A stretch of 64,000 nt of DNA. Source: Coriobacteriaceae bacterium (GTDB taxonomy: Bacteria > Actinomycetota > Coriobacteriia > Coriobacteriales > Atopobiaceae). The notes under the pieces were generated by a model. That model ran no database searches. It saw nothing but the letters and a program-made list of their open reading frames with translations, and was not told where the DNA came from. This document shows, in pieces, positions 1 through 64,000 of the stretch (positions within the stretch are counted from its first letter, which is position 1; every line of letters starts with the position of its first letter). The stretch is from contig QOUO01000004.1 of the NCBI GenBank assembly GCA_003862195.1, positions 1 to 64,000 of the forward strand. Reading direction: 5' to 3'. A program made the position numbers and the translations under genes.

Positions 1-118
1 CCAGCTTGCCGCCGGTCTTCGCGTAGAGCGACGGGTTCGTGGTCACGCCGGCCAGGATGCCCCAGTCCGACGCCTGCTTGATCTCGTCCAGGTCCGCCGT
101 GTCGATAAAGAACTTCAT
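1..118 (-). CDS. Transaldolase / fructose-6-phosphate aldolase family protein (5' part only)
   Basis: Only the first 39 codons lie in the window; the rest is off the left edge. The reverse complement starts with ATG at 118 and reads [16 protein letters not shown], then GVTTNPSL, which is the hallmark N terminus of the small transaldolase/FSA (TalC/MipB) family: the first beta strand with its catalytic-pocket Asp, and the TTNPS loop. Members transfer a dihydroxyacetone unit or cleave fructose-6-phosphate in the cytoplasm. A weak ribosome site (AAGAAGGG) lies 6-13 bases upstream. Transaldolase or FSA cannot be told apart from this fragment. The gene is divergent from the MarR regulator at 365. 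Confidence 0.85.
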
Positions 119-364
119 GTCTCGTCCCTTCTTCGGGTTGGCTTTCCAGTTTGTTATTGGTGCAAGCCAATCGTAGCGTCCTTCTCCACAAAATAGACCA
201 GCAATCGGTGGTCAAATGTGATGGGCACGTAAGCGGTACGTCAGTGTCGCCATGGCAACGCCGCACCTGACATTAATCGCGCACGATGGGGTAACATCAA
301 TTACGTATCGCACGCTATTAATTAATGCGGCAACGCATCGTCGCCCGCGCATCAGGAGGCCCCC
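119..364. promoter_or_regulatory. Divergent promoter region with an AT-rich palindrome before the MarR gene
   Basis: This 246-bp gap separates the transaldolase-like gene from the MarR gene. It holds one copy of the window-wide GAGAAGNAC motif on the minus strand (178-187). At 317-326 there is a perfect 10-bp palindrome ATTAATTAAT, roughly 40 bases before the MarR start, in a local AT-rich patch. MarR/OhrR proteins bind AT-rich palindromes of this sort and usually repress themselves, so it is a candidate operator. That role is inferred. Confidence 0.35.
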
Positions 365-868
365 ATGGCCCAGAACAACGCACCCCTCCGCGCCGACGCC
401 TGCGCCCCGGCGCAGCACAACCCCGACCCGCTTGCGCTTGAAAACCAGCTCTGCTTCCCGCTCTACGCGGCGTCCAAGGAGCTCACCCGCAGGTACAAGC
501 CCTTCCTCGACCCGCTGGGCCTCACGTACACGCAGTACGTGACCATGATGGTCCTGTGGGAGAAGGACGGCATCACCGTGTCGGAGCTCGGCCGTAGGCT
601 CTACCTCAACTCGGCCACGCTCACGCCGCTCCTCAAGCGCCTCGAGGCGCACGGCTACATCACGCGCACCCGCTCCGAGCAGGACGAGCGCGCCGTGATC
701 GTACAGCTCACCCCCGCCGGCCGCGAGCTCCACGAGCGCGCACACGACGTGCCGCGCTGCATGCTCGGCTGCGTGAAGGACGGCATGACCCTCGAGGAGG
801 GCATGGAGCTCAAGCGCCTGCTGCTCAAGCTGCTTGCAACGCTCTCGGAGGAGGACGCCAAGGCCTAG
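365..868 (+). CDS. ohrR: OhrR-type MarR family transcriptional regulator (peroxide-sensing)
   Basis: This 167-aa winged-helix regulator has the OhrR signature LENQLCFPLYAASKELT, in which Cys30 matches the redox-active cysteine of OhrR. The winged helix spans about residues 60-120, with TVSELGRRLYLNSATLTPLL as the recognition region and DERAVIVQLT as the wing. Further cysteines at 132 and 136 are about 100 residues after Cys30, the spacing of two-cysteine OhrR proteins. OhrR normally derepresses an organic hydroperoxide resistance gene when oxidised. No ohr gene is present; the next gene, 67 bp downstream, is an ABC exporter, which is the likely target. A GGAGG site (355-359) sits 5 bases before the ATG. 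Confidence 0.85.
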   Translation: MAQNNAPLRADACAPAQHNPDPLALENQLCFPLYAASKELTRRYKPFLDPLGLTYTQYVTMMVLWEKDGITVSELGRRLYLNSATLTPLLKRLEAHGYITRTRSEQDERAVIVQLTPAGRELHERAHDVPRCMLGCVKDGMTLEEGMELKRLLLKLLATLSEEDAKA

Positions 869-935
869 CGCCGGCGGCGACCGCCCGCAGCTGCGACCCA
901 ACCCGCCCGCACCACCCCGCCAGAAAGGAATATCA

Positions 936-2741
936 GTGTCACAACGAAACACCACCCGCCTCGAGCGCTCGACCATGCGCCGCACGCTCCAGAGGTTCTG
1001 GAACGTCACGCGCATGCAGCCCGGCATCACGGCGCTCGCCGTCATCTCCAGCGCCGGCTACACGCTCATGCTCACCTTCGCCAACACCTACGTCATGGGC
1101 CTCGTGGTCGATAGGGTGCAGGCGTCGCCCGTGCCCGCAAGCCAGGTGCTCGCGGTCTTCTCGCCCTACGTGGTCGCGCTCGTGCTCGTGAACCTGGTAG
1201 GGCAGATCCTCAGCAAGCTGCAGGACTACAGCGTCTACAAGCTCGAAATCAACGGCAACTACCACCTGTCTCGCCTGTGCTTCGACACGCTGTCCAACCA
1301 GTCGATGACGTTTCACACCAGCAACTTTGGCGGCGCGCTCGTGAGCCAGACCAGCCGCTTTACCAGCGGATACTCGCAGCTTGTGGACGTGGTGGTGTTC
1401 ACGCTCATCCCCATGATCACCTCGATTGCGGCCACGATCCTGAGCCTTGTGGGAGAAGTGCCGCTCTTTGTGGCGATACTCGTGGTCATGATGGTGGTCT
1501 ACGTTGCGTTTGTCTGGGTCATGTACAAGCGCATCCTGCCGCTGTCCGAGCGCACGTCCCAGGCGCAGAACCGCCTCTCCGGCGTGCTGAGCGACGCCGT
1601 GACCAACATCCTGGCCGTCAAGACCTGCGGCCGCGAGGACTTTGAGCGCGACCTCTTTACGGCGGCGGACCGCGACGCCCGCGCCGCCGAGACCGTGAGC
1701 ATGCGCGCCAGTATGAAGCGCAACTTTGCCAGCTCCGGGATCATCGTGCTCATCATGGCAATAGTTTCCGTCTTTATGGTTGGCGGCAACGCGTGGTTTG
1801 GCATCAGCGCAGGCACGCTCGTCATGATGTTCACGTACACCTACAACCTCACGATGCGCCTCAACTACACCAGCTCCATGATGCAGCGCATCAACCGCGC
1901 GCTGGGCGACGCGGCGGAGATGACGCACATCCTGGACGAGCCGCGCCTTGTGGAGGACGCGCCGGACGCGAGCGAGCTGCGCGTCACCAAGGGCGCGATC
2001 GACTTCGAGCACCTGGGCTTCCGCTACCACGACGCCGCGGAGGGCGACTCCGTGTTCGAGGACCTCACGCTCCACATCCCCGCAGGCCAGCGCGTTGGCC
2101 TGGTGGGCCGCTCCGGCTCCGGCAAGACCACGCTCACCAAGCTGCTGCTGCGCCTGGACGACGTGCAGGAGGGCCGCGTGCTGGTGGACGGCCAGGACAT
2201 CAGCCGCTGCACGCAGCAGAGCCTGCACCGCCAGATCGCCTACGTGCCGCAGGAGGCGCTCCTCTTCCACCGCAGCATCCGCGAGAACATCGCCTACGGC
2301 CGGCCCGACGCCACGGAGGAGCAGGTCCGCACCGCCGCCGCCCAGGCCAACGCGCTCGAGTTCATCGACCGACTGCCGCAGGGGCTCGACACCATGGTGG
2401 GCGAGCGCGGCGTCAAGCTGTCCGGCGGACAGCGCCAGCGCATCGCCATCGCGCGCGCCATCCTCACGGACGCGCCGATCCTGGTGCTGGACGAGGCCAC
2501 GTCCGCCCTGGACAGCGAGTCCGAGGCCCTGGTGCAGGAGGCCCTAGAGCGCCTCATGCACGGCCGCACGTCCATCGTGGTGGCGCACCGGCTCTCCACG
2601 GTGGCCTCGCTCGACCGCATCGTGGTGCTCTCGCACGGCCAAATCGTGGAGGACGGCACGCACGCCGAGCTCAGCCATGCCGGCGGCGAGTACGAGCGCC
2701 TGTGGGACCGCCAGACGGGCGGCTTCCTGGAGGGCGAGTAA
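936..2741 (+). CDS. ABC exporter, fused membrane and ATPase domains
   Basis: This 601-aa half-transporter has an exporter-type membrane domain with about six hydrophobic segments (residues 30-310) followed by an ATPase. The Walker A motif GRSGSGKTT is near residue 391, the signature LSGGQRQR near 495, Walker [13 protein letters not shown] near 515 and the H-loop VAHRLST near 549, so it should be catalytically active as a homodimer. I chose the GTG at 936 because AGAAAGGA ends eight bases upstream; the longer reading frame from 834 overlaps the regulator and has low-complexity Arg/Pro residues. It follows the OhrR-type gene in the same direction and probably forms its regulon. The substrate is unknown; lipid or drug export is typical of the family. 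Confidence 0.9.
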
Positions 2742-2835
2742 CGGCTGGCGCCTCTGCTGCTAAATGCTGCAGTTCATCACATTTTTATGTACTTACAAAT
2801 GTGCAGTGAGACATCAAACTCCCGAACGGCGCGAC

Positions 2836-2962
2836 ATGCCCTACATCACGACCTCTATTACAGTTTTGTAGGGTATGCGGTAAGACCCAAGCACAAGAGA
2901 AGGACCAGCCCCTCGCGTGAGAGGCTGGTCCTTCTCGTCTTACCCGCCTTGCTTGTAGGCGG
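2836..2962. repeat. Direct repeat copy A (terminator plus promoter/operator module)
   Basis: About 127 bp here match 3952-4078 with only scattered differences. Each copy has three parts in the same order: CCCTACA...TTGTAGGGTAT inverted repeat, a long hairpin with AGAAGGACCAGCC and its complement, and a small CCGCCTTGCTTGTAGGCGG hairpin. Copy A lies directly after the stop of the nucleotidyltransferase gene and after the convergent ABC exporter, so it can act as terminator for both. The promoter-like part of this copy has no gene to drive. Confidence 0.85.
2897..2936. terminator. Bidirectional hairpin terminator in repeat copy A
   Basis: A perfect 14-bp stem (2897-2910 with 2923-2936) closes a 12-base loop. 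It sits between two converging genes, the ABC exporter and the nucleotidyltransferase cassette. The stem contains the window-wide AGAAGGAC motif in both orientations. Confidence 0.8.
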
Positions 2963-2971
2963 AAAGGTTAA

Positions 2972-3613
2972 CTAAAGCGCAAGATGATGTTCCTCCATGA
3001 AGGCGTTGGCGTAGGAACGTTCCTTCTTGGCGAGAGACGCAAACACAGCCCCGAGCTTGTTTCGATCAAGATAAGGCCATAGCCGCTCGATAGCCTGGGC
3101 GTCCTTTACTTGCTTCTTCCCGCGCTCGTGATTCACCGTCATCTTGTGCACCACATACGCCTCTGGAGAAGGAATGTTGACCTTCAGACCCTCATAGTCG
3201 ACCGTCACAGCAAAGCGTTTTAGCGTCTCCATGTGCCTTAACGCCTGGGCCGTCACGCCAAGGTTGGTCTTGAGCGCATCTTCAAGTCCCGCACCAACCT
3301 TACCGATGAGAAACTCAATCTCCAATCCCGCGGTAGAGTAAATCTTCGTCACGCCCGTCAATCGGTCGCTCTCCACAAGGTAGCCGTCCTCACGCGCCAA
3401 GGCGGCTAGCTTTGCCTGGGGCATGGGCCTCCTTAGATTGCGAACGAGAAAGCCAATGTCCATGGTCTTGATGCTTGGCTCAAACCCCTCAAGAAGTCCG
3501 CATCGCTCGAAAAGCAGCTCTGCCCACGACCCAACAAGCATGACATGTTGAAGGCAGCCTGCCTCATCGAGCAACGTAAGGAACCTGACCAACTCACGCT
3601 CCTGAGTGTTCAT
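2972..3613 (-). CDS. AbiEii-like nucleotidyltransferase (putative toxin of a TA-like pair)
   Basis: This 213-aa protein has the nucleotidyltransferase core motif: G28-S29-W30 in LVGSWAELLFE, then KTMDIGFLV where Asp52 is the first metal-binding acidic residue. In the family the second acidic residue two places later is normally Asp; here it is Gly54 (codon GGC at 3452-3454), one transition from GAC. The enzyme may therefore be weakened or dead. The ATG at 3613 is chosen because GGGAAGGGA lies just upstream and the longer frame from 3733 merely overlaps the partner gene. It overlaps the upstream small gene by 20 bases, implying translational coupling. Relatives near AbiE-type systems are annotated as type IV toxins acting on nucleotides or tRNA; the role here is inferred. 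Confidence 0.75.
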   Translation of the reverse strand: MNTQERELVRFLTLLDEAGCLQHVMLVGSWAELLFERCGLLEGFEPSIKTMDIGFLVRNLRRPMPQAKLAALAREDGYLVESDRLTGVTKIYSTAGLEIEFLIGKVGAGLEDALKTNLGVTAQALRHMETLKRFAVTVDYEGLKVNIPSPEAYVVHKMTVNHERGKKQVKDAQAIERLWPYLDRNKLGAVFASLAKKERSYANAFMEEHHLAL

Positions 3614-3917
3614 GGATGAAGTCCCTTCCCAGCGCACGCTCAATCTGCTTCCGGGAGCGCTCCTGCTCCTTGAGTGCCGCGACGACCTCCTTCCTACGCG
3701 CGACAAGGCCCCTGACGCGCTTTGCGTCGTCACGCTTCACGTAGTCGCTGCGGACATGCTTGCCGTCGCGATACTGCAGGTAGTAGTAGGTCCTGCCATC
3801 CACCACGCGTTCGCGGAGGCTTCCATGCGGAAGTGACGCGAGCTCCGCCTCAAGCGCGCTCGAGACGCGCTTGGAGCGCCCATATTCCTCGAGCAGAACC
3901 TCCTCGATGACGGACAT
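3594..3917 (-). CDS. Small partner of the nucleotidyltransferase (putative antitoxin, unnamed family)
   Basis: This 107-aa charged protein starts with ATG at 3917 behind GGAAGG. Its centre has the recognisable pattern LPHGSL...GRTYYYLQYRDGKHVRSDYV, followed by a long basic/acidic helix that looks coiled-coil. I know this pattern only from small uncharacterised proteins that precede AbiEii-like nucleotidyltransferases in gut bacteria, so the antitoxin or accessory role rests on context. The two genes overlap by 20 bases and share one promoter region with an inverted repeat at 3952-3992. The pair is less GC-rich than its surroundings by eye, which suggests transfer. Confidence 0.7.
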   Translation of the reverse strand: MSVIEEVLLEEYGRSKRVSSALEAELASLPHGSLRERVVDGRTYYYLQYRDGKHVRSDYVKRDDAKRVRGLVARRKEVVAALKEQERSRKQIERALGRDFIHEHSGA

Positions 3918-3951
3918 ACGGCACCTTCCAAGTCCCAGGCCAGCTTCTGAT

Positions 3952-3992
3952 ATACCCTACAATACAGCTATTTTCTCATATTTGTAGGGTAT
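3952..3992 (-). promoter_or_regulatory. Operator-like inverted repeat upstream of the nucleotidyltransferase cassette
   Basis: ATACCCTACAA (3952-3962) and TTGTAGGGTAT (3982-3992) form a perfect 11-bp inverted repeat with a 19-base spacer, about 35-75 bases before the start of the small partner gene. TA operons are commonly self-repressed through such palindromes. A degenerate version is present in repeat copy A (2839-2875). Confidence 0.5.
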
Positions 3993-4012
3993 GCGCAAAG
4001 ACCAAGATACAA

Positions 4013-4052
4013 GAGAAGGACCAGCCCCTCGCGTGGGAGGCTGGTCCTTCTC
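4013..4052. terminator. Hairpin terminator of cstA in repeat copy B
   Basis: GAGAAGGACCAGCC (4013-4026) pairs perfectly with 4039-4052. A second small hairpin (4059-4079, CCCGCC/GGCGGG) lies closer to the cstA stop codon at 4139. Together they separate cstA from the cassette transcribed in the same direction. Confidence 0.75.
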
Positions 4053-4138
4053 GTCTTACCCGCCTTGCTTGTAGGCGGGGGTGTTGCTATGTGCTGGGCG
4101 CGGGCAGCATGTGCCGGCGCCTGGCCAGGCCTGAGTCG

Positions 4139-6043
4139 CTAGGCCTGGACCTGGGGCTCGGCCGTGGCCTTGGGAGCGTTGGCCTCGGCCTCGGCGGCCG
4201 CGACGTTCTTGCGGCCGAGCTCGGACCACTCGGGCTCCTCGTCCGGCATGGAGCCTGCCTTGGCAGTGAAGAACTCCTTCAGGCAGTTGTAGGCGACGAT
4301 GACGCCCAGGACGACGAGCAGCACGGCGACGAGCAGCTGGAGGCCCTTGGTGAGAAGGACGGGCGCTGCCGCGGTGGTAGCGGTCGCGGGGATGGTGCCG
4401 AAGAGGCCGTAGGTGGCGACGGCGGTCCAGCAGCTGGCGATGCTCATGGCAAGGGAGGTGAAGGTGCAGCAGAGCAGGAAGGCGACGGGCACGTAGAGCA
4501 TCCAGCCCTTGCGGCCGGTGACCTTGCAGAAGACGGCGAGGGTGATCATGGTCATGCCGCCGAGCAGCTGGTTGGAAGCGCCGAAGAGCGGCCAGATGTT
4601 GAGGTAGCCACCGAAGCAGAGAACCAGGCCGACGAGCAGGGAGACCGCGGTGGAGAAGTACACGTTGGTCATGACCTTGCGGACGCCGGTTGCCTTCTCC
4701 TTGGTAGCGGCGGCGGCGTCGTTGGAGCTGTAGAAGAACTCCTGGAAGCTGCTGCGGGCGATGCGGGCGACTGCGTCAAGGGAGGTGAGGGCGAGTGCGG
4801 AGACGTTCATGGTCATGAAGACCGTGGAGAGCGTGTTGTTGAAGCCGATGGTCTCCATGCCGTGGGCGATGCCGGCGGCGAAGATCTGGAACGGGGTGGA
4901 GGCAACGCCCGCGTTGAGGGCACCGGTGCCGGAGGTGTTCATCTGGCTGAACATGATGCCGGCGGTGACGATGGCGATGACGCCGACGAAGGACTCGAGC
5001 ACCATGGCGCCGTAGCCGACGGGGAGCATGTCCTTCTCGTTAGAGACCTGCTTGGAGGAGGTGCCGGAGGACACCAGGCTGTGGAAGCCGGAGAGCGCGC
5101 CGCAGGCGACGGAGACGAACATCAGGGGGAAGAGGTACTGGCCGTTGGCGGCGAGCTTTGTCATGGTGGCGCTGGAAGCGACCATCGGGGCGGTCATGGT
5201 TGCCTGGCCCCTGACGCCGAGCGCGAAGATGCCGAACACGGCGCAGACGATCATGGTGACCATCATGATGGTGGTGAGGTAGTCACGCGGCTGCTTGAGG
5301 GTCTGGATCGGCATGGCGCACGCGAAGACCAGGTAGACCATCACGACGGCGATCCAGCCGTTGGCGCTGAGGTAGATGGGGAACTGCATGCCGACGGCGA
5401 ACATGAGGACGATCGCGGCGACGGCCACGGCGAACTCCTGCCAGCCCTTGAGGTTGAAGCGACGGCGCAGCCAGCCGAAAGCGATGGCGACGAAGGTGAA
5501 GAGGATCGAGATCGTGCCGGCGCAGCCGGAGGCGTAGGACTTGGTGAAGTCGACGGCGCCAGAGGCGGTCGGGGTCATCGCGAACGTGCCGGCGACCATG
5601 GAGGTGAAGGCGGCGATGACGATGGTGCAGAACAGCCAGCTGAAGAGCAGGAACAGGCGACGGCCGGTCTTGCCGATGTACTTCTCGATCAGCTGGCCGA
5701 GCGACTTGCCGTTGTTCTTGACCGAGGCGTACAGCGCGCCGAAGTCATGCACGGCGCCAAAGAAGATGCCGCCGACGAGGACCCACAGCAGGACCGGCAG
5801 CCAGCCGAACATCATCGCGACGATGGTGCCCGTGACGGGGCCCGCGCCGCAGATCGAGCTGAACTGGTGAGAGAAGACGGAGAAGCGAGAGGCGGGCGAG
5901 AAGTCCTTGTCGTCCTCCATGCGGCGTGCGGGCGTGAGTGCCTTGGGATCCACGCCCCAGCTCTTGGCCAGCCATCGACCATAGAGCGCGTAGCCGGCGA
6001 CGAGCGCCACGGCCGCGACGAGTATTACCAGCATTCCGTTCAT
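4139..6043 (-). CDS. cstA: Carbon starvation protein CstA family transporter
   Basis: This 634-aa polytopic membrane protein has the CstA hallmarks: N-terminal YGRWLAKSWGVD, then FSHQFSSICGAGPVTGTIVA, GAVHDFGALYASVKNNG and about 15 hydrophobic helices. CstA/BtsT proteins take up pyruvate and have also been linked to peptide use. It is shorter than the roughly 700-aa enteric forms, as usual in Gram-positive bacteria. The ATG at 6043 is chosen because GAAGGGAG lies just upstream; the ORF extends 22 codons further but through the terminator sequence. Expression is probably attenuated, because a 12-codon leader peptide and an intrinsic terminator precede it. Confidence 0.92.
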   Translation of the reverse strand: MNGMLVILVAAVALVAGYALYGRWLAKSWGVDPKALTPARRMEDDKDFSPASRFSVFSHQFSSICGAGPVTGTIVAMMFGWLPVLLWVLVGGIFFGAVHDFGALYASVKNNGKSLGQLIEKYIGKTGRRLFLLFSWLFCTIVIAAFTSMVAGTFAMTPTASGAVDFTKSYASGCAGTISILFTFVAIAFGWLRRRFNLKGWQEFAVAVAAIVLMFAVGMQFPIYLSANGWIAVVMVYLVFACAMPIQTLKQPRDYLTTIMMVTMIVCAVFGIFALGVRGQATMTAPMVASSATMTKLAANGQYLFPLMFVSVACGALSGFHSLVSSGTSSKQVSNEKDMLPVGYGAMVLESFVGVIAIVTAGIMFSQMNTSGTGALNAGVASTPFQIFAAGIAHGMETIGFNNTLSTVFMTMNVSALALTSLDAVARIARSSFQEFFYSSNDAAAATKEKATGVRKVMTNVYFSTAVSLLVGLVLCFGGYLNIWPLFGASNQLLGGMTMITLAVFCKVTGRKGWMLYVPVAFLLCCTFTSLAMSIASCWTAVATYGLFGTIPATATTAAAPVLLTKGLQLLVAVLLVVLGVIVAYNCLKEFFTAKAGSMPDEEPEWSELGRKNVAAAEAEANAPKATAEPQVQA

Positions 6044-6068
6044 GTGAAACTCCCTTCGGGATTCAAAC

Positions 6069-6109
6069 AAAAAAGTGGGACCGCCTGGCAAGCATCCAAG
6101 CGGCCCCAC
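6069..6109 (-). terminator. Attenuator hairpin in the cstA leader
   Basis: On the coding strand GTGGGGCCGC (6109-6100) pairs with GCGGTCCCAC (6084-6075), ten base pairs with one G-U, followed at once by six T residues (6074-6069). It lies between the leader peptide stop and the cstA ribosome site, so it should stop transcription before cstA unless an alternative fold forms. A second strong hairpin (GCCCGCG with CGCGGGC, about 6123-6147) lies between the leader peptide and the terminator and could be part of the switch. Confidence 0.75.
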
Positions 6110-6167
6110 CTGATACGTCAGCCGCCCGCGAACGAGGCCGCGGGCCGGCTCACCACCGACTCGCGAC

Positions 6168-6206
6168 CTAGCTAATAATTACCTCTGCTAGCGTGCTGAC
6201 GCCCAT
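6168..6206 (-). CDS. Leader peptide of cstA, 12 codons (MGVSTLAEVIIS)
   Basis: A short frame of ATG plus 11 codons starts at 6206 behind a good ribosome site (GAGGAGA, 6220-6214) and ends at TAG 6170-6168. It reads MGVSTLAEVIIS and uses CTA, GTA, ATT and ATT, codons that are rare in this GC-rich genome. An intrinsic terminator follows about 60 bases later. This is the layout of ribosome-mediated attenuation, sensing leucine, valine or isoleucine charging. The ilvB leader peptide in this window ends in the similar EILAII. The function is inferred; the sequence elements are directly visible. Confidence 0.6.
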   Translation of the reverse strand: MGVSTLAEVIIS

Positions 6207-6536
6207 GTTCGAATCTCCTCATACCGGGTGCGCCGTCTGCGCACCTCCCTTGCGGTACGCGACCATAATCGACCTTGCGGCAGGGTCAGGTCCCCAAAAT
6301 CCACCATCTGAAACACGCGGTTAACGAAACTCCGCAAGACCCATAACGCTGAACGGTCGCCAATTCTCGCCAAACGGGGAAATGCACATGTAGTTGTGGA
6401 CAAATCGCGAAGGGTGGCGACGCGGCCGTGACGGCGGTGCCACGACGTGGCAGCTACGAAAACGTTTGCGGACGCGTCTGGGGGCCGAGAAGTGCCACGG
6501 CGCGCAGTGCTGCTGCCACGTTGGGGCATCCGTTGG
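6207..6536. other. Intergenic region upstream of the cstA leader, no clear gene
   Basis: About 330 bases between the cstA leader peptide and the amidohydrolase stop. An open frame on the minus strand (6188-6550) exists but has no ribosome site, is rich in Arg/Ser and overlaps the leader, so I do not count it as a gene. The cstA promoter must lie here; I cannot pick a convincing -35/-10 pair. Confidence 0.4.
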
Positions 6537-7586
6537 CTAGTTGATGCCAAGGAGGGCGGCCGCGTTTCTCCACCGGGCGGGCTCGAGCGCGGCCGCGTGC
6601 GGGCCCGCGAAGAGCGCGAGCGCCTTCTGCCGCACGAGGGGCGCCGGCGTGTAGGGCCAGTCGCTCCCGTAGAGGAGGTGCGAGGGGTCGGCCACCTTGA
6701 GGAGGGCGTCGAGCATGACGGGCTCCGCGTCGCCGGCGAGGTCGAAGTAGAGGGTGCGGACGGCGGAGAGCACGTCTGCGCTGGCCATCATGCCCGCGGG
6801 CACGAGCACGCGGGATATGCCCTGCATGCGGTGGACGACCTCGGGAATGAAGGCGCCGCAGTGCGGAACGATCCAGCGCACGCGCGGATAGCGGTCGAGC
6901 GTGCCGCTGGTGATGAGGTTGAGCACGGCGCGCGTGGTATCGGCCAGGAACTCGAAGACGGGTGCGTGATCGGCCGCGAACTGGCCCTGCGGCACGGCCG
7001 AGGGCTTGGCGGGATGCACCACGACGACGGCCGATCGGGCGTCAAGCTCCGCCATGAGCGGGTCGAGCCGCTGGTTGCCCAGGTAGACGCCGCACGCGTT
7101 GGTGGGGAGCTTGACGGCGAGCGCACCCGGGAGCGCAAGCGCGCGGCGAGCCTCCGTGACGGCGGCGGTGACGTCCGGCACGGGGAGCGTGGCCACGAAG
7201 CCATAGCGGGCGGGGTCGGCCGCGCAGAGGCGCGACGCGTAATCGTTCAGCCGGCGGCAGAGCCGCACGGACGCGGCGTCGTCACCCCAGTTGACGTGCG
7301 GCGACGATATCGAGAGGAGCGAGAAGCCAATGTTCATGCCGTCGGCGAAGGAACGCGCGTCCTTCTCGCCCCACTGTGGCGTGGGGAAGCCGTCCTCGCG
7401 CGCGGGGTCGATTCCGGCCGCAGCGAGCGCGTCCAGGTAGACCGGCGGGAGGATGTGCTGGTGGACGTCGAACAGGCGCGGCAGCTGCGGGGCTGCCGCC
7501 GGCTGGCTGGGCGCGGGCTGCCGGTTGGGCGCGGGCTGCCGGCCGGGCGCGGGCTGCTGGCTGGACGCGCTACTTGAAGTCGACAC
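6537..7586 (-). CDS. Amidohydrolase-related metal-dependent hydrolase or decarboxylase
   Basis: This 349-aa protein belongs to the amidohydrolase-2 group (ACMSD / 6-methylsalicylate decarboxylase-like TIM barrels). Metal-binding residues are visible: H42 and H44 in FDVHQHILPP, a His in VVVVHPAKPS, a His in WIVPHCGAFIPE and an Asp in LLYGSDWPYTP. The GTG at 7586 is chosen because GCGAGGAGA lies seven bases upstream; the start overlaps the end of the upstream small gene by 17 bases. Residues 11-30 are a low-complexity Gln-Pro-Ala stretch encoded by near-identical 18-bp units (about 7505-7560), unusual ahead of this fold. The substrate cannot be read from the sequence. Confidence 0.8.
   Translation of the reverse strand: MSTSSSASSQQPAPGRQPAPNRQPAPSQPAAAPQLPRLFDVHQHILPPVYLDALAAAGIDPAREDGFPTPQWGEKDARSFADGMNIGFSLLSISSPHVNWGDDAASVRLCRRLNDYASRLCAADPARYGFVATLPVPDVTAAVTEARRALALPGALAVKLPTNACGVYLGNQRLDPLMAELDARSAVVVVHPAKPSAVPQGQFAADHAPVFEFLADTTRAVLNLITSGTLDRYPRVRWIVPHCGAFIPEVVHRMQGISRVLVPAGMMASADVLSAVRTLYFDLAGDAEPVMLDALLKVADPSHLLYGSDWPYTPAPLVRQKALALFAGPHAAALEPARWRNAAALLGIN
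7505..7560. repeat. Short tandem repeat encoding a Pro-Ala-Gln N-terminal tail
   Basis: Three 18-bp units with the shared core GGGCGCGGGCTGCCGG lie inside the first 30 codons of the amidohydrolase gene. Because 18 is a multiple of three, copy-number change would alter tail length without shifting the frame. Confidence 0.7.
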
Positions 7587-7767
7587 CGGGATTCTCCTCG
7601 CGGATGTATCGCAGGGCCTCGTCCCACTGCTCGCGAAGGACCTGGTCGCGCACCTTGGTGCGACGCGACTTGGCCCACGCGTAGACGCTCTTGGGGCTCT
7701 CCCCCGCATCCAGGCGGTCGCTCACCAGGAAGAACGGGTCATCGTCGTCGAAGAAGTCGTCGGACAT
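7570..7767 (-). CDS. Small hypothetical acidic protein (65 aa)
   Basis: The frame starts with ATG at 7767 behind GAGGTG and reads MSDDFFDDDDPFFLVSDRL, then a helix-rich half ending in EENPGVDFK. The N terminus is strikingly acidic (six Asp in the first ten residues). I do not recognise a family. It is translationally coupled to the amidohydrolase gene, whose GTG start lies inside its last codons, so the two are probably made together. Confidence 0.6.
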   Translation of the reverse strand: MSDDFFDDDDPFFLVSDRLDAGESPKSVYAWAKSRRTKVRDQVLREQWDEALRYIREENPGVDFK

Positions 7768-7968
7768 GGGGCACCTCGCTGTCGCATTGGGTTGGTACGC
7801 AGGTCACACGTCCACTATAGCAATGCGCGACGCCCCCGCCCGACGCTGCAGACAGCTGACTAGGGTTTCACTGTCAGCGTGACGGAGCGCGTTGTTCGAT
7901 GACAATAACCAGCTCTTGCATTCAGCCGAAGGACCCCAAGCCTCCGCACTACGCAACGAAACCGAAAG

Positions 7969-8006
7969 ACGACTAAGCGCAGAAAACGATTTCTGCGCTT
8001 AGTCGT
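7969..8006. repeat. Perfect 17-bp hairpin
   Basis: ACGACTAAGCGCAGAAA (7969-7985) and its exact complement (7990-8006) are separated by four bases (ACGA). There is no T-run after either arm, so a standard terminator is not obvious, although it could still end transcripts from either side. Confidence 0.85.
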
Positions 8007-8145
8007 TCGGGCCAACGAAATCAAATACGGTTACCGTGCTTAAACGCACTGAAACCGTCTAACGCCCGTGACTAGCCTCGCCTCGTCATTCGGCGACGCA
8101 CAGAATCCGTTTTCTGCGCTTACTCTATTAACGGTTTCAGTGCGT
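7974..8145. repeat. Interleaved inverted repeats X and Y
   Basis: Repeat X, TAAGCGCAGAAAACG (7974-7988), has a perfect 15-bp inverted copy at 8108-8122. Repeat Y, ACGCACTGAAACCGT (8044-8058), has a perfect 15-bp inverted copy at 8131-8145. X and Y look related (TAAGCGCAGAAAACG versus TAAACGCACTGAAACCG). A third similar stretch (ACGCAACGAAACCG) lies at about 7950-7964. The whole block could fold into a large branched structure or serve as a multi-site protein target. Confidence 0.75.
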
Positions 8146-8380
8146 CTCTGCAGCTCCCCGAGCGGAGCAGCCATTCATGCCTCACAACCCCAGCCGTTCC
8201 GTGAGGCTCCGCGGACAGCCGTCTTTAGGTACCACAGCGCAGCCAAACAAGCTAGTCGCAATCGAGCGTCTACACCTGAATAGATAATGTAAAGCAACGT
8301 GTGAAATAAGCATTCCATGTGCAATATGGCATTTTTTACATTTATCTTTTTATATTTTCACATTGCCATGACATTCCCGT

Positions 8381-9394
8381 ATGTGGCAACATATCCGCAT
8401 GGAGATCGTACTTGCAGACATATCAGCACTGAGGCAGATTCGCGAGGCGCGCTGCAGCGGAAAGATGATCAGCCCACTTCCGCTGCCACCGTCAGACGAG
8501 ATGGCGACTGGGGCGAGACAGCTAGACAGGCTTAAAGCCGGAGACCTCGCAACCAGGGAATCTCCCGCGCGAATCCTCGTACCAAGCGGAACCTCACACA
8601 CCAGGTCGCAGAGAGTCGTCCAATCGGAGTGGTCCCTCCCAACGGACGAGAACGCCGTCGCCCAGCCAGACATGGTCTTCCGAGTGCGTCCCAATGTGGT
8701 CGCACTCACGCCACCGGCATGTGCCCTTTCCCTCGCAAGATCATGGCCAGTAGAGTGGCTTGCGCTCCTCCTCGACGAGCTCTGCGGCTGTTACTCGCTT
8801 ACACCAGATGGGAACGCCTTCATCGAAACCACGCCCGCTTGCAACTTGGATTCAATCCGCAAGTTCGCCCGTAAGATGTGCGGGCAGCATGGCATCAAAC
8901 GTCTTTCTACAGCAATAAAACTTGCTGGGAATGGTGCCGCATCACCCTTCGAGTCCCAAGTACACGCCTGGCTCTGTCAAAACGTTAGGCGCGGTGGTTT
9001 CGGCATTCCCCAGCCCCTCCTCAATGCCACTATCTACATCGGCAGCGGCTATGGTGGCGGCACAGCTGGCACACAGTGCCGCCCCGACCTCTATTGGCCC
9101 GACGCGCGCTTCGGTGTCGAGTGTGACGGAGCCCAGCACAACGACCCGCTTCAAAGTGAGCAAGATGCCCTACGTTCCGTTCGCCTTTCCAACGTGGGGA
9201 TTCACGAGGCGCGCATCTCGGTCAAGGCATTCCACAGCCTCAATGCAGCTTGCGACTTTGGCATGTCAGTCAGGACTGAGCTCGGCCTCCTCAACCCAGT
9301 GAACACTTCGGGCAACCCTCACCAGAGTCACTTTGAGCTCTGGAAGTCGCTCGTCCAGTCCCCCTGGGACCGCGTTCACCTTCGTCGGCCTTAG
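8381..9394 (+). CDS. DUF559-type endonuclease domain protein (AbiEi/DUF559-like architecture)
   Basis: This protein of about 337 aa ends in a Vsr-like (DUF559) nuclease fold: a Glu in SPFESQVHAWL, RPDLYWPDARFGVECDGAQHND with the conserved Asp and E-C-D-G-x-H core, and DALRSVRLSNVGI. The preceding stretch, ALSLARSWPVEWLALLLDELC, resembles the linker seen between AbiEi-like and DUF559 domains in actinobacterial proteins, but the usual N-terminal winged helix is not clear. The start is uncertain: ATG 8381 and ATG 8399 both lack a good ribosome site, and the second gives MEIVLADISALR. By eye it is less GC-rich than its neighbours, suggesting transfer. Cleavage target unknown. Confidence 0.7.
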   Translation: MWQHIRMEIVLADISALRQIREARCSGKMISPLPLPPSDEMATGARQLDRLKAGDLATRESPARILVPSGTSHTRSQRVVQSEWSLPTDENAVAQPDMVFRVRPNVVALTPPACALSLARSWPVEWLALLLDELCGCYSLTPDGNAFIETTPACNLDSIRKFARKMCGQHGIKRLSTAIKLAGNGAASPFESQVHAWLCQNVRRGGFGIPQPLLNATIYIGSGYGGGTAGTQCRPDLYWPDARFGVECDGAQHNDPLQSEQDALRSVRLSNVGIHEARISVKAFHSLNAACDFGMSVRTELGLLNPVNTSGNPHQSHFELWKSLVQSPWDRVHLRRP

Positions 9395-9411
9395 CTTCGT
9401 CGTCGTCCCAT

Positions 9412-9432
9412 ACGTTCCCCATATGGGAACGT
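9412..9432. promoter_or_regulatory. Palindrome ACGTTCCC-N5-GGGAACGT upstream of tatA
   Basis: Eight-base arms (9412-9419 and 9425-9432) flank CATAT. A near-identical element (GTTCCC, ACATAT, GGGAAC) occurs at 29944-29961 just before scrA. The shared core makes a common regulator plausible. A second operator-like site, GCGAAAGCGCTTACAT at 9459-9474, resembles the cre box of LacI/CcpA-type regulators and lies 39 bases before the tatA start. Confidence 0.45.
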
Positions 9433-9512
9433 CATCTAACTTGTATTTTTCATATCGTGCGAAAGCGCTTACATTCAAGTGCAAAAGCAACGCCAACCAC
9501 AGGAGGCTTCGT

Positions 9513-9824
9513 ATGATTCTCGGAATGGGCGCGCCCGAACTCATCCTCATCGTTCTTGTCTGCGTCGTGCTGTTTGGGCCCAAGAACCTGCCCAAGCTTG
9601 GCACGGCCCTCGGCCAGACGGTCAAGAACGTCCGCGAGGGCATGGAGGAGACGCCGGACGAGAAGGACGATGCCACGTCGCAGGCAACCGCAAGCCAGGA
9701 CGCAGCCGCCACGTCCGCCGATTCCGACGCTGACGCCGCGACCAAGACCTGCCCCAACTGCGGCGCCACGCTCGCGGCCGATGCCGCGTTCTGCTCCCAC
9801 TGCGGCCACAAGCTCGAGGCCTAG
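9513..9824 (+). CDS. tatA: TatA-family translocase subunit with a C-terminal zinc ribbon
   Basis: This 103-aa protein starts at ATG 9513 with an AGGAGG site six bases upstream. Residues 1-45 are a TatA/TatE module: a short N-terminal membrane helix (APELILIVLVCVVLFGPKNLPKLG) with the FGP hinge and the amphipathic helix GTALGQTVKNVREGM. An Asp/Ala-rich linker follows, and the last 22 residues form a zinc ribbon, CPNCGATLAADAAFCSHCGHKL. TatA oligomerises for twin-arginine export. A zinc ribbon on TatA is not part of the usual family plan, so the ribbon may recruit a partner. No tatC or tatB is in the window. Confidence 0.85.
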   Translation: MILGMGAPELILIVLVCVVLFGPKNLPKLGTALGQTVKNVREGMEETPDEKDDATSQATASQDAAATSADSDADAATKTCPNCGATLAADAAFCSHCGHKLEA

Positions 9825-9889
9825 CCAGCACCGCCGGCAGCCCGTCGGCAGCCCCGCCAACCAGCGGCAACAACCAGCCCTCCAAACAA

Positions 9890-9925
9890 GCGCCCGCCCG
9901 GACATCACCTCGTCCGGGCGGGCGC
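9890..9925. terminator. Bidirectional terminator between tatA and the LysR gene
   Basis: A perfect 14-bp GC-rich stem, GCGCCCGCCCGGAC (9890-9903) with 9912-9925, closes an eight-base loop between two converging genes. Confidence 0.85.
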
Positions 9926-9991
9926 CTCGCTATCTAGATTCGCACCAGCGGCCGCAGCCAGCACTCGCGCGCCCCGCCGCGGCCGCGGGCC

Positions 9992-10882
9992 CTACTCCTG
10001 CTCTTCTCCCGCGTATGCCGCGTCGAACATGTCCACAAACCGCTGCGCCAGCGGAGAAAGCTCCCGGTCCTCCGGCCACACCACGGCCATGCGGGTCGTC
10101 AGGGCGTCCTCCTCCACGCGCTTCACGGTGGCGGACCCCAGGTTCACCAAGGACAGGAAGGATTCCGGCACCAGTCCGATGCCAAACCCCTTGGCCGACC
10201 ACACGCAGGTCGTGCGCGCGTCGTCGTTTACGCAGGCCACAAGCTCGTGCAGCCCCTGGCCGTCAAACAGGCTCTGCAGCAGCTTCTCAAAGCGCCGGTA
10301 GATCACCAGCGGCTTGCCGCTCAGCTCGGACAGGCTCACCACGCCGTCGCGCGCGCCGCACGCCATGTTGGGCGGGATGATGGCCGCCATGGGCTCGGGC
10401 TTGGCATAGTGGCAGGTCAGGCCCTCGGTCGCAAACGGCGTGCGGACCACGCCCAGCTCCACCACGCGGCGGCGCAGCATCTCCAGCACCTCGTACGTGT
10501 TGCCCTCGCGAAGGTCCAGGCTCAGCTTGGGGTAGTCGTCTACCAGCGGAAGCATCTCGCGGTTGGGCACCTGCCCGCCGGACGAGCTGATGATCCCCAC
10601 CAGCAGCGTCCCCTCGCGTCCCAGGCCCACGTCGGAAACCTCGCGCGCGGTCGAGCTGCACAGCCCCAGGATCGTGGTCGCCCTGGAGTACAGCACGCGC
10701 CCCGCGTCCGTGAGGTCCACGCCGCGCGGCCGGCGCACAAACAGCTTCACGCCCAGCTCGCGCTCGAGCGCGGCCACCTCGTGCGAGAGCGGTGGCTGCG
10801 TGATGTGCAGGCGCTTTGCCGCGGCAGTTATCTTGCGCTCCTCTGCCACGGCCACAAAGTACTCCAGTTGCCTCAGGTTCAC
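9992..10882 (-). CDS. LysR family transcriptional regulator
   Basis: This 296-aa protein begins VNLRQLEYFVAVAEERKITAAAKRL, the classical LysR helix-turn-helix (residues 1-60), followed by the two-lobed effector-binding domain. The GTG at 10882 is chosen because GGGAGG lies six bases upstream; the frame continues nine codons further without a ribosome site. LysR genes are usually divergent from their target, but here the neighbour upstream is the ClpX-like gene on the same strand and the downstream neighbour is convergent, so the target is unknown. A TATGAT box lies about 35 bases upstream of the start. Confidence 0.9.
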   Translation of the reverse strand: MNLRQLEYFVAVAEERKITAAAKRLHITQPPLSHEVAALERELGVKLFVRRPRGVDLTDAGRVLYSRATTILGLCSSTAREVSDVGLGREGTLLVGIISSSGGQVPNREMLPLVDDYPKLSLDLREGNTYEVLEMLRRRVVELGVVRTPFATEGLTCHYAKPEPMAAIIPPNMACGARDGVVSLSELSGKPLVIYRRFEKLLQSLFDGQGLHELVACVNDDARTTCVWSAKGFGIGLVPESFLSLVNLGSATVKRVEEDALTTRMAVVWPEDRELSPLAQRFVDMFDAAYAGEEQE

Positions 10883-10932
10883 GGGTGCCTCCCAGCTCCG
10901 GGGCCACATCGTGCCCCATCATACACGGCGGG

Positions 10933-10949
10933 GAGAAGAACGTGCCCCC
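10933..10949. repeat. 17-bp repeat GAGAAGAACGTGCCCCC, first copy
   Basis: The same 17 bases recur at 12855-12871. This copy lies 51 bases before the LysR start and the other 85 bases before the ClpX-like gene start. It contains the window-wide GAGAAGNAC motif but extends well beyond it. Confidence 0.8.
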
Positions 10950-10994
10950 ATGCCAGCCACTTTTCACAACGGGCAACCTCGCGCTTACCTGCAG

Positions 10995-12770
10995 CTAAAA
11001 GATCAGCGGCGCGCCGCCGAAGCCCTCCTTGTCCACGGCGTCCGCCACCGCGTTGATGTCCGCGCGCAGCCACGCCGCCTCGCGGTCAGATTCTGCCGCA
11101 TCCTCCGCGCGGGCCTCCGCCAGCCGAGCCGCCTCCGCGCGAACCTCCCGCGGAAGCTCCAGGTAGCGGCGGTAGCAGCTCAGCGCGCGCACGGCGTCGC
11201 AGCTGCAGTATGCGGGGTCGGAGCACGCGCGCTCCTCCAGGCCGCGCAGTCCGCACGCCTCCACGCGCCCAAAGAAGAACGTGTCCAGGTACGTCCACCC
11301 GTCGCGCATGTGGATGCCCGCAAAGCGCAGCAGCGCGCACACGTTGCCCAGCGTCTGCTTCATGTCCGGGTCGCGGTTCACGGCCAGGTAGCCGATCACG
11401 GCCTCAAGCAGCAGCTCAGCGCCGGTAACGCTGCGAGTGTCGCGCACGCGCCAGCGCTGGTAGTGCGCCAGGCGGCGCGCCAGAAGCTCGCGGCCCTCGG
11501 GGGTCGCCGCAGCCTCGCTCCAGCGCGCGCCGGCAACGGCCCCGTCCACAGCGGATATAAGCCGCTCGTTGGGCTCAAAGCGGCTCGTCCCCGCGGGCAA
11601 CCCGTCCGCGTCAGAGCCACCGTCCGCAGCGTCGTCCTCAGCGCAGGCCGCCTCGTCCTTCTCCCCCGCCGCGTCCTCGTCAAAGTCAAACGCAAGGCAG
11701 AGCTTCCCGTCGTCGCCCACGTCCAGCGTCGCACGGTTCACGTCCGCATCGGCGTGCAGGCGCACCGTGGCCTCGGCCTCAAAGTGGTTGGTAATCTGGT
11801 CGATGCGGCGCGCGCCCAGGCCGCTCGCGTGGGCCTCGCGGGCGATCTTCCCGGCGGCAGCATCCGTTATCGCAAACTCACGGCCAGCACCCAGAAGGTT
11901 GCTCACGCGACGCTCCAGGCTGCGCTCGGAGCCCTTCACGATCCGCCGCAGGCTCTCGCAAGAGAGCGAGGGCACGCACACCACGGCGCCAAAGCGACCC
12001 ACAAACTCGGGCATGAAGCCCCAGCTCACCAGGTCCTGCAGGTTCATGCGAGAGCGCAGCTCGTCGGGGGTCAGGAGCCCCGGAGCGACCTTGTCGCCGT
12101 CCCCGGCAACCGCGAGGCCGCCCGCAAGCAGGCGCTTGCGCACAATGTCCTCTATCCCCATGAAGGCACCCGCAAACACGTTCAGCACGCGGCCCGCGTC
12201 GAGCGTCACCTCGTGCTGGCCCTGGGCCTCGGGCGCAAGCTCCAGGCGCCCGCCGTCCAGAAGCTTCAAGAAGTTGCCCTGGCTGTCAAAGCTCCGGCCG
12301 CCCTCGCGCGTCTTGCGGACCAGCTTGTCGGCCTCGTCCCAAAACGCCAGCACGGGCCTGCCGTCGCCCCTGCCCATCACGCCGGCAACGCGACGCAGCT
12401 CGCTGCTCACGGAGTCGCCAACCCAACCGGCGCCGGTGATGCCGCTGCAGTCGATGCTCACGAGCTCCAGCCCCATCACCTTTGCAACCACCTTCATGAT
12501 GAAGCTCTTGCCGCTCGCCGTGCTGCCGCTCAGCATGAAGGCGCAGGCACGCGGAAGGTCAAGGTCGTCCACGCCACGGGCGCGCATCTCCATGCGCTGC
12601 AGGCACGAGTACGTCAGCCCCACGACCTCCTCGAGCACGGCGTCCTGGCCCACCACGTAGCGCTTGCACTCGCGCACGACCTCGTCGCGCGGCCGCGCCA
12701 GCATGCGCTCGATCGCCTCCACGGAACCGCCCGCGTCCGTCCCGAAACCACTCGCTCGCACGTCCGACAT
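10995..12770 (-). CDS. ClpX-like AAA+ ATPase with an unrecognised C-terminal domain
   Basis: This 591-aa protein carries a ClpX-type ATPase at residues 36-345: KRYVVGQDAV, Walker A GSTASGKS (82-89), pore loop GWVG (115-118) in place of GYVG, Walker B VLAFWDEADKL (140-150), GAFMGIEDIVRKR (201-213), arginine finger PEFVGR (254-259) and sensor 2 GLGARR (317-322). It lacks the N-terminal zinc-binding domain of ClpX. The IGF loop for ClpP docking is also absent (LAG follows RKRL). An acidic linker (about 360-390) leads to a 200-aa C-terminal region I do not recognise. The start at 12770 is supported by GGGAGG eight bases upstream. It is probably a ClpP-independent unfoldase; its position after a restriction-modification cluster suggests a defence or restriction-control role, which is inference. 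Confidence 0.8.
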   Translation of the reverse strand: MSDVRASGFGTDAGGSVEAIERMLARPRDEVVRECKRYVVGQDAVLEEVVGLTYSCLQRMEMRARGVDDLDLPRACAFMLSGSTASGKSFIMKVVAKVMGLELVSIDCSGITGAGWVGDSVSSELRRVAGVMGRGDGRPVLAFWDEADKLVRKTREGGRSFDSQGNFLKLLDGGRLELAPEAQGQHEVTLDAGRVLNVFAGAFMGIEDIVRKRLLAGGLAVAGDGDKVAPGLLTPDELRSRMNLQDLVSWGFMPEFVGRFGAVVCVPSLSCESLRRIVKGSERSLERRVSNLLGAGREFAITDAAAGKIAREAHASGLGARRIDQITNHFEAEATVRLHADADVNRATLDVGDDGKLCLAFDFDEDAAGEKDEAACAEDDAADGGSDADGLPAGTSRFEPNERLISAVDGAVAGARWSEAAATPEGRELLARRLAHYQRWRVRDTRSVTGAELLLEAVIGYLAVNRDPDMKQTLGNVCALLRFAGIHMRDGWTYLDTFFFGRVEACGLRGLEERACSDPAYCSCDAVRALSCYRRYLELPREVRAEAARLAEARAEDAAESDREAAWLRADINAVADAVDKEGFGGAPLIF

Positions 12771-12854
12771 ACCAAGGCCTCCCAGCTTGGCGCAATCGCG
12801 CCACCCACACACGATTATGCCCCGCTCCGGCGCCACCAACCATCCCGTCCGGGC

Positions 12855-12871
12855 GAGAAGAACGTGCCCCC
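12855..12871. repeat. 17-bp repeat GAGAAGAACGTGCCCCC, second copy
   Basis: Exact second copy of the element at 10933-10949, located in the 132-bp gap between the HNH gene and the ClpX-like gene. Confidence 0.8.
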
Positions 12872-12902
12872 TCTGCCGCAGACAACTGCCAGACAGAAGG
12901 TT

Positions 12903-13661
12903 CTACCGCTGGAAGATCACGTCGTTGTGGTACTCGATAAAGTCGCGGCGAGGCTTCATGCGCGTGGGAAGCCGCATCTCTTGCTTGTCAAAGCCCCACA
13001 GCCACTCGCTGCGCGGCCCATCCTTGGGAACCTTAGGCGAGACGCGTATGCGCATGTTCTCGTCAATCGTCATGAGCCCCTGGTCAAAGGCCCTGTCGTG
13101 CAGCGCATTCAGAAGCAGCCCGTTATCGGGCGAGACCTTCTCCCTCGCATCTGATGCAGCCCACGGTTTTATGTGGCTTGCAACAAGAAGCTTGTCCATC
13201 CCCATGCCTGTAAAGCAGCAGTGGTGGTCGTAGTTCTCCATCAGGGAATTCCTAAAGTAGCTCTGGTTCACGCGAACAGTCGCTTCGACAATTCTGTCGT
13301 GACCCTCGGGCTCTGGCATGAACAGGTAGCTTACGCTTTCACCTTTGTTGTTGATGCCGCCCATTCTTGCGTCAAGCTGCGAGACTGCCTCGAACATCAA
13401 GTCGTTTCCACGCGCATCGTACTCAACCCAGATGTCAGCGTCGAAATGACTGCCATTTTTCAGTCCGACCCCCTTTCGCATGGGGTCGTGCGCCTTAAGA
13501 TTTGCCAGCTTCAGGCTCACCGACGAGGGAGACCGTCCCAATGCATCCGCCAGCGCGATAACATCCTTGTTCGTCTTGACCTGCTGGTTCGACGGCAGGC
13601 AGAAGTACAGGGCAAACGCGGCAAGCGTCTCCTCCCTGCTCCACTTCTCCCCAGCAGACAT
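12903..13661 (-). CDS. HNH endonuclease
   Basis: This 252-aa protein has a charged N-terminal region with NKDVIALADALGRSPSSVSLKLANL, which looks like a helix-turn-helix, and a C-terminal HNH-2 nuclease: DHHCCFTGM, LVASHIKPWAASDAREKVSPDNGLLLNALHDRAFDQGLMTID. The Ser-His-Ile, Asn-Gly-Leu and His-Asp-Arg-Ala-Phe-Asp positions are those of putative restriction endonucleases of this family. Its start at 13661 is 99 bases after the methyltransferase stop on the same strand. It may be a third component of the adjacent Sau3AI-type system or a separate nuclease, possibly targeting modified DNA; the sequence does not decide. Confidence 0.85.
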   Translation of the reverse strand: MSAGEKWSREETLAAFALYFCLPSNQQVKTNKDVIALADALGRSPSSVSLKLANLKAHDPMRKGVGLKNGSHFDADIWVEYDARGNDLMFEAVSQLDARMGGINNKGESVSYLFMPEPEGHDRIVEATVRVNQSYFRNSLMENYDHHCCFTGMGMDKLLVASHIKPWAASDAREKVSPDNGLLLNALHDRAFDQGLMTIDENMRIRVSPKVPKDGPRSEWLWGFDKQEMRLPTRMKPRRDFIEYHNDVIFQR

Positions 13662-13760
13662 ACAGCACCTCCCGCTTCATCACCCGTCCAGGCTAGACGC
13701 GGGAGGTGCATTCGTTTCCAATGATCCGGCGAGAAGTACGGCAACCCTTGGTAGCCGGTC

Positions 13761-15041
13761 CTACTCCACTTCCTTGGCAATCTCCTTGCCGATGCGATAC
13801 GGAATACCAGTCACGAGCGCGTTGCCCATGCAGAACGCCCGATGACCATCCGTCATGCCCGTATCGGTCCATCCCTTGGGGAAGCATTGTAGCTGATCGA
13901 GCTCGTCGGGAACGAGCCTGCGCATCCTACCGTCTTCGCACTTGATGATGTGCTTGAAGCGCGACGGACCTGAACCGCCCTCGCCCGTGAGAATGGTTCG
14001 CGAAGGATTCTCTGGCAGATCGGGGTATGCCATTGATCCCTCCGAGTACGTGTACTCGAATCCAGTCTTCTTGTTCACGCGCTTCTCGCGCTTTGCGCCC
14101 TTGAGATACTTCCACCTGGGAAGCTGCTCCTCAGGCACGAAGAACTGCTCAGGCACCTCGGTCTCTGGCACGAGCACGTCACCCAGGCAGCCAAGCTTGC
14201 CCTCATAGGTTTCCCGCACGTCACAGGTGAGGACCTTCCTCCCCACCATCACGCCACGGTCGTGGAACGGAGACCTCTTGAGCCTTTCCTCATTGAAGTG
14301 AAGAGTGGTCTCATACGGATCATCCGGTATCGCAACCTCGTACGTCTCTTCCTGCGTTGCGATGGGGAATGCCCTCGCAATCACGCCATTGAAGAGCCTG
14401 CCCTCGACATCCCAGTCCGCCTCGCGCTCAGCAAATATGTAAACGCGCTTCCTCCTCTGCGGGAAGCCATACGCGCCGGAGTTGATGACCTGCCACTCCA
14501 CCGAGTAGCCCAGCGTAGCAAGACAGCTGAGGATGATTGCGAAGTCGCGCCCACGCTGAGATGCGGGTGACTTTAACAACCTATCGACGTTCTCGAACAG
14601 GCAATACTGTGCGTTGTCATGCGACTTGGAGAGCTGAATCTGCAGGAAGCGATAGATGTCCCACCAAAGGACACCCTTCTTCCCTTCAATACCGCCCGCC
14701 TGGCTCAGCGGCCGTGCGACGCTGTAGTCTTGGCACGGAAAGCCTCCCACAACCATGCGGACCGAAGGGACATCACGCTTCCCCTCGTCAACTTCATTAA
14801 GAACTTTATTAATATCCTCGTTCACGATGGAACCAGCACCAAAGCGTTCCTCATAGCACCTTGCAGCGAACTGCTTGGTCGCGGTTCCTGGTGGCTCCCA
14901 GTTGTTTGCCCATATTGTCTTGAAGGGGCCAGAAGCGGGCATGTCAAACTCGGGATGCTCGTCGCTGTGGTAGCCATCGAGCCCCAGTCTGAAACCGCCG
15001 ACCCCCGCAAAGAGCTCGGCAATCGTAATCTCTTCGGACAC
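13761..15041 (-). CDS. DNA (cytosine-5-)-methyltransferase
   Basis: This 426-aa enzyme shows the ordered C5-methyltransferase motifs: I AELFAGVGGFRLGLDG (residues 9-23), IV GGFPCQDYS with catalytic Cys103, VI ENV at 150, VIII QRRKRVYIFA and a C-terminal CMGNALVTGIPYRIG (motifs IX-X). The start codon is GTG at 15041 with GGAG six bases upstream. The gene lies 94 bases after the Sau3AI/MutH-type restriction gene, so it most likely methylates the same site, GATC at the cytosine, as M.Sau3AI does. Two GATC sites sit directly upstream in its promoter region. Confidence 0.93.
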   Translation of the reverse strand: MSEEITIAELFAGVGGFRLGLDGYHSDEHPEFDMPASGPFKTIWANNWEPPGTATKQFAARCYEERFGAGSIVNEDINKVLNEVDEGKRDVPSVRMVVGGFPCQDYSVARPLSQAGGIEGKKGVLWWDIYRFLQIQLSKSHDNAQYCLFENVDRLLKSPASQRGRDFAIILSCLATLGYSVEWQVINSGAYGFPQRRKRVYIFAEREADWDVEGRLFNGVIARAFPIATQEETYEVAIPDDPYETTLHFNEERLKRSPFHDRGVMVGRKVLTCDVRETYEGKLGCLGDVLVPETEVPEQFFVPEEQLPRWKYLKGAKREKRVNKKTGFEYTYSEGSMAYPDLPENPSRTILTGEGGSGPSRFKHIIKCEDGRMRRLVPDELDQLQCFPKGWTDTGMTDGHRAFCMGNALVTGIPYRIGKEIAKEVE

Positions 15042-15075
15042 GTTTCTCCAATCGCTGCTGTGTCCAATAATGCGG

Positions 15076-15093
15076 GATCAATCTTAACCGATC
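15076..15093. promoter_or_regulatory. Paired GATC sites upstream of the methyltransferase gene
   Basis: GATC occurs at 15076-15079 and 15090-15093, both within 35-52 bases before the methyltransferase start. If the system recognises GATC, methylation of these sites could report methylation level back to transcription of the gene. This is an inference from position. Confidence 0.3.
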
Positions 15094-15135
15094 GACAGGA
15101 CATTTGATAGCGACCAGCACCGCCATCTTGGCTCG

Positions 15136-16482
15136 TCAGCAAGCAGGACGTTTCGCCCTTCTCGCCTTCGCGATTTCCTCAGCCACATAGCCCGCGTTCA
15201 ACCAGAAGCACTTCTTCACGACGGGAGGTCCGTAAGGCTGCGGCTTTGTGTCACTTGAATCACGACCATGAGGACGCACGTGGCAGCAGTGATTCTCCGT
15301 ACTCTTAACTGAGATGTCAGCCCTACCGTTCCTGACGTTCCGCCTCATCTGGTCGTAGCAGCTTTTTGCTTCGGGAAAGTCTGACTCTGGCATCTGCCAC
15401 ATGATTACGTCCCTCAGGCGGTACTCGCCACCGTCCTTCTCGTACAACACGAAGAGATACTTCTGCTGCAGGTAGCCGTAAAAGTCAGATGCATCGAAGT
15501 CTGTGTCTAGAAGCTTGTAGTAGTCAAATGCAGGAAATGAGACTGATTCCTTTGGTCTTCCGTTAGCCTGGAGGCGTATGGTCTTGGGTTTGGCGCCAGC
15601 CTTGACGAGCTCGTCGATCTCCGTCCCATCGTCCCCGCCCAGGATGCGGTTGGTAATGCGCGCGCAGAGATTCTTCGACTTGGAGAGGCCGAACCTCGCC
15701 CGAAGTTCTTCCTCGGTAAGACCAAAGTACGGCTTGAAACGCTCGCGCACGAGCTCGACAAGGTCCATGTCACGCTCGGCCGCCGACCTTTCAATCCGCT
15801 GCCTGCGTTGGATGAGGCCGTTCTCGATAGCCGTCATGTAGGATGCCTTGAGCGCCCAGGCGCGCGGCTTTGCCCTCACGCTGGAGTAGGGCTGATCCGT
15901 TCTATCGGTTCCATGTGCCGCCTTGGTGCATGCCTCAAGGTACTGCGTATCCGAGCCAGAGATGTCCTCCGCATGGCCAGACCGCACCTTGTTTACGACG
16001 GTCTCCCAGTCATGTCGAATCTGCGGCAGGTCCTCCTTGGGAATGCGCCAGAGCTCGGTCGAGAGAATCTTGTAGTCGAGCTGGTCTACGCCCTTCTCCC
16101 ATAGGTACGTGATCAGAAGGACGTTCTTCATCTTCTGCATCATGTGACTGTGCTCGAAGTCCTCGTTCACCACGGTCATATAGTCAATCTTTGATATGAC
16201 GAGGCGCTCCTTGGCGACAAGCTTGTTGCCACGTACCTTCTTCATCGGTGTGACCTTGAGCTCGAGGTCAGCTTCGCTGAAGTCAGGCTCAGGGTTGCTG
16301 TTTGGCTTGTACTTGAAGTAGTACTCCTCGATGGCGTTGCCGTAGATGCCCCGCTGAACCTTTGTGCTCCTGAGCTCGCCGGCGTCCGTCATCTCGCGAA
16401 GCGTGTGCCCGCGAAGCTTACCCGCGTATTCGACAATCGAGTCGATGCTGTACTTGTCGTATGGCAGAGAATCCTCGCTCAT
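15136..16482 (-). CDS. Sau3AI / MutH-type type II restriction endonuclease
   Basis: This 448-aa protein has the MutH/Sau3AI catalytic segment early: GIYGNAIEEYYF (Glu near 52) and PDFSEADLELKVTPMKK, where D72, E74 and K76 form the acidic-x-Lys nuclease core. The C-terminal half (residues 225-440) is long and MutH-like without that core, as in Sau3AI, which is a pseudo-dimer of one active and one inactive domain; Sau3AI itself is slightly longer. Sau3AI cleaves before GATC. It starts at ATG 16482 with CGGGAG upstream and is followed by the C5 methyltransferase. Lower GC by eye than its neighbours points to horizontal acquisition. Confidence 0.85.
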   Translation of the reverse strand: MSEDSLPYDKYSIDSIVEYAGKLRGHTLREMTDAGELRSTKVQRGIYGNAIEEYYFKYKPNSNPEPDFSEADLELKVTPMKKVRGNKLVAKERLVISKIDYMTVVNEDFEHSHMMQKMKNVLLITYLWEKGVDQLDYKILSTELWRIPKEDLPQIRHDWETVVNKVRSGHAEDISGSDTQYLEACTKAAHGTDRTDQPYSSVRAKPRAWALKASYMTAIENGLIQRRQRIERSAAERDMDLVELVRERFKPYFGLTEEELRARFGLSKSKNLCARITNRILGGDDGTEIDELVKAGAKPKTIRLQANGRPKESVSFPAFDYYKLLDTDFDASDFYGYLQQKYLFVLYEKDGGEYRLRDVIMWQMPESDFPEAKSCYDQMRRNVRNGRADISVKSTENHCCHVRPHGRDSSDTKPQPYGPPVVKKCFWLNAGYVAEEIAKARRAKRPAC

Positions 16483-16675
16483 TGCGCAACTCCCGAATGC
16501 TCGTGTTCAATGTCTGATCGTGCAGACAACTGCAATAACGATACGACACAACGCCCGCGGCTTTCCTTTTACACCCGGGAGCGGCTAGGCCGCGGCATCG
16601 CAGGTAGTCCTTCTCGCCCGTGCGGAGCTGATAGATAATTGAAAGGAGAAGAACGAGGTCCTCTGGGAGGCAGCG

Positions 16676-17428
16676 TTGGCGGTAAGACGGCACAAAGGCG
16701 TGGTGCGCGGGCGCGGGACGGCCGTGCTCCTGGCGCTGGTGCTGGCTGTTGGGCCGATGGCCGTGGCGACGGGCTGCAAGGCAAGTGGCAGCGCGGACGG
16801 ATCCGGGTCGGATGCCAGCACGTCGAGCGTGGCCAAGGGCAGCTCGTCCGCGGCCAAGCTGCCGGCAGACATCGGCAAGCACCTGCCGTACAAGGGCATG
16901 CCAGAATCCGCCATGAACAAGACGGGGCTTGGCCCGTACACGGACATGATGACCACGCCGCATCGGGGCGACCACCGTCCCATGAACACGTACCGCTGGT
17001 TTGCCCACAACGGCACCGGTGACCTGGTGTTCTTTACGTACTGCCTGGACGGCAAGGTGCTGGACGCCATCAAGAACCCGCCGAGCGTGTTCCAGAACTA
17101 CTGGGTGGAGGGGCAGGAGCTTCCCAACCTGGACGCGAGCGGCGCGTACCCGGACGGGACCATCGGGCAGACAATTGACATGAGCCTGCCCTCGGGCTCG
17201 GGCTCTGGCAGCGGCGGCAACTCGGGCGGCGGCTCTGGGAGCAACTCCGGATCTGGCAGCCAGACGCAAGCCCAGCCGCAAACGCAGGGCCAGAGCCAGA
17301 ACCAGGGCACGGGCCACCTGGACCCGCAGCAGTACGACACGCCGGAGGACTACGCGGACGCGGAGCACCAGCACAGCGGGATGGACTGGGACGAGGCCTA
17401 CAACCGCTGGCTCGACTACAACGAGTAG
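16676..17428 (+). CDS. Lipoprotein with Ser/Gly/Gln-rich linker, function unknown
   Basis: Translation most likely starts at TTG 16676, five bases after GGGAGG. The 250-aa protein opens with a basic signal peptide (MAVRRHKGVVRGRGTAVLL) and a lipobox ATGC near residue 34, so it should be anchored to the outer face of the membrane. A Ser/Ala-rich spacer leads to a compact region (about residues 60-165) containing TYRWFAHNGTGDLVFFTYCLDGKVL. A long GSGSGSGG/QTQAQPQTQ linker and an acidic tail, DEAYNRWLDYNE, follow. I do not recognise a family. It is divergent from the restriction gene and convergent with the hydrolase gene. Confidence 0.75.
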   Translation: MAVRRHKGVVRGRGTAVLLALVLAVGPMAVATGCKASGSADGSGSDASTSSVAKGSSSAAKLPADIGKHLPYKGMPESAMNKTGLGPYTDMMTTPHRGDHRPMNTYRWFAHNGTGDLVFFTYCLDGKVLDAIKNPPSVFQNYWVEGQELPNLDASGAYPDGTIGQTIDMSLPSGSGSGSGGNSGGGSGSNSGSGSQTQAQPQTQGQSQNQGTGHLDPQQYDTPEDYADAEHQHSGMDWDEAYNRWLDYNE

Positions 17429-17465
17429 CTTTGCCAACGCTGCACGAGCGCCACGGCGCGGCAGG

Positions 17466-18299
17466 CTACAGCCAGGTGGAAAGCCTGGTCGCGACCTCAT
17501 CAGGGTAGTCGCGCGGGGCGTTGTGGCCGCCGGGCAGCCGCATGAGGTCCGCCCCCATGCCACGTGCAAGAAAGTCCTGGTTGCGGGCGTGGTAGGTGGA
17601 CGCGCTCCGCTCGCTCATGCACAGGAGCACGGGCACGCCCTGCGCGCGGATGCGCGCGAGGTCGGGCTTGTAGGCGAGCATCCAGCCGGCCTCGTGGTCC
17701 GCGTGGGTCTGGACGTCGCGCTCGCGAAAGGCCAGCTCGTCCTGGGTAAAGGGACGGATGGCGTCGCCCATGTTCTCGCGCTCGAGGGCGAGCATGAAGA
17801 GCGTGCTCGTGTGGCCCTTGGCAAGGGCCTGGCCCGCGCGCACGAGGTTCTGGAACACGGGGTCGGCCGGGTCGAGCCCCACAAAGAGCGGCGGCTCTAT
17901 CAGCACCAGGCGACGCATCAAGCCAGGCGCAAGCTCCAGCGCCCGCATCGCCACGAGCGAGCCCAGGCTGTGCGCCACCACGTCCGCCGGGGCGCCTGCC
18001 TTGCGGATGATTGCCGCAAGGTCCGCCGCCTGCGCGTCGAGCGACCAGTCGCCGTCGAGCGCGTCCGAGCTCACGCCGCAGCCGCGGCGGTCGTACGTCA
18101 CCACGCGTCGGCCGGCAAACGCGGACGCGAGCCCACCAAAGAAGCTGCCGTCCACCCCGGCCCCGTGCACCAGGACGAGGGCGCGCCCTTCTCCCCCGCG
18201 GGACGTGACGTGAATGCGCGCGGAGGGACGTCCGTCGCGCGTGACGTCCAGCATGCCGTCCCTGGCTGCCGCCGGGCTGCCCAGTGCGTCCAAAGCCAT
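17466..18299 (-). CDS. Alpha/beta hydrolase
   Basis: This 277-aa protein has the alpha/beta-hydrolase fold: oxyanion strand LVLVHGAGVDGSFF, TYDRRGCGVS, the nucleophile elbow AHSLGSL with the catalytic Ser, an Asp-rich region and the catalytic His in LPGGHNAP near the C terminus. The ATG at 18299 is preceded by GAGGGG. It lies 28 bases after the cupin regulator on the same strand and is probably co-transcribed with it. The substrate is not evident. Confidence 0.88.
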   Translation of the reverse strand: MALDALGSPAAARDGMLDVTRDGRPSARIHVTSRGGEGRALVLVHGAGVDGSFFGGLASAFAGRRVVTYDRRGCGVSSDALDGDWSLDAQAADLAAIIRKAGAPADVVAHSLGSLVAMRALELAPGLMRRLVLIEPPLFVGLDPADPVFQNLVRAGQALAKGHTSTLFMLALERENMGDAIRPFTQDELAFRERDVQTHADHEAGWMLAYKPDLARIRAQGVPVLLCMSERSASTYHARNQDFLARGMGADLMRLPGGHNAPRDYPDEVATRLSTWL

Positions 18300-18327
18300 G
18301 TGCAAGACTTCCCCTCTGCCGGCGCCG

Positions 18328-18879
18328 CTACGCGGGATAGTGGTTGATGAAGAGCACCTTTGCCACGCAGTCTCCCACGTTTCTGTACTCGTGGCGGCGG
18401 GATGAGTCAAAGCCCACCATGTCCCCCGCCTCCAGCGTAAAGGACTCGTCGCCCAGCACAAGCTGCAGCCGCCCCTCAAAAAGGTACACGTACTCGCGGG
18501 AGTCTGCGCGGTGGCCCTCGCTCACGTGGTCGCAGCCTGGATCGAACTCGCCCTCAAACAGCTCAAAGTCGCGGTTGTCTGCCACGTTAAAGTACCCGTG
18601 GATGCAGTAGTGGCCGTCGTCGTCCGGCTGGACGCTGGTCTGGGAGCGCCGCACCACCGTGGCCTCGGGCTGGCGCTGCTCCAGCAGGGTGGAATACGGC
18701 ACGCCCAGCCCGGTGGATATCTTCATGAGTGTGTTGATGGTGGGGTTGGCGTCGCCCTTCTCGATCTGCGAGAGCATCACCTTGCTCACGTCGCACAGCG
18801 CCGCAAGCTTGCCGAGCGAAAGCCCCCGCTCCGTCCTGAGCTCCCTCAGGTTCTGGGCTATCACGTCGCCGATCTCCAT
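18328..18879 (-). CDS. XRE-type regulator with C-terminal cupin domain
   Basis: This 183-aa protein combines an XRE helix-turn-helix (residues 5-65, LGKLAALCDVSKVMLSQIEKGDANPT) with a cupin barrel (residues 100-180, including EYVYLFEGRLQLVLGD and LEAGDMVGFDSSRRHEYRN). Such proteins regulate amino-acid or polyamine transport and catabolism genes. The ATG at 18879 is chosen because GGGGGAG lies just upstream. It is divergent from azlC, which makes azlCD its likely target, with the inverted repeat at 18949-18978 as a candidate operator. Confidence 0.88.
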   Translation of the reverse strand: MEIGDVIAQNLRELRTERGLSLGKLAALCDVSKVMLSQIEKGDANPTINTLMKISTGLGVPYSTLLEQRQPEATVVRRSQTSVQPDDDGHYCIHGYFNVADNRDFELFEGEFDPGCDHVSEGHRADSREYVYLFEGRLQLVLGDESFTLEAGDMVGFDSSRRHEYRNVGDCVAKVLFINHYPA

Positions 18880-18948
18880 GCTCTTCTCCCCCACCTGCCG
18901 CGACGCACGCCCGCGTCCGTGGCCTAAGTGTTAATTATCTTTTTCGGT

Positions 18949-18978
18949 CGTTAACTATACTTGAATTTCTGGTTAACG
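18949..18978. promoter_or_regulatory. Operator-like inverted repeat between the cupin regulator and azlC
   Basis: CGTTAAC (18949-18955) and GTTAACG (18972-18978) form an inverted repeat with centres 23 bases apart, close to two helical turns, in an AT-rich gap of 148 bases between divergent genes. It fits a site for the XRE-cupin protein, though no binding is shown. Confidence 0.45.
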
Positions 18979-19027
18979 TTCGTAAGCTATATCTTACACG
19001 TACCTTTAGCGGTGGAGAAGGACAGGC

Positions 19028-19768
19028 ATGCCAAGGGAAACCAAGAACACAATCGCGCGCGCCTTCAGGGCGGCGTTCCCCCTCACGCTGCCCGTGCTTG
19101 CGGGCTACTTCTTCCTGGGCATGTCGTACGGGCTGTACATGCACTCCCTTGGCTTTAGCTGGCTGTGGCCCACGCTCACGGCGGCCTTTGTGTACGGCGG
19201 CTCGCTCGAGTTTGTGCTGGGGTCCATGCTGTGCGCGCAGTTCAACCCCGTGACCACCGCCGTGATGGCCGTGGCCGTGCAGCTGCGCCACACGTTCTAC
19301 GCCATCACGCAGCTGGGTCGCTACCGCGGCAACGGCTGGAAGACGTTCTTCCTGGTGTTTGGCATGAGCGACGAGACGTTTGCCATCACCAGCTCCACCC
19401 CGGCGCCGGAGGGCGTGGACGAGGGCTGGTTCATGCTGTGGATCACCTGGCTCGACCAGGCATACTGGATCGTGGGCTCCGCCGCCGGCGGCATCTTTGG
19501 CCAGCTGATGGCCTTCCCCACAAAGGGGCTCTCGTTCGTGATGACGGCGCTCTTTGTGGTCATCTTCCTGGGCGCATGGGACAAGGCGCAGGACCGCCGA
19601 CCCGCCCACATTGGGCTTGTCTGCTCCGTCGTGTGCCTGATCGTGCTGGGACCCAGCAACTTCATGGTGCCCGCCATGGCCTGCATGACTGCGGCCCTGC
19701 TGGTCATGAGGGAGCTTGACGCCCGCGCCGCGCGCGCCCAGGCCCCGGAGGGAGGCGACGCCCAGTGA
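19028..19768 (+). CDS. azlC: Branched-chain amino-acid exporter large subunit AzlC
   Basis: This 246-aa membrane protein has the AzlC pattern: AFPLTLPVLAGYFFLGMSYGL, FVYGGSLEFV, LRHTFYAI and GMSDETFAI, with about seven hydrophobic segments. AzlC with AzlD forms an exporter of branched-chain amino acids and analogues in the cytoplasmic membrane. The start at 19028 follows GGAGAAGG, which also forms one copy of the window-wide motif. Its stop overlaps the azlD start by three bases. The context with a large ilv-leu cluster 15 kb away fits amino-acid homeostasis. Confidence 0.92.
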   Translation: MPRETKNTIARAFRAAFPLTLPVLAGYFFLGMSYGLYMHSLGFSWLWPTLTAAFVYGGSLEFVLGSMLCAQFNPVTTAVMAVAVQLRHTFYAITQLGRYRGNGWKTFFLVFGMSDETFAITSSTPAPEGVDEGWFMLWITWLDQAYWIVGSAAGGIFGQLMAFPTKGLSFVMTALFVVIFLGAWDKAQDRRPAHIGLVCSVVCLIVLGPSNFMVPAMACMTAALLVMRELDARAARAQAPEGGDAQ

Positions 19769-20094
19769 CGCTCGTGCAAAAGCTCATAACCGTGGCGATC
19801 TGCGTCGCGGGGACCATGTTCACGCGCTTTCTGCCGTTTGCCGTCTTCCACGGCAAGAGCGAGCTCCCCTCCTGGGTGGACTACCTGGGCAAGGTGCTGC
19901 CGCTCGCGCTGTTTGCCTTCCTGGTGGTGTACTGCCTCAAGGACGTGACGCCGCTTGCGGGCTCGCACGGCATCCCGGAGGCCATCAGCATCGTGGTGGT
20001 GGCGGCGCTGTACGAGTGGCGCGGCAACACGCTCGTGTCCATGGCGGCCGGCACCGCGCTCTACATGGTGCTGGTGCAGCTCGTGTTTGTGTAG
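19765..20094 (+). CDS. azlD: Branched-chain amino-acid exporter small subunit AzlD
   Basis: This 109-aa protein has four predicted membrane helices with TRFLPFAVF and LPLALFAFLVVYCLKD, typical of AzlD. It starts at GTG 19765, overlapping the azlC stop (GTGA), so the two subunits are translationally coupled. Only two bases separate its stop from the convergent CinA-type gene. Confidence 0.92.
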   Translation: MTLVQKLITVAICVAGTMFTRFLPFAVFHGKSELPSWVDYLGKVLPLALFAFLVVYCLKDVTPLAGSHGIPEAISIVVVAALYEWRGNTLVSMAAGTALYMVLVQLVFV

Positions 20095-20096
20095 GC

Positions 20097-20639
20097 TCAG
20101 GCGAGAAGACCGACCAGCCTGTCCCGTACCTCCTTCGCCACGGCAAGCTTGTACATGAGCCGCGTAGGCTGGGGCTCTATCTGCACGTGGAAGCTGTGGA
20201 CCTTCTCGCCCGTCTGCGTGGCGTCCTTGGAAAGGCAGATGGCAAAGTAGACGTTGCCGGGCTCCGACGCCGCCGCGTTGGCTGGGTCCACGTTGCCCAT
20301 GGTGCCCGTGACGCCGATGCCTATGTTTGCCTGGTAGGACCTGCGGCAGGCCGTCGCCATGGCCTCGGCCGTCTGGAGCGAATACACGGTGTGGGTCGCT
20401 ATGACCTCCGCCGGCACGCCGTTCTTGATTTTGGCTTCGTTGCAGTAGGTGACGTAGGCGCCCTTGAGCACCGCGGAGGCGCCCTCCGTGTCCGTTATGA
20501 GCGAGGCGATCTGGCCGCTCGTGGCGCTCTCCATGGTCGTGATCTGGAGCCCCCGCGCTATGAGGAGCCTCGTGAGGTCCGCGTACTCCGCCCGGATCTG
20601 CGCCTCGTCGTACACCTTGCCCGTAGCTGCGCCTGCCAT
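20097..20639 (-). CDS. CinA-type nicotinamide-nucleotide amidohydrolase family protein
   Basis: This 180-aa protein matches the stand-alone CinA C-terminal domain: LARGLQITTMESATSG..IASLITDTEGAS, KGAYVTYCNEAK, and GIGVTGTMGNVDP. In PncC-type enzymes this domain deamidates nicotinamide mononucleotide for NAD recycling. The usual CESxTGG motif reads MESATSG here, with the Ser kept and the Cys replaced by Met. The ATG at 20639 follows AAAGGGG; upstream codons in the frame have no ribosome site. CinA is also known from competence operons, but this short form need not have that role. Confidence 0.78.
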   Translation of the reverse strand: MAGAATGKVYDEAQIRAEYADLTRLLIARGLQITTMESATSGQIASLITDTEGASAVLKGAYVTYCNEAKIKNGVPAEVIATHTVYSLQTAEAMATACRRSYQANIGIGVTGTMGNVDPANAAASEPGNVYFAICLSKDATQTGEKVHSFHVQIEPQPTRLMYKLAVAKEVRDRLVGLLA

Positions 20640-21166
20640 ATAGGCCCCTTTCGACGGCATCCTGCAAACGCTTCCAAGGGTAGTCCCAAGCCAGCCGCCG
20701 CGCGAGCCACAAAATGCCAGGTAAGACGCCTGTACGCTGTATTTGGTATGTTTTCTACAATTCATCTACAACATATAGTGCCTAGCTGGTAGCAAATGCC
20801 AATATATGGCCGCGGGCGGTTGTCAAGCTCAGGCAAGTGGAGATTGTCCGTCTTTCGCAAAATGTATCAAAGAAATTTTTTTGAAGCACCTTCCGAATGA
20901 GCGTTGAATCACGCAAATTTCTGACCTGCGTCTACAGAGGTTTTCATCATGACTTTCGACACCTTTGAAACGCTAGGGAACCATATCTGGTGTTTTCAAC
21001 ACGGACGCGGCCCAACCAGTTGTGGCATAGTGTGTTCACGACATCAAACGCAGCAGCAAACCACGAGACAGACGCGTCTGCTGGCGCGCCTTTTTTAGGG
21101 CCAAGCTGCACGTTTACGATACGGAGCCGCGCCCAGCGCGGTGGCAGGAAGACGAGAGGCGAGGGC
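20640..21166. promoter_or_regulatory. nrdD upstream region with NrdR-box-like sites
   Basis: A 527-base gap before nrdD. TGCCAATATATGGCCG (20797-20812) resembles the NrdR box core CWATATATWG, and ACAACATATAGTGC (20768-20781) is a weaker match roughly 30 bases away, near the three-turn spacing seen for paired NrdR boxes. The two sites are more than 350 bases from the nrdD start, so a long leader would be needed. Palindromes followed by TTTTTT at about 21067-21096 might form a terminator in that leader; the fold is not compelling. Confidence 0.35.
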
Positions 21167-23386
21167 ATGAAGATCATCAAGAGGAACGGTTCAGAGGTCG
21201 AGTTCGACGTTCAGAAGATCGTAAACGCCATCAAGGCCGCAAACGCCGAGGCCCCCACTGAGGAGCAGCTGTCCGACCGCGAGGTCAAGTTCGCCTCCCT
21301 CAACGTGCAGGACGAGTGCGCCGACGCCGGTCACACCGTCACCGTCGAGGAGGTCCAGGACCTGGTCGAGGACCAGCTCATGGCGCTCGACCGCTTCACC
21401 GTGGCCCGCAAGTACATCATCTACCGCTACGTGCAGAGCCAGAAGCGCCAGAAGAACACGACGGACGACAAGATCCTGAGCCTCATCGAAGCCAACAACG
21501 AGGAGGTCAAGCAGGAGAACTCCAACAAGAACCCCACCGTCGTCTCCGTGCAGCGCGACTACATGGCCGGCGAGGTCTCCAAGGACCTCACCATGCGCCA
21601 GCTGCTCCCGCAGGACGTGGTCGAGGCCCACGAGGAGGGCATCATCCACTTCCACGACGCGGACTACTACGCGCAGCACATGCACAACTGCGACCTCGTG
21701 AACCTGGACGACATGCTGCAGAACGGAACGGTCATCAGCGGCACCATGATCGAGAAGCCCCACAGCTTCAGCACCGCGTGCAACATCGCCACGCAGATCA
21801 TCGCGCAGGTGGCCTCCTGCCAGTACGGCGGCCAGTCCATCTCGCTGTACCACCTCGCCAAGTTCGTGGACGTGTCCCGCAAGAAGATCCGCCGCCAGGT
21901 CTACGCCGAGATGGAGGCCATCGACGCGCACCCCGGCACGGACAAGATCAACCAGATCGTGGAGAAGCGCCTGCACGACGAGATCGCCCGCGGCGTCCAG
22001 ACCATCCAGTACCAGGTCGTCACCCTCATGACCACCAACGGCCAGGCGCCGTTCATCACCGTGTTCATGTACCTCAACGAGGCCCAGAACGCGCAGGAGA
22101 AGCACGACCTCGCCCTCTGCATCGAGGAGATGCTCAAGCAGCGCTACCAAGGCGTCAAGAACGAGGCCGGCGTCTGGATCACCCCCGCCTTCCCCAAGCT
22201 CATCTACGTGCTCGAGGACGACAACATCCACGAGGACGACGAGTACTTCTACCTCACGAAGCTCGCCGCAAAGTGCACGGCCAAGCGCATGGTGCCCGAC
22301 TACATCTCCGAGAAGAAGATGAAGGAGTACAAGCTCTCCAAGGGCGAGACCGAGGGCAACGGCGACGTGTACACCTGCATGGGCTGCCGCTCCTTCCTCA
22401 CCCCCGACCGCACCGGCAACGGCTACGACAACGTGGCCCGCGCCAAGAACTACGACGGCAAGCCCAAGTACTACGGCCGCTTCAACCAGGGCGTCGTCAC
22501 CATCAACCTGCCCGACGTGGCGCTGTCCGCCGACCGTGACGTCGACAAGTTCTGGAAGCTCTTCGACGAGCGCCTGGAGCTCTGCCACAAGGCCCTGCGC
22601 TGCCGCCACGACCGTCTTTGCGGCACGCTGTCCGACGCCGCGCCGATCCTGTGGCAGTATGGCGCCCTCGCGCGCCTGGACAAGGGCGAGAAGATCGACA
22701 AGCTCCTGTACGGCGGCTACTCCACCATCAGCCTCGGCTACGCCGGCCTGTACGAGTGCGTAAAGGCGCTCACGGGCCACAGCCACACCGACCCCGAGGG
22801 CGAGACCATCGGCCTGCAGATCATGCAGCACATGAACGACAAGTGCGCCGAGTGGAAGGCAGCCGAGAACATCGACTACTCCCTCTATGGCACGCCGCTC
22901 GAGTCCACCACCTACAAGTTCGCCAAGTGCCTGCAGAAGCGCTTCGGCGTCATCCCCGGCATCACCGACCACGGCTACATCACCAACTCGTACCACGTGA
23001 ACGTGCGCGAGAAGATCGACGCATTCAGCAAGCTCGCCTTCGAGTCCAAGTTCCAGCGCCTCTCCCCCGGCGGCGCCATCAGCTACGTCGAGGTGCCCAA
23101 CATGCAGGACAACCTCGAGGCCGTGGTCAAGGTCATGCAGTTCATCTACGACAACATCATGTACGCCGAGCTCAACACCAAGAGCGACTACTGCCAGGTC
23201 TGCGGCTACGACGGCGAGATCCGCATCGTGGAGGACGACGGCAAGCTCGTCTGGGAGTGCCCCAACTGCGGCAACCGCGACCAGTCCAAGATGAACGTCG
23301 CGCGTCGCACCTGCGGCTACATTGGCACCCAGTTCTGGAACCAGGGCCGCACGCAGGAGATTCGCGACCGCGTGCTTCACCTCTAG
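21167..23386 (+). CDS. nrdD: Anaerobic ribonucleoside-triphosphate reductase (class III)
   Basis: This 739-aa glycyl-radical enzyme makes deoxyribonucleotides without oxygen. An ATP-cone (residues 1-95, MKIIKRNGSEVEFDVQKIV) gives allosteric control. The catalytic barrel includes PHSFSTACNIATQI. A C-terminal zinc site has CQVCGYDG and CPNCGN, and the glycyl-radical loop reads RRTCGYIGTQFWNQGRTQEI, with the radical Gly after Cys. The ATG at 21167 is chosen because the conserved ATP-cone begins there and GAGGCGAGG precedes it; the longer frame from 20990 has no homology. nrdG, its activase, follows. Confidence 0.96.
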   Translation: MKIIKRNGSEVEFDVQKIVNAIKAANAEAPTEEQLSDREVKFASLNVQDECADAGHTVTVEEVQDLVEDQLMALDRFTVARKYIIYRYVQSQKRQKNTTDDKILSLIEANNEEVKQENSNKNPTVVSVQRDYMAGEVSKDLTMRQLLPQDVVEAHEEGIIHFHDADYYAQHMHNCDLVNLDDMLQNGTVISGTMIEKPHSFSTACNIATQIIAQVASCQYGGQSISLYHLAKFVDVSRKKIRRQVYAEMEAIDAHPGTDKINQIVEKRLHDEIARGVQTIQYQVVTLMTTNGQAPFITVFMYLNEAQNAQEKHDLALCIEEMLKQRYQGVKNEAGVWITPAFPKLIYVLEDDNIHEDDEYFYLTKLAAKCTAKRMVPDYISEKKMKEYKLSKGETEGNGDVYTCMGCRSFLTPDRTGNGYDNVARAKNYDGKPKYYGRFNQGVVTINLPDVALSADRDVDKFWKLFDERLELCHKALRCRHDRLCGTLSDAAPILWQYGALARLDKGEKIDKLLYGGYSTISLGYAGLYECVKALTGHSHTDPEGETIGLQIMQHMNDKCAEWKAAENIDYSLYGTPLESTTYKFAKCLQKRFGVIPGITDHGYITNSYHVNVREKIDAFSKLAFESKFQRLSPGGAISYVEVPNMQDNLEAVVKVMQFIYDNIMYAELNTKSDYCQVCGYDGEIRIVEDDGKLVWECPNCGNRDQSKMNVARRTCGYIGTQFWNQGRTQEIRDRVLHL

Positions 23387-23419
23387 CACCACGCACGGGG
23401 CGAGAAGTACCAACCACGC

Positions 23420-23453
23420 GGCGGGCCCCCACACGGAGGCCCGCCTCCTTTTT
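23420..23453 (+). terminator. Terminator between nrdD and nrdG
   Basis: GGCGGGCC (23420-23427) pairs with GGCCCGCC (23438-23445) and is followed by TCCTTTTT. A complete intrinsic terminator here means nrdG is either made by readthrough or has its own promoter in the next 120 bases. Confidence 0.75.
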
Positions 23454-23575
23454 GCGCCACGGCGGTGGCGGCCAGACGACGCCTGGTCTACCATGGACAG
23501 GTTTGGCCCGCCGCGGCACCAGCGACATGCCAGACGGAACAACGGACGCGACCACGAACGAGGACAGAGGCCCAC

Positions 23576-24145
23576 ATGAACTACGCCAACATCAAGTACT
23601 GCGACATCGCCAACGGTATCGGAGTGCGCACCACCCTCTTCGTGTCCGGCTGCCGCCTGCACTGCAAGGGCTGCTTCAACGCGGAGGCGTGGTCCTTCTC
23701 GTCCGGCAAGCCCTTTGACGAGGCCGTGGAGGAGAAGATCATCGACAGCCTGCGTCCGGGCTACATGAACGGCCTCTCCGTCCTGGGCGGCGAGCCCTTC
23801 GAGCCCGAGAACCAGGCCGGGCTCGTGGACTTCATCGAGCGCGTGAGGCTCGAGCTGCCCGAGAAGGACATCTGGATGTACTCCGGCCACACCTGGGAGG
23901 AGCTCACGGCGGGCAAGTGGCACCTGCCGGAGACCGACCGCATCCTGCGCTGCATCGACGTGCTGGTGGACGGCCCGTGGCAGCAGGCCAACTACGACAT
24001 CAGCCTGCGCTTTAGGGGATCCTCCAACCAGCGCCTGATCGACGTGCCCAAGACGCTCGAGGCGCGCAAGGCCGGCAAGCTGGCCGGGCCAAACGACGTG
24101 GTCCTGTGGGAGGACGACCCGGTTTTCGCCACCCACGACATGTAG
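23576..24145 (+). CDS. nrdG: Anaerobic ribonucleotide reductase activating protein
   Basis: This 189-aa radical-SAM enzyme installs the glycyl radical on NrdD. The iron-sulfur motif CRLHCKGC (Cys-x3-Cys-x2-Cys) is at about residues 26-33, followed by GGEPF for SAM binding. The start at ATG 23576 gives the canonical MNYANIKYCDIANGIGVRTTLFVSGC opening in two parts; the ribosome site (ACAGAGG) is moderate. Confidence 0.95.
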   Translation: MNYANIKYCDIANGIGVRTTLFVSGCRLHCKGCFNAEAWSFSSGKPFDEAVEEKIIDSLRPGYMNGLSVLGGEPFEPENQAGLVDFIERVRLELPEKDIWMYSGHTWEELTAGKWHLPETDRILRCIDVLVDGPWQQANYDISLRFRGSSNQRLIDVPKTLEARKAGKLAGPNDVVLWEDDPVFATHDM

Positions 24146-24271
24146 GGACTGGCACACAACACGAGCGTATGACACGGGCGGGGGCGTCGGCTATTGCCGC
24201 GCTCCCGCTCAACCTTTAGGCTCTCTTGCGCTACATTTAGACGAACATGAACCCACGCGAGGGAGCACACG

Positions 24272-25276
24272 ATGTTCTGCAAAAACTGTGGTGCCGAACT
24301 CAAGCCGGGAACGCGCTTCTGCCCCTACTGCGGCGTAGCGGTCGGCGCGGACGCGGACACCCCCGACGCGGACGGCGCGGCCGACGCCGATGACGGCCGT
24401 GGCGACGACGGCCTGAGCGACGGCCTGGATAATGATGACGGCCTCGGCGGCGGCTCGTACGACCCCAACCTGACGCAGCCCATGCCCCTGGGCAGCGGCT
24501 ATGGCGCACAGGCACCGCGGCCGGTCCCGCAGGAGCCGCACGAGGCTCCCCCGCAGCAGCCGTACATCCCAGGCGCCCGTCGCAACCGCGACTACGGCGA
24601 CTATGGCGACCGCGGCAATCGCGGTCACGGCGGCGCCAAGGCGGCGCTCGTGGCGCTGCTGGTGGTGGCGCTCTGCGCGGCGGCGGCCGCGCTCGTGGTG
24701 TTCTACGTGCTGCCTAGCTTTGGCCAGGGTGGGAACGCCACCATCGCCAAGTCGGACGACTCGAGCTCGTCAGACAGCAGCAAGACGATCACGCTGGGAC
24801 AGTCCTCCGGTGACGACTCCAGCTCGTCGGACTCGGAGCACGTTGGGTTCAAGGGCATCACCAAGGCCGAGGCCACCTCGACCCTGCCCACGGACCAGTA
24901 CGACAGCTACGGCACGGACCACCTGATCGACGGCGACAACACCACGTGCTGGTCCGAGGGCGTCAGCGGGCTGGGCGTGGGCGAATCCGTGACGCTTTCC
25001 GGCGACGGCGTGCAGACCTTCTCGTCCTTTACCATCGCGAACGGCTTCCAAAAAAGCGAAAGCATCTATTACAAGAACCCGCGTCCGACCAAGCTCGGCG
25101 TGTTTGTGGACGGCAACAAGGTGATGTCCGTGGACCTTGCGGATAGCTTTGGCTCAACGCAGAGCTTCACGCTGCCCAAGCCCGTGGACGGCACCAACAT
25201 CACGTTCCAGATCGAGGCCGCGACGCCTGGCAGCAAGTACGAGGACACGAGCATTTCCGAGATCACGGTCCAGTAG
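24272..25276 (+). CDS. Zinc-ribbon membrane protein with C-terminal discoidin/NADase-type glycan-binding domain
   Basis: This 334-aa protein starts with a zinc ribbon (FCKNCGAELKPGTRFCPYCG), then a long Asp/Gly/Pro-rich linker. A single membrane helix follows near residues 125-148 (ALVALLVVALCAAAAALVVF), then a Ser/Asp-rich spacer. The C-terminal domain has LIDGDNTTCWSEG, GESVTLSG, and EDTSISEITV, a jelly-roll like F5/8 type C or NADase-type glycan-binding domains. The ribbon should be cytoplasmic and the jelly-roll outside, so the protein could link an internal partner to the cell surface. It is the second zinc-ribbon membrane protein in the window, after the TatA variant. Confidence 0.8.
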   Translation: MFCKNCGAELKPGTRFCPYCGVAVGADADTPDADGAADADDGRGDDGLSDGLDNDDGLGGGSYDPNLTQPMPLGSGYGAQAPRPVPQEPHEAPPQQPYIPGARRNRDYGDYGDRGNRGHGGAKAALVALLVVALCAAAAALVVFYVLPSFGQGGNATIAKSDDSSSSDSSKTITLGQSSGDDSSSSDSEHVGFKGITKAEATSTLPTDQYDSYGTDHLIDGDNTTCWSEGVSGLGVGESVTLSGDGVQTFSSFTIANGFQKSESIYYKNPRPTKLGVFVDGNKVMSVDLADSFGSTQSFTLPKPVDGTNITFQIEAATPGSKYEDTSISEITVQ

Positions 25277-25303
25277 CGTGGGCGCGCAGGCCAGGGAGGC
25301 AGC

Positions 25304-26035
25304 ATGCCGGAGGAGAAGGACAACATCTGGGCCATGGAGCACCGCCACTCCGTGCGGCGCTACACGGAGGAGCCGCTCTCCCCCGCCGAGGTGGAGGCGC
25401 TGTCGCTGGCCATCGCGCGGGCCAACGACGCCTCCGGCCTGGCCCTGCGCCTGGTGACGGACGAGCCGCGCGCCTTCGACTCGCTGCTCGCGCACTACGG
25501 CAAGTTCCAGAACGTGCGCAACTACGTGGTGGTGGCCGGTCCCAAGGGCCGCGACCTGCAGGAGCTTGCGGGTTACTTTGGCGAGAAGATCGTGCTCCTG
25601 GCCACGAGGCTGGGCCTTGGCAGCTGCTGGGTGGGCGGGACGTTCCGCCGCAGGTCCGTGGCGGGCCAGGTGGCTCCCGGCCACAAGCTGGCGTGCGTGA
25701 TCGCGTTGGGGCACGGCGCGGAGCCGGGGCGGCCGCATCGCTCCAAGTCGATCGAGGAGCTGAGCAACACGCACGGCCTGGTGATGCCGGACTGGTTCCA
25801 GCACGGCATGCAGGCCGCGGCTCTTGCACCCACGGCCCTCAACCAGCAGCACTTCCTGTTCACGCTCGGGCGCGACCGACAGACCGTCACGGCGCAGTCC
25901 ACCGGCGGCCCCATGAGCATGATCGACCTGGGCATCGCGGAGCTGCACTTCGAGCTCGCGAGCGGGCACGCAGTGAGCGGCAGCGCGCCGGCGCGCGCTA
26001 CTGGGCCAGCAGCCCCAGCCTCACGCACGCGTTGA
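25304..26035 (+). CDS. Nitroreductase family protein
   Basis: This 243-aa protein has the nitroreductase FMN-binding opening MEHRHSVRRYTEEPLS, a central VVVAGPKGRDLQELAGYFGEKIVLLATRLGLGSCWVGG and a C-terminal ALNQQHFLF. These flavoenzymes reduce nitro groups, quinones or flavins with NAD(P)H. The ATG at 25304 follows GGGAGG. The last 38 bases overlap the end of the convergent HAD gene, and the final residues are low-complexity Ala/Pro/Arg, suggesting that the original stop was lost and the frame ran on. Confidence 0.85.
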   Translation: MPEEKDNIWAMEHRHSVRRYTEEPLSPAEVEALSLAIARANDASGLALRLVTDEPRAFDSLLAHYGKFQNVRNYVVVAGPKGRDLQELAGYFGEKIVLLATRLGLGSCWVGGTFRRRSVAGQVAPGHKLACVIALGHGAEPGRPHRSKSIEELSNTHGLVMPDWFQHGMQAAALAPTALNQQHFLFTLGRDRQTVTAQSTGGPMSMIDLGIAELHFELASGHAVSGSAPARATGPAAPASRTR

Positions 26036-26795
26036 GGATGCCGTCGTGGTCAACGTCGTCGGTCACGAAGTCGGCCTGCTCCTTCACCTCGTCGTTGGCG
26101 TTGCCCATGGCCACCGTCGTGCCGCACACGCCAAACATGCCCAGGTCATTGCCGCCGTCGCCAAAGGCCACGGCCTCCTCTGGCGCGATGCCGTACATGT
26201 CGAGCACCTTGCGCACGGCACGGTCCTTACCGCCGTCCTTGGGGAACACGTCCACAAACTCGCTGGTCCAGCGCGTCATCTTTATGTGGCTGCATGCGTT
26301 CCTGACGATGTCCGTCTTGCCGGGCTCCAGGAAGACGTTGAGCTGGTAGATGTCTTCCTGCAGGGCCTTGTGGATGTCGTCCTCGGGATAGTAAAGGCCC
26401 ACCTTGTGCTCGATGGCCTCCACGAGCGGGTCGTGCCCGCTCACAAACATGCGCTTGTCTGACATGAACATGCAGTTGTACAGGCCGGCCTCCACCTGCC
26501 CCACGATGGTCGCGAGGTCATCCTTGTCGAGCGTCTCCTGGTACAGGATGCGGTCGCGGTTGAGGATGAACTGCCCGTTAAAGAGGATGAACGCCTCAAG
26601 GCTGTCCAGCGGGATCTCCTCCACCGTGTAGGGCGCGCGACCCGTCGCGAGGAAGCACTTGATGCCGGCGCGCTTGAGCCCAGATAGCGCGAGCAGCGCG
26701 GACTCCGGCACCTTGTGCGTCGAGAAGGACAGGAGCGTCCCGTCCGCGTCGAAGAACGCTGCCTTGATCTTGTGGTCGACGGTCCATTGTGGCAT
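25998..26795 (-). CDS. Cof-type HAD-superfamily hydrolase
   Basis: This 265-aa phosphatase has HAD motif I FFDADGTLLS, motif II FLATGRAPYT, a conserved Lys in GGKDRAV and motif III GDGGNDLGMF, with a Cof-type cap in the middle. Such enzymes dephosphorylate sugar phosphates or flavin mononucleotide precursors. It starts at ATG 26795 behind GGGGAGAAG and converges on the nitroreductase gene with a 38-base overlap. Confidence 0.9.
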   Translation of the reverse strand: MPQWTVDHKIKAAFFDADGTLLSFSTHKVPESALLALSGLKRAGIKCFLATGRAPYTVEEIPLDSLEAFILFNGQFILNRDRILYQETLDKDDLATIVGQVEAGLYNCMFMSDKRMFVSGHDPLVEAIEHKVGLYYPEDDIHKALQEDIYQLNVFLEPGKTDIVRNACSHIKMTRWTSEFVDVFPKDGGKDRAVRKVLDMYGIAPEEAVAFGDGGNDLGMFGVCGTTVAMGNANDEVKEQADFVTDDVDHDGILNACVRLGLLAQ

Positions 26796-26843
26796 GGTTG
26801 CTCTTCTCCCCTGGTCGTGGGTTGGTGTGACTGGTTGCGATTG

Positions 26844-27764
26844 TTATGACTGGCCCTCATGGCCGCCACGCGGCGCGCGGGCCTTGGACTGCCGCGGCGG
26901 GCGGGCGTTTGCGAGGTAGAGCAGGTGCAGGCCGCGCAGCGTGAGCGTGGGGTCCACCACGCACTCGTGCGCAAGCAGGTGCGAGAAGGACGCGGCGTCG
27001 TCGCCGGTGAGCACCACGGGGGCCAGGGCGCCCAGCTCGCGCTCGATGCGCGCGACGAGCCCGTCCACGCGGATGGCCTCGCCCAGCACCACGCCGGAAA
27101 GCATCGCCTCGCGCGTGGACTTTCCTATCACGTGGCTTGGCGCCGCCAGCTCGATGCGCGGCAGGCGTGCGGCGGACTGCGCGAGCGCGCTCGCCCCCAG
27201 CGCCAGGCCCGGCGCTATGACGCCGCCGGCAAAGTGGCCGGCCGCGTCGATCACCTCTATGTTGACCGTCGTGCCCATGTCCACGGCGATCGCGGGCGCG
27301 CCGAGCAGGGCCCGCGCCGCCACCGCGTCCGCGATGCGGTCCGGCCCCACCTCGGAGGGGTCGTGGTAGTCCATGCGGATGCCCGTCTTGAGGCCCGGCC
27401 CCACCACGAGCGCGCGCCGCTCGCACACGGCGTCGAGCGCGCGGCGCCACGGCTCCACAAGTGACGGCACCACGCAGGAAAGGATGCAGCCCGCAATCTT
27501 GCGGCTGGCTTCCGGCGCGTTGGCCACGGCCGCCGCCACGGGCGCGGGCGAGAAGGACGCGAACTGCGTGACCTGCAGCCGCGCCTCGTCCGCGGTCAGG
27601 CGCCCCGGCGTCGTGAGCTCGAAGGTGTCCAGCGGCTCGTCCCCCGCCGCGCCGTCCTGCGCAAAGATCCCCAGGCGCGTGGTCGTGTTGCCCACGTCCA
27701 CGGCAAGCACGCGGCCTGCCGAGGCCGCCGCAGCATCGTGCGCCGCACTTCTCCCCTGGCTCAT
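26844..27764 (-). CDS. coaX: Type III pantothenate kinase
   Basis: This roughly 306-aa enzyme catalyses the first step of coenzyme A synthesis. CoaX motifs are visible: LAVDVGNTTTRLG (phosphate loop), GPDRIADAVAA, AVDMGTTVNIEVID with the catalytic Asp, and GGVIAPGLALG. I prefer the ATG at 27764 over an in-frame GTG at 27806 because the upstream bases look like promoter (TAGAGTATAC) rather than a ribosome site; the family has only a few residues before the phosphate loop, so both give an extended N terminus. It is divergent from the OPT transporter. Confidence 0.9.
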   Translation of the reverse strand: MSQGRSAAHDAAAASAGRVLAVDVGNTTTRLGIFAQDGAAGDEPLDTFELTTPGRLTADEARLQVTQFASFSPAPVAAAVANAPEASRKIAGCILSCVVPSLVEPWRRALDAVCERRALVVGPGLKTGIRMDYHDPSEVGPDRIADAVAARALLGAPAIAVDMGTTVNIEVIDAAGHFAGGVIAPGLALGASALAQSAARLPRIELAAPSHVIGKSTREAMLSGVVLGEAIRVDGLVARIERELGALAPVVLTGDDAASFSHLLAHECVVDPTLTLRGLHLLYLANARPPRQSKARAPRGGHEGQS

Positions 27765-27818
27765 GGGCACCTGTTTGCTCCCAACGCTCCGTTGCCGACG
27801 TCTCACCTGTATACTCTA

Positions 27819-27853
27819 ACCGTTTGCCCGGCTCGTCCGGCTTGGCAAACGGT
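27819..27853. promoter_or_regulatory. Inverted repeat between coaX and the OPT transporter
   Basis: ACCGTTTGCC and GGCAAACGGT form a perfect 10-bp inverted repeat (27819-27828 and 27844-27853) within a 142-base divergent promoter region. A second small hairpin, CTCCCC/GGGGAG, lies at about 27866-27882 before the transporter. Either could be an operator or leader structure. Confidence 0.45.
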
Positions 27854-27906
27854 CCGGTAACCCGACTCCCCACGCGGGGGAGCGGATATACGCAAAGGAG
27901 CTACAT

Positions 27907-29604
27907 ATGGACAACGGCAAGGCACGCGCCTCGTGGCGCGGCCAGCTGACGCTGCGCGGCGCCGTCATCGGCACCATCGGCTGCGTCATCATCACGGCAT
28001 CGTCGGCCTACACGGCGCTCAAGCTCGGGGCACTGCCCTGGCCCATCGTATTCGCGGCGGTCATCTCGCTCTTCTTCCTGCGGCTGCTTGGGCACGCCAG
28101 CCTGAACGAGGCCAACGTGACCCACACCATCATGTCCGCGGGCGCCATGGTCGCGGGCGGGCTCGCCTTCACGCTGCCTGGCGCCTGGATGCTGGGCCTC
28201 GCGGACCAGTTTGGCTGGGTGCAGATCTTCCTGGTGGCCCTCTGCGGCACCGTGCTCGGCCTCATCTGCACGGCCCTCATACACCACCACTTCATCGTGG
28301 ACACGGAGCTCGAGTTCCCCACGGGCACCGCGGCGGCCGAGACGCTCCTGGCAACGGAGGCGGGCGGCAAGACGGGACTCAGGCTCTTCTCGTCCATGGG
28401 CATCGCCGGCCTGTACAGCGTCCTGCGTGACGCCCTGGGCATCCTGCCCACGCTCCTGCTGCAGCTTCCCATTCCCGGCGTGAGCTTTGGCATCTACAAC
28501 TCGCCCATGATGCTCTCCGTCGGCTTCCTTGTGGGCCTGGTGCCGCTCGCGTTCTGGTTTGGCGGCGCGCTGTTCGCAAACTTTGGCCTCATCGTGGGCG
28601 GAAGCGCGGCCGGCCTCTGGTCCACGGCGACCGCGCAGGGCATCGTGTCCAGCCTGGGCATGGGCCTCATGATGGGCTCCGGCATCGCCACCGTGGTCAA
28701 GGACATCCTGCCGCAGGTGGGCGGCTTCCTGCGCGATGCCCGGGGCGAGAAGGACGACGGCCAGGACTCGCGCTCCCTCGTGAGCGGCAGCCTGCGCACG
28801 GACGCCGGCATCTTTGGCCTGGGCACCGCCGCCGTGGTCGTGCTCGTCTGCATGGGGCTGGGGCTGAGCCCGCTCGCCTCCGTCGTCGTGGTGGCGCTCA
28901 CCTTTGTCGCAACGATCATGAGCGCGCAGTCCTGCGGCCAGACCGGAATCGACCCGATGGAGATCTTCGGCCTCATCGTGCTGCTCGCCGTGGCCGCCAT
29001 GGGCGAGAACGTGCAGGTCAGGCTGTTCTTCGTGGCGGGCGTGGTCGCGGTCGCCTGCGGGCTTGCGGGCGACGTGATGAACGACTTCCGCGCCGGCCAC
29101 ATCCTGGGAACCGACCCGCGCGCGCAGTGGCTGGGCCAGGCGCTGGGCGGCATCGTGGGCGCCGTGGTGGCCGCGGCCGTCATGTGCGCGCTGCTGGCCG
29201 CGTACGGCCCGGACGCCTTTGGCCCGGGCAAGACCTTCGTGGCCGCGCAGGCCTCCGTCGTGGCGACCATGGTCTCCGGCATCCCGAGCGTGCCCGCCTT
29301 CGTGATCGGACTCGCGGCGGGCATCGCCCTCTACTGGACAAAGCTTCCCGCCATGATGGTGGGCCTCGGCGTCTACCTGCCGTTCTACATGTCGTTCACG
29401 GCGTTTCTGGGCGCCATCGCCAAGGTCGTGTACGACCGCGCCACCGCCGGCAGGCGCGCCGCGCTCCCGCAGGACCAGCAGGCCGAGGCCACGGCCGAGC
29501 ACGACCGCGCCGGCCTCGTGGTCGCATCCGGCATCCTGGGCGGCGAGTCCATCGTGGGCGTGATCATCGCGTTCGTGTCAGTCTTCGCGAGCCTGGCTGG
29601 GTAG
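27907..29604 (+). CDS. OPT family oligopeptide/metal-complex transporter
   Basis: This 565-aa protein has about 14 hydrophobic segments and OPT family signatures: ASSAYTALKLGALPWPIVFA near the N terminus, EFPTGTAAAETLLA, and AQSCGQTGIDPMEIFG in the second half. OPT proteins import oligopeptides or siderophore-like metal complexes by proton symport. The ATG at 27907 follows AAAGGAG by six bases. Like most bacterial members it has no binding-protein or ATPase partner nearby. Confidence 0.85.
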   Translation: MDNGKARASWRGQLTLRGAVIGTIGCVIITASSAYTALKLGALPWPIVFAAVISLFFLRLLGHASLNEANVTHTIMSAGAMVAGGLAFTLPGAWMLGLADQFGWVQIFLVALCGTVLGLICTALIHHHFIVDTELEFPTGTAAAETLLATEAGGKTGLRLFSSMGIAGLYSVLRDALGILPTLLLQLPIPGVSFGIYNSPMMLSVGFLVGLVPLAFWFGGALFANFGLIVGGSAAGLWSTATAQGIVSSLGMGLMMGSGIATVVKDILPQVGGFLRDARGEKDDGQDSRSLVSGSLRTDAGIFGLGTAAVVVLVCMGLGLSPLASVVVVALTFVATIMSAQSCGQTGIDPMEIFGLIVLLAVAAMGENVQVRLFFVAGVVAVACGLAGDVMNDFRAGHILGTDPRAQWLGQALGGIVGAVVAAAVMCALLAAYGPDAFGPGKTFVAAQASVVATMVSGIPSVPAFVIGLAAGIALYWTKLPAMMVGLGVYLPFYMSFTAFLGAIAKVVYDRATAGRRAALPQDQQAEATAEHDRAGLVVASGILGGESIVGVIIAFVSVFASLAG

Positions 29605-29639
29605 CGACCGGGCATCGCGCAACTCGCGCGTAGCTTGCA

Positions 29640-29680
29640 GGAGCGCCGACGGCCCCAACGGGTCGCCGGCGCTCTTCTCA
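29640..29680 (+). terminator. Terminator after the OPT transporter
   Basis: GAGCGCCG pairs with CGGCGCTC across a short interior loop, about 29640-29674, and is followed by TTCTC. It lies 35 bases after the stop codon. Confidence 0.6.
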
Positions 29681-29821
29681 TATGTATGTGTCCGTTGGCC
29701 AGCACGTACAGTCGGCGGGAGTCGTCCTTCTCCCCCTAGGCCTCCTGCGACGCGACCCGGCTCGCCCACCCCGCCGCGCAGTCGCCCGTCCACGTAGCGA
29801 CCTGGAACACCGTATGGGATT

Positions 29822-29895
29822 GATTCCACATCGTTCGGAAACGGTTCCACATCGCTCGCGGCGGTTTCACTACCGCTCACCGTTTCATTAGCGGA
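29822..29895. promoter_or_regulatory. Four imperfect direct repeats upstream of the sucrose operon
   Basis: TTCCACATCG occurs at 29824-29833 and 29845-29854 within the longer unit GRTTCCACATCGYTCG. Two more degenerate units follow (GGTTTCACTACCGCTC at 29863 and CGTTTCATTAGCGG at 29881), giving a spacing of 18-21 bases. The phasing at about two helical turns suggests several protein molecules on one face. GGAAACGGTTCC at 29837-29848 also resembles a LacI-type half-site pair. Confidence 0.5.
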
Positions 29896-29941
29896 ATTCC
29901 GTGCAAAAACTTCCCTTCGGGTCCATCCTACAGGTATGAGA

Positions 29942-29961
29942 ACGTTCCCACATATGGGAAC
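29942..29961. promoter_or_regulatory. Palindrome GTTCCC-N6-GGGAAC before scrA
   Basis: GTTCCC (29944-29949) and GGGAAC (29956-29961) flank ACATAT, 33-50 bases before the scrA start. It shares the sequence ACGTTCCC and CATATGGGAAC with the site at 9412-9432. A sucrose regulator or a more global factor could use both. Confidence 0.45.
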
Positions 29962-29993
29962 AGGCTCGTGAGGTACTCGGAAAGGGAGGAAGA

Positions 29994-31946
29994 ATGGCTC
30001 TGGACTACGCACAGGCCGCAAAGGAGGCGCTCGAGGCTGTCGGCGGTTCCGACAACATCGTGTCCGCCGCGCACTGCGCAACGAGGCTGCGTCTCGTGAT
30101 CGCGGACGACTCCAAGGTCGACAAGGACAAGCTCGAGAACGCCGTCGGCGCAAAGGGCAACTTCTCCGCATCCGGCCAGCTGCAGATCATCTACGGCACC
30201 GGCACCGTGGACAAGGTGTACGACGAGTTCATCAAGCAGGGCGGCATCTCCGCCGCCACCAAGGCCGAGGCCAAGGAGGCCGCTGCCAACCAGGGCAACG
30301 CGTTCCAGCGCGCCATCAAGGTCCTGTCCGACGTCTTCGTCCCCATCATCCCCGCCATCGTCGCGTCCGGCATGCTCATGGGCATCATGGGCGCCCTCTC
30401 GTACATGGGCTCCGCCGGCATGATCGCGCTCGACACCAAGAGCGTCTGGTGGCGCATCGCGAGCCTCATCAACGCCTGCGCACTCGGCAACCTGCAGATC
30501 CTCCTGGGCTTCTCCGCCGCGACGGTCTTCGGTGGCAACCCCTACCTCGGCGCGTCGCTCGGCGCACTTCTCATCAGCTCCGACTTCATCAACGCCTACA
30601 GCGCCAGCACCGCCATCGCCGAGGGCAAGATGATCACCCTCTCCGTCATCCCCGGCCTCTACAGCATCGACTGGGTCGGCTACCAGGGTCACGTCATCCC
30701 CATCCTCGTCGGCGTCTGGATCCTCTGCTTCTTCGAGAAGCGCCTCCACAAGGCCGTGCCCGAGATGTTCGATCTGTTCGTGACCCCGCTCGTCTCCGTC
30801 TCCCTCGCCGCCTACATCACGATCCTCTTCATCGGCCCGATCTTCGTCTGGCTCGAGAACTCCATCCTCGGCCTGCTCATGTTCCTCCTCAAGGTGCCCC
30901 TGGGTATCGGCTACATCATCATCGGCCTCATCTACAGCCCGTCCGTCGTCACCGGCCTGCACCAGATGTACACCGCCATCGACGTCTCCATGCTCGCGAA
31001 GTACGGCGTGACCTACTGGCTGCCCATCGCGTCCGCGGCCAACATCGCCCAGGGTGGCGCCTGCCTCGCCGTGGCGCTTCGCACCAAGTCCGAGAAGACG
31101 AAGTCCCTCGCGGTTCCCTCCGGCATCTCCTGCCTGCTCGGCATCACCGAGCCCGCAATCTTCGGCGTCAACCTGCCTAAGATCAAGCCGTTCGTCGCCG
31201 GCATGATCGGCTCCGCGTGCGGCGCCCTCTGCTGCTTCGTCTTCCACCTGGCCGCCACCGGCACCGGCGTCACCGGCATCTTCGGCATCCTCCTGTGCAT
31301 CGCGCAGCCGCTCCAGTACATCATCATGTTCGCCGTCGCCTTTGGCGTGGCCTTCGGCATCACGTCCTCGATCTACAAGGACGAGGAGGCCAAGGCGGGG
31401 CCCGCCAAGCTCGCGGCAGAGGCCAAGGCCGCCGCTGACGAGGAGGCCGCCCTCTCCAAGGAGGAGGCAGCCGAGGCCGGCGCCCCCGCAGCCGCCAAGC
31501 CCGAGACGCTCGTCTCTCCCCTCTCCGGCACGACCATGCCGATGACCGAGGTCCCCGACCCCGTCTTCGCGTCCGAGGCCATGGGCAAGGGCATCGCCAT
31601 CACGCCCTCCGAGGGCAAGATCTTCTCGCCCGTCGACGGCACCGTGACCGTGCTGGCCGAGACCGGCCACGCCGTGGGCCTGCTGTCCGACTCCGGCGCC
31701 GAGGTGCTCATCCACATCGGCATCGACACCGTGACGCTCAAGGGCGAGCCGTTCAGCGCGCACACCACCGTGGGTGCCCACGTGAGCAAGGGCGACCTGC
31801 TCATGGACGTCGACCTCAAGAAGATCGAGGACGCCGGCCTGAGCACCGTGACCCCCGTCATCATCACCAACACGGCGGACTACGCCGAGGTCACCCCGCA
31901 CGAGGGTACCGTGAACGCGGGAGACGCGCTCATCGACCTCAAGTAG
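29994..31946 (+). CDS. scrA: Sucrose-type PTS transporter, fused EIIBCA
   Basis: This 650-aa fused protein imports and phosphorylates a disaccharide. EIIB is at residues 1-85 with phosphorylatable Cys28 in SAAHCATRLRL. EIIC occupies about residues 105-460 with ten or so membrane segments, including GITEPAIFGVNLP. A charged Ala/Glu-rich linker leads to EIIA (about 505-650), with SPLSGTTMPMTEVPDPVFAS and the active His near 573 in VLIHIGIDTVTLKG. GGGAGGAAGA precedes the ATG. Sucrose is assigned from the glucose/sucrose-family fold and the neighbours scrB and scrK; trehalose or another glucoside is less likely. Confidence 0.9.
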   Translation: MALDYAQAAKEALEAVGGSDNIVSAAHCATRLRLVIADDSKVDKDKLENAVGAKGNFSASGQLQIIYGTGTVDKVYDEFIKQGGISAATKAEAKEAAANQGNAFQRAIKVLSDVFVPIIPAIVASGMLMGIMGALSYMGSAGMIALDTKSVWWRIASLINACALGNLQILLGFSAATVFGGNPYLGASLGALLISSDFINAYSASTAIAEGKMITLSVIPGLYSIDWVGYQGHVIPILVGVWILCFFEKRLHKAVPEMFDLFVTPLVSVSLAAYITILFIGPIFVWLENSILGLLMFLLKVPLGIGYIIIGLIYSPSVVTGLHQMYTAIDVSMLAKYGVTYWLPIASAANIAQGGACLAVALRTKSEKTKSLAVPSGISCLLGITEPAIFGVNLPKIKPFVAGMIGSACGALCCFVFHLAATGTGVTGIFGILLCIAQPLQYIIMFAVAFGVAFGITSSIYKDEEAKAGPAKLAAEAKAAADEEAALSKEEAAEAGAPAAAKPETLVSPLSGTTMPMTEVPDPVFASEAMGKGIAITPSEGKIFSPVDGTVTVLAETGHAVGLLSDSGAEVLIHIGIDTVTLKGEPFSAHTTVGAHVSKGDLLMDVDLKKIEDAGLSTVTPVIITNTADYAEVTPHEGTVNAGDALIDLK

Positions 31947-31962
31947 CAGCCAGACGCACACC

Positions 31963-32000
31963 GTGGGCGGGGGCGGTCGCATGCGGCCGTCCCCGCCTTC
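31963..32000 (+). other. Intercistronic GC hairpin between scrA and scrB
   Basis: GGCGGGGGCGG and CCGTCCCCGCC can pair around TCGCATGCGG at about 31968-31999, ending 17 bases before the scrB start. Without a T-run it is more likely an mRNA-stabilising or processing hairpin than a full terminator. Confidence 0.5.
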
Positions 32001-32016
32001 AGACGAAAGGGACGTT

Positions 32017-33441
32017 ATGAACGAGAAGAGCGTGGACACGCGCTGGCGGATGGCCTACCACCTCATGCCCCCCACGGGCTGGCTCAACGACCCCAACGGA
32101 CTCTGCCAGTTCAAGGGCACCTATCACGTCTTCCACCAGTACTCGCCCGAGTGGCCCACGGGCAGGGAGCGCGGCTGGGGCCACTTCACGAGCCCGGACC
32201 TGGTGCACTGGGAGCACCACGGCATGGCCATCCACCAGGACATCCCCGAGGACGCATCCGGCGCCTACTCCGGCGGGGCGCTGGTGGAGCGCGACGCGGA
32301 GGGCCACGACGCGCTCCTCCGGCTCTACTACACGGGCAACGTGAAGGAGCCGGGCGACTACGACTACATCCACGCCGGCCGCCAGGCCAACGAGATCGAG
32401 GTCACGAGCGAGGACGGCTACACCCTTTCGCCCAAGCGCGTGCTGCTGAGAAACGCGGACTATCCGGACTTCCTCTCGTGCCACGTGCGCGACCCCAAGC
32501 TCTGGCGCGAGGACTCCGCCGAGGGCAGCTACCACATGCTCCTGGGCGCGCGCGACCTGGACGACCACGGCCGCCTGCTGCTGTTTGACTCCCACGACGG
32601 GGAGAAGTGGACGTACCGCTCCTGCCCCACGAGCATGGAGCCCTTCGGCTACATGTGGGAGTGCCCGGACCGCGTGGTACTCGACGGGCGGGAGTACGCG
32701 GGCTTCTCGCCCCAGGGGCTTCCCGACGAGGAGTGGCGCTGGCAGAACGAGTCCAACTGCGGCTACATCGAGCTGCCCGAGGGCGTGCGCCTGCTCGACG
32801 TGGACCGGCTGGACCAGCGCGAGTTTGTGGAGTGGGACCGCGGCTTCGACTTCTATGCGCCGCAGACGTTTGTGGACGAGTCCGGCCGCACCATCCTGTT
32901 TGGCTGGATGGCCGTGCCCGACGTTGACTACGAGTCCGCGCCCGAGGGCCTGAGCTGGATCCACTGTCTGACGGTGCCGCGCGAGCTTTCCCGCGCGCGC
33001 GACGGGCGCATCCTGCAGCGGCCCGTGGCCGAGGTCGCGTCCCTGCGCAAGGACACCTATGGGCTCGACGCGCGCGGCACCACGACGCTGCCGCGTCACC
33101 GCGCGGACGTGGAGCTTGCGGGCATCACGGGCGACGTGCGGCTCACGCTGGACGACGCGCTGGAGCTCGTGTGCGAGGACGGCGCCGCCTACCTGCGCTT
33201 TCTGGACGGCGCCGTGGGCGCGGGCCGCACGGAGCGCCGCGTGAGGATCGATGGCGTGGCGAGCCTGAGGGCCCTGGTGGACGAGTCGGCCGTGGAGGTC
33301 TACCTCAACGGAGGGCGCGAGGTCTTCTCCACCAGGTGGTTCCCCAGGAGGGACGACCTGGGCGTCACGCTCGCGTGCGACTGCGCGTCCGCCCGCGCCT
33401 GGACCATGCGCGACGTGATGGCCAACACCTACACTCGATAG
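32017..33441 (+). CDS. scrB: Sucrose-6-phosphate hydrolase (GH32)
   Basis: This 474-aa glycoside hydrolase splits sucrose-6-phosphate into glucose-6-phosphate and fructose. GH32 motifs are present: the nucleophile Asp25 in GWLNDPNG, the transition-state RDP motif in HVRDPKLW near residue 157, and the acid/base Glu in WECPD near 215. A C-terminal beta-sandwich follows from about residue 330. The ATG at 32017 follows GAAAGGGA; the frame extends 18 codons upstream into the intercistronic hairpin, which I reject. Confidence 0.93.
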   Translation: MNEKSVDTRWRMAYHLMPPTGWLNDPNGLCQFKGTYHVFHQYSPEWPTGRERGWGHFTSPDLVHWEHHGMAIHQDIPEDASGAYSGGALVERDAEGHDALLRLYYTGNVKEPGDYDYIHAGRQANEIEVTSEDGYTLSPKRVLLRNADYPDFLSCHVRDPKLWREDSAEGSYHMLLGARDLDDHGRLLLFDSHDGEKWTYRSCPTSMEPFGYMWECPDRVVLDGREYAGFSPQGLPDEEWRWQNESNCGYIELPEGVRLLDVDRLDQREFVEWDRGFDFYAPQTFVDESGRTILFGWMAVPDVDYESAPEGLSWIHCLTVPRELSRARDGRILQRPVAEVASLRKDTYGLDARGTTTLPRHRADVELAGITGDVRLTLDDALELVCEDGAAYLRFLDGAVGAGRTERRVRIDGVASLRALVDESAVEVYLNGGREVFSTRWFPRRDDLGVTLACDCASARAWTMRDVMANTYTR

Positions 33442-33483
33442 CAGGGCGGAAAGCAGAGGGATTACGAACAGGAGGAGGAAGCC

Positions 33484-34437
33484 ATGGCAGAAGTCACTGC
33501 TCTGGGAGAGGTACTGATCGACTTCACGGACGCGGGAACCTCGGAGGGCGGGCAGAAGCTCTTCGAGCGCAACCCCGGCGGGGCCCCGGCAAACGTGCTC
33601 GTGGCGCTTGAGCGCCTGGGCCACAAGACGGCCTTCATCGGCAAGGTGGGAGACGACATGCACGGCCGCTTCCTCAAGCAGGTGATGGACGACAACGGCG
33701 TCGACACCTCCAACCTGGTGATTGACCCCAACTTCTTTACCACGCTGGCCTTTGTGGCGCTGTCCCCCACCGGCGAGCGCACGTTCTCGTTCGCGCGCAA
33801 GCCCGGCGCGGACACGCAGCTGGCCCCGTCGGAGCTGGACCGCGACCTCATCGCGGGCTCGCGCGTCTTCCACGTGGGGTCGCTCAGCCTGACGAACGAG
33901 CCAGCGCGCTCCGCGACCATGACGGCGCTCAGGGTCGCCAAGGACGCCGGCGTCGTGGTGTCCTACGACCCCAACTACCGCGACACCCTGTGGGACGGCC
34001 CCGAGGTCGCGGCCGGGCAGATGCGCACCGTCATCCCCTACGTGGACGTCATGAAGCTTTCCGACGAGGAGTGCGAGCTCGTGACCGGCAGGCTCGAGCC
34101 CGCGATGGCGGCCGAGTGGCTGCTGGAGCAGGGCGTCAAGGTGTGCGTTGTGACGCTGGGAGCGGACGGCGCCTTTGTGGCGACGCACGACGGGTCCGCC
34201 GTGGTGCCGGGCTACGCGGCCGACGTGGTGGACACCACGGGCGCCGGCGACTCGTTCTGGGGCGGCTTCCTGGCCGGCATGCTGGAGAGCGGCCTCGCCC
34301 CCGCGGACGTGGACATCGCGGCCGCGCAGGGCTTCGTGCGCCTGGGCAACGCCGTCGCGTCGCTCACGGTGCGCGGACGCGGCGGCATCCCCTCCATCCC
34401 GGAGCGCAAGGACGTGGAGGCGCTTCTCGCCAAGTAG
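33484..34437 (+). CDS. scrK: Fructokinase (PfkB family)
   Basis: This 317-aa sugar kinase has the PfkB signatures NPGGAPANVLVALERLG near the N terminus and DTTGAGDSFWGGF with the catalytic Asp near residue 255. In this operon it converts fructose from sucrose cleavage into fructose-6-phosphate. GGAGGAGGAAGCC precedes the ATG. The gene is the last of the scr operon and ends before the hairpin at 34459-34501. Confidence 0.92.
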   Translation: MAEVTALGEVLIDFTDAGTSEGGQKLFERNPGGAPANVLVALERLGHKTAFIGKVGDDMHGRFLKQVMDDNGVDTSNLVIDPNFFTTLAFVALSPTGERTFSFARKPGADTQLAPSELDRDLIAGSRVFHVGSLSLTNEPARSATMTALRVAKDAGVVVSYDPNYRDTLWDGPEVAAGQMRTVIPYVDVMKLSDEECELVTGRLEPAMAAEWLLEQGVKVCVVTLGADGAFVATHDGSAVVPGYAADVVDTTGAGDSFWGGFLAGMLESGLAPADVDIAAAQGFVRLGNAVASLTVRGRGGIPSIPERKDVEALLAK

Positions 34438-34458
34438 CGCACGCGCAAGGCAAGCGCA

Positions 34459-34501
34459 GGGGAGAAGGACGCGCGGCACCGGTCGTGGCGTCCTTCTCCC
34501 C
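34459..34501. terminator. Bidirectional terminator between scrK and leuB
   Basis: GGGGAGAAGGACGC (34459-34472) pairs perfectly with 34488-34501 around a 15-base loop, in the gap between two converging operons. The stem is built from two inverted copies of the GAGAAGGAC motif. Confidence 0.85.
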
Positions 34502-34616
34502 CATCACCACGACGGGCTGCCCGCGGAATCCCCGCAGGCAGCCCGTCCTGTTTCGTATCGCATGCTGTTACCGCAGCCGGCGCCGCTGCATCGGCCCGGC
34601 CGCGTGCCGTCAGGCG

Positions 34617-35762
34617 CTAGCGCTGCGCGCGCTCCTGGAAGGCCGCGATGATCTTGTCGCCCATCTGGGACGTGCCCACGCGCTTCTCGTCCGGCGTGTC
34701 CTCGTCCGCCAGGTCGGGCGTGCGCCAACCGGCGTTGAGGACGTCCTCCACGGCGCCGGCGACGGCGTCCGCCGCCTCGTCCATCTGGAAGCTGTAGCGG
34801 AGCATCAGCTCCACGGAGAGGATCTGCGCGATGGGGTTCGCGATGCCCTTGCCCGCGATGTCCGGCGCGGAGCCGTGGCTGGGCTCGTACAGTGCGGTGC
34901 CCGAGCCGAGCGACGCGGAGGCGAGCATGCCGAGCGAACCCGTGAGCATGGAGGCTTCGTCGGACAGGATGTCGCCAAACGTGTTCTCGGTCACCAGGAC
35001 GTCGAACTGCGACGGGTTGGCCACGAGCTGCATGGCGCAGTTGTCCACGAGCATGTCCTCGCCCTCGACGTCGGGATACTCCGCGTTCATGCGGTGGTTG
35101 ACCTCGCGCCACAGGCGGGAGGTCTCGAGCACGTTGGCCTTGTCGACGGAGGTGACCACGCCGTTGCGGCGGCCGGCAGCCTCGTAGGCCCAGCGAATCA
35201 CGCGCTCGATCTCGTACTCGGAGTACTCCATCGTGTCCGTGGCCTTGTCGCCCGCGGTGCCGTCCGCGCCCGCGCCCTCGACGCCGTGCTCGCGCCTGTG
35301 CTCGCCAAAGTACAGGCCGCCCGTGAGCTCGCGCACGATCAGCAGGTCGACGCCGTCAAGACGGTCCTCGCGCAGCGGCGAGGCGTCGCGCAGCGCCTGG
35401 TAGATGTGGACGGGGCGCAGGTTGAGGTACAGCCCCAGGTTCTTGCGGATGGCGAGCAGGCCCTGCTCCGGGCGCACCGCGCCGGGGGTCGTGTCGTTCC
35501 ACTTGGGGCCACCCACCGCGGCCAGGAGGACGGCGTCCGAGGCCTCGGCCGCCGCCAGGGTCGCGGGCGGCAGCGCGCTCACGGGCTCGCCCGCCTCGCG
35601 CGTGGCGTCGATCGCGGCGCCGCCGATGAGCTGGTCCTCGCAGCGGAACTCCACGTCGTAGGCGACGCCGATCGCCTCGAGCAGACGCTTGGCCTCGGCC
35701 ATGATCTCGGGACCGATGCCGTCGCCCGGCAGTGTGCAGACCTTGTACGTACGAGCCGCCAT
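34617..35762 (-). CDS. leuB: 3-isopropylmalate dehydrogenase
   Basis: This 381-aa enzyme oxidatively decarboxylates 3-isopropylmalate in leucine synthesis. It has [10 protein letters not shown] at the N terminus, the substrate loop [19 protein letters not shown]-type [12 protein letters not shown] and [12 protein letters not shown]...[19 protein letters not shown] with NAD-binding residues. Its ATG at 35762 is one base after the leuD stop. An Ala/Gly insertion ([14 protein letters not shown]) after the substrate loop is longer than usual. It is the last gene of the minus-strand unit. Confidence 0.95.
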
Positions 35763-35763
35763 G

Positions 35764-36273
35764 CTATGCCTCCGCGTTCTTCTGGGCCATGAGGCGCTTG
35801 GTGCGCGCCACGAGGCCGCCCTCGTTGATGATCTCCTGGATGAAGGGCGGGAACGGCTGCGCCTGGAACGTGGCGCCCGTCGTCTCGTCCGTGATGACGC
35901 CGGTGTCGGCGTCCACGTCCACCACGTCGCCCTCGTGGATCGCGTCCACGGCCTCGGGGCACTCCATGATCGGCAGGCCGATGTTGATGGCGTTGCGATA
36001 GAAGATGCGCGCGAAGCTCTTGGCGATCACGACGGAGACGCCGGCGGCCTTGATGGCCACGGGCGCGTGCTCACGCGAGGACCCGCAGCCAAAGTTCTCC
36101 TCGGCCACGATGATGTCGCCGGGCTTGACGCGCTTGACGAACGTGGTGTCGAGGTCCTCCAGGCAGTGCTTGGCCAGCTCGGCCGGGTCGGACGTGTTGA
36201 GGTAGCGGGCGGGGATGATCACGTCGGTGTCGATGTCCCTGCCATAGCGGAAGACGGTTCCGTTGAACTTCAT
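35764..36273 (-). CDS. leuD: 3-isopropylmalate dehydratase small subunit
   Basis: This 169-aa swivel-domain subunit has [17 protein letters not shown] near the N terminus and [16 protein letters not shown], the substrate-binding loop. It pairs with LeuC to isomerise 2- to 3-isopropylmalate. AAGGGAG precedes the ATG. The short length is that of the archaeal/Gram-positive LeuD type, matching the 420-aa LeuC. Confidence 0.95.
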
Positions 36274-36291
36274 GGCTTCACTCCCTTGTGG

Positions 36292-37554
36292 TTAGAGGTC
36301 GGACGGCAGCGCGATGTGGCCGGCCACGGCGCTCGCCGCGCAGACCGCGGGGCTCGCGAGGTAGACCTCGGACGTGGGGTCGCCCATGCGCCCGACGAAG
36401 TTTCTGTTCGTGGAGCTCACGCACTTCTCGCCCGCCGCGAGGATGCCCATGTAGCCGCCCAGGCAGGGGCCGCACGTGGGGGTTGATACCACGCAGTGCG
36501 CGTTGATGAACACGTCCATGAGGCCCTCGTGCACGCACTGGAGCCAGACGCCCTGGGTCGCGGGAATCACGATGCAGCGGACGTTGGGGTCGACGGTGCG
36601 GCCGCGCAGGACCTCCGCGGCGGCGCGCATGTCCTCGATGCGACCATTGGTGCAGGAGCCGATGACCGCCTGGTCGATCTTGACGGAGCGGCTCTCGGCC
36701 ACGGGATGCGTGTTGCTGGGCAGGTGCGGCCAGGAGACCTGCGGCACGATGTCCGCCGCGTCGATCTTGATGACCTGCTTGTACGTGGCGTCGGGATCGG
36801 AGTGGTACTCCCTGTACGGGCGCTCCGTGCGGCCCTCGAGCCACTTGCGCGCCACGTCGTCAACCTCGAAGAGACCCGCCTTGCCGCCGGCCTCGATCGC
36901 CATGTTCGCGATAGTGAGGCGACCCTCGACGGAGAGGTTGCGGATGGTCGAGCCCGCGAACTCCATGGCGCAGTACAGGGCGCCGTCCACGCCGATCTTG
37001 CCGATCACGTAGAGGATGATGTCCTTGGCCGATGCGCCGGCGGGCAGCTCGCCCTCGACCTCGAAGCGGATGGTCTCGGGCACCTTGAACCAGGCGCGGC
37101 CCGTCGCCATGCCCACGCCGGCGTCCGTGGAGCCCACGCCGGTGCTGAACGCGCCGATGCCGCCGTAGGTGCAGGTGTGGGAGTCGGCGCCGATTATGAG
37201 GTCGCCGGGGCCGACGATGCCCTTCTCGGGGAGAAGGGCGTGCTCGATTCCCATGCAGCCCTGCTCGAAGTAGTGGGTGATCCCCATCTCGTGGGCAAAG
37301 TCGCGCGTGACCTTGGTCTGCTCAGCGCTCTTGATGTCCTTGTTGGGGCTGTAGTGGTCGGGCACGAGGAAGATCTTCGTGGGGTCGAACACCCCGGCGC
37401 CGATCTCGCGCACCGTCTTGATGGCGATGGGCGCCGTGATGTCGTTGGCGAGCACGCCGTCGAGGTCGCACTCGATCAGCTGGCCGGGGACGACCTCCGT
37501 AAGGCCGGCGTGGTCCGCCAGGATCTTCTCCGCCATGGTCATGGGACGTGCCAT
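36292..37554 (-). CDS. leuC: 3-isopropylmalate dehydratase large subunit
   Basis: This 420-aa aconitase-family subunit binds a 4Fe-4S cluster. Visible signatures are PDHYSPNKDIKSAEQ, IIGADSHTCTYGGIGAFSTGVGSTD, IGSCTNGRIEDMR with one cluster Cys, and STPTCGPCLGGYMGIL with two more. AGGAGG lies six bases before the ATG. It ends 18 bases before leuD and starts nine bases after the DUF815 gene. Confidence 0.95.
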   Translation of the reverse strand: MARPMTMAEKILADHAGLTEVVPGQLIECDLDGVLANDITAPIAIKTVREIGAGVFDPTKIFLVPDHYSPNKDIKSAEQTKVTRDFAHEMGITHYFEQGCMGIEHALLPEKGIVGPGDLIIGADSHTCTYGGIGAFSTGVGSTDAGVGMATGRAWFKVPETIRFEVEGELPAGASAKDIILYVIGKIGVDGALYCAMEFAGSTIRNLSVEGRLTIANMAIEAGGKAGLFEVDDVARKWLEGRTERPYREYHSDPDATYKQVIKIDAADIVPQVSWPHLPSNTHPVAESRSVKIDQAVIGSCTNGRIEDMRAAAEVLRGRTVDPNVRCIVIPATQGVWLQCVHEGLMDVFINAHCVVSTPTCGPCLGGYMGILAAGEKCVSSTNRNFVGRMGDPTSEVYLASPAVCAASAVAGHIALPSDL

Positions 37555-37563
37555 ATGGTCCTC

Positions 37564-38820
37564 CTATCTCTCCTTGGCCGAGGCCACAAGGGAGTCAACA
37601 AACTGTCGCGCGCCGCGGGCCGACCTGCCGCCGCGCCTCGTGGCGAAGCGCTCCGCGGCAAGGTCGAGCTCCGCGTTGTCCATCTGGATGCCGGCGTCCG
37701 CCGCGAGCTTGTGGACGATGTCGAGGTAGACCCTCTTGTCCGGCTTGTAGAACGTGAGGTGGATGCCAAAGCGGTCGGACAGCGACACGACCTCCTGGAT
37801 GGTGTCGCGCTCGTGCACCTCGTCGCCGTCGCGGTCGCTGAAGCGCTCGCGCACCAGATGGCGGCGGTTGCTCGTGGCATAGATCACCACGTTGTCGGAC
37901 TTGGCCGAGACCGAGCCCTCCAGGATCGCCTTCAGCGCCGCGAAGTTGTCGTCGTCGGTCGAGAAGGACAGGTCGTCGATGAAGATGACGAACTTGAGCG
38001 GGTTCCTCGTGAGCTGGTCCAGGATTGCGGGGATGTCGCGCAGCTGCTCCTTGCGGACCTCCAGGATGCGCAGGCCCTCGGGCGCGAGCGCGTTGGCCAC
38101 GGCCTTGACCGTGGAGCTCTTGCCCGTGCCGGCGTCACCCGTGAGCAGGATGTTCGCTGCGGGCAGGCCGCGCAGGAGCGCCCGCGTGTTGTCCAGGATG
38201 ACCTGACGCTGGCGCTCGTAGTCCACGAGGTCCTCCAGGCGCTGCGGGTCGGGGTAGCGCACGGGCACGATCTGGTCGCGCTCCACGCGGAATACATGGT
38301 AGCGCGCGTACATGCCCCAGCCGGTCCTGCCGATGTTCTGCACGCGGTCCGCGTAGGCCGCGGGCAGGTCGACGGGCTCGTTCGTGAAGCGCGGCAGGAG
38401 CTCGCGCTCGTCGTCCTCGCTCACGGGCGCAAGCAGCTCGTCGGCCGTGAGGTTGGCGAGCATGTCCAGCGTCTCGAGCTCCCTGGCGGCCGCCGCGGCA
38501 AGCTCGGCGGGAACGGCACCGCCCGCGCCGAGCTGGCGCAGGTAGGCGTTCTCGTCGTCCAGCACCACGTTGCGCACGTGGGCGGAAAGGCAGCCGTCCT
38601 CGGCCTCGATCAGGCTCGACACGAAGCGCGCGTACGCCTCGGCGTACTTGCGCCCCAGACGGGGGTTGTCCTCGTCGTACTCCACGATCTTCTCGCCCAG
38701 GCGAACGCAGCGCGCGAGGGCGGACACGACCGGGTCGTCCAGCACGCCGCGGAACACCGCGAGCGACAGGAGGCCCAGGTCGACCCTGCGGAGCCCGAGC
38801 GCGGTCTCCTCCGTCGGCAT
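37564..38820 (-). CDS. DUF815 family AAA ATPase
   Basis: This 418-aa protein has a helical N-terminal half and a C-terminal ATPase typical of DUF815: ANILLTGDAGTGKSSTVKAVAN (Walker A), FVIFIDDLSFSTDDDNFAALKAILEGS (Walker B) and IYATSNRRHLVRERF (sensor 1 and Arg). The function of the family is unknown. Its ATG overlaps the ilvD stop by one base (TAATG) with GAGGAG just ahead, so it is coupled to ilvD, and leuC follows within nine bases. A frame running further upstream through ilvD is a shadow. A chaperone-like role for the pathway's iron-sulfur enzymes is possible but only inferred from position. Confidence 0.88.
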   Translation of the reverse strand: MPTEETALGLRRVDLGLLSLAVFRGVLDDPVVSALARCVRLGEKIVEYDEDNPRLGRKYAEAYARFVSSLIEAEDGCLSAHVRNVVLDDENAYLRQLGAGGAVPAELAAAAARELETLDMLANLTADELLAPVSEDDERELLPRFTNEPVDLPAAYADRVQNIGRTGWGMYARYHVFRVERDQIVPVRYPDPQRLEDLVDYERQRQVILDNTRALLRGLPAANILLTGDAGTGKSSTVKAVANALAPEGLRILEVRKEQLRDIPAILDQLTRNPLKFVIFIDDLSFSTDDDNFAALKAILEGSVSAKSDNVVIYATSNRRHLVRERFSDRDGDEVHERDTIQEVVSLSDRFGIHLTFYKPDKRVYLDIVHKLAADAGIQMDNAELDLAAERFATRRGGRSARGARQFVDSLVASAKER

Positions 38821-40514
38821 TACTCCTCCCCCTCGCCGAGCACGGCGCCGTTGGCGCCGGAGCCCACGAGCTGCGCGTAGCGCTTGAGGTAGCCGTGGAG
38901 CTCCTTCTTCTTGGGCGAGAAGGACGCCATCCTGCGGTTGTACTCCTCCTCGGGGATCTTGAGCTCGATGCGGCTGTTGGGGATGTCGATCAGGATGGTG
39001 TCGCCCTCCTCGACGATGCCGATCGGGCCGCCGGACGCCGCCTCGGGCGAGACGTGGCCCACGCAGGCGCCGCGCGTGGCGCCGGAGAAGCGGCCGTCCG
39101 TGATGAGCGCGACGGAATCGCCCAGGCCGCGGCCCATGATGGCCGAGGTGGGGTTGAGCATCTCGCGCATGCCGGGGCCGCCCTTGGGGCCCTCGTAGCG
39201 GATGACGACGACGTCGCCCGGGTTGATCCTGCCCTCGTCGATGGCGTGCTGCGCGTCCTCCTCGCTCTCGAACACGCGGGCGGGACCCTCGTGGACGAGC
39301 ATCTTGGGGTCGACGGCGGAGCGCTTGACGACGGAGCCATCGGGCGCGAGGTTGCCGCGCAGGACGGCAATGCCGCCCGTCTGGGAGTACGGGTTGTCGA
39401 CGGAGCGGATGACGTCGTAGTCGAGCACGGGGTGGTTCGCGATGTTCTCGCCCACGGTGTGGCCCGTGACCGTCATGCAGTCGAGGTTGAGCAGGTCCTT
39501 CTTGGAGAGCTCGTTCATGACCGCGTAGATGCCGCCGGCCTCGTTGAGGTCCTCCATGTAGGTGCGGCCGGCCGGCGCGAGGTGGCAGATGTTGGGCGTG
39601 CGGGCGGACATCGCGTTCGCGTTGTCGAGGTTGAGCTCGATGCCGCACTCGTGCGCGATGGCCGGGAGGTGCAGCATGGTGTTGGTGGAGCAGCCGAGCG
39701 CCATGTCGACGGTGAGGGCGTTTGCGAAGGCCTCGCGCGTCATGATGTCACGCGGACGGATGTTCTTGCGGAGCATGTCCATGACGGCCATGCCGGCGTG
39801 CTTGGCGAGCTCGAGGCGCGCGGAGTAGACGGCGGGGATGGTGCCGTTGCCGGAGAGGCCCATGCCGATGACCTCGGTCAGGCAGTTCATGGAGTTGGCA
39901 GTGTACATGCCGGAGCAGGAGCCGCAGGTCGGGCAGACCTTGCAGGCGTAGTCCTCCAGGTCCTCCGCGCTCATCTTGCCGGCGGAGTAGCTGCCCTGCG
40001 CCTCGAACATGGACGAGAGGCTCGTCTTCTTGCCGTGGACGTGGCCCGCGAGCATGGGACCGCCGGACACGATGACGGTCGGCACGTTGACGCGCGCCGC
40101 GGCCATGAGCAGGCCAGGAACGTTCTTGTCGCAGTTGGGGACCATGACGAGCGCGTCAAAGCCGTGCGCACGGGCCATGCACTCCGTGGAGTCCGCGATG
40201 AGGTCTCGGGTGACCAGGCTGTACTTCATGCCGGTGTGGCCCATGGCGATGCCGTCGCACACGGCGATCGCGGGGAAGACCACGGGCATGCCGCCGGCCA
40301 TGGCGACGCCCATCTTGACGGCCTCGACGATCTTGTCGATGTTCATGTGGCCGGGAACGATCTCGTTCTGGGAGCTCACGATGCCCACGAGGGGACGACG
40401 CATCTCCTCCTGCGTCCAGCCGAGGGCGTGGAAGAGGGAGCGGTGAGCGGCGTTGTTCGCGCCGAACTTTATCGCATCGCTGGCGAAGTGCTCGGTCTGC
40501 TGGGTGTTGTCCAT
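38820..40514 (-). CDS. ilvD: Dihydroxy-acid dehydratase
   Basis: This 564-aa iron-sulfur enzyme makes 2-keto acids for valine and isoleucine. It shows [32 protein letters not shown], the cluster Cys in [29 protein letters not shown] and [21 protein letters not shown]. The ATG at 40514 follows AAAGGAAGGAAG. The stop overlaps the start of the DUF815 gene by one base. Confidence 0.96.
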
Positions 40515-40589
40515 TGGTGGCTTCCTTCCTTTTGCGCGCGGGCCTGCCACGCGCGGATGGTGTCCTTCTCGACCGTCTGCCTGGGCCGA

Positions 40590-41789
40590 CTAGTCCGCGA
40601 GCGAGAAGCCCGCATCCTGCAGGTGCTGGCGGATGAGGTCGATCTGCGCCTGGTCGCGGGTCTCCATGCCCACGCGCAGGATGCAGCTCGAGATGGGCAG
40701 GTCGGGGTCCGTGAGGTCGTAGTCGACGGAGACGACGTTTGCGCCGAGCTCCGCGATGATGTGGCTGACCTGCTCGAGCTGGCCCGGCTTGTCCGTGAGC
40801 CTGAGCGAGAGCGTGACCTTGCGGCCGCTCATCGCGAGGCCGCGGTTGATGACGCGGGACAGGATGTTGACGTCGATGTTGCCGCCGCTGACCACGCAGA
40901 CGACGCGCTTGCCCTGGACGGGCAGATGGCCGAACATGCAGGCCGCGACCGGCGTGGCACCTGCGCCCTCCGCCACGAGCTTCTGCTTCTCCATCAGCGC
41001 GAGGATCGCGGCGGCGATCTCGTCGTCCGAGACGGTCACGATGTCGTCGACGTACTTCTTCACCAGCTCGAAGTTGAGGTTGCCGGGGACCTTGACCTGG
41101 ATGCCGTCGGCAAACGTGTTGGCCTGGTCGGACGCCGCCCACTTGCCCTCGTGGAACGCGTCCGCGAAGGCGGAGGCACCCTGGGCCTGGACGCCGTAGA
41201 CCTTGCACTCGGGGCGCAGGCTCTTGACGGCGCACGCGACGCCCGAGATGAGCCCGCCGCCACCGACGGGAACGACCACGGCGTCGACGTCATCGAGCTG
41301 GTCGAGGATCTCGAGACCGATGGTGCCCTGGCCCGCGATCACGTCCTCGTCGTCGTACGGGTGGATGAAGGTGGCGCCGGTCTCCTCCTGCAGGCGGACG
41401 GCCTCGTCGTGGGCGTCGTCATAGGTGCCCTTGACCAGGCGCACCTCGGCGCCGAGGCGACGGGTGTTCTCGACCTTCATGATGGGCGCGCCGTCCGGCA
41501 TGCACACGACGCTCTTGACGCCCAGCCTCGTGGCCGCGAGCGCGACGCCCTGCGCGTGGTTGCCGGCGCTGCACGCGATGATGCCGCGAGAGAGCTCGTC
41601 CTTGCTGAGGCGGTTGATCTTGTAGTATGCGCCGCGGATCTTGAACGAGCCCGTCACCTGCAGGTTCTCGGTCTTCAGGTGCAGGTCGAGGCCGTCGACC
41701 AGCGTCGGCGCCGCGATGAGGTCCGTCTTCCTCGCGACCCCGCGCAGGGTGTAGGCGGCGTTGTAGATCTTGTCTAGTGAGAGCGTCAT
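40590..41789 (-). CDS. ilvA: Threonine ammonia-lyase with C-terminal ACT domain
   Basis: This 399-aa PLP enzyme deaminates threonine to 2-oxobutyrate for isoleucine. The PLP Lys is in TGSFKIRGAYYKINRL, with ACSAGNHAQGVALAA and VPVGGGGLISGVA for phosphate binding. Residues 325-399 form one ACT-like domain (SLRLTDKPGQLEQVSHIIAELGANVVSVDY). This is the short one-ACT form, unlike the roughly 515-aa biosynthetic enzyme of E. coli, so isoleucine feedback should be checked. AGGAAAGGAAACCC precedes the ATG. Confidence 0.93.
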   Translation of the reverse strand: MTLSLDKIYNAAYTLRGVARKTDLIAAPTLVDGLDLHLKTENLQVTGSFKIRGAYYKINRLSKDELSRGIIACSAGNHAQGVALAATRLGVKSVVCMPDGAPIMKVENTRRLGAEVRLVKGTYDDAHDEAVRLQEETGATFIHPYDDEDVIAGQGTIGLEILDQLDDVDAVVVPVGGGGLISGVACAVKSLRPECKVYGVQAQGASAFADAFHEGKWAASDQANTFADGIQVKVPGNLNFELVKKYVDDIVTVSDDEIAAAILALMEKQKLVAEGAGATPVAACMFGHLPVQGKRVVCVVSGGNIDVNILSRVINRGLAMSGRKVTLSLRLTDKPGQLEQVSHIIAELGANVVSVDYDLTDPDLPISSCILRVGMETRDQAQIDLIRQHLQDAGFSLAD

Positions 41790-41837
41790 GGGTTTCCTTT
41801 CCTGGCCGCGGGCGCGACCGTCAGGGGCGTTGTCTTG

Positions 41838-43556
41838 CTATACCGCAAGGAAGTTCGTGATGTGCTGGCCGCCAGGCACCATGGGCCTGACCATCTCGTC
41901 GCGGTCGAGCACCACGTCGATCACGTAGCCGTGGCCGCAGTCGAGCGCCTCGCGCAGCGCCGCCTCGAAGTCCGCGACGGTCGAGACGCGCCTGCCGTCG
42001 AGCCCATAGGCGCGGGCCAGGTCCGGCCATGAGGGCGGACGGTCGAGGTTGGTCTGGGAGTAGTGGCCGTTGTAGATGAGCGTCTGCCACTGGTGCACCA
42101 TGCCCAGAACCTCGTTGTCATAAATGATCGTGATGATGGGCAGCTTGTAGTGCTCCTCGGTCGCAAGCTCGATGCAGTTCATGCGGAACGATCCGTCGCC
42201 CGTCACGTGGATGACGCGCCTCGTGGGGTTGCCCACCTGCGCGCCGATGGCCGCGCCGAGGCCGAAGCCCATCGTGCCGAAGCCGCCCGAGGTGATGAGC
42301 TGGCCGGGGTAGTCGTAGTGGAAGTGCTGGATGGCCCACATCTGGTGCTGACCCACGTCCGTCGAGACGATCGTGTCCTGCGGGCAGATGCGCGCGATCG
42401 CGTCGTTCACCTGCTTGGGGGTGAGGTGGCCCTCCTCCTCGTCGTACACGGTCTCGGTAGGATAGGAGAAGACGAACTCCTTCCATTCGGAGTGGTCGAG
42501 CTGGCCCTCCGGCTCGAGGCGCTTGAGCAGGAGCTGGAGCACCTGGCGCACGTCGCCCATGATGGCCTGCTCGCAGTGGACGTTCTTGCCGATCTCGGCC
42601 GGGTCGATGTCGACCTGGACGATCTTGGCCTTGGAGGCGAAGGTGTCCGGCTGGAGCGCGATCCTGTCCGAGAACCTGCAGCCAAACGCGAGCAGCAGGT
42701 CGCAGTTGTCGACGGCCATGTTGGACGCCTGGGAGCCGTGCATGCCGATCATGCCCGTGGTCAGGGGGTCACGACCCCTGAAGCCGCCGCCACCCATGAC
42801 CGTGATGGCCACCGGCGCGTCGACCTGGTTGGCGAACTTGTTGAGCTCGCCGTTGGCCCTGCTGCGGACCACGCCGCCGCCGCAGATGATCATCGGGCGC
42901 TTGGACTCCAGAATCATCTGGGCGACCTTCTCGATGTCATCGGGATCGACCGCCGGCGGCTCGAGCGAGGCGCGCAGGTCGTCGGGAAGCAGGCCCGGCT
43001 TCAGCCTGGCGAGGTGCTCGGAGAGGTGCACGGGCGCGTAGGAGGTCATCTCCTGCGTGACGTCCTTCGTGATGTCCAAAAAGACCGGGCCGGGGCGGCC
43101 GGAGCGCGCCACCAGGAAGGCGGCCCTCACGACGTCGGCAAGCTCGCTCACGTCGGACACCTGGTGCGTCCACTTGGTGATGGGGCGCATGACGGCAGTG
43201 CTGTCGACCTCCTGGAACGAGTTCTTGCCCAGGAGCTTCTTCGTCACGTTGCAACTGATCGCGACGATGGGCGAGCTGTCCGCCATGGCCGTCGCGATGC
43301 CCGTCGTCATGTTGGTGGCGCCGGGGCCCGACGTCGAGAAGCACACGCCCACACGCCCGGTCGACCTCGCGTAGCCGTCGGCCGCGTGCGTCGCGCCCTG
43401 CTCGTGGCTCACAAGATAGTGGTTGATGCCGCTCGTCTGGTACAGCGCGTCGTACACGTCCAGGATCGTGCCGCCAGGATAGCCAAAGATGGTGTCGACG
43501 CCCTGCTCCTTCAGGCACTCGAGCAGAATCTGCGCTCCCGTAAGCTGAAGCTCCAT
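41838..43556 (-). CDS. ilvB: Acetolactate synthase large subunit, first paralogue
   Basis: This 572-aa thiamine-diphosphate enzyme has FGYPGGTILDVYDAL, the catalytic Glu in SHEQGATHAADGYARSTG, SGPGATNMTTGIATA and the ThDP site GDGSFRMNCIELATEEHYKLPIITIIYDN. It condenses pyruvate or 2-oxobutyrate. The ATG at 43556 follows GAGGGGAGAGGG. It is the first structural gene of the second unit, behind a leader peptide and attenuator. It has no small-subunit gene next to it; ilvN is in the other unit. Confidence 0.94.
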   Translation of the reverse strand: MELQLTGAQILLECLKEQGVDTIFGYPGGTILDVYDALYQTSGINHYLVSHEQGATHAADGYARSTGRVGVCFSTSGPGATNMTTGIATAMADSSPIVAISCNVTKKLLGKNSFQEVDSTAVMRPITKWTHQVSDVSELADVVRAAFLVARSGRPGPVFLDITKDVTQEMTSYAPVHLSEHLARLKPGLLPDDLRASLEPPAVDPDDIEKVAQMILESKRPMIICGGGVVRSRANGELNKFANQVDAPVAITVMGGGGFRGRDPLTTGMIGMHGSQASNMAVDNCDLLLAFGCRFSDRIALQPDTFASKAKIVQVDIDPAEIGKNVHCEQAIMGDVRQVLQLLLKRLEPEGQLDHSEWKEFVFSYPTETVYDEEEGHLTPKQVNDAIARICPQDTIVSTDVGQHQMWAIQHFHYDYPGQLITSGGFGTMGFGLGAAIGAQVGNPTRRVIHVTGDGSFRMNCIELATEEHYKLPIITIIYDNEVLGMVHQWQTLIYNGHYSQTNLDRPPSWPDLARAYGLDGRRVSTVADFEAALREALDCGHGYVIDVVLDRDEMVRPMVPGGQHITNFLAV

Positions 43557-43616
43557 CGGTCCCTCTCCCCTCGTCCTTCTCACCTTTGTTCGCTTGGTTT
43601 GCCTTGCCGATGCCTA

Positions 43617-43651
43617 ATAAAAAGAGTCCCCGCCCAAAGCGAAGACCCACA
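43617..43651 (-). terminator. Attenuator hairpin before the ilvB operon
   Basis: On the coding strand GGGTCTTCGC pairs with GCGGGGACTC (ten pairs, three of them G-U) and is followed by TTTTT. It lies between the leader peptide stop and the ilvB ribosome site. Two GTTGCAAC palindromes (about 43657-43664 and 43676-43683) sit just upstream and could take part in an alternative fold. Confidence 0.65.
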
Positions 43652-43683
43652 TGCGTTGCAACCCCTGGTAAAAGAGGTTGCAA

Positions 43684-43752
43684 CTAGATAATAGCTAGAA
43701 TTTCGGAGGAGAAGGACACGCATCCGCGAGTGCAAGCATCGGCTACCATCAT
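43684..43752 (-). CDS. Leader peptide of the ilvB-ilvA-ilvD operon (22 codons, ends EILAII)
   Basis: The frame starts at ATG 43752 (or the next ATG at 43749), seven bases after GGGGGAGGAC. It reads MMVADACTRGCVSFSSEILA and then Ile-Ile, ending at TAG 43684. The final codons ATT CTA GCT ATT ATC are branched-chain codons and partly rare ones. A terminator with a U-tract follows about 35 bases later. This is the arrangement of ribosome-mediated attenuation by isoleucine or leucine supply. Confidence 0.65.
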   Translation of the reverse strand: MMVADACTRGCVSFSSEILAII

Positions 43753-43940
43753 CGGACGTCCTCCCCCAAACCACTCATGCCCGACATCGAGCGCAACGTT
43801 TCGTGATTGCATATGATGGCACGAAGCGCGGGGCCGAAACGCCGCGTGGCGGCGCTCGTAACAAAGTGGTTGCATAGCGGACGGAAACCTTAAGGTTGGG
43901 TCAGAGCCTGACGGCATCCGCCCTCGCGTGCTCCCTGGCC

Positions 43941-43974
43941 AAAAAAGGCGACCCCAGGAAATCCCGGGGTCGCC
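43941..43974 (-). terminator. Intrinsic terminator of ilvC
   Basis: GGCGACCCC (43947-43955) and GGGGTCGCC (43966-43974) form a perfect nine-pair stem; on the ilvC coding strand it is followed by six T residues (43946-43941). It closes the leuA-ilvB-ilvN-ilvC unit before the second ilvB promoter region. Confidence 0.92.
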
Positions 43975-43995
43975 ACAAAGCCGCGTTGGCGGGAA

Positions 43996-45015
43996 CTAGT
44001 TGTTGAGGAGCTTGTCCTCGTCGTTCCAGGCATACAGAGCGCGGATCTTCTTGCCGGTCTGCTCCATCAGGGTCTCGGCCTGCTGACGACGCATAGCCTT
44101 GAAGTGGACCTGGTGGGACTCGTCGGACATGTCAAGCAGGAACTCCTTGGCGAACTCGCCGTTCTGGATGCGCTTCAGGTTGTAGCGCATGCCCTCCTTG
44201 GCGGCCTCGGTGATCACGTGCGGGCCGGCGGTGTAGTCGCCATACTCGGCGGTGTTGGAGATGGAGGAACGCATGCCGGAGAAGCCGCTCTCGTAGATCA
44301 GGTCGACGATGAGCTTCATCTCGTGGATGCACTCGAAGTAGGCGTTGCGAGGATCGTAGCCAGCCTCGACCAGCGTGTTGAAGCCAGCCTCCATCAGGTC
44401 GGTCACGCCGCCGCAGAGGACGTTCTGCTCGCCAAAGAGGTCGGTCTCGGTCTCGGTCTTGAAGTCGGTCTCGAGAAGGGCAGCGCGGGCTCCGCCGATG
44501 GCAGCGCCGTAGGCCAGGGCGAGGTCGAAGGCGTCGCCGGTGGCGTCCTGGTGAGCGCAGACCAGGCACGGGGTGCCCTTGCCCTCGAGGTACGTGGAGC
44601 GGACGGTGTGGCCGGGGGCCTTGGGGGCGACCATGATGACGTTGCAGTCGGGACGGACCTCGATGCAGCCGTAGTGGATGTTGAAGCCGTGCGCGAAGGC
44701 GATCGTCTTGCCCGGGGTCAGGTTGGGCTCGATGTCCTTCTTGTACATGGCGGCCTGATACTCGTCGTTGATCAGGATCATGATGATGTCTGCCCACTTG
44801 GCAGCCTCTGCGTTGGAGACGACCTCGAGGCCCTGCTTCTCGGCCTTGGCCTTGGACTTGGAGCCCTCACGCAGGCCGACCTTGACGTCCACGCCGGAGT
44901 CCTTGAGGTTCAGCGCATGGGCATGGCCCTGGGAGCCATAACCAATAATTGCGACCTTCTTGCCGTCCAGCTTGCTGACGTCGCAGTCCTGCTCGTGGAA
45001 CATCCTGAATGCCAT
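43996..45015 (-). CDS. ilvC: Ketol-acid reductoisomerase
   Basis: This 339-aa class I enzyme isomerises and reduces acetolactate. It has the NADP-binding [19 protein letters not shown] with the basic/Ser loop LREGSKS, then PKAPGHTVR and the metal-binding [12 protein letters not shown] and [15 protein letters not shown]. The ATG at 45015 is supported by AAAGGGAG and by the conserved N terminus; the frame extends 22 codons upstream without homology. A 130-base gap after ilvN may hold an extra promoter. Confidence 0.96.
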
Positions 45016-45145
45016 CTGACTTCTCCCTTTCGCTAGTCGGTTGATGGTGCTGGTAACTCTATGCATCACAGGCCCGCGCACGGGTCTGGGATTGCCTTTG
45101 TTAACACGCTCGCTATCTGGTCACATTTCCTACAAAATGGGACCG

Positions 45146-45652
45146 CTAGACGCTCGCAACGTTGCGCATGACGCTCGGTCCGCGCTCCAGGCTCACGACT
45201 CCCGTGCGGCAGACCTCCAGGATCTCGAAGTCGCGCATGAGGTCGATGAAGTTGTCGATGCGCCGGGATCCGCCGGCGATCCTAAACACGATGGAGTCGC
45301 GCGTGTAGTCCACAATCTTGGCCCTAAAGGCCTCGGCCGCGTCCAGTACCTGCGATCGCGTCGCCTCGTTGTTTGCCATCTTGATGAGGAGCAACTCGCA
45401 GCTGATGGAGTCCTCGGGGTCGAACTCCTTCCACGAGATCACGTCCGGCAGCTTGGCCAGCTGCGCCACGAGCTGGCGCTTGGAGCGCTCCTCGCCCTCG
45501 TACTGCACCGTGATGCGGCTCAGCTGCTCCGTCTCGGTCTCGGAAACGGTTAGACTCGTGATGTTGAACTGCCGCCGCCTGAACATGCTGGTCACGCGGT
45601 TGAGGACGCCGTACTCGTTCCGGACCATGATGGCGATGTTGTATGAGGTCAT
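45146..45652 (-). CDS. ilvN: Acetolactate synthase small (regulatory) subunit
   Basis: This 168-aa protein has an N-terminal ACT domain (NIAIMVRNEYGVLNRVTSMF, NITSLTVSETE) and a C-terminal domain (LLIKMANNEATRSQVLDAAEAFRAKIVD) typical of IlvN/IlvH. It gives valine feedback control to the large subunit. It starts three bases after the stop of the adjacent ilvB, so the two are coupled. It may also serve the other large subunit. Confidence 0.95.
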   Translation of the reverse strand: MTSYNIAIMVRNEYGVLNRVTSMFRRRQFNITSLTVSETETEQLSRITVQYEGEERSKRQLVAQLAKLPDVISWKEFDPEDSISCELLLIKMANNEATRSQVLDAAEAFRAKIVDYTRDSIVFRIAGGSRRIDNFIDLMRDFEILEVCRTGVVSLERGPSVMRNVASV

Positions 45653-45655
45653 CTG

Positions 45656-47368
45656 CTACCTGCCCATCCTGGAACGCACGTCGTCCATGTTCACAATCAG
45701 CTCGTCCATAGAGGCGCCGATCTGGAGCACCGGCGTCACGAACTCGTCCTCGCCTATGGGGACCTCGATCAGCCGAGGCCCCGCGGTCTTCTCGTCCCTT
45801 TGGGCGAGAAGGGCATCCTCCAGGGCCTGCGTCAGCTCCTCGGGCGTCGAGACCCTCGTGGCCTGGGCCCCCATGCCCTCCGCGACCTTGCAGAAGTCGA
45901 GCCCGCGGTGCCTGAGCGTGGTCATCGCGTAGCGCTGCCGCTTGAAGAGCGACTGCATCTGTCGCACCATGCCCAGGACCCCGTTGTTCAGCAGCACGAT
46001 GACCACGGGAATCTGGTTGTCCGCCGCCGTGACCATCTCGGCCATGTCCATCTCGAAGGACCCGTCGCCGGTCACCAGGATCGACGGCCCGCCCGTCGCG
46101 AGCGCTACCCCGTTGGCGGCGCCCATGCCAAAGCCCATCGTGCCGAGCCCGCCCGACGTCACAAAGGTCCGCGGCTTCGTGAACCGCAGGAACTGCGCGG
46201 CCCACATCTGGTGCTGCCCCACGTCCGTCACCACGGGCACGTCCTGCGGACGGACCGCGTTGATGGCCTCCATCACGTTCTTGGGGGTCAGCCCCTCTCG
46301 ATAGTCCGCGTAGCCCCGCTCCTGGGCGCGCAGCTCCCTCACGTGACGCTGCCAGTCCTCGTGGGTGTTGGGCTCCACGTACTGCTCCACGTCGCGCAGG
46401 AAGGTCCGCACGTCGCTTCTGACCTCGACCAGGTCCTCCAGGCTCTTGCTGAACTCCGAGGAGTCCACGTCCACGTGGACGACCTTGCCGTTGGGCGCGT
46501 ACTTGGTGCGGTCGCCCGTGGACCGGTCGTTGAAGCGGGCCCCCAGCGCGATGAGGCAGTCGCTCTCGTACATGGCCTTCGTGCTCGCGTAGTGGCCGTG
46601 CATGCCCTCCATCCCCAGGAAGCCGGGGGTGTCCGTCGGGATGGCGGATATGCCCATGAGCGAGCACCCCATGGGCGCGCCGATCTTGCTGGCGAGGTCG
46701 ACGATCTCCTGCGAGGCGCCCGAGGCCAGCGCTCCCCCGCCAAAGTAGACGAAGGGCCGCCTTGCCCGGTTGATGGCCTCCGCGGCCGCCATGAGCTCCG
46801 CCTCTGGCGCACGCAGTGGAGAAGGGATTGGCGCCGGGGTCAGCGGCCCCTCCTCCACCACGGCCTTCTGCACGTCCGCGGGCACGTCCACCAGGACGGG
46901 GCCGCGCCTGCCGGTGTTGGCGAGCTCGAACGCCTCGCGCAGCACCTCCTGCAGCCTGCTCGCGTCGCGCACAAAGTAGTTGTGCTTCGTGATGGGCAGC
47001 GTCACGCCCGTGATGTCCAGCTCCTGGAACGCGTCCGTGCCAATCATCTTGTTGGATACGTTGCCCGTTATCGCCACCAGGGGGACGGAGTCGAGGTATG
47101 CGGTCGCGATGCCCGTTACCAGGTTCGTTGCGCCCGGTCCCGACGTCGCGATCACCACGCCCGTCTTGCCCGTCGCCCTGGCGTAGCCGTCGGCGGCGTG
47201 GCAGCCGTGCTGCTCGTGAGTCGGCTCGATCACGCGTATCTTGTCCGTCGCGTCGTAAAGTGCGTCGAACAGGTCGATCACCGTGCCTCCGGGATACCCA
47301 AAGACGGTGTCGATCCCCTCCGCGACGAGGGTGTCGACTATGACCTGCGCCCCCGTGGTGGCTCCCAT
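45656..47368 (-). CDS. ilvB: Acetolactate synthase large subunit, second paralogue
   Basis: This 570-aa thiamine-diphosphate enzyme has VFGYPGGTVIDLFDALYD, the catalytic Glu in THEQHGCHAADGYARATG, SGPGATNLVTGIATA and GDGSFEMDMAEMVTAADNQIPVVIVLLNN. It is clearly different from the copy at 41838, for example THEQHGCH against SHEQGATH and ITKHNYFV against ITKWTHQV. It is three bases after leuA and three before ilvN, so this is the copy with a dedicated small subunit. Confidence 0.95.
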   Translation of the reverse strand: MGATTGAQVIVDTLVAEGIDTVFGYPGGTVIDLFDALYDATDKIRVIEPTHEQHGCHAADGYARATGKTGVVIATSGPGATNLVTGIATAYLDSVPLVAITGNVSNKMIGTDAFQELDITGVTLPITKHNYFVRDASRLQEVLREAFELANTGRRGPVLVDVPADVQKAVVEEGPLTPAPIPSPLRAPEAELMAAAEAINRARRPFVYFGGGALASGASQEIVDLASKIGAPMGCSLMGISAIPTDTPGFLGMEGMHGHYASTKAMYESDCLIALGARFNDRSTGDRTKYAPNGKVVHVDVDSSEFSKSLEDLVEVRSDVRTFLRDVEQYVEPNTHEDWQRHVRELRAQERGYADYREGLTPKNVMEAINAVRPQDVPVVTDVGQHQMWAAQFLRFTKPRTFVTSGGLGTMGFGMGAANGVALATGGPSILVTGDGSFEMDMAEMVTAADNQIPVVIVLLNNGVLGMVRQMQSLFKRQRYAMTTLRHRGLDFCKVAEGMGAQATRVSTPEELTQALEDALLAQRDEKTAGPRLIEVPIGEDEFVTPVLQIGASMDELIVNMDDVRSRMGR

Positions 47369-47371
47369 GTG

Positions 47372-48907
47372 CTACTTCCCTTCGTTCGCGCGCTGGGTCT
47401 GGATCATTCGGTTGAGTGCGTTCACGTAGGCCTTCGCGGACGAGACGATGATGTCGTTGTCCGAGCCGCGGCCCGTGAACACGCGTCCGTCCTCTGCCTG
47501 GATGCGTACGGTCACCTCGCCCAGGGCGTCGATGCCGCGCGTAACCGCCTTGACGGCGAACTCCTGCAGGTCGCCGTGGACGGCCACGACCTGGTCGATG
47601 GCCTTGTAGGCTGCGTCCACCGGACCGGTGCCCGTCGCGCAGACCACGTGCTTCTTCCCCTGCTCGTCGCTGATCGTGGCGGTCGCCGTGGGTACCAGCG
47701 GGTCGCCGCAGGACACCTGCAGCGCGTCGAGCGTGTAGATGGCGGTCGCGTCGCGCTGGCGCTCCTGCACCATGGACTCGAGGTCCTCGTCGTAGACCTC
47801 CTTCTTCTGGTCCGCGATCTCGAGGAAGCGCTTGTAGATGTCGTCGTACTCCTCGGGCGAGAACGTGTAGCCCAGCTCCGCGAGGCGGTGCTTCAGGGCC
47901 GCGTGGCCGCTGCGCGCGGAGAGGATGATCTCGGAGCCGGCGGCGCCCACGTCCTCGGGGTTGATGATCTCGTAGGTGTCACGGGCCTTGAGGACGCCGT
48001 CCTGGTGGATGCCGGAGGAGTGCGCAAAGGCGTTGGCTCCCACGATGGCCTTGTTGGCCTGGACGTTCATGCCCGTGATGCGGCTGACCAGGCGGCTGGC
48101 GCGCGTGAGCTCCTGCGTGACCACGTCGGTGTGCGCGTCGAGCTCGTCGCCGTGCATCTTGATAGCCATGACGACCTCCTCGAGCGCGGTGTTGCCGGCG
48201 CGCTCGCCCAGGCCGTTGATGGTGCACTCGATCTGCGTCGCGCCGTTCTTGACGCCCGCGAGCGCCAGCGCCGTCGCCATGCCCAGGTCGTTGTGGGTGT
48301 GGACGCTGATGGTCACGTTCTCGATGCCGCGCACGTTGTCACACAGCCCCTTGATGCGCGCGCCAAAGTCATCCGGCAGCTGGTAGCCCGTGGTGTCCGG
48401 GATGTTGACGACGGTGGCGCCGGCGTCGACGGCCGCCTGGATCACGCGCTCGAGGAACTTCTGGTCGGCACGGCCCGCATCCTCGGCATAGAACTCGACG
48501 TCGTCCACGTACTTCTTGGCGTACTTGACGCAGTGGATCGCGCGCTCGATGCACTCGTCCTCGCTGATGCGGAGCTTCTCGCGCAGGTGCTGGGGAGAAA
48601 CGCCGAGTCCCGTGTGGATGCGGGGACGCTTCGCGGTCTTGAGGGCCTCGGCCGCACGGTCGATGTCCTTGTCCACGGCGCGCGTGAGGCCTACTACTAC
48701 GGCGTCGTCACCTGCGAGGCGGCCGATCTCCTGTACGGAGCGGAAGTCGCCGGGCGAGGAGATCGGGAAGCCAGCCTCGATGACGTCCACGTGCATGCGG
48801 AGCAGCTCCTGGGCGATAACGAGCTTCTCCTCGGTGTTCATGGAAGCGCCGGGGGACTGCTCCCCGTCGCGCAGGGTGGTATCGAAGATGTTGATCTTGC
48901 GGGTCAT
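47372..48907 (-). CDS. leuA: 2-isopropylmalate synthase
   Basis: This 511-aa enzyme starts the leucine branch. It has [42 protein letters not shown] with metal-binding His residues and [17 protein letters not shown], then a C-terminal allosteric domain from about residue 390 for leucine feedback. The ATG at 48907 follows GAGGAG; the 14 extra upstream codons have no ribosome site. It heads the first ilv-leu unit and is preceded by a leucine-rich leader peptide. Confidence 0.96.
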
Positions 48908-49042
48908 GCGTTGGCTCCTCTCGAATGGTGATGACTCGTAACGGTACAAGCAACCATCCGCCGAAGAATCCGACGCCGCATATATATGTGAGAATGACTA
49001 TGCGAGCGCCAGACCCCGAGTAGCTCGGCGGGTCGAACCTAC

Positions 49043-49074
49043 GCGCTAGCCAACAATGTAGTGTGGCCTAGCGC
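49043..49074 (-). promoter_or_regulatory. Stem-loop overlapping the end of the leuA leader peptide
   Basis: GCGCTAGGCC (49074-49065), which includes the leader peptide stop codon, can pair with GGCTAGCGC (49051-49043). A ribosome stalled on the upstream leucine codons would affect this fold. No U-tract terminator is visible between here and leuA, so the mechanism may differ from that before ilvB. Confidence 0.45.
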
Positions 49075-49169
49075 ACGCTCGCTAGTAGGAGCCCATGTAC
49101 GGCACCAAGTACCACGCGGCTGGCCGCGAGGTCGGTGTCAACCATGTTCGAAACGATGAAGTTGGTCAT
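49068..49169 (-). CDS. Leader peptide of the leuA operon (33 codons, contains Leu-Leu-Leu)
   Basis: The frame starts at ATG 49169, eight bases after AAAGGAG, and ends at TAG 49068. It begins MTNFIVSNMV and its last part reads RVVLGAVHGLLLASVR, with consecutive CTC CTA CTA leucine codons. It lies about 160 bases before leuA. Runs of leucine codons in a short peptide before leuA are the hallmark of leucine attenuation. Confidence 0.6.
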   Translation of the reverse strand: MTNFIVSNMVDTDLAASRVVLGAVHGLLLASVR

Positions 49170-49235
49170 CGCTTGGGCTCCTTTGAACGACACGCCCACT
49201 TGGACGCGGTGAGGGTACTATCGCACTTCCCGAGC

Positions 49236-49260
49236 GACCGGGAGGCCAAAATTCCCGGTC
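49236..49260. promoter_or_regulatory. Inverted repeat GACCGGGA-N9-TCCCGGTC upstream of the leuA leader
   Basis: Perfect eight-base arms (49236-49243 and 49253-49260) lie between the divergent leuA leader and the Rpn gene. It is either an operator for one of the two or a short hairpin. The stretch from 49290 to 49400 beyond it is very AT-rich and probably holds the Rpn promoter. Confidence 0.45.
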
Positions 49261-49425
49261 ATTCTCTAAGCCGAAACAATTGGTCGAAAAAGGACGTCTC
49301 ACCCACTTCCCTTCGTCATCTTCATTATCTTGCAGATATCTTTCATTTAACTTTATTATTGCTTTTAACATGCTTTTAAGTTACTATTGTTTCACGAACA
49401 GTTGTTCTACAGATTGGAGGCGGCT

Positions 49426-50394
49426 ATGGGTATGGACGAAGCAACGTTGGTGCAGCAGGTGAACGCGCGCTGGAGGAATCTGACCATTGCGGACGATTTC
49501 GTCTTCGGCAAGGTGATGCAGAATCCGGACGTCTGCAAGGACGTGCTAGAGGCAATTCTCGGAACTCCGATAGACCATATCGACTACATCGGTAGGCAGG
49601 ATGATCTTGACGTCTCGCCTTTCGGTCATGGCGTACGCCTCGATGTCTATGTGAGAGACAACCTTGGAACCGTGTATAACGTGGAGATGCAGGCCACTAA
49701 TACCCATGAGCTTCCCCAGCGTGCACGCTACTATCACTCGATGTTGACGTTCTCTCAGTTGGAGCGCGGGGAGCGCTATCGTGCGCTCAAGGACTCGTAC
49801 GTGATCTTCATCTGCGGGTTCGATCTGTTTGGCATGGGACGCAGGGTATACTCATTCCAAAGCCAGTGCGTGGACGATCCAGATCTCTCGCTCCATGACG
49901 GCCTGCACACGATATTCCTTGCGGCTAGCTCACCTGCGGAGCCAGACGAAGGCCGTCAGATAAACGAGCTGTTGGACTATGTCTCGACTGGTAAAGTGAC
50001 GGGCACACTCTCGTCCAAGCTTGACCATGCCGTCTCCCAGGTCATGGAGAACAAGGAATGGAGGCTCGAGTTCATGATGCAGGTTATTAAGGACCAGCTC
50101 AATGTAGATAAGGGCCATGAGCTTGGCCTAAAGGAGGGCCTGGAGCTTGGTCGCCAGAAGGGCCTCGAGGAGGGCCGGCAGATCGGCGAGGCCGAGGGCA
50201 AGAAGGCCGGGCTCGAGGAGGGCCGGCAGATCGGCGAGGCCGAGGGAAGGCAAACCGGAATCGCGGAAGGCGAAGACCGGTTTGCCAGACTCGTGTCCCA
50301 GCTCGACAAGGACGGGCGATCTAAAGACATCATCCTCGTAGCGAAAGACAAGGAAGCCAGGGACCGACTGTACGCGGAGTACGGAATCTCATAA
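49426..50394 (+). CDS. Rpn family recombination-promoting nuclease / PD-(D/E)XK transposase-like protein
   Basis: This 322-aa protein has the PDDEXK nuclease fold of the Rpn/YhgA group: NLTIADDFVFGKVMQNPDVCKDVLEAILG, VSPFGHGVRLDVYVRD and YNVEMQATNTHELPQRARYYHS, where the Asp, Glu and Gln are the catalytic D-ExQ set. The C-terminal third is a repetitive Gly/Glu/Arg helix (GLEEGRQIGEAEG). The ATG at 49426 follows GGAGG. An internal GGAGG-ATG in the same frame at 50074 could give a separate C-terminal protein. Rpn proteins act in DNA breakage and phage defence. AT-rich upstream DNA suggests transfer. Confidence 0.85.
   Translation: MGMDEATLVQQVNARWRNLTIADDFVFGKVMQNPDVCKDVLEAILGTPIDHIDYIGRQDDLDVSPFGHGVRLDVYVRDNLGTVYNVEMQATNTHELPQRARYYHSMLTFSQLERGERYRALKDSYVIFICGFDLFGMGRRVYSFQSQCVDDPDLSLHDGLHTIFLAASSPAEPDEGRQINELLDYVSTGKVTGTLSSKLDHAVSQVMENKEWRLEFMMQVIKDQLNVDKGHELGLKEGLELGRQKGLEEGRQIGEAEGKKAGLEEGRQIGEAEGRQTGIAEGEDRFARLVSQLDKDGRSKDIILVAKDKEARDRLYAEYGIS
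50074..50394 (+). CDS. Candidate internal gene product (RpnS-like, 106 aa) in frame within the Rpn gene
   Basis: GGAGG at 50060-50064 lies nine bases before ATG-ATG at 50074/50077, in frame with the full-length gene. Translation from here gives a 106-aa protein, MMQVIKDQLNVDKGHELG onward, comprising only the repetitive helical C terminus. E. coli rpn genes are reported to encode such an internal C-terminal protein that inhibits the full-length nuclease. The start site is directly visible; its use is inferred. Confidence 0.5.
   Translation: MMQVIKDQLNVDKGHELGLKEGLELGRQKGLEEGRQIGEAEGKKAGLEEGRQIGEAEGRQTGIAEGEDRFARLVSQLDKDGRSKDIILVAKDKEARDRLYAEYGIS
50164..50246. repeat. 35-bp direct repeats in the Rpn gene
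   Basis: Bases 50164-50198 and 50212-50246 are identical, 48 bases apart, encoding LEEGRQIGEAEG twice. The period is a multiple of three, so gain or loss of units would keep the frame. Confidence 0.85.
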
Positions 50395-50490
50395 AGGCAT
50401 CAGGACATTCGCCGTACGACAATAAGAAGCACATTCGCCCCGCGCTTCCCCATTAGATGAGAAAATCGCCCGCACCATGAATCAAATCAG

Positions 50491-50560
50491 GGGTCGTTCT
50501 TCTCGTTCGAAATACCGCATCGAACAGCGATACGAGAGAAGAACGGCCTCGTGGTTTTAA
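50491..50560. terminator. Terminator after the Rpn gene
   Basis: GGTCGTTCTTCTC (50492-50504) pairs with GAGAAGAACGGCC (50535-50547), with an inner GTTCGA/TCGAAC stem, and GTGGTTTTAA follows. The outer stem again consists of two inverted copies of the GAGAAGNAC motif. The remaining 120 bases before the DUF438 gene are AT-rich and contain GTTGCAGTTGCAAC, a possible regulator site. Confidence 0.8.
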
Positions 50561-50683
50561 ATTCCTACTACATTTGTAGTAATTTGCTGTTCATGTTGCA
50601 GTTGCAACAATCTTTAGCAATAGGTCCCGATAGCGTATGCGGTGTGAAAAGGCTTCGCACCACCAACCAAATCGGAGGCTCGC

Positions 50684-52264
50684 ATGGCAAAGTATCTCGA
50701 TCTCAACAAGAGTGTCCACGACCTCGTGGAGCAATATCCGGAAATCGTGGACGTGATGGTCTCGCTGGGCTTCACGGAGATGGCCAAGCCTGTGGCGCTC
50801 AACTCCGTCGGCCGCGTCATGACCATCCCCAAGGGTGCCCAGGTCAAGGGCATCTCCCTCGACAAGGTGCTCGACACCCTGAAGGATAACGGCTTCACTG
50901 TCGATAACGAGAGCGCCGGCACGGACTCCCAGCCCGGCGTTCCCGCACAGCTGGCCCCCACAAGCAGCCAGGCGCCCGTCGCAAAGCCTGCCGCGGAAGA
51001 CGGCAGCGCGGACCAGGGGGTGCACGGAAGGCAGCAGCTGCTCCAGAGCTACGTGGCGCGCCTCTCCGCGGGTGAGCCGCTCGAGGACGTGCGCACCGAC
51101 TTCGTTGCGAACTTCGAGAACGTAGATGCGGCGGAGATCGCACGCGCCGAGCAGACCCTCATCGAGGGCGGCGCCAAGATCGAGGACGTCCAGAGGCTCT
51201 GCGACGTTCACTCCGCCCTCTTCCACGGTGCCACGAAGGAGGAGAAGATCGCGAACGCCGAGAAGGCGGTCATGGACTCCCTCGCGACCAACATGGGCAC
51301 GGGATCGGACTTCCAGACGAAGGTCCTCACGAACATCCCCGGACACCCGGTCCGCGTCTTCTCCCTCGAGAACGACGCCATTGGCGCAGCCGTCGCTGCA
51401 GCCAGGAAGGCGCTGGGTACGGATGCGGAGCGCGAGCAGATCTCCAAGCTCCAGCAGGTGGGGATCCACTACTCCAAGAAGGGCGACCTTCTCTACCCCA
51501 TCCTCAAGGTCAATCACGGCTACAGCGGACCCGCAGACGTGATGTGGGGCGTCGACGACGAGATCCGCGGAGAGCTCCACTACCTCGCCGGGGCATCCAA
51601 TACCGACGACGCCTGGAGGGAGCGCGCGGAGGCCGTGCTCACCCGCGCGGAGGAGATGGTCTACAAGGAGGCCAACATCCTGCTTCCCCTCTGTACCGAC
51701 AACTTCACCGACGACGAGTGGCTGAGGATGTACTTCGACCTGAAGGGCTACGACCTCTGCATGGTCGACGAGGAGACCGTCGGCGTTTGGAAGACGGGCG
51801 AGAAGTACATCCTCACCAACATGAAGGCCTCGTCCAGCGTCTCGGGGACCGACGGCGAAGACAAGGACCTTGGCTCCCTCATCAACCTGCCGTCCGGCAA
51901 CTTCACGCCCGAGCAGCTTGACGCCATGCTCAACACCATCCCCCTCGAGATCACCTTCATCGACGACGAGGAGGTCAACCGCTACTGGAACGACGACGGG
52001 GAGAAGAAGCTCTTCAAGCGCCCCGCCTCCGCCCTCGGGCGCAAGGTGTGGAACTGCCACCCGCCCAAGGTCCAGCAGATGGTCAAAGGCGTGATCAACA
52101 CGCTCAAGACCACCTCCCAGAAGTCCGTGGACATCTGGATGGAGAAGGGCGGGGAGCCCGTGCTCGTGCGCTACATGGCCGTGCGCGACCGCGAGGGCAA
52201 CTACGTCGGCACCATGGAGTGCGTACAGCGCATGGGCTTCGCCAAGGAGCACTTCCTCGGCTAG
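50684..52264 (+). CDS. DUF438 domain protein (DUF1858, hemerythrin-like and PAS domains)
   Basis: This 526-aa protein begins with a DUF1858 segment (LDLNKSVHDLVEQYPEIVDVMVSLGF, residues 5-65), then a Pro/Ala-rich linker. A DUF438 domain follows at about 115-200. The His/Glu-rich helical region after it (HSALFHG..., IHYSKKGDLLYPIL, MVYKEANILLP) resembles a hemerythrin-like di-iron site. The C-terminal 110 residues look like a PAS domain (ITFIDDEEVNRYWND). Such proteins are thought to sense oxygen, nitric oxide or redox state. CAAATCGGAGG precedes the ATG. Its stop codon overlaps the stop of the convergent MFS gene in CTAG. Confidence 0.85.
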   Translation: MAKYLDLNKSVHDLVEQYPEIVDVMVSLGFTEMAKPVALNSVGRVMTIPKGAQVKGISLDKVLDTLKDNGFTVDNESAGTDSQPGVPAQLAPTSSQAPVAKPAAEDGSADQGVHGRQQLLQSYVARLSAGEPLEDVRTDFVANFENVDAAEIARAEQTLIEGGAKIEDVQRLCDVHSALFHGATKEEKIANAEKAVMDSLATNMGTGSDFQTKVLTNIPGHPVRVFSLENDAIGAAVAAARKALGTDAEREQISKLQQVGIHYSKKGDLLYPILKVNHGYSGPADVMWGVDDEIRGELHYLAGASNTDDAWRERAEAVLTRAEEMVYKEANILLPLCTDNFTDDEWLRMYFDLKGYDLCMVDEETVGVWKTGEKYILTNMKASSSVSGTDGEDKDLGSLINLPSGNFTPEQLDAMLNTIPLEITFIDDEEVNRYWNDDGEKKLFKRPASALGRKVWNCHPPKVQQMVKGVINTLKTTSQKSVDIWMEKGGEPVLVRYMAVRDREGNYVGTMECVQRMGFAKEHFLG

Positions 52265-53673
52265 TCCGCGCTCCCCTTGGCGCGGGTCGCGCGCTCCATG
52301 CAGAGCAGCGGCACCACCATCACCACGGCCAGCACGAGGTACGCGGACCTGGTGCCCAGCATCGTCGCATGTGCGACGTTGCTGGCGCCGGCCTGCGCCG
52401 CATTGACGATGGCGCTTGCGACGCTCGTGCCCAACGCACCCGCAAGCTGCTGCAGCGTGTTGATGACGGCGTTGCCATCCGCGCGGGTCTCCGCAGGCAG
52501 CTGCTCCAGCGACGTGGTCATGGTGTTGCCAACCATGAGGCTCTGGCCAAAGGCGAAGCACACGTATATGGCCGTGGCCGCTGCCGTGTGAAGGTTACCG
52601 CTGAACAGCTCGAGCAGGATGACGCCGAGAAGCGCACAGGACGCACCCGTGAGGATGGGCCTCCTCGCCCCCAGCTTGTCCAGGATCTGGCCCGAGAGCG
52701 GTGCCATCAGCGCACCGACGAAGCATCCGAGCAGCAGGATCGAGCCCGCCTCGGTTTGCCCCGTCCCCATCACGAGCTGCGAGTAGTTGGGGAGGAGGAA
52801 CGAGAGTCCCAGCACCGTGAACTGCAGGGTCACCAGCGCGACGACGCCCAGCACGAAGCGGCGCTTGCCGAACACCGAGAGGTGCACGAGCGGCACGTCC
52901 ACGTTCTTCTCGTGCCTGACGAAGAGCGCGAGCAGGCAGACAAAGCCGGCAAACAGGGCAAGTTGGGCGGGACTCCCCCATCCCAGCCTCGAGCCAAAGT
53001 CGACCGCGAACACGAGGCACACGAAGGAAAGCGACAGGAGCACCCACCCGAGCGCATCAAACTTGCGCTTCTCCACGGGATGGCTCTGGCGGATCGAGAA
53101 GATGCCGAGCACGAACGCGACGATCAGCACGGGGAGAAGTGCGGCGAAGATCGCTCGCCAGCCAAAGTTCTCCGCGAGCCAGCCACCGACCGAGGGACCG
53201 ACCGCCGGCGCCATCGCGGTCACGAGCGTGCCGATGCCCATCATGACGCCCATGTTCTTTGTCGGGGCCTGCTCGGTGATGATGTTGAACATGAGCGGGA
53301 GCGCGATGCCCGTGCCGATGCCCTCGAGGATGCGGCCGCAGAGCAGCATGGGGAAGCTCACCGCCGTGAGGCCCGTCACGATGCCGGCGATGTAGAAGCA
53401 CATCGACACCGTGAACACGGTCTTTGTCTTGAACCTGCGGTTGAGGTAGGACGAGGTTGGGACGATGGACGCAAGGACGAGCAGGTAGGACGTGGTCATC
53501 CACTGCACGGTGGCTGTGTCGATCTTGAACTCCGACATGAGCGTGGGAAACGTCACGTTCATGGCGGTCTCTACGCACACGCCCGAGAACGACATGATGC
53601 CCGCCGCGATGACCGAAAGGACGAGCCGCGCGTCGAGCCTTCTCTCGAAACTGGTTGGTGCTTCCTCTGACAT
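52261..53673 (-). CDS. MFS multidrug exporter, EmrB/QacA (DHA2) type
   Basis: This 470-aa protein has about 14 membrane helices with DHA2 motifs: NVTFPTLMSEFKIDTATVQWMTTSYLL, the motif A loop SYLNRRFKTKTVFTVSM, RILEGIGTGIALPL and the motif C stretch PAVGPSVGGWLAENFGWRAIF. It should export drugs or toxic metabolites using the proton gradient. The ATG at 53673 follows GGAG. No adjacent regulator is evident. Confidence 0.9.
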   Translation of the reverse strand: MSEEAPTSFERRLDARLVLSVIAAGIMSFSGVCVETAMNVTFPTLMSEFKIDTATVQWMTTSYLLVLASIVPTSSYLNRRFKTKTVFTVSMCFYIAGIVTGLTAVSFPMLLCGRILEGIGTGIALPLMFNIITEQAPTKNMGVMMGIGTLVTAMAPAVGPSVGGWLAENFGWRAIFAALLPVLIVAFVLGIFSIRQSHPVEKRKFDALGWVLLSLSFVCLVFAVDFGSRLGWGSPAQLALFAGFVCLLALFVRHEKNVDVPLVHLSVFGKRRFVLGVVALVTLQFTVLGLSFLLPNYSQLVMGTGQTEAGSILLLGCFVGALMAPLSGQILDKLGARRPILTGASCALLGVILLELFSGNLHTAAATAIYVCFAFGQSLMVGNTMTTSLEQLPAETRADGNAVINTLQQLAGALGTSVASAIVNAAQAGASNVAHATMLGTRSAYLVLAVVMVVPLLCMERATRAKGSAD

Positions 53674-53849
53674 GCAATTCTCCAATGTTCGGATTCGTGC
53701 CGCGGAGATGTCTTGGTTCCGCTCGCACAAAAGGAGACTGTAGTCAGACCCTTAGAGTGATGTTTTCAGTTTCGGCGTCGCTCGCGTATCTCTCGGACTT
53801 CTTCACGATTCCGAGAATCTCAATCGCGACCCGCGCACTTTTTGCCGCG

Positions 53850-54491
53850 TCAGAGCGTGTTGTTGCTGACGATCCTCTGGAACCGCTCCGCCTTCACGGG
53901 CATGCACGTGAGCTCGAAGTCACCGTCCACGGCGACCACGAGCGCGATTCCCGCATTGGGCACGCGCATCGTGGTGCTCGTGATCCTGCGCGAGAACGCC
54001 GTCATCTTCGCAAACTCCTGTACGACGTAGCGCACGTAGGCACCGTGCCCCACCACGAGCACGTTGTCCCCGTCCGAGCTCTCCTTGTACATCTTCTTGA
54101 ACGCACGGCGCACGCGCTCGCGCACCTGGGCGCCGCTCTCGCCTCCCACGGACGAGAAGTCCTGCCTGAGGAAGCACCTCGCGAACGCAAGGCGGTTGCC
54201 CTTGTAGGGCTTGCCGTCGATGCCGCCAAAGTCGAACTCCCTCAGTCCCTCGAGCGTGCGCCTCTCGACGTCACGCCCCTCGAGCAGCACGTCGGCCGTC
54301 TGCTGCGCGCGCCCCAGCGGCGACACGAAGCACCGCGCGAAGTCGACGTCCGCCAGGACCTTCGCACTCTCGCGAATGGTGGGGACGCTCTCCTCCACGA
54401 GCGGCGAGTCCACGCGGCCACCCTGGATGATGCCGTCGCGGTTGAACTCGGTCCTGCCGTGGCGAACGTAGTAGAAAGTTACTCTCTTCAT
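53850..54491 (-). CDS. Histidine phosphatase family protein
   Basis: This 213-aa protein has the phosphoglycerate-mutase-like active site: phosphorylated His in YYVRHGRTEFNRDGIIQGG, Arg in VSPLGRAQQTADVL, Glu in LREFDFGGIDGK and the second His in VVGHGAYVRYVV. The ATG at 54491 gives the canonical KRVTFYYVRHG start with GAGGGG upstream. These enzymes act on varied phosphomonoesters; the substrate is not evident. It is divergent from the LacI regulator. Confidence 0.9.
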   Translation of the reverse strand: MKRVTFYYVRHGRTEFNRDGIIQGGRVDSPLVEESVPTIRESAKVLADVDFARCFVSPLGRAQQTADVLLEGRDVERRTLEGLREFDFGGIDGKPYKGNRLAFARCFLRQDFSSVGGESGAQVRERVRRAFKKMYKESSDGDNVLVVGHGAYVRYVVQEFAKMTAFSRRITSTTMRVPNAGIALVVAVDGDFELTCMPVKAERFQRIVSNNTL

Positions 54492-54721
54492 GAAACCCAG
54501 CCCCTCGCGCCATGCCGGCCGGCGGCGCATTGCGGACCCTGTACCAGCCCACTCAGTATGATTGATGCCCCTACCCTGGAAAGTCCGTGGCGGAGAAGAG
54601 CACCAAGACCATACCAAACTCACCCACGGCGGCAGCGGGCACAAATCGTTGTGGGCTTGGTGTGTACTCGCGGTCCCGAAAACGGGCGGCTCGTACCATA
54701 GAGGGGTCGAAGGGAAGGCCG

Positions 54722-55705
54722 ATGGACATCACGGAAATCGCCCGCATGGCAGGCGTGTCTCGCTCAACCGTTTCTCGCTACCTCAACGATGGCTACGTGT
54801 CCACGGAGAAGCGCGAGGCCATCAAGCGCGTGATCGAGGAGACGGGCTACACCCCCTCCCAACAGGCCAAGACCCTGCGCACCGGCAAGACGGACGTAAT
54901 CGGCGTCATCCTCCCCAAGATCAACTCCGCATCCGTCAGCCGCATCGTCGGCGGCATCACGAGCGTGCTGAACGACCGCGGTTACCGCCTGCTGCTGGCC
55001 AACACCAACAACAACGGCAGCGCCGAGGTCGACTACCTCCGGCTCTTCTCGGAGGGAAACGAGGTCGACGGCATCATCCTGATCGCCACCTACTTCGACG
55101 ACGCGCACCTCAAGGCCATGGCAAACCTCAGCGTCCCCATCGTGATCATCGACCAGGAGCTCGGCGGCTACTCGTGCGTCTACCAGGACGACTACCACGC
55201 ACTTCTCGACCTTACGCAGATCGTGCTCAGGCATGCCGAGCACCCGGCCTACGTGGGCGTGTTGGAGAAGGACGTCTCTGCCGGGCACAACCGTCGCCAG
55301 GGGTTCCTGGACGCCTGCGCCAAGGCCGGCGTGGAGGTGCCCGAGCGCGCGTGCGAGCTGGCGGACTTCACGGTCGACTCCGGCTACGAGGCCACGGAGC
55401 GCCTGCTCGACGCCTACCCCGAGCTCGACGCCGTGGTGTGCGCGACGGACTCCATCGCGTACGGCGCCATGACCTGCCTGCACGAGTTTGGCCATGCCGT
55501 GCCAGACGAGGTGCAGGTGTGCGGCGTGGGCGACTCCGACCTGTCGCAGATCGTGACGCCCACGCTCACGACCGTCCACTTCTTCTACTGGACGTCCGGC
55601 ACGGAGGCAGCACGCATGCTGCTCGAGCGCATCGCGGACCGCACCACCGTCGCACGGCAGCTGCGCATGGGATACGAGGTTCGCGTGCGCAACTCCACGC
55701 TGTAA
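54722..55705 (+). CDS. LacI family transcriptional regulator
   Basis: This 327-aa repressor has an N-terminal helix-turn-helix (DITEIARMAGVSRSTVSRYLND, residues 2-23), the hinge helix SQQAKTLRTGKTDVIGVILPK and a sugar-binding domain. The C terminus GYEVRVRNST is that of the ScrR/SacR-like subgroup that often regulates sucrose or fructan genes. No sugar genes are adjacent, so the scr operon 25 kb away is a candidate target. GAAGGGAAGG precedes the ATG. Confidence 0.9.
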   Translation: MDITEIARMAGVSRSTVSRYLNDGYVSTEKREAIKRVIEETGYTPSQQAKTLRTGKTDVIGVILPKINSASVSRIVGGITSVLNDRGYRLLLANTNNNGSAEVDYLRLFSEGNEVDGIILIATYFDDAHLKAMANLSVPIVIIDQELGGYSCVYQDDYHALLDLTQIVLRHAEHPAYVGVLEKDVSAGHNRRQGFLDACAKAGVEVPERACELADFTVDSGYEATERLLDAYPELDAVVCATDSIAYGAMTCLHEFGHAVPDEVQVCGVGDSDLSQIVTPTLTTVHFFYWTSGTEAARMLLERIADRTTVARQLRMGYEVRVRNSTL

Positions 55706-55746
55706 GCTCCGCGCGGTAGGCCGGCCGCACCGCCTCGCTGGCGCCC

Positions 55747-57096
55747 CTACGAGAGCCCGTTCGCCACGGTCGAGGGGTCGCCGCCCGACTCCACCACCTG
55801 CATCATGGTGGCCAGCTCCTGCGTGTTGGCGACCACGTATGAGACCCCTCCTATGGTCTGCGTGGTCGAGGGGATCGACGCGGAGTAGATGGTGGGCGTG
55901 CCCACCGCGAGCCGCGCGAGCAGCGGGATGATGTTGTAGCAGCGCATCGTGGTGGAAAGGAGCCCTCCCATGGCCTTGCCCACCGTGGGGAGCGCCAGCG
56001 GGTTGGAGAGCGCCTTCTTCATGATGGCCTCAATCAGGATCCGCTGGTCCTGCTGGCGCTGGTAGTCGCCGTTGGCAAAGCCGTGCCTCACGCGCGAGAA
56101 GAGCAGCGCCGTCTTGCCGTCCATCGTGTACGTGCCGGCCGACATCACGAGGCCCGTGTAGTTGGGTTCGTTTATGTCCACGGGGACGTTCACGGTCACG
56201 CCGCCCAGTGCGTCCACCAGCGTCTGCACGCCGTCAAAGTGGATCAGCGCCACGTGGTTGATGCTCACGCCCAAGAGGCTCTTCACGGCGGCAGCGGCAC
56301 CCGCCGCCCCGCCATATGCGTAGGCCGCGTTGATCTTCTGCGTGCCGTGGCCCTCTATCGTCACCATCGTGTCACGCGGGATCGAGACCATGGTCACCTT
56401 GGCCTGAATCGGGTCGATGCGGCACAGGATCATCGTGTCCGTGCGGCTCACGGTGTCGCCCTCGCGCGCGTCCGAGCCGAGCAGCAGCACGTAGTACGGC
56501 GTGAGCGGGATGTGCGCGGACGTCTGGCCGGAAAGGCTCTGCGCCTCGGAGTCGGAAAACGCGATGCCCTGGTCGATGGGCACGCAGATCAGCACGTACA
56601 GCGCCACGAGGATGCCCAGGATCAGGAGGACCACGTTCCTTGCCCTATGGGGGTGCTCACGCCGCGGCTCCATCGCCCTTCTCGCCCGGCGCTCGCGAAG
56701 CCGTTCGCGCAGGCTGCCGCCACCGCCCTCGGAGGGCTGGCCGTAGCCGCCATACTGGTCGCCGTAGCCGTCCTGATAGCCGTAGCCGTCGCCGTACTGC
56801 TGGCCGTACTCGTCGTACTGTTGCCCCCGGTAGGGCTGGCCGTACTCGTAGGCGTTGCCGCTTGCGTCGCGCGAGAAGCGCGAGCCCTGCTGGGCCGCAC
56901 CACGCCCGTGAGCGGCGTCGCGCAGCGCGCTCGAAAGTCGCGAGCGCCTGCTCACCACCGCGCCGCCGCCGGACGGCGCGCCGGAGCTCGCGGCGGGCGC
57001 CTTGCCCTGCCGCCGCGCCGTGTAGCGCCGGGGGTCGTCGTAGTCGTACTGCGTGTCCTCGCCCTGGTCGCCGTCACCCGGCCGATACTCGCCCAT
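55747..57096 (-). CDS. LytR-CpsA-Psr (LCP) family cell-wall glycopolymer ligase
   Basis: This 449-aa protein has a cytoplasmic N-terminal tail rich in Tyr, Gly and Gln (for example YGQQYGDGYGYQDGYGDQY, about residues 95-115), then basic residues and one membrane helix near 155-175 (NVVLLILGILVALYVLICV). The extracellular LCP domain has LLLGSDAREGDTVSRTDTMILCRID, VSIPRDTMVTI, INAAYAYGG and FSRVRHGFANGDYQRQQDQR, with the catalytic Arg and Asp residues. LCP enzymes attach wall polymers to peptidoglycan. AGGAGG lies five bases before ATG 57096. The Tyr-rich tail is unusual and could be phosphorylated or phase-separate. Confidence 0.9.
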   Translation of the reverse strand: MGEYRPGDGDQGEDTQYDYDDPRRYTARRQGKAPAASSGAPSGGGAVVSRRSRLSSALRDAAHGRGAAQQGSRFSRDASGNAYEYGQPYRGQQYDEYGQQYGDGYGYQDGYGDQYGGYGQPSEGGGGSLRERLRERRARRAMEPRREHPHRARNVVLLILGILVALYVLICVPIDQGIAFSDSEAQSLSGQTSAHIPLTPYYVLLLGSDAREGDTVSRTDTMILCRIDPIQAKVTMVSIPRDTMVTIEGHGTQKINAAYAYGGAAGAAAAVKSLLGVSINHVALIHFDGVQTLVDALGGVTVNVPVDINEPNYTGLVMSAGTYTMDGKTALLFSRVRHGFANGDYQRQQDQRILIEAIMKKALSNPLALPTVGKAMGGLLSTTMRCYNIIPLLARLAVGTPTIYSASIPSTTQTIGGVSYVVANTQELATMMQVVESGGDPSTVANGLS

Positions 57097-57105
57097 GCGC
57101 ACCTC

Positions 57106-57996
57106 CTAGCGCGCGTCCCCACGCGGCTCCTCGCCGCGCGCGAAGACCTCTATCATCTCGTTCGTGAGGCTCGACGTGTCCTCGTGCGAGGTCGGCAGGT
57201 CCTCGCGCCGGACCCAGCGCGCCACGGAGAGCTCCACGTGGTCGGGGTGTGCCGCCGTCGGGTCGCCGTCCACGTCCGCGAAGAACCCCATCAGCAGCGA
57301 GTCGGAAAACGGCCACGGCTGGCTCTTGTAGAAGCGGAGGTTGCTGACCCTCAGGCTCACCTCCTCCATCACCTCGCGCTCGATGGTCTGGCCCAGGGTC
57401 TCCCCCACCTCGCAGAAGCCGCTCACGAGCGCATAGTGCTTGATGCGCCCCTGCGCAAACTTTGTGAGCAGCAGCCTGTCGCCCCAGCAGATGCCCACGA
57501 TGATGCAGGGATTGATGCGCGGGTACACCACGTTGCCGCACGAGGGGCACACGAGCTCGCGGCTCGTGGCAACGTGTCCCAGCTCCGCCCCGCAGCGCCC
57601 GCAGTAGCGGTTGTTGCGGTACCACCGCCACAGCTGCATGCCGGCCGTCGCCGCGTACGCGAGCCAGCGCGGCTCGTAGAAGCGCATCGTCTGGATTGAG
57701 GCAAACACGAAGCCCGCCGGGCACTCCACGGCGCCCGTGTCGATGGCGGCGTCGTCCACCAGGAAGAACCGCGCATCGCCCACGCTAAAGAGGTAGCGCA
57801 GGCAGAGGCTCTCCACGGTTTGCGAGCCCGCGGCCGAGCCGCCCGTCCAGTCCCGAACGCGCGGCAGCACCAGGCGGCCGTCCTTCTCCGCCAGAAGCGT
57901 GCCCGAGCCCTGGTACGCGAGGGCGTAGTCCCCCGGCTCGGGCTCCACGGCCCGGTAGGTGATGTCAAAGCAGCGCTCGCCGATGTCCTGAATCAC
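57106..57996 (-). CDS. nudC: NAD(+) diphosphatase / NADH pyrophosphatase (NudC-like)
   Basis: This 296-aa Nudix hydrolase has the NudC zinc ribbon (YCGRCGAELGHV and VCPSCGNVVYPRINPCIIV) before the Nudix box GFCEVGETLGQTIEREVMEEVSL. The SQPWPFSDSLLMGF motif, which follows the box, is specific to NudC-type enzymes acting on NAD(H) or NAD-capped RNA. The start is GTG 57996 behind AAGGGGG. It ends nine bases before the LCP gene and is probably co-transcribed with it. Confidence 0.9.
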   Translation of the reverse strand: MIQDIGERCFDITYRAVEPEPGDYALAYQGSGTLLAEKDGRLVLPRVRDWTGGSAAGSQTVESLCLRYLFSVGDARFFLVDDAAIDTGAVECPAGFVFASIQTMRFYEPRWLAYAATAGMQLWRWYRNNRYCGRCGAELGHVATSRELVCPSCGNVVYPRINPCIIVGICWGDRLLLTKFAQGRIKHYALVSGFCEVGETLGQTIEREVMEEVSLRVSNLRFYKSQPWPFSDSLLMGFFADVDGDPTAAHPDHVELSVARWVRREDLPTSHEDTSSLTNEMIEVFARGEEPRGDAR

Positions 57997-58144
57997 GTCT
58001 GCCCCCTTATGTGCACTGCAAGCAGGGTACCACGGCGCCCCCGTACGCGCGGAGGGACCCCGCTGGCGCGGAGTCCCTCCATCAAGGTGCTATGTTGCTG
58101 CAGGCGTCGCGCAGGCGCGTGTGGCATTCGCCGGGCGAGAAGGA

Positions 58145-60646
58145 CTACTCGTCGTTGTCGCCACCGGTCGAGGACATGGCGGCCGCGGAGTTGTCCTGGC
58201 CCACGACGTCGCGCCAGCTCCACTCCGTGAAGCGCGGGTGGTCGTAGCCGTTGTCGACCGCGAACTGGAAGGCCTCGTCGCGGAAGTCGCGGTACTCGCG
58301 GATCTTGTCGGCGTACTTCTTGGCGTCCAGGAGCTCAAGCGCGTGCGCGGTGAGGGCGTAGCGGTCCATCTCGTTGAGGCGCAGCATGTCGAACGGCGTC
58401 GTGGTTGAGCCCTCCTCCATGTAGCCGTGGACGTGGAAGTTGTCGTGGTTGGGGCGGCCGTGGATGAGGCCGTAGATCGTGTGGGCGTAGGCGTGGAACG
58501 CGAAGAGCACGGGCACGTCCTCGCCGAACATGGCCTTGAACTCGTCGTCCGTGAGGGAGGCGTCGTTCTCCTCGTGGTCCTGGATCGCAAGGAGCTTGAC
58601 CACGTTCACGAAGCGCACCCTGATGCCCAGGTCCTGCAGGGCGTCGGAGGTCGCGAGCATCTCGAGCGTGGGGACGTCGCCGCAGCAGCCGAGCACGATG
58701 TCGGGCTTCTCGCCGTCACGCACGTTGCCTGCCCAGTCCCACACGGCGGCACCGCGGTCGAGCTCGGCCTGGGCCTCGTCGATGCTCTGGAACGTAGGGG
58801 CGGGCTGCTTGCCCGCGAAGATCGCGTTGATCTTGTTGGTGGACTTGTAGGCCTCCTGCGCAACGCAGAGCAGCATGTTGGCGTCGGCCGGGTAGTAGAT
58901 CTGGGTCACGTGGTCGTTGTGGAAGTTCTTGTTGAGCAGCAGGTCCACGAAGCCCGGGTCCTGGTGGCTGAAGCCGTTGTGGTCCTGGCGCCAGACGTGG
59001 CTGGACAGCAGGATGTTGAGGGAGGCGATGGGCTTGCGCCAGGGGATGTGGCGCACGGTCGCCTCGAGCCACTTGGCGTGCTGGTTGATCATGGAGTCGA
59101 CCACGTGGATGAACGACTCGTACGAGCTCCAGACGCCGTGGCGGCCGGTGAGGATGAAGCCCTCGAGCAGGCCCTCGCACTGGTGCTCGGACAGCTGCTC
59201 AATCACGCCACCCGTCGTGCTGAGGTAGGTGTCGTTCTCGGGGTCGGCGTTGAAGCCAGCGTCCCACTGCTTGTCCGTGAGCTTGTAGGCAGCCTGCAGG
59301 CGGTTGGAGGCCGTCTCGTCAGGACCGAAGACGCGGAACTTCGTGAGGTTGAGCTTGAGCACGTCGGCCGTGTAGTTGCCGAACACGCGGGAGGCCTCGG
59401 TGGTTCCGTAGCCATGGCCCTTCTCGGCCACCGGAATCTCGTAGTCGTGGATGTCGGGAAGCTCGAGGTCCTCGCGGATCAGGCCGCCGTTTGCGTTGGG
59501 GTTGGCGCCCAGGCGCAGGTCGCCCTTGGGCATGAACTCCGTGACCTCCGGACGCAGGGTGCCGTTCTCGTCCCAGAGCTCGGCCGGCTTGTAGGAGCGG
59601 AGCCACCCGCGCAGGACGCGGAAGTGCTCGTGGGTGTCCTTGGCAGAGGTCAGGGGCACCTGGTGGGCACGCCAGCTGCCCTCGGTCTTCTTGCCGTCGA
59701 TGTACTTGGGGCAGGTCCAGCCCTTGGGGGTCTTGAAGATGATCATCGGGTAGGCGGGGCGGGCCGTCTCACCGGCGAGCGCGCGCCACTTGATGTCGCA
59801 AATCTCGTTGAAGACCTGCTCGAGCAGTGCGGCGAAGCGACGGTGGATCGAGATGTGGGACTCGTCGTCGAAGCCGGCCACGAACGTGTAGGGGTGGTAG
59901 CCCATGCCGCGGAAGAACTCGTCGCGCTCCTCGTCGGAGATGCGGGCCAGGATCGTGGGGTTGGCGATCTTGTAGCCGTTGAGGTGCAGCACGGGCAGGA
60001 CGATGCCGTCCGTGAGCGGGTTCACGAGCTTGTTGGTCTGCCAGGACGTGGCGAGCGGGCCAGTCTCGGCCTCGCCGTCACCCACGACGGCAAAGGCAAG
60101 CAGGCTCGGGTTGTTGAGGACGGCGCCGTAGGCGTGCGAGAGCGTGTAGCCAAGCTCGCCACCCTCGTGGATGGAGCCGGGGGTCTCGGGCGCGAAGTGG
60201 CTGGGGATGCCGCCGGGGTAGCTGAACTGGCGGAAGAACTTCTCGAGGCCGGCCTCGTCGTCCGTGATGTCCGGACGGATCTCGCGGTACGTGCCGTCGA
60301 GCAGCGACTGCGAGGTGCCGGCGGGTCCGCCGTGGCCCGGCCCCATGAAGAACACGACGCTCTGGCCGTGGTCGTGGATGAGGCGGTTGACGTGACCCAT
60401 GAGGAAGTTGATGCCGGGGGTCGTTCCCCAGTGACCGACAAGGCGGTGCTTCACGTCCGCGCGGCCGAAGTCGCGGGTCTCACCGGTCTTCTCGTCCACC
60501 CAGTCCGAGCGCATGAGCGGGTTGCTGCGCAGGTAGATCTGGCCGACGGACATGTAGTTGGCGGCGCGCCAGTACCTGTCGACCCACGCGAGCTCCTCCT
60601 CGGCGACGGGTGCGTCGAGCTTCTTCCAAGGGGTACCAAGGTCCAT
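58145..60646 (-). CDS. xfp: Phosphoketolase (xylulose-5-phosphate / fructose-6-phosphate)
   Basis: This 833-aa thiamine-diphosphate enzyme cleaves xylulose-5-phosphate, and often fructose-6-phosphate, to acetyl phosphate. It shows [73 protein letters not shown] and [14 protein letters not shown], all diagnostic, and full family length. GAAAGGAAG precedes the ATG at 60646. It lies 56 bases after a PTS IIB gene on the same strand. The enzyme gives this organism a bifid-shunt or heterolactic branch. Confidence 0.96.
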
Positions 60647-60702
60647 GTGGACTTCCTTTCGAATGTGCCCCGCGAGGGGGCTGGATTAGCTGGGAAAAGC
60701 GC

Positions 60703-61008
60703 CTAGGCGAGCTCGCCCTTGGACTTGAGGAAGCCCTCCAGGCCGGCCTTGATCTCGTCCGCGTCAACGATGTTGCGGACGCTCACCACGTAGGGAAGGT
60801 CCTTCTTGCCCTCGTCCTCGAGGATGAGGCCGAGGTCGGACATGGTGATGATGAGGTCGCCGTCGAAGTCCTTGATCTGGTCGACGGAGCCGTGCTGCGT
60901 GCTGATGGGCCAACCCTCGTTAGCCACGACCTGCTGAACCCTGGTCTCGAGGATTGCGCTGGAACCAACGCCGGCGCGGCAGCACACAAGCGCCCTGTAC
61001 TTAGCCAT
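60703..61008 (-). CDS. PTS IIB component, orphan (lactose/galactitol-like fold)
   Basis: This 101-aa protein has the IIB phosphorylation loop ALVCCRAGVGSSAILETRVQQVV near its N terminus, with the active Cys at 8 or 9, and a four-stranded Rossmann-like pattern after it. The ATG at 61008 follows AAGGGAG. No IIA or IIC gene is near; it precedes the phosphoketolase gene by 56 bases. It may signal PTS phosphorylation state rather than carry sugar, which is inference. Confidence 0.85.
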   Translation of the reverse strand: MAKYRALVCCRAGVGSSAILETRVQQVVANEGWPISTQHGSVDQIKDFDGDLIITMSDLGLILEDEGKKDLPYVVSVRNIVDADEIKAGLEGFLKSKGELA

Positions 61009-61481
61009 TGCCCGCTCCCTTCTGGCGCGCCTTCGCGCCACGTGCGCGGCGACGCGCCGGAATCCATCCGACCGCCGGGCCGCGCGTCCGTCAAATCTCT
61101 CTCACAGCCGAAATGTGACATATGGTGAATCTAAAGTCAATCAGAAATTAATACTATTCAGCCGTTTACTTGTGATTTTCAAACGTCCGACCCCAGGGGA
61201 ATGCCGTGCGCACGCGCGGGCAACGCGGGCGAGAAGAACATACACCGTGCTTGTTACCTGCTATTTTGAAGCAATTTCTACTTATATGAACGTTCTGAAT
61301 CCGCAATCGACCACAAGGAGCCTAAATGTTAACAAATGCATATATTATAATTGTTATGCGCAATGGAACACCAGATAGGAAAGAACGCTCTCCCATAACG
61401 TTCACTCCGTTCATAAAATGGTAGGGAACGGAATGCCGCGGGGCGGCAATCGGAAGGCTTACGGGACGGGGCGGTCGACGC
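61009..61481. other. AT-rich divergent region between the IIB gene and the DeoR gene
   Basis: About 470 bases, AT-rich from 61100 to 61400. It contains a copy of the window-wide motif (GGCGAGAAGAAC, 61228-61239) and a short frame at 61326-61424. Promoters for both flanking genes must be here; I cannot assign them with confidence. Confidence 0.4.
61326..61424 (+). CDS. Possible small ORF (32 aa) upstream of the DeoR gene
   Basis: ATG 61326 follows AAGGAG by five bases, a better ribosome site than that of the DeoR gene itself. The frame reads MLTNAYIIIVMRNG onward to TAG at 61422-61424, with three consecutive Ile codons (ATT ATA ATT). It could be a leader peptide or a small protein. No terminator with a U-tract follows, so attenuation is not supported. 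Confidence 0.3.
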   Translation: MLTNAYIIIVMRNGTPDRKERSPITFTPFIKW

Positions 61482-62264
61482 ATGAGGCGAAGCGAGACGT
61501 TCGTGACGAGGCGCAGGCAGGCCATCGTGAGGCTGCTCGAGGAGCGCGAGAGCGCCAGCGTGGCGGAGCTCGCGGAACGCTTTGACGTGTCGTCCCTCAC
61601 CATCAGGCGCGACCTGGACAGCCTGGAGGGCCAGGGCATGGTCACGCGCCAGTACGGCCGCGTGAGCCTGGTGGACGAGCTGGGGCGGCCCTCCGGCTCG
61701 CGCCGCGTGCTCGCCAAGAAGGCCATCGCCGCGGAGGCCGCGCACCACGTGGCCAACGGCGACGCGATCTTTGTGAACGCGAGCTCCACCGCGCTGGAGA
61801 TCATCGAGAGCATCACGGCGCAGGACGTGTCCATCATCACCAACAACAGTAAAGTCATGCTGCTCAAGGGGCCGCTCAGCCAGACCGTGCTCCTGACCGG
61901 CGGCAACGCCATGCCGCCGCGCACGTCGCTCACGGGCGAGCTCACCATGGACGTGATCGGGCGCTACCACGCCGCGAAGTGCTTCATGGGCTGCAGCGGC
62001 ATCAGCGCGGAGGGCGGCCTCACTTCCAACACCATGCCCGAGTGCGCCGTGGACGCGCTCATGCTCGCCCACTCCCGCGAGCACTTCGTGCTTCTGGACT
62101 CGTCCAAGCTCGGGCAGGTGTACACCTACCCCATCGCGGGCATTGCCGAGGCGCACACCGTGATCACGGACGACGGCGCCACGGACGAGCAGGTCAGGGC
62201 TCTGCGCGAGGCGGGCGTGCGCGAGGTCATCCGGGTCGCGACGTCGATGCCCGAGGTGGTCTAG
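61482..62264 (+). CDS. DeoR family transcriptional regulator
   Basis: This 260-aa repressor has the DeoR helix-turn-helix (SVAELAERFDVSSLTIRRDLDSLEGQG, residues 25-51) and a sugar-phosphate-sensing domain (NASSTALEIIESI, TNNSKVMLL, VLLTGGN, FMGCSGISAEGGLTS, LLDSSKLG). The ATG at 61482 has only a weak ribosome site. galM follows 94 bases downstream, so a hexose or galactoside operon is a likely target. Confidence 0.9.
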   Translation: MRRSETFVTRRRQAIVRLLEERESASVAELAERFDVSSLTIRRDLDSLEGQGMVTRQYGRVSLVDELGRPSGSRRVLAKKAIAAEAAHHVANGDAIFVNASSTALEIIESITAQDVSIITNNSKVMLLKGPLSQTVLLTGGNAMPPRTSLTGELTMDVIGRYHAAKCFMGCSGISAEGGLTSNTMPECAVDALMLAHSREHFVLLDSSKLGQVYTYPIAGIAEAHTVITDDGATDEQVRALREAGVREVIRVATSMPEVV

Positions 62265-62358
62265 CCGCTCGTCCACCCGTGCGGCACCGGGGCCCGTGGC
62301 TCGGGTAGCATGGTGACAGTCGCCCTTTGCGGCGTTTGGCACAAGGGTTGGAGGAGCC

Positions 62359-63381
62359 ATGAGCCATGAGTCCATCGCGTTTGGCACCATGCCGGACGGT
62401 CGTGACGTGCACCTACACCTGCTTCGCAACGCACACGGCCTCGAGGCCGGCATCAGCGAGCTGGGCGCGTGCCTTGTGAGCATGCGCGTGCCGGACGGCC
62501 ACGGCGCAAGGCCGGACGTCTGCCTGGGCTACGACGGCGTGGCCGGCTACCTGGACAACCCCCACTGCATGGGTGCCATCCTGGGCAGGAACGCCAACCG
62601 CATCGCGGGCGCGCGCTTTGACCTGGGCGGCACGACGCACCGCCTTGCGGCAAACGATGGCGAGAACAACCTCCATTCCGGCCCGCACCTCTACTCCCAC
62701 CGCCTGTGGCAGGCCAGCCGCACGACGGAGGACTCAGTCACGCTCAACCTCCACAGCCGCCCCGGCGACCAGGGATTTCCCGGTGCGGTGGACGTGAACG
62801 TCACCTACACCCTGACCGAGGACGACACGCTGCGCGTCGACTACGACGCGATGCCGGACGACACCACGATCGTCAACCTCACGTGCCACGCGTACTGGAA
62901 CCTCAACGGGCACGCCTCGGGCAGCGCGCTTGGGCACACGCTCCAGGTGGAGGCGGACTCCTACACGCCCACGGACGAGCACCACATACCCACGGGCGAG
63001 GTCGCCCCGGTAGAGGGGACGCCGTTCGACCTCAGGCAGGCGCGCCCGATCGAGGAGGGCGTGCGCGCACTGGACGGCTACGACGTCAACTACGTCCTCC
63101 ACAACGACGAGCACCTGGAGCGCGCCTGCACGCTCACGGGCGACGTCACGGGCATCAGCATGGACGTGCTGACCGACTCGCCCGGCCTGCAGGTGTACAG
63201 TGCCGGCGCGCTCGAGGCTCGCGGTAAGGACGGCGCACACTACGGCCCAGGATACGGCATCGCACTGGAAACCCAATTCTTCCCGGATTTCATTCACCAC
63301 AAGAACTTCCCCCAGGCCGTGTACGCGGCGGGGCACGCCTTCCGCTTCACCACGGCCTTCCGGTTCCGCACGCAGGCCTAG
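62359..63381 (+). CDS. galM: Aldose 1-epimerase (galactose mutarotase)
   Basis: This 340-aa enzyme interconverts anomers of aldohexoses. It has GAILGRNANRIAGARFDLGG, the catalytic His residues in NNLHSGPHL and NLTCHAYWNLNGH, and the catalytic Glu in IALETQFFPDFIHHKNFP. GGAGGAGCC lies immediately before the ATG. It is probably co-transcribed with the DeoR gene. Confidence 0.94.
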   Translation: MSHESIAFGTMPDGRDVHLHLLRNAHGLEAGISELGACLVSMRVPDGHGARPDVCLGYDGVAGYLDNPHCMGAILGRNANRIAGARFDLGGTTHRLAANDGENNLHSGPHLYSHRLWQASRTTEDSVTLNLHSRPGDQGFPGAVDVNVTYTLTEDDTLRVDYDAMPDDTTIVNLTCHAYWNLNGHASGSALGHTLQVEADSYTPTDEHHIPTGEVAPVEGTPFDLRQARPIEEGVRALDGYDVNYVLHNDEHLERACTLTGDVTGISMDVLTDSPGLQVYSAGALEARGKDGAHYGPGYGIALETQFFPDFIHHKNFPQAVYAAGHAFRFTTAFRFRTQA

Positions 63382-63434
63382 GCAACGGCGCGGCGCACGG
63401 TGGCGGCGCGTTGCGGCCGAAGGCGCGCGTTCTT

Positions 63435-63454
63435 CTCGCCCAACGCAGGGCGAG
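63435..63454 (+). terminator. Short hairpin after galM
   Basis: CTCGCCC (63435-63441) pairs with GGGCGAG (63448-63454), followed by TTCG. The stem is short and the T-run weak. The left arm overlaps a copy of the window-wide motif. Confidence 0.45.
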
Positions 63455-63569
63455 TTCGTAAACATTTGGGAGAGCGGGCGCCCACGCACGTCGCGAGGCG
63501 CTATGGTTGCATACTGTTCCCAACATTAACACCCGCGCCACGCGGGCCAGGCACGACCGAGGAGTATTC

Positions 63570-64000
63570 ATGGCAATCACCCCAGAAGAGGTAGCCGAGA
63601 CCCTGAGCATGGTCTCCCAGCAGAATCTTGACCTCAGGACCATCACCATGGGCATCTCGCTCTTTGGCTGCGCCGACGAGGACATGCACCGCATGTGCAC
63701 CAAGATCTACGACCGCATCACCACCACCGCGCAGGACCTCGTGCCCACGGCCGAGCAGCTCGAGCGCGAGTACGGCATCCCCATCGCCAACAAGCGCGTG
63801 TCCGTCACGCCCATCGCGCAGATCGCGGCCGCCTGCAAGGACGAGGACCTGACGCCCATCGCCCAGGCCATGAACCGCGCCGCGGAGACCCTGGGGATCG
63901 ACTTCATGGGCGGCTTCTCGGCGCTGGTCCAGAAGGGCATGGGCTCGGCGGACAGGCGCCTCATCGCGTCCATCCCCTCCGCGCTCGCGTCGACGGACCG
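63570..64000 (+). CDS. UPF0210 (PFL-like, DUF711) family protein, 3' end outside the window
   Basis: The frame starts at ATG 63570 with GAGGAG five bases upstream and runs off the right edge after 143 codons. The visible part has NLDLRTITMGISLFGCADEDMH, IPIANKRVSVTPIAQIA and GIDFMGGFSALVQKGM, typical of the UPF0210 family, which is structurally related to glycyl-radical enzymes but has no known activity. The usual partner, a small ACT-domain protein (UPF0237), is not upstream here. Confidence 0.88.
   Translation, partial: MAITPEEVAETLSMVSQQNLDLRTITMGISLFGCADEDMHRMCTKIYDRITTTAQDLVPTAEQLEREYGIPIANKRVSVTPIAQIAAACKDEDLTPIAQAMNRAAETLGIDFMGGFSALVQKGMGSADRRLIASIPSALASTD

Follow-up and report, generated by a model that had tools for sequence, protein, structure and literature searches.

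The leader region upstream of cstA

The window, i.e. the whole stretch of 64,000 nucleotides that we have analysed, carries on its minus strand the gene cstA (6043-4139, with its start at 6043 and the ribosome site AAGGGAG), which encodes a CstA family transporter of 634 aa; the protein scores above the cut-off of PF02554 (484.9 bits) and does not reach the equivalog cut-off of the E. coli pyruvate symporter (199.7 of 1188 bits). Upstream of cstA, on the same strand, sequence reading places a leader open reading frame of 39 nt, MGVSTLAEVIIS (6206-6168), that extends from the start codon ATG at 6206-6204 to a stop codon TAG ending at 6168, and that has homologous leaders in 11 genera; its ribosome-binding site, GAGGAG, is located at 6220-6215, with an 8-nt spacer to the ATG. 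The codons of the frame include CTA, GTA, ATT and ATT, as the sequence-only reading of this DNA had described, and the two ATT codons are located just ahead of the final AGC codon and the stop. A sigma-70 promoter scan has given no promoter for this leader.

The leader stop is followed, in this order, by segments A5', A3' and B and by an intrinsic terminator, all on the minus strand. Segment A5' (6167-6155) starts directly after the stop and is the 5' arm of helix P1, which covaries; segment A3' (6149-6137) is common to helix P1 (A5':A3') and helix P2 (A3':B), as indicated by covariation and folding, so that the two helices are mutually exclusive; segment B (gcgggcggctgacg, 6129-6116) pairs either with A3', forming P2, or with the 5' arm of the terminator, forming the putative antiterminator P3. 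The terminator (6110-6069) consists of a 5' arm at 6110-6096, a 3' arm at 6088-6074 and a T6 tract at 6074-6069; of the perfect ten-pair hairpin with T6 that had been read here, the T6 tract is retained, and the stem is longer and imperfect, with 15 pairs, some of them G-U, and a 7-nt loop (-29.7 kcal/mol, z -5.7). For the 221-nt leader as a whole, none of 200 shuffles reaches the same folding stability (z -6.2). Opposite cstA, the plus strand contains an open frame of 694 codons (4091-6175), which is explained by high-GC codon use and is not a gene.

A second leader in the window, located ahead of ilvB, has served as a comparison element: its open reading frame, MVADACTRGCVSFSSEILAII (43749-43684, minus strand), ends in EILAII, is followed by hairpins of its own, and precedes ilvB, with ilvA next in order. 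The ilvB leader is likewise real and uses the rare codons CTA and ATT; its stop codon is immediately followed by a hairpin of 12 pairs, and then by a U-tract terminator that is weaker. The models built from cstA leaders do not recognise the ilvB leader of the window.

Conservation of the leader across Coriobacteriales

We have searched 397 genomes of the order Coriobacteriales for close cstA orthologs, which occur in 127 of them, and have then read the upstream regions: leaders with terminal isoleucine codons and terminators precede cstA in 52 cases from 11 genera, distributed over Atopobiaceae, the Collinsella family and a third family. In the Collinsella family, a leader is present at essentially every cstA upstream region that was read; in Atopobiaceae, it occurs in five genera, one of them represented by a single genome, and the remaining cstA genes of that family, which are many, are without such a leader; the third family contributes one genus. 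The comparison among relatives that the sequence-only reading had proposed has thus found both the isoleucine codons and the terminator conserved.

Alignment of the 52 leaders on their stop codons, e.g. MGVSTLAEVIIII, MTAQLSIISVVII, MNKQLSIIEVVII, MFTHQLNIISVVII, MHQLTIISTIII and MNVRHLSIAIEIIA, has revealed isoleucine at position -2 from the stop in 48 of them; isoleucine makes up 30.7% of all leader residues and is clustered just ahead of the stop. Valine is sporadic, and leucine occurs mainly as one CTA codon, so that of the earlier suggestion that leucine, valine and isoleucine are sensed together only isoleucine is borne out; genus g62 of family f2, where the leader has mixed leucine, valine and isoleucine instead, departs from this pattern. 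The leaders vary in length with the frame kept, and their stop codon is nearly always located directly ahead of P1. The choice of codons is also distinctive: among the 202 isoleucine codons of the leaders, 138 are ATT and 64 are ATC (ATT 68%), compared with 7 ATT and 187 ATC among the 196 isoleucine codons of the window genes (ATT 3.6%), and CTA accounts for 56 of 90 leucine codons in the leaders and for 2 of 273 in the window genes. In many Collinsella leaders, a core LSIIS recurs at positions -9 to -5.

Three additional observations concern the upstream regions of cstA. One Collinsella genome (G185, loci L067 and L071) has two cstA genes, each with a separate isoleucine leader. In another genome (G112), a second leader-like element is located 4.3 kb upstream of the cstA leader (L179:301-416, plus strand), with no obvious gene behind it, and is perhaps a remnant. 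Many of the leaderless cstA genes of Atopobiaceae (L007, L009, L010, L012, L014 and L015) have instead, about 40-70 nt upstream of the gene, a small hairpin whose loop is rich in purines, e.g. ggcaggagaggcctgcc, for which there is no Rfam match.

Alternative helices and their response to the ribosome

In the alignment of cstA leaders, P1 has 95.8% of its cells paired, and P2 has 87.6%; for both helices, the paired cells and the covariation score exceed all 500 shuffles as well as the slid controls, and in sequences such as L129 and L071 joint changes extend across all three segments, A5', A3' and B. P3, formed by segment B and the 5' arm of the terminator, is paired in 95.2% of cells, well above the slid controls; compensatory changes are absent, and it is by complementarity only that this putative helix is indicated. 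With 7 pairs, P3 is weaker than the terminator and would therefore have to act kinetically.

The effect of the ribosome has been explored by mask folding, where only the RNA that the ribosome leaves uncovered is folded, the folds being equilibrium folds and the footprint being assumed. In most species, a ribosome at the stop codon gives P2 and a ribosome at the first isoleucine codon gives P1 together with P3; when the leader RNA is untranslated, P3 is mostly lost. Across 26 leaders, the size of the switch averages 3.38 pairs, against 0.24 in dinucleotide shuffles, with single sequences often falling within the range of the shuffles; some leaders (from G164, G189, G185b and G215) show little or no folding switch. 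For the leader of the window, with a 12-nt reach, P1 and P3 result from a stall at CTA, at GTA or at the first ATT, and P2 forms once the ribosome has reached the second ATT or a later codon; with a 15-nt footprint, the first ATT also gives P2, and a stall at the isoleucine codons nearest the stop no longer switches the fold.

Covariance-model searches and related leaders on other genes

A covariance model for which only leaders of the Collinsella family, 23 in number, were used (model R2) finds the element of the window as its sole match in the 2.42 Mb genome to which the window belongs (E 5.3e-9). In a scan of 396 genomes from across the phylum, only Coriobacteriales give strong matches, and two weak matches lie outside the order (E 3e-4 to 5e-4). 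A second model, R1, was trained on cstA leaders only; its second match in the genome of the window (contig 91, E 0.5) has been rejected, as it has neither a leader frame nor a terminator and resembles coding sequence. At gathering level, Rfam gives no family other than tRNAs in the window and its relatives, permissive Rfam searches of the leader region give no meaningful match, and an identification with the Collinsella-1 motif has been rejected for the same lack of a match.

Trained on cstA leaders, R1 also finds further members: leaders of the same build that are located ahead of genes other than cstA. One such gene encodes a YhjE-like metabolite:H+ symporter, which occurs at 15 loci, each from a different Coriobacteriales genome, and has a related isoleucine leader in 13 of the 15 (transporter loci and leaders: L182-L186, L188-L192, L194; L198-L212); the leader peptides are quite different from those of cstA and mostly end in isoleucine codons, e.g. 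MARLITNIVII, MFQASKHSQIEITNII and MHTIRIMSLII. Of the E. coli MHS proteins with which this transporter was compared, YhjE is the closest (45-48% identical, with 34-35% for ShiA, 31-32% for KgtP and 30-32% for ProP); the match to TIGR00883 is below the cut-off (386-401 bits, cut-off 443). E. coli YhjE has recently been shown to be an L-Ile/L-Val:H+ symporter whose expression is Lrp-dependent (PMC12708883), and the similarity suggests that the Coriobacteriales protein may likewise transport L-Ile and L-Val. The specificity residues of YhjE have been dropped as evidence, as they are mixed (N178 to Y, T276 to V).

The YhjE-like transporter and a leader-bearing cstA never occur in one genome: of the 15 genomes with the transporter, ten are without a close cstA and five have a leaderless one; given shared ancestry, this mutual exclusion is suggestive only. 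Isoleucine-type leaders also precede enzyme genes (L181:304-1314, plus strand; L187 and L178, minus strand), their targets being a 2-oxopent-4-enoate hydratase-like gene, followed once by a ketopantoate reductase-like gene, or a ketopantoate reductase-like gene alone.

Proposed mechanism, alternative explanations and the cargo of CstA

The conservation of the leader frame, its isoleucine codons, P1, P2 and the terminator, together with the complementarity of P3, has been computed directly. The cstA leader is very probably a ribosome-mediated transcription attenuator that is tuned to isoleucine, and on this reading the transporter would serve the supply of isoleucine; the earlier proposal that a leader peptide and a terminator subject cstA to amino-acid attenuation is strongly supported, with the element occurring in 11 genera and P1 and P2 covarying. 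RNA polymerase would make the leader first. With charged tRNA-Ile plentiful, the ribosome would reach the stop and cover A5', A3' would pair with B (P2), and the terminator would form, leaving cstA off. With isoleucine short, we infer that the ribosome would stall at the isoleucine codons and A5' would pair with A3' (P1), in which case B would be free to hold the 5' arm of the terminator (P3), resulting in antitermination in the cell and read-through into cstA. If the leader were left untranslated, upstream sequence would tend to sequester B, and the terminator would form.

An alternative in which attenuation responds to any of the branched-chain amino acids, with CstA importing pyruvate as the precursor of valine, leucine and isoleucine when one of them is short, is unlikely, although some observations speak for it. 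The CstA protein of E. coli takes up pyruvate and influences the use of peptides (PMC7730263, PMC5847655); the leader of the window has leucine, valine and isoleucine codons, and a stall at its CTA or GTA codon would also give P1 and P3; the genome of the window has ilvA, ilvB, ilvC and leuABC, so that pyruvate as a precursor would suit that genome. Against this explanation, the conserved residue of the leaders is isoleucine, related leaders control the YhjE-like transporter, and ilvC over the cut-off is missing in 17 of the 51 genomes with a leader-bearing cstA, all of them at least 92% complete; genomes of the Collinsella aerofaciens group are among those without ilvC, and several of those checked are also without ilvA over the cut-off. 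These genomes should not make isoleucine from pyruvate, yet they have kept the isoleucine leader. The pyruvate rationale of the sequence-only reading, with pyruvate as the precursor of valine and leucine, is weakened by the same findings.

Import of isoleucine itself, of its peptides or of its keto acid offers a simpler explanation than uptake of pyruvate and is the better fit, and we infer that it is for their acquisition that CstA would be made. The cargo of CstA is disputed between peptides and pyruvate, and an isoleucine attenuator in genomes that are apparently unable to make isoleucine leads to a specific prediction on that cargo. A simple replacement of BrnQ by the leader-bearing CstA has been rejected, as many of these genomes also have BrnQ; CstA is therefore not the sole route. 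It is conceivable, at close to even chances, that CstA of Coriobacteriales is an isoleucine acquisition transporter within a small attenuation regulon, where a lineage-specific isoleucine attenuator is common to non-homologous transporters (CstA and the YhjE-like protein) and to keto-acid enzymes.

A mechanism other than codon hunger, where a small molecule, e.g. pyruvate, causes the nascent peptide (LSIIS..II) itself to arrest the ribosome, could account for the recurrent LSIIS core of many Collinsella leaders, but it is improbable: isoleucine and the rare codons persist in leader peptides of widely differing sequence and length, the leaders of the YhjE-like genes encode other peptides, most of which have isoleucine codons at their end as well, and the choice of rare codons points to tRNA supply. 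Even less probable is a T-box or metabolite riboswitch with a short frame in it by coincidence; the conserved structure ahead of a transporter gene speaks for it, but the Rfam searches speak against it, as does the position of the leader stop next to P1 in leaders of varying length and constant frame. As for a chance frame ahead of the ordinary terminator of an upstream transcript, the two isoleucines in 11 codons of the window leader are unremarkable on their own (p 0.14), and the significance of this leader lies in its conservation in relatives and in the independent model match rather than in its own isoleucine count; conservation in 11 genera, covariation and a model match across families leave this explanation with hardly any probability.

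Comparison with known attenuators

The trp, his, ilvGMEDA and ilvBN operons of E. coli are controlled by ribosome-mediated attenuators. The cstA leader resembles them in having a short frame in which the regulated amino acid is abundant, hairpins that exclude each other and an intrinsic terminator before the gene; unlike in these operons, its target is a transporter and not a biosynthetic operon, P1 starts directly after the stop, and the helices would form a chain of P1, P2, P3 and terminator. The proposed isoleucine attenuator of cstA is a known type of mechanism with an unexpected target, and it would take ribosome-mediated attenuation beyond biosynthesis genes, to a transporter gene of common gut bacteria, Collinsella among them.

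Within the same phylum, leader peptides have been described for trp, leuS, ilvB, leuA and ileS (PMC1262725), and an attenuator for ilvBNC in Corynebacterium glutamicum (PMC11857589); they share with the cstA leader short frames, runs of isoleucine, valine and leucine codons, and terminators. These leaders precede biosynthesis or synthetase genes, cstA is not among the genes named in the passages considered, and the codon runs of ilvB are described as overlapping the terminator, whereas in the cstA leader P1 and B lie between the codons and the terminator. The sequence-only reading had found attenuation of CstA unfamiliar, and searches of the open-access literature have indeed yielded no report of an attenuator or leader peptide for cstA. 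In E. coli, cstA is regulated by CRP, Fis and CsrA (PMC7730263), an account that mentions neither attenuation nor isoleucine; the same transporter family would have different inputs in E. coli and in Coriobacteriales. YhjE and its Coriobacteriales counterpart would both be amino-acid regulated, the former being Lrp-dependent and the latter having an isoleucine leader.
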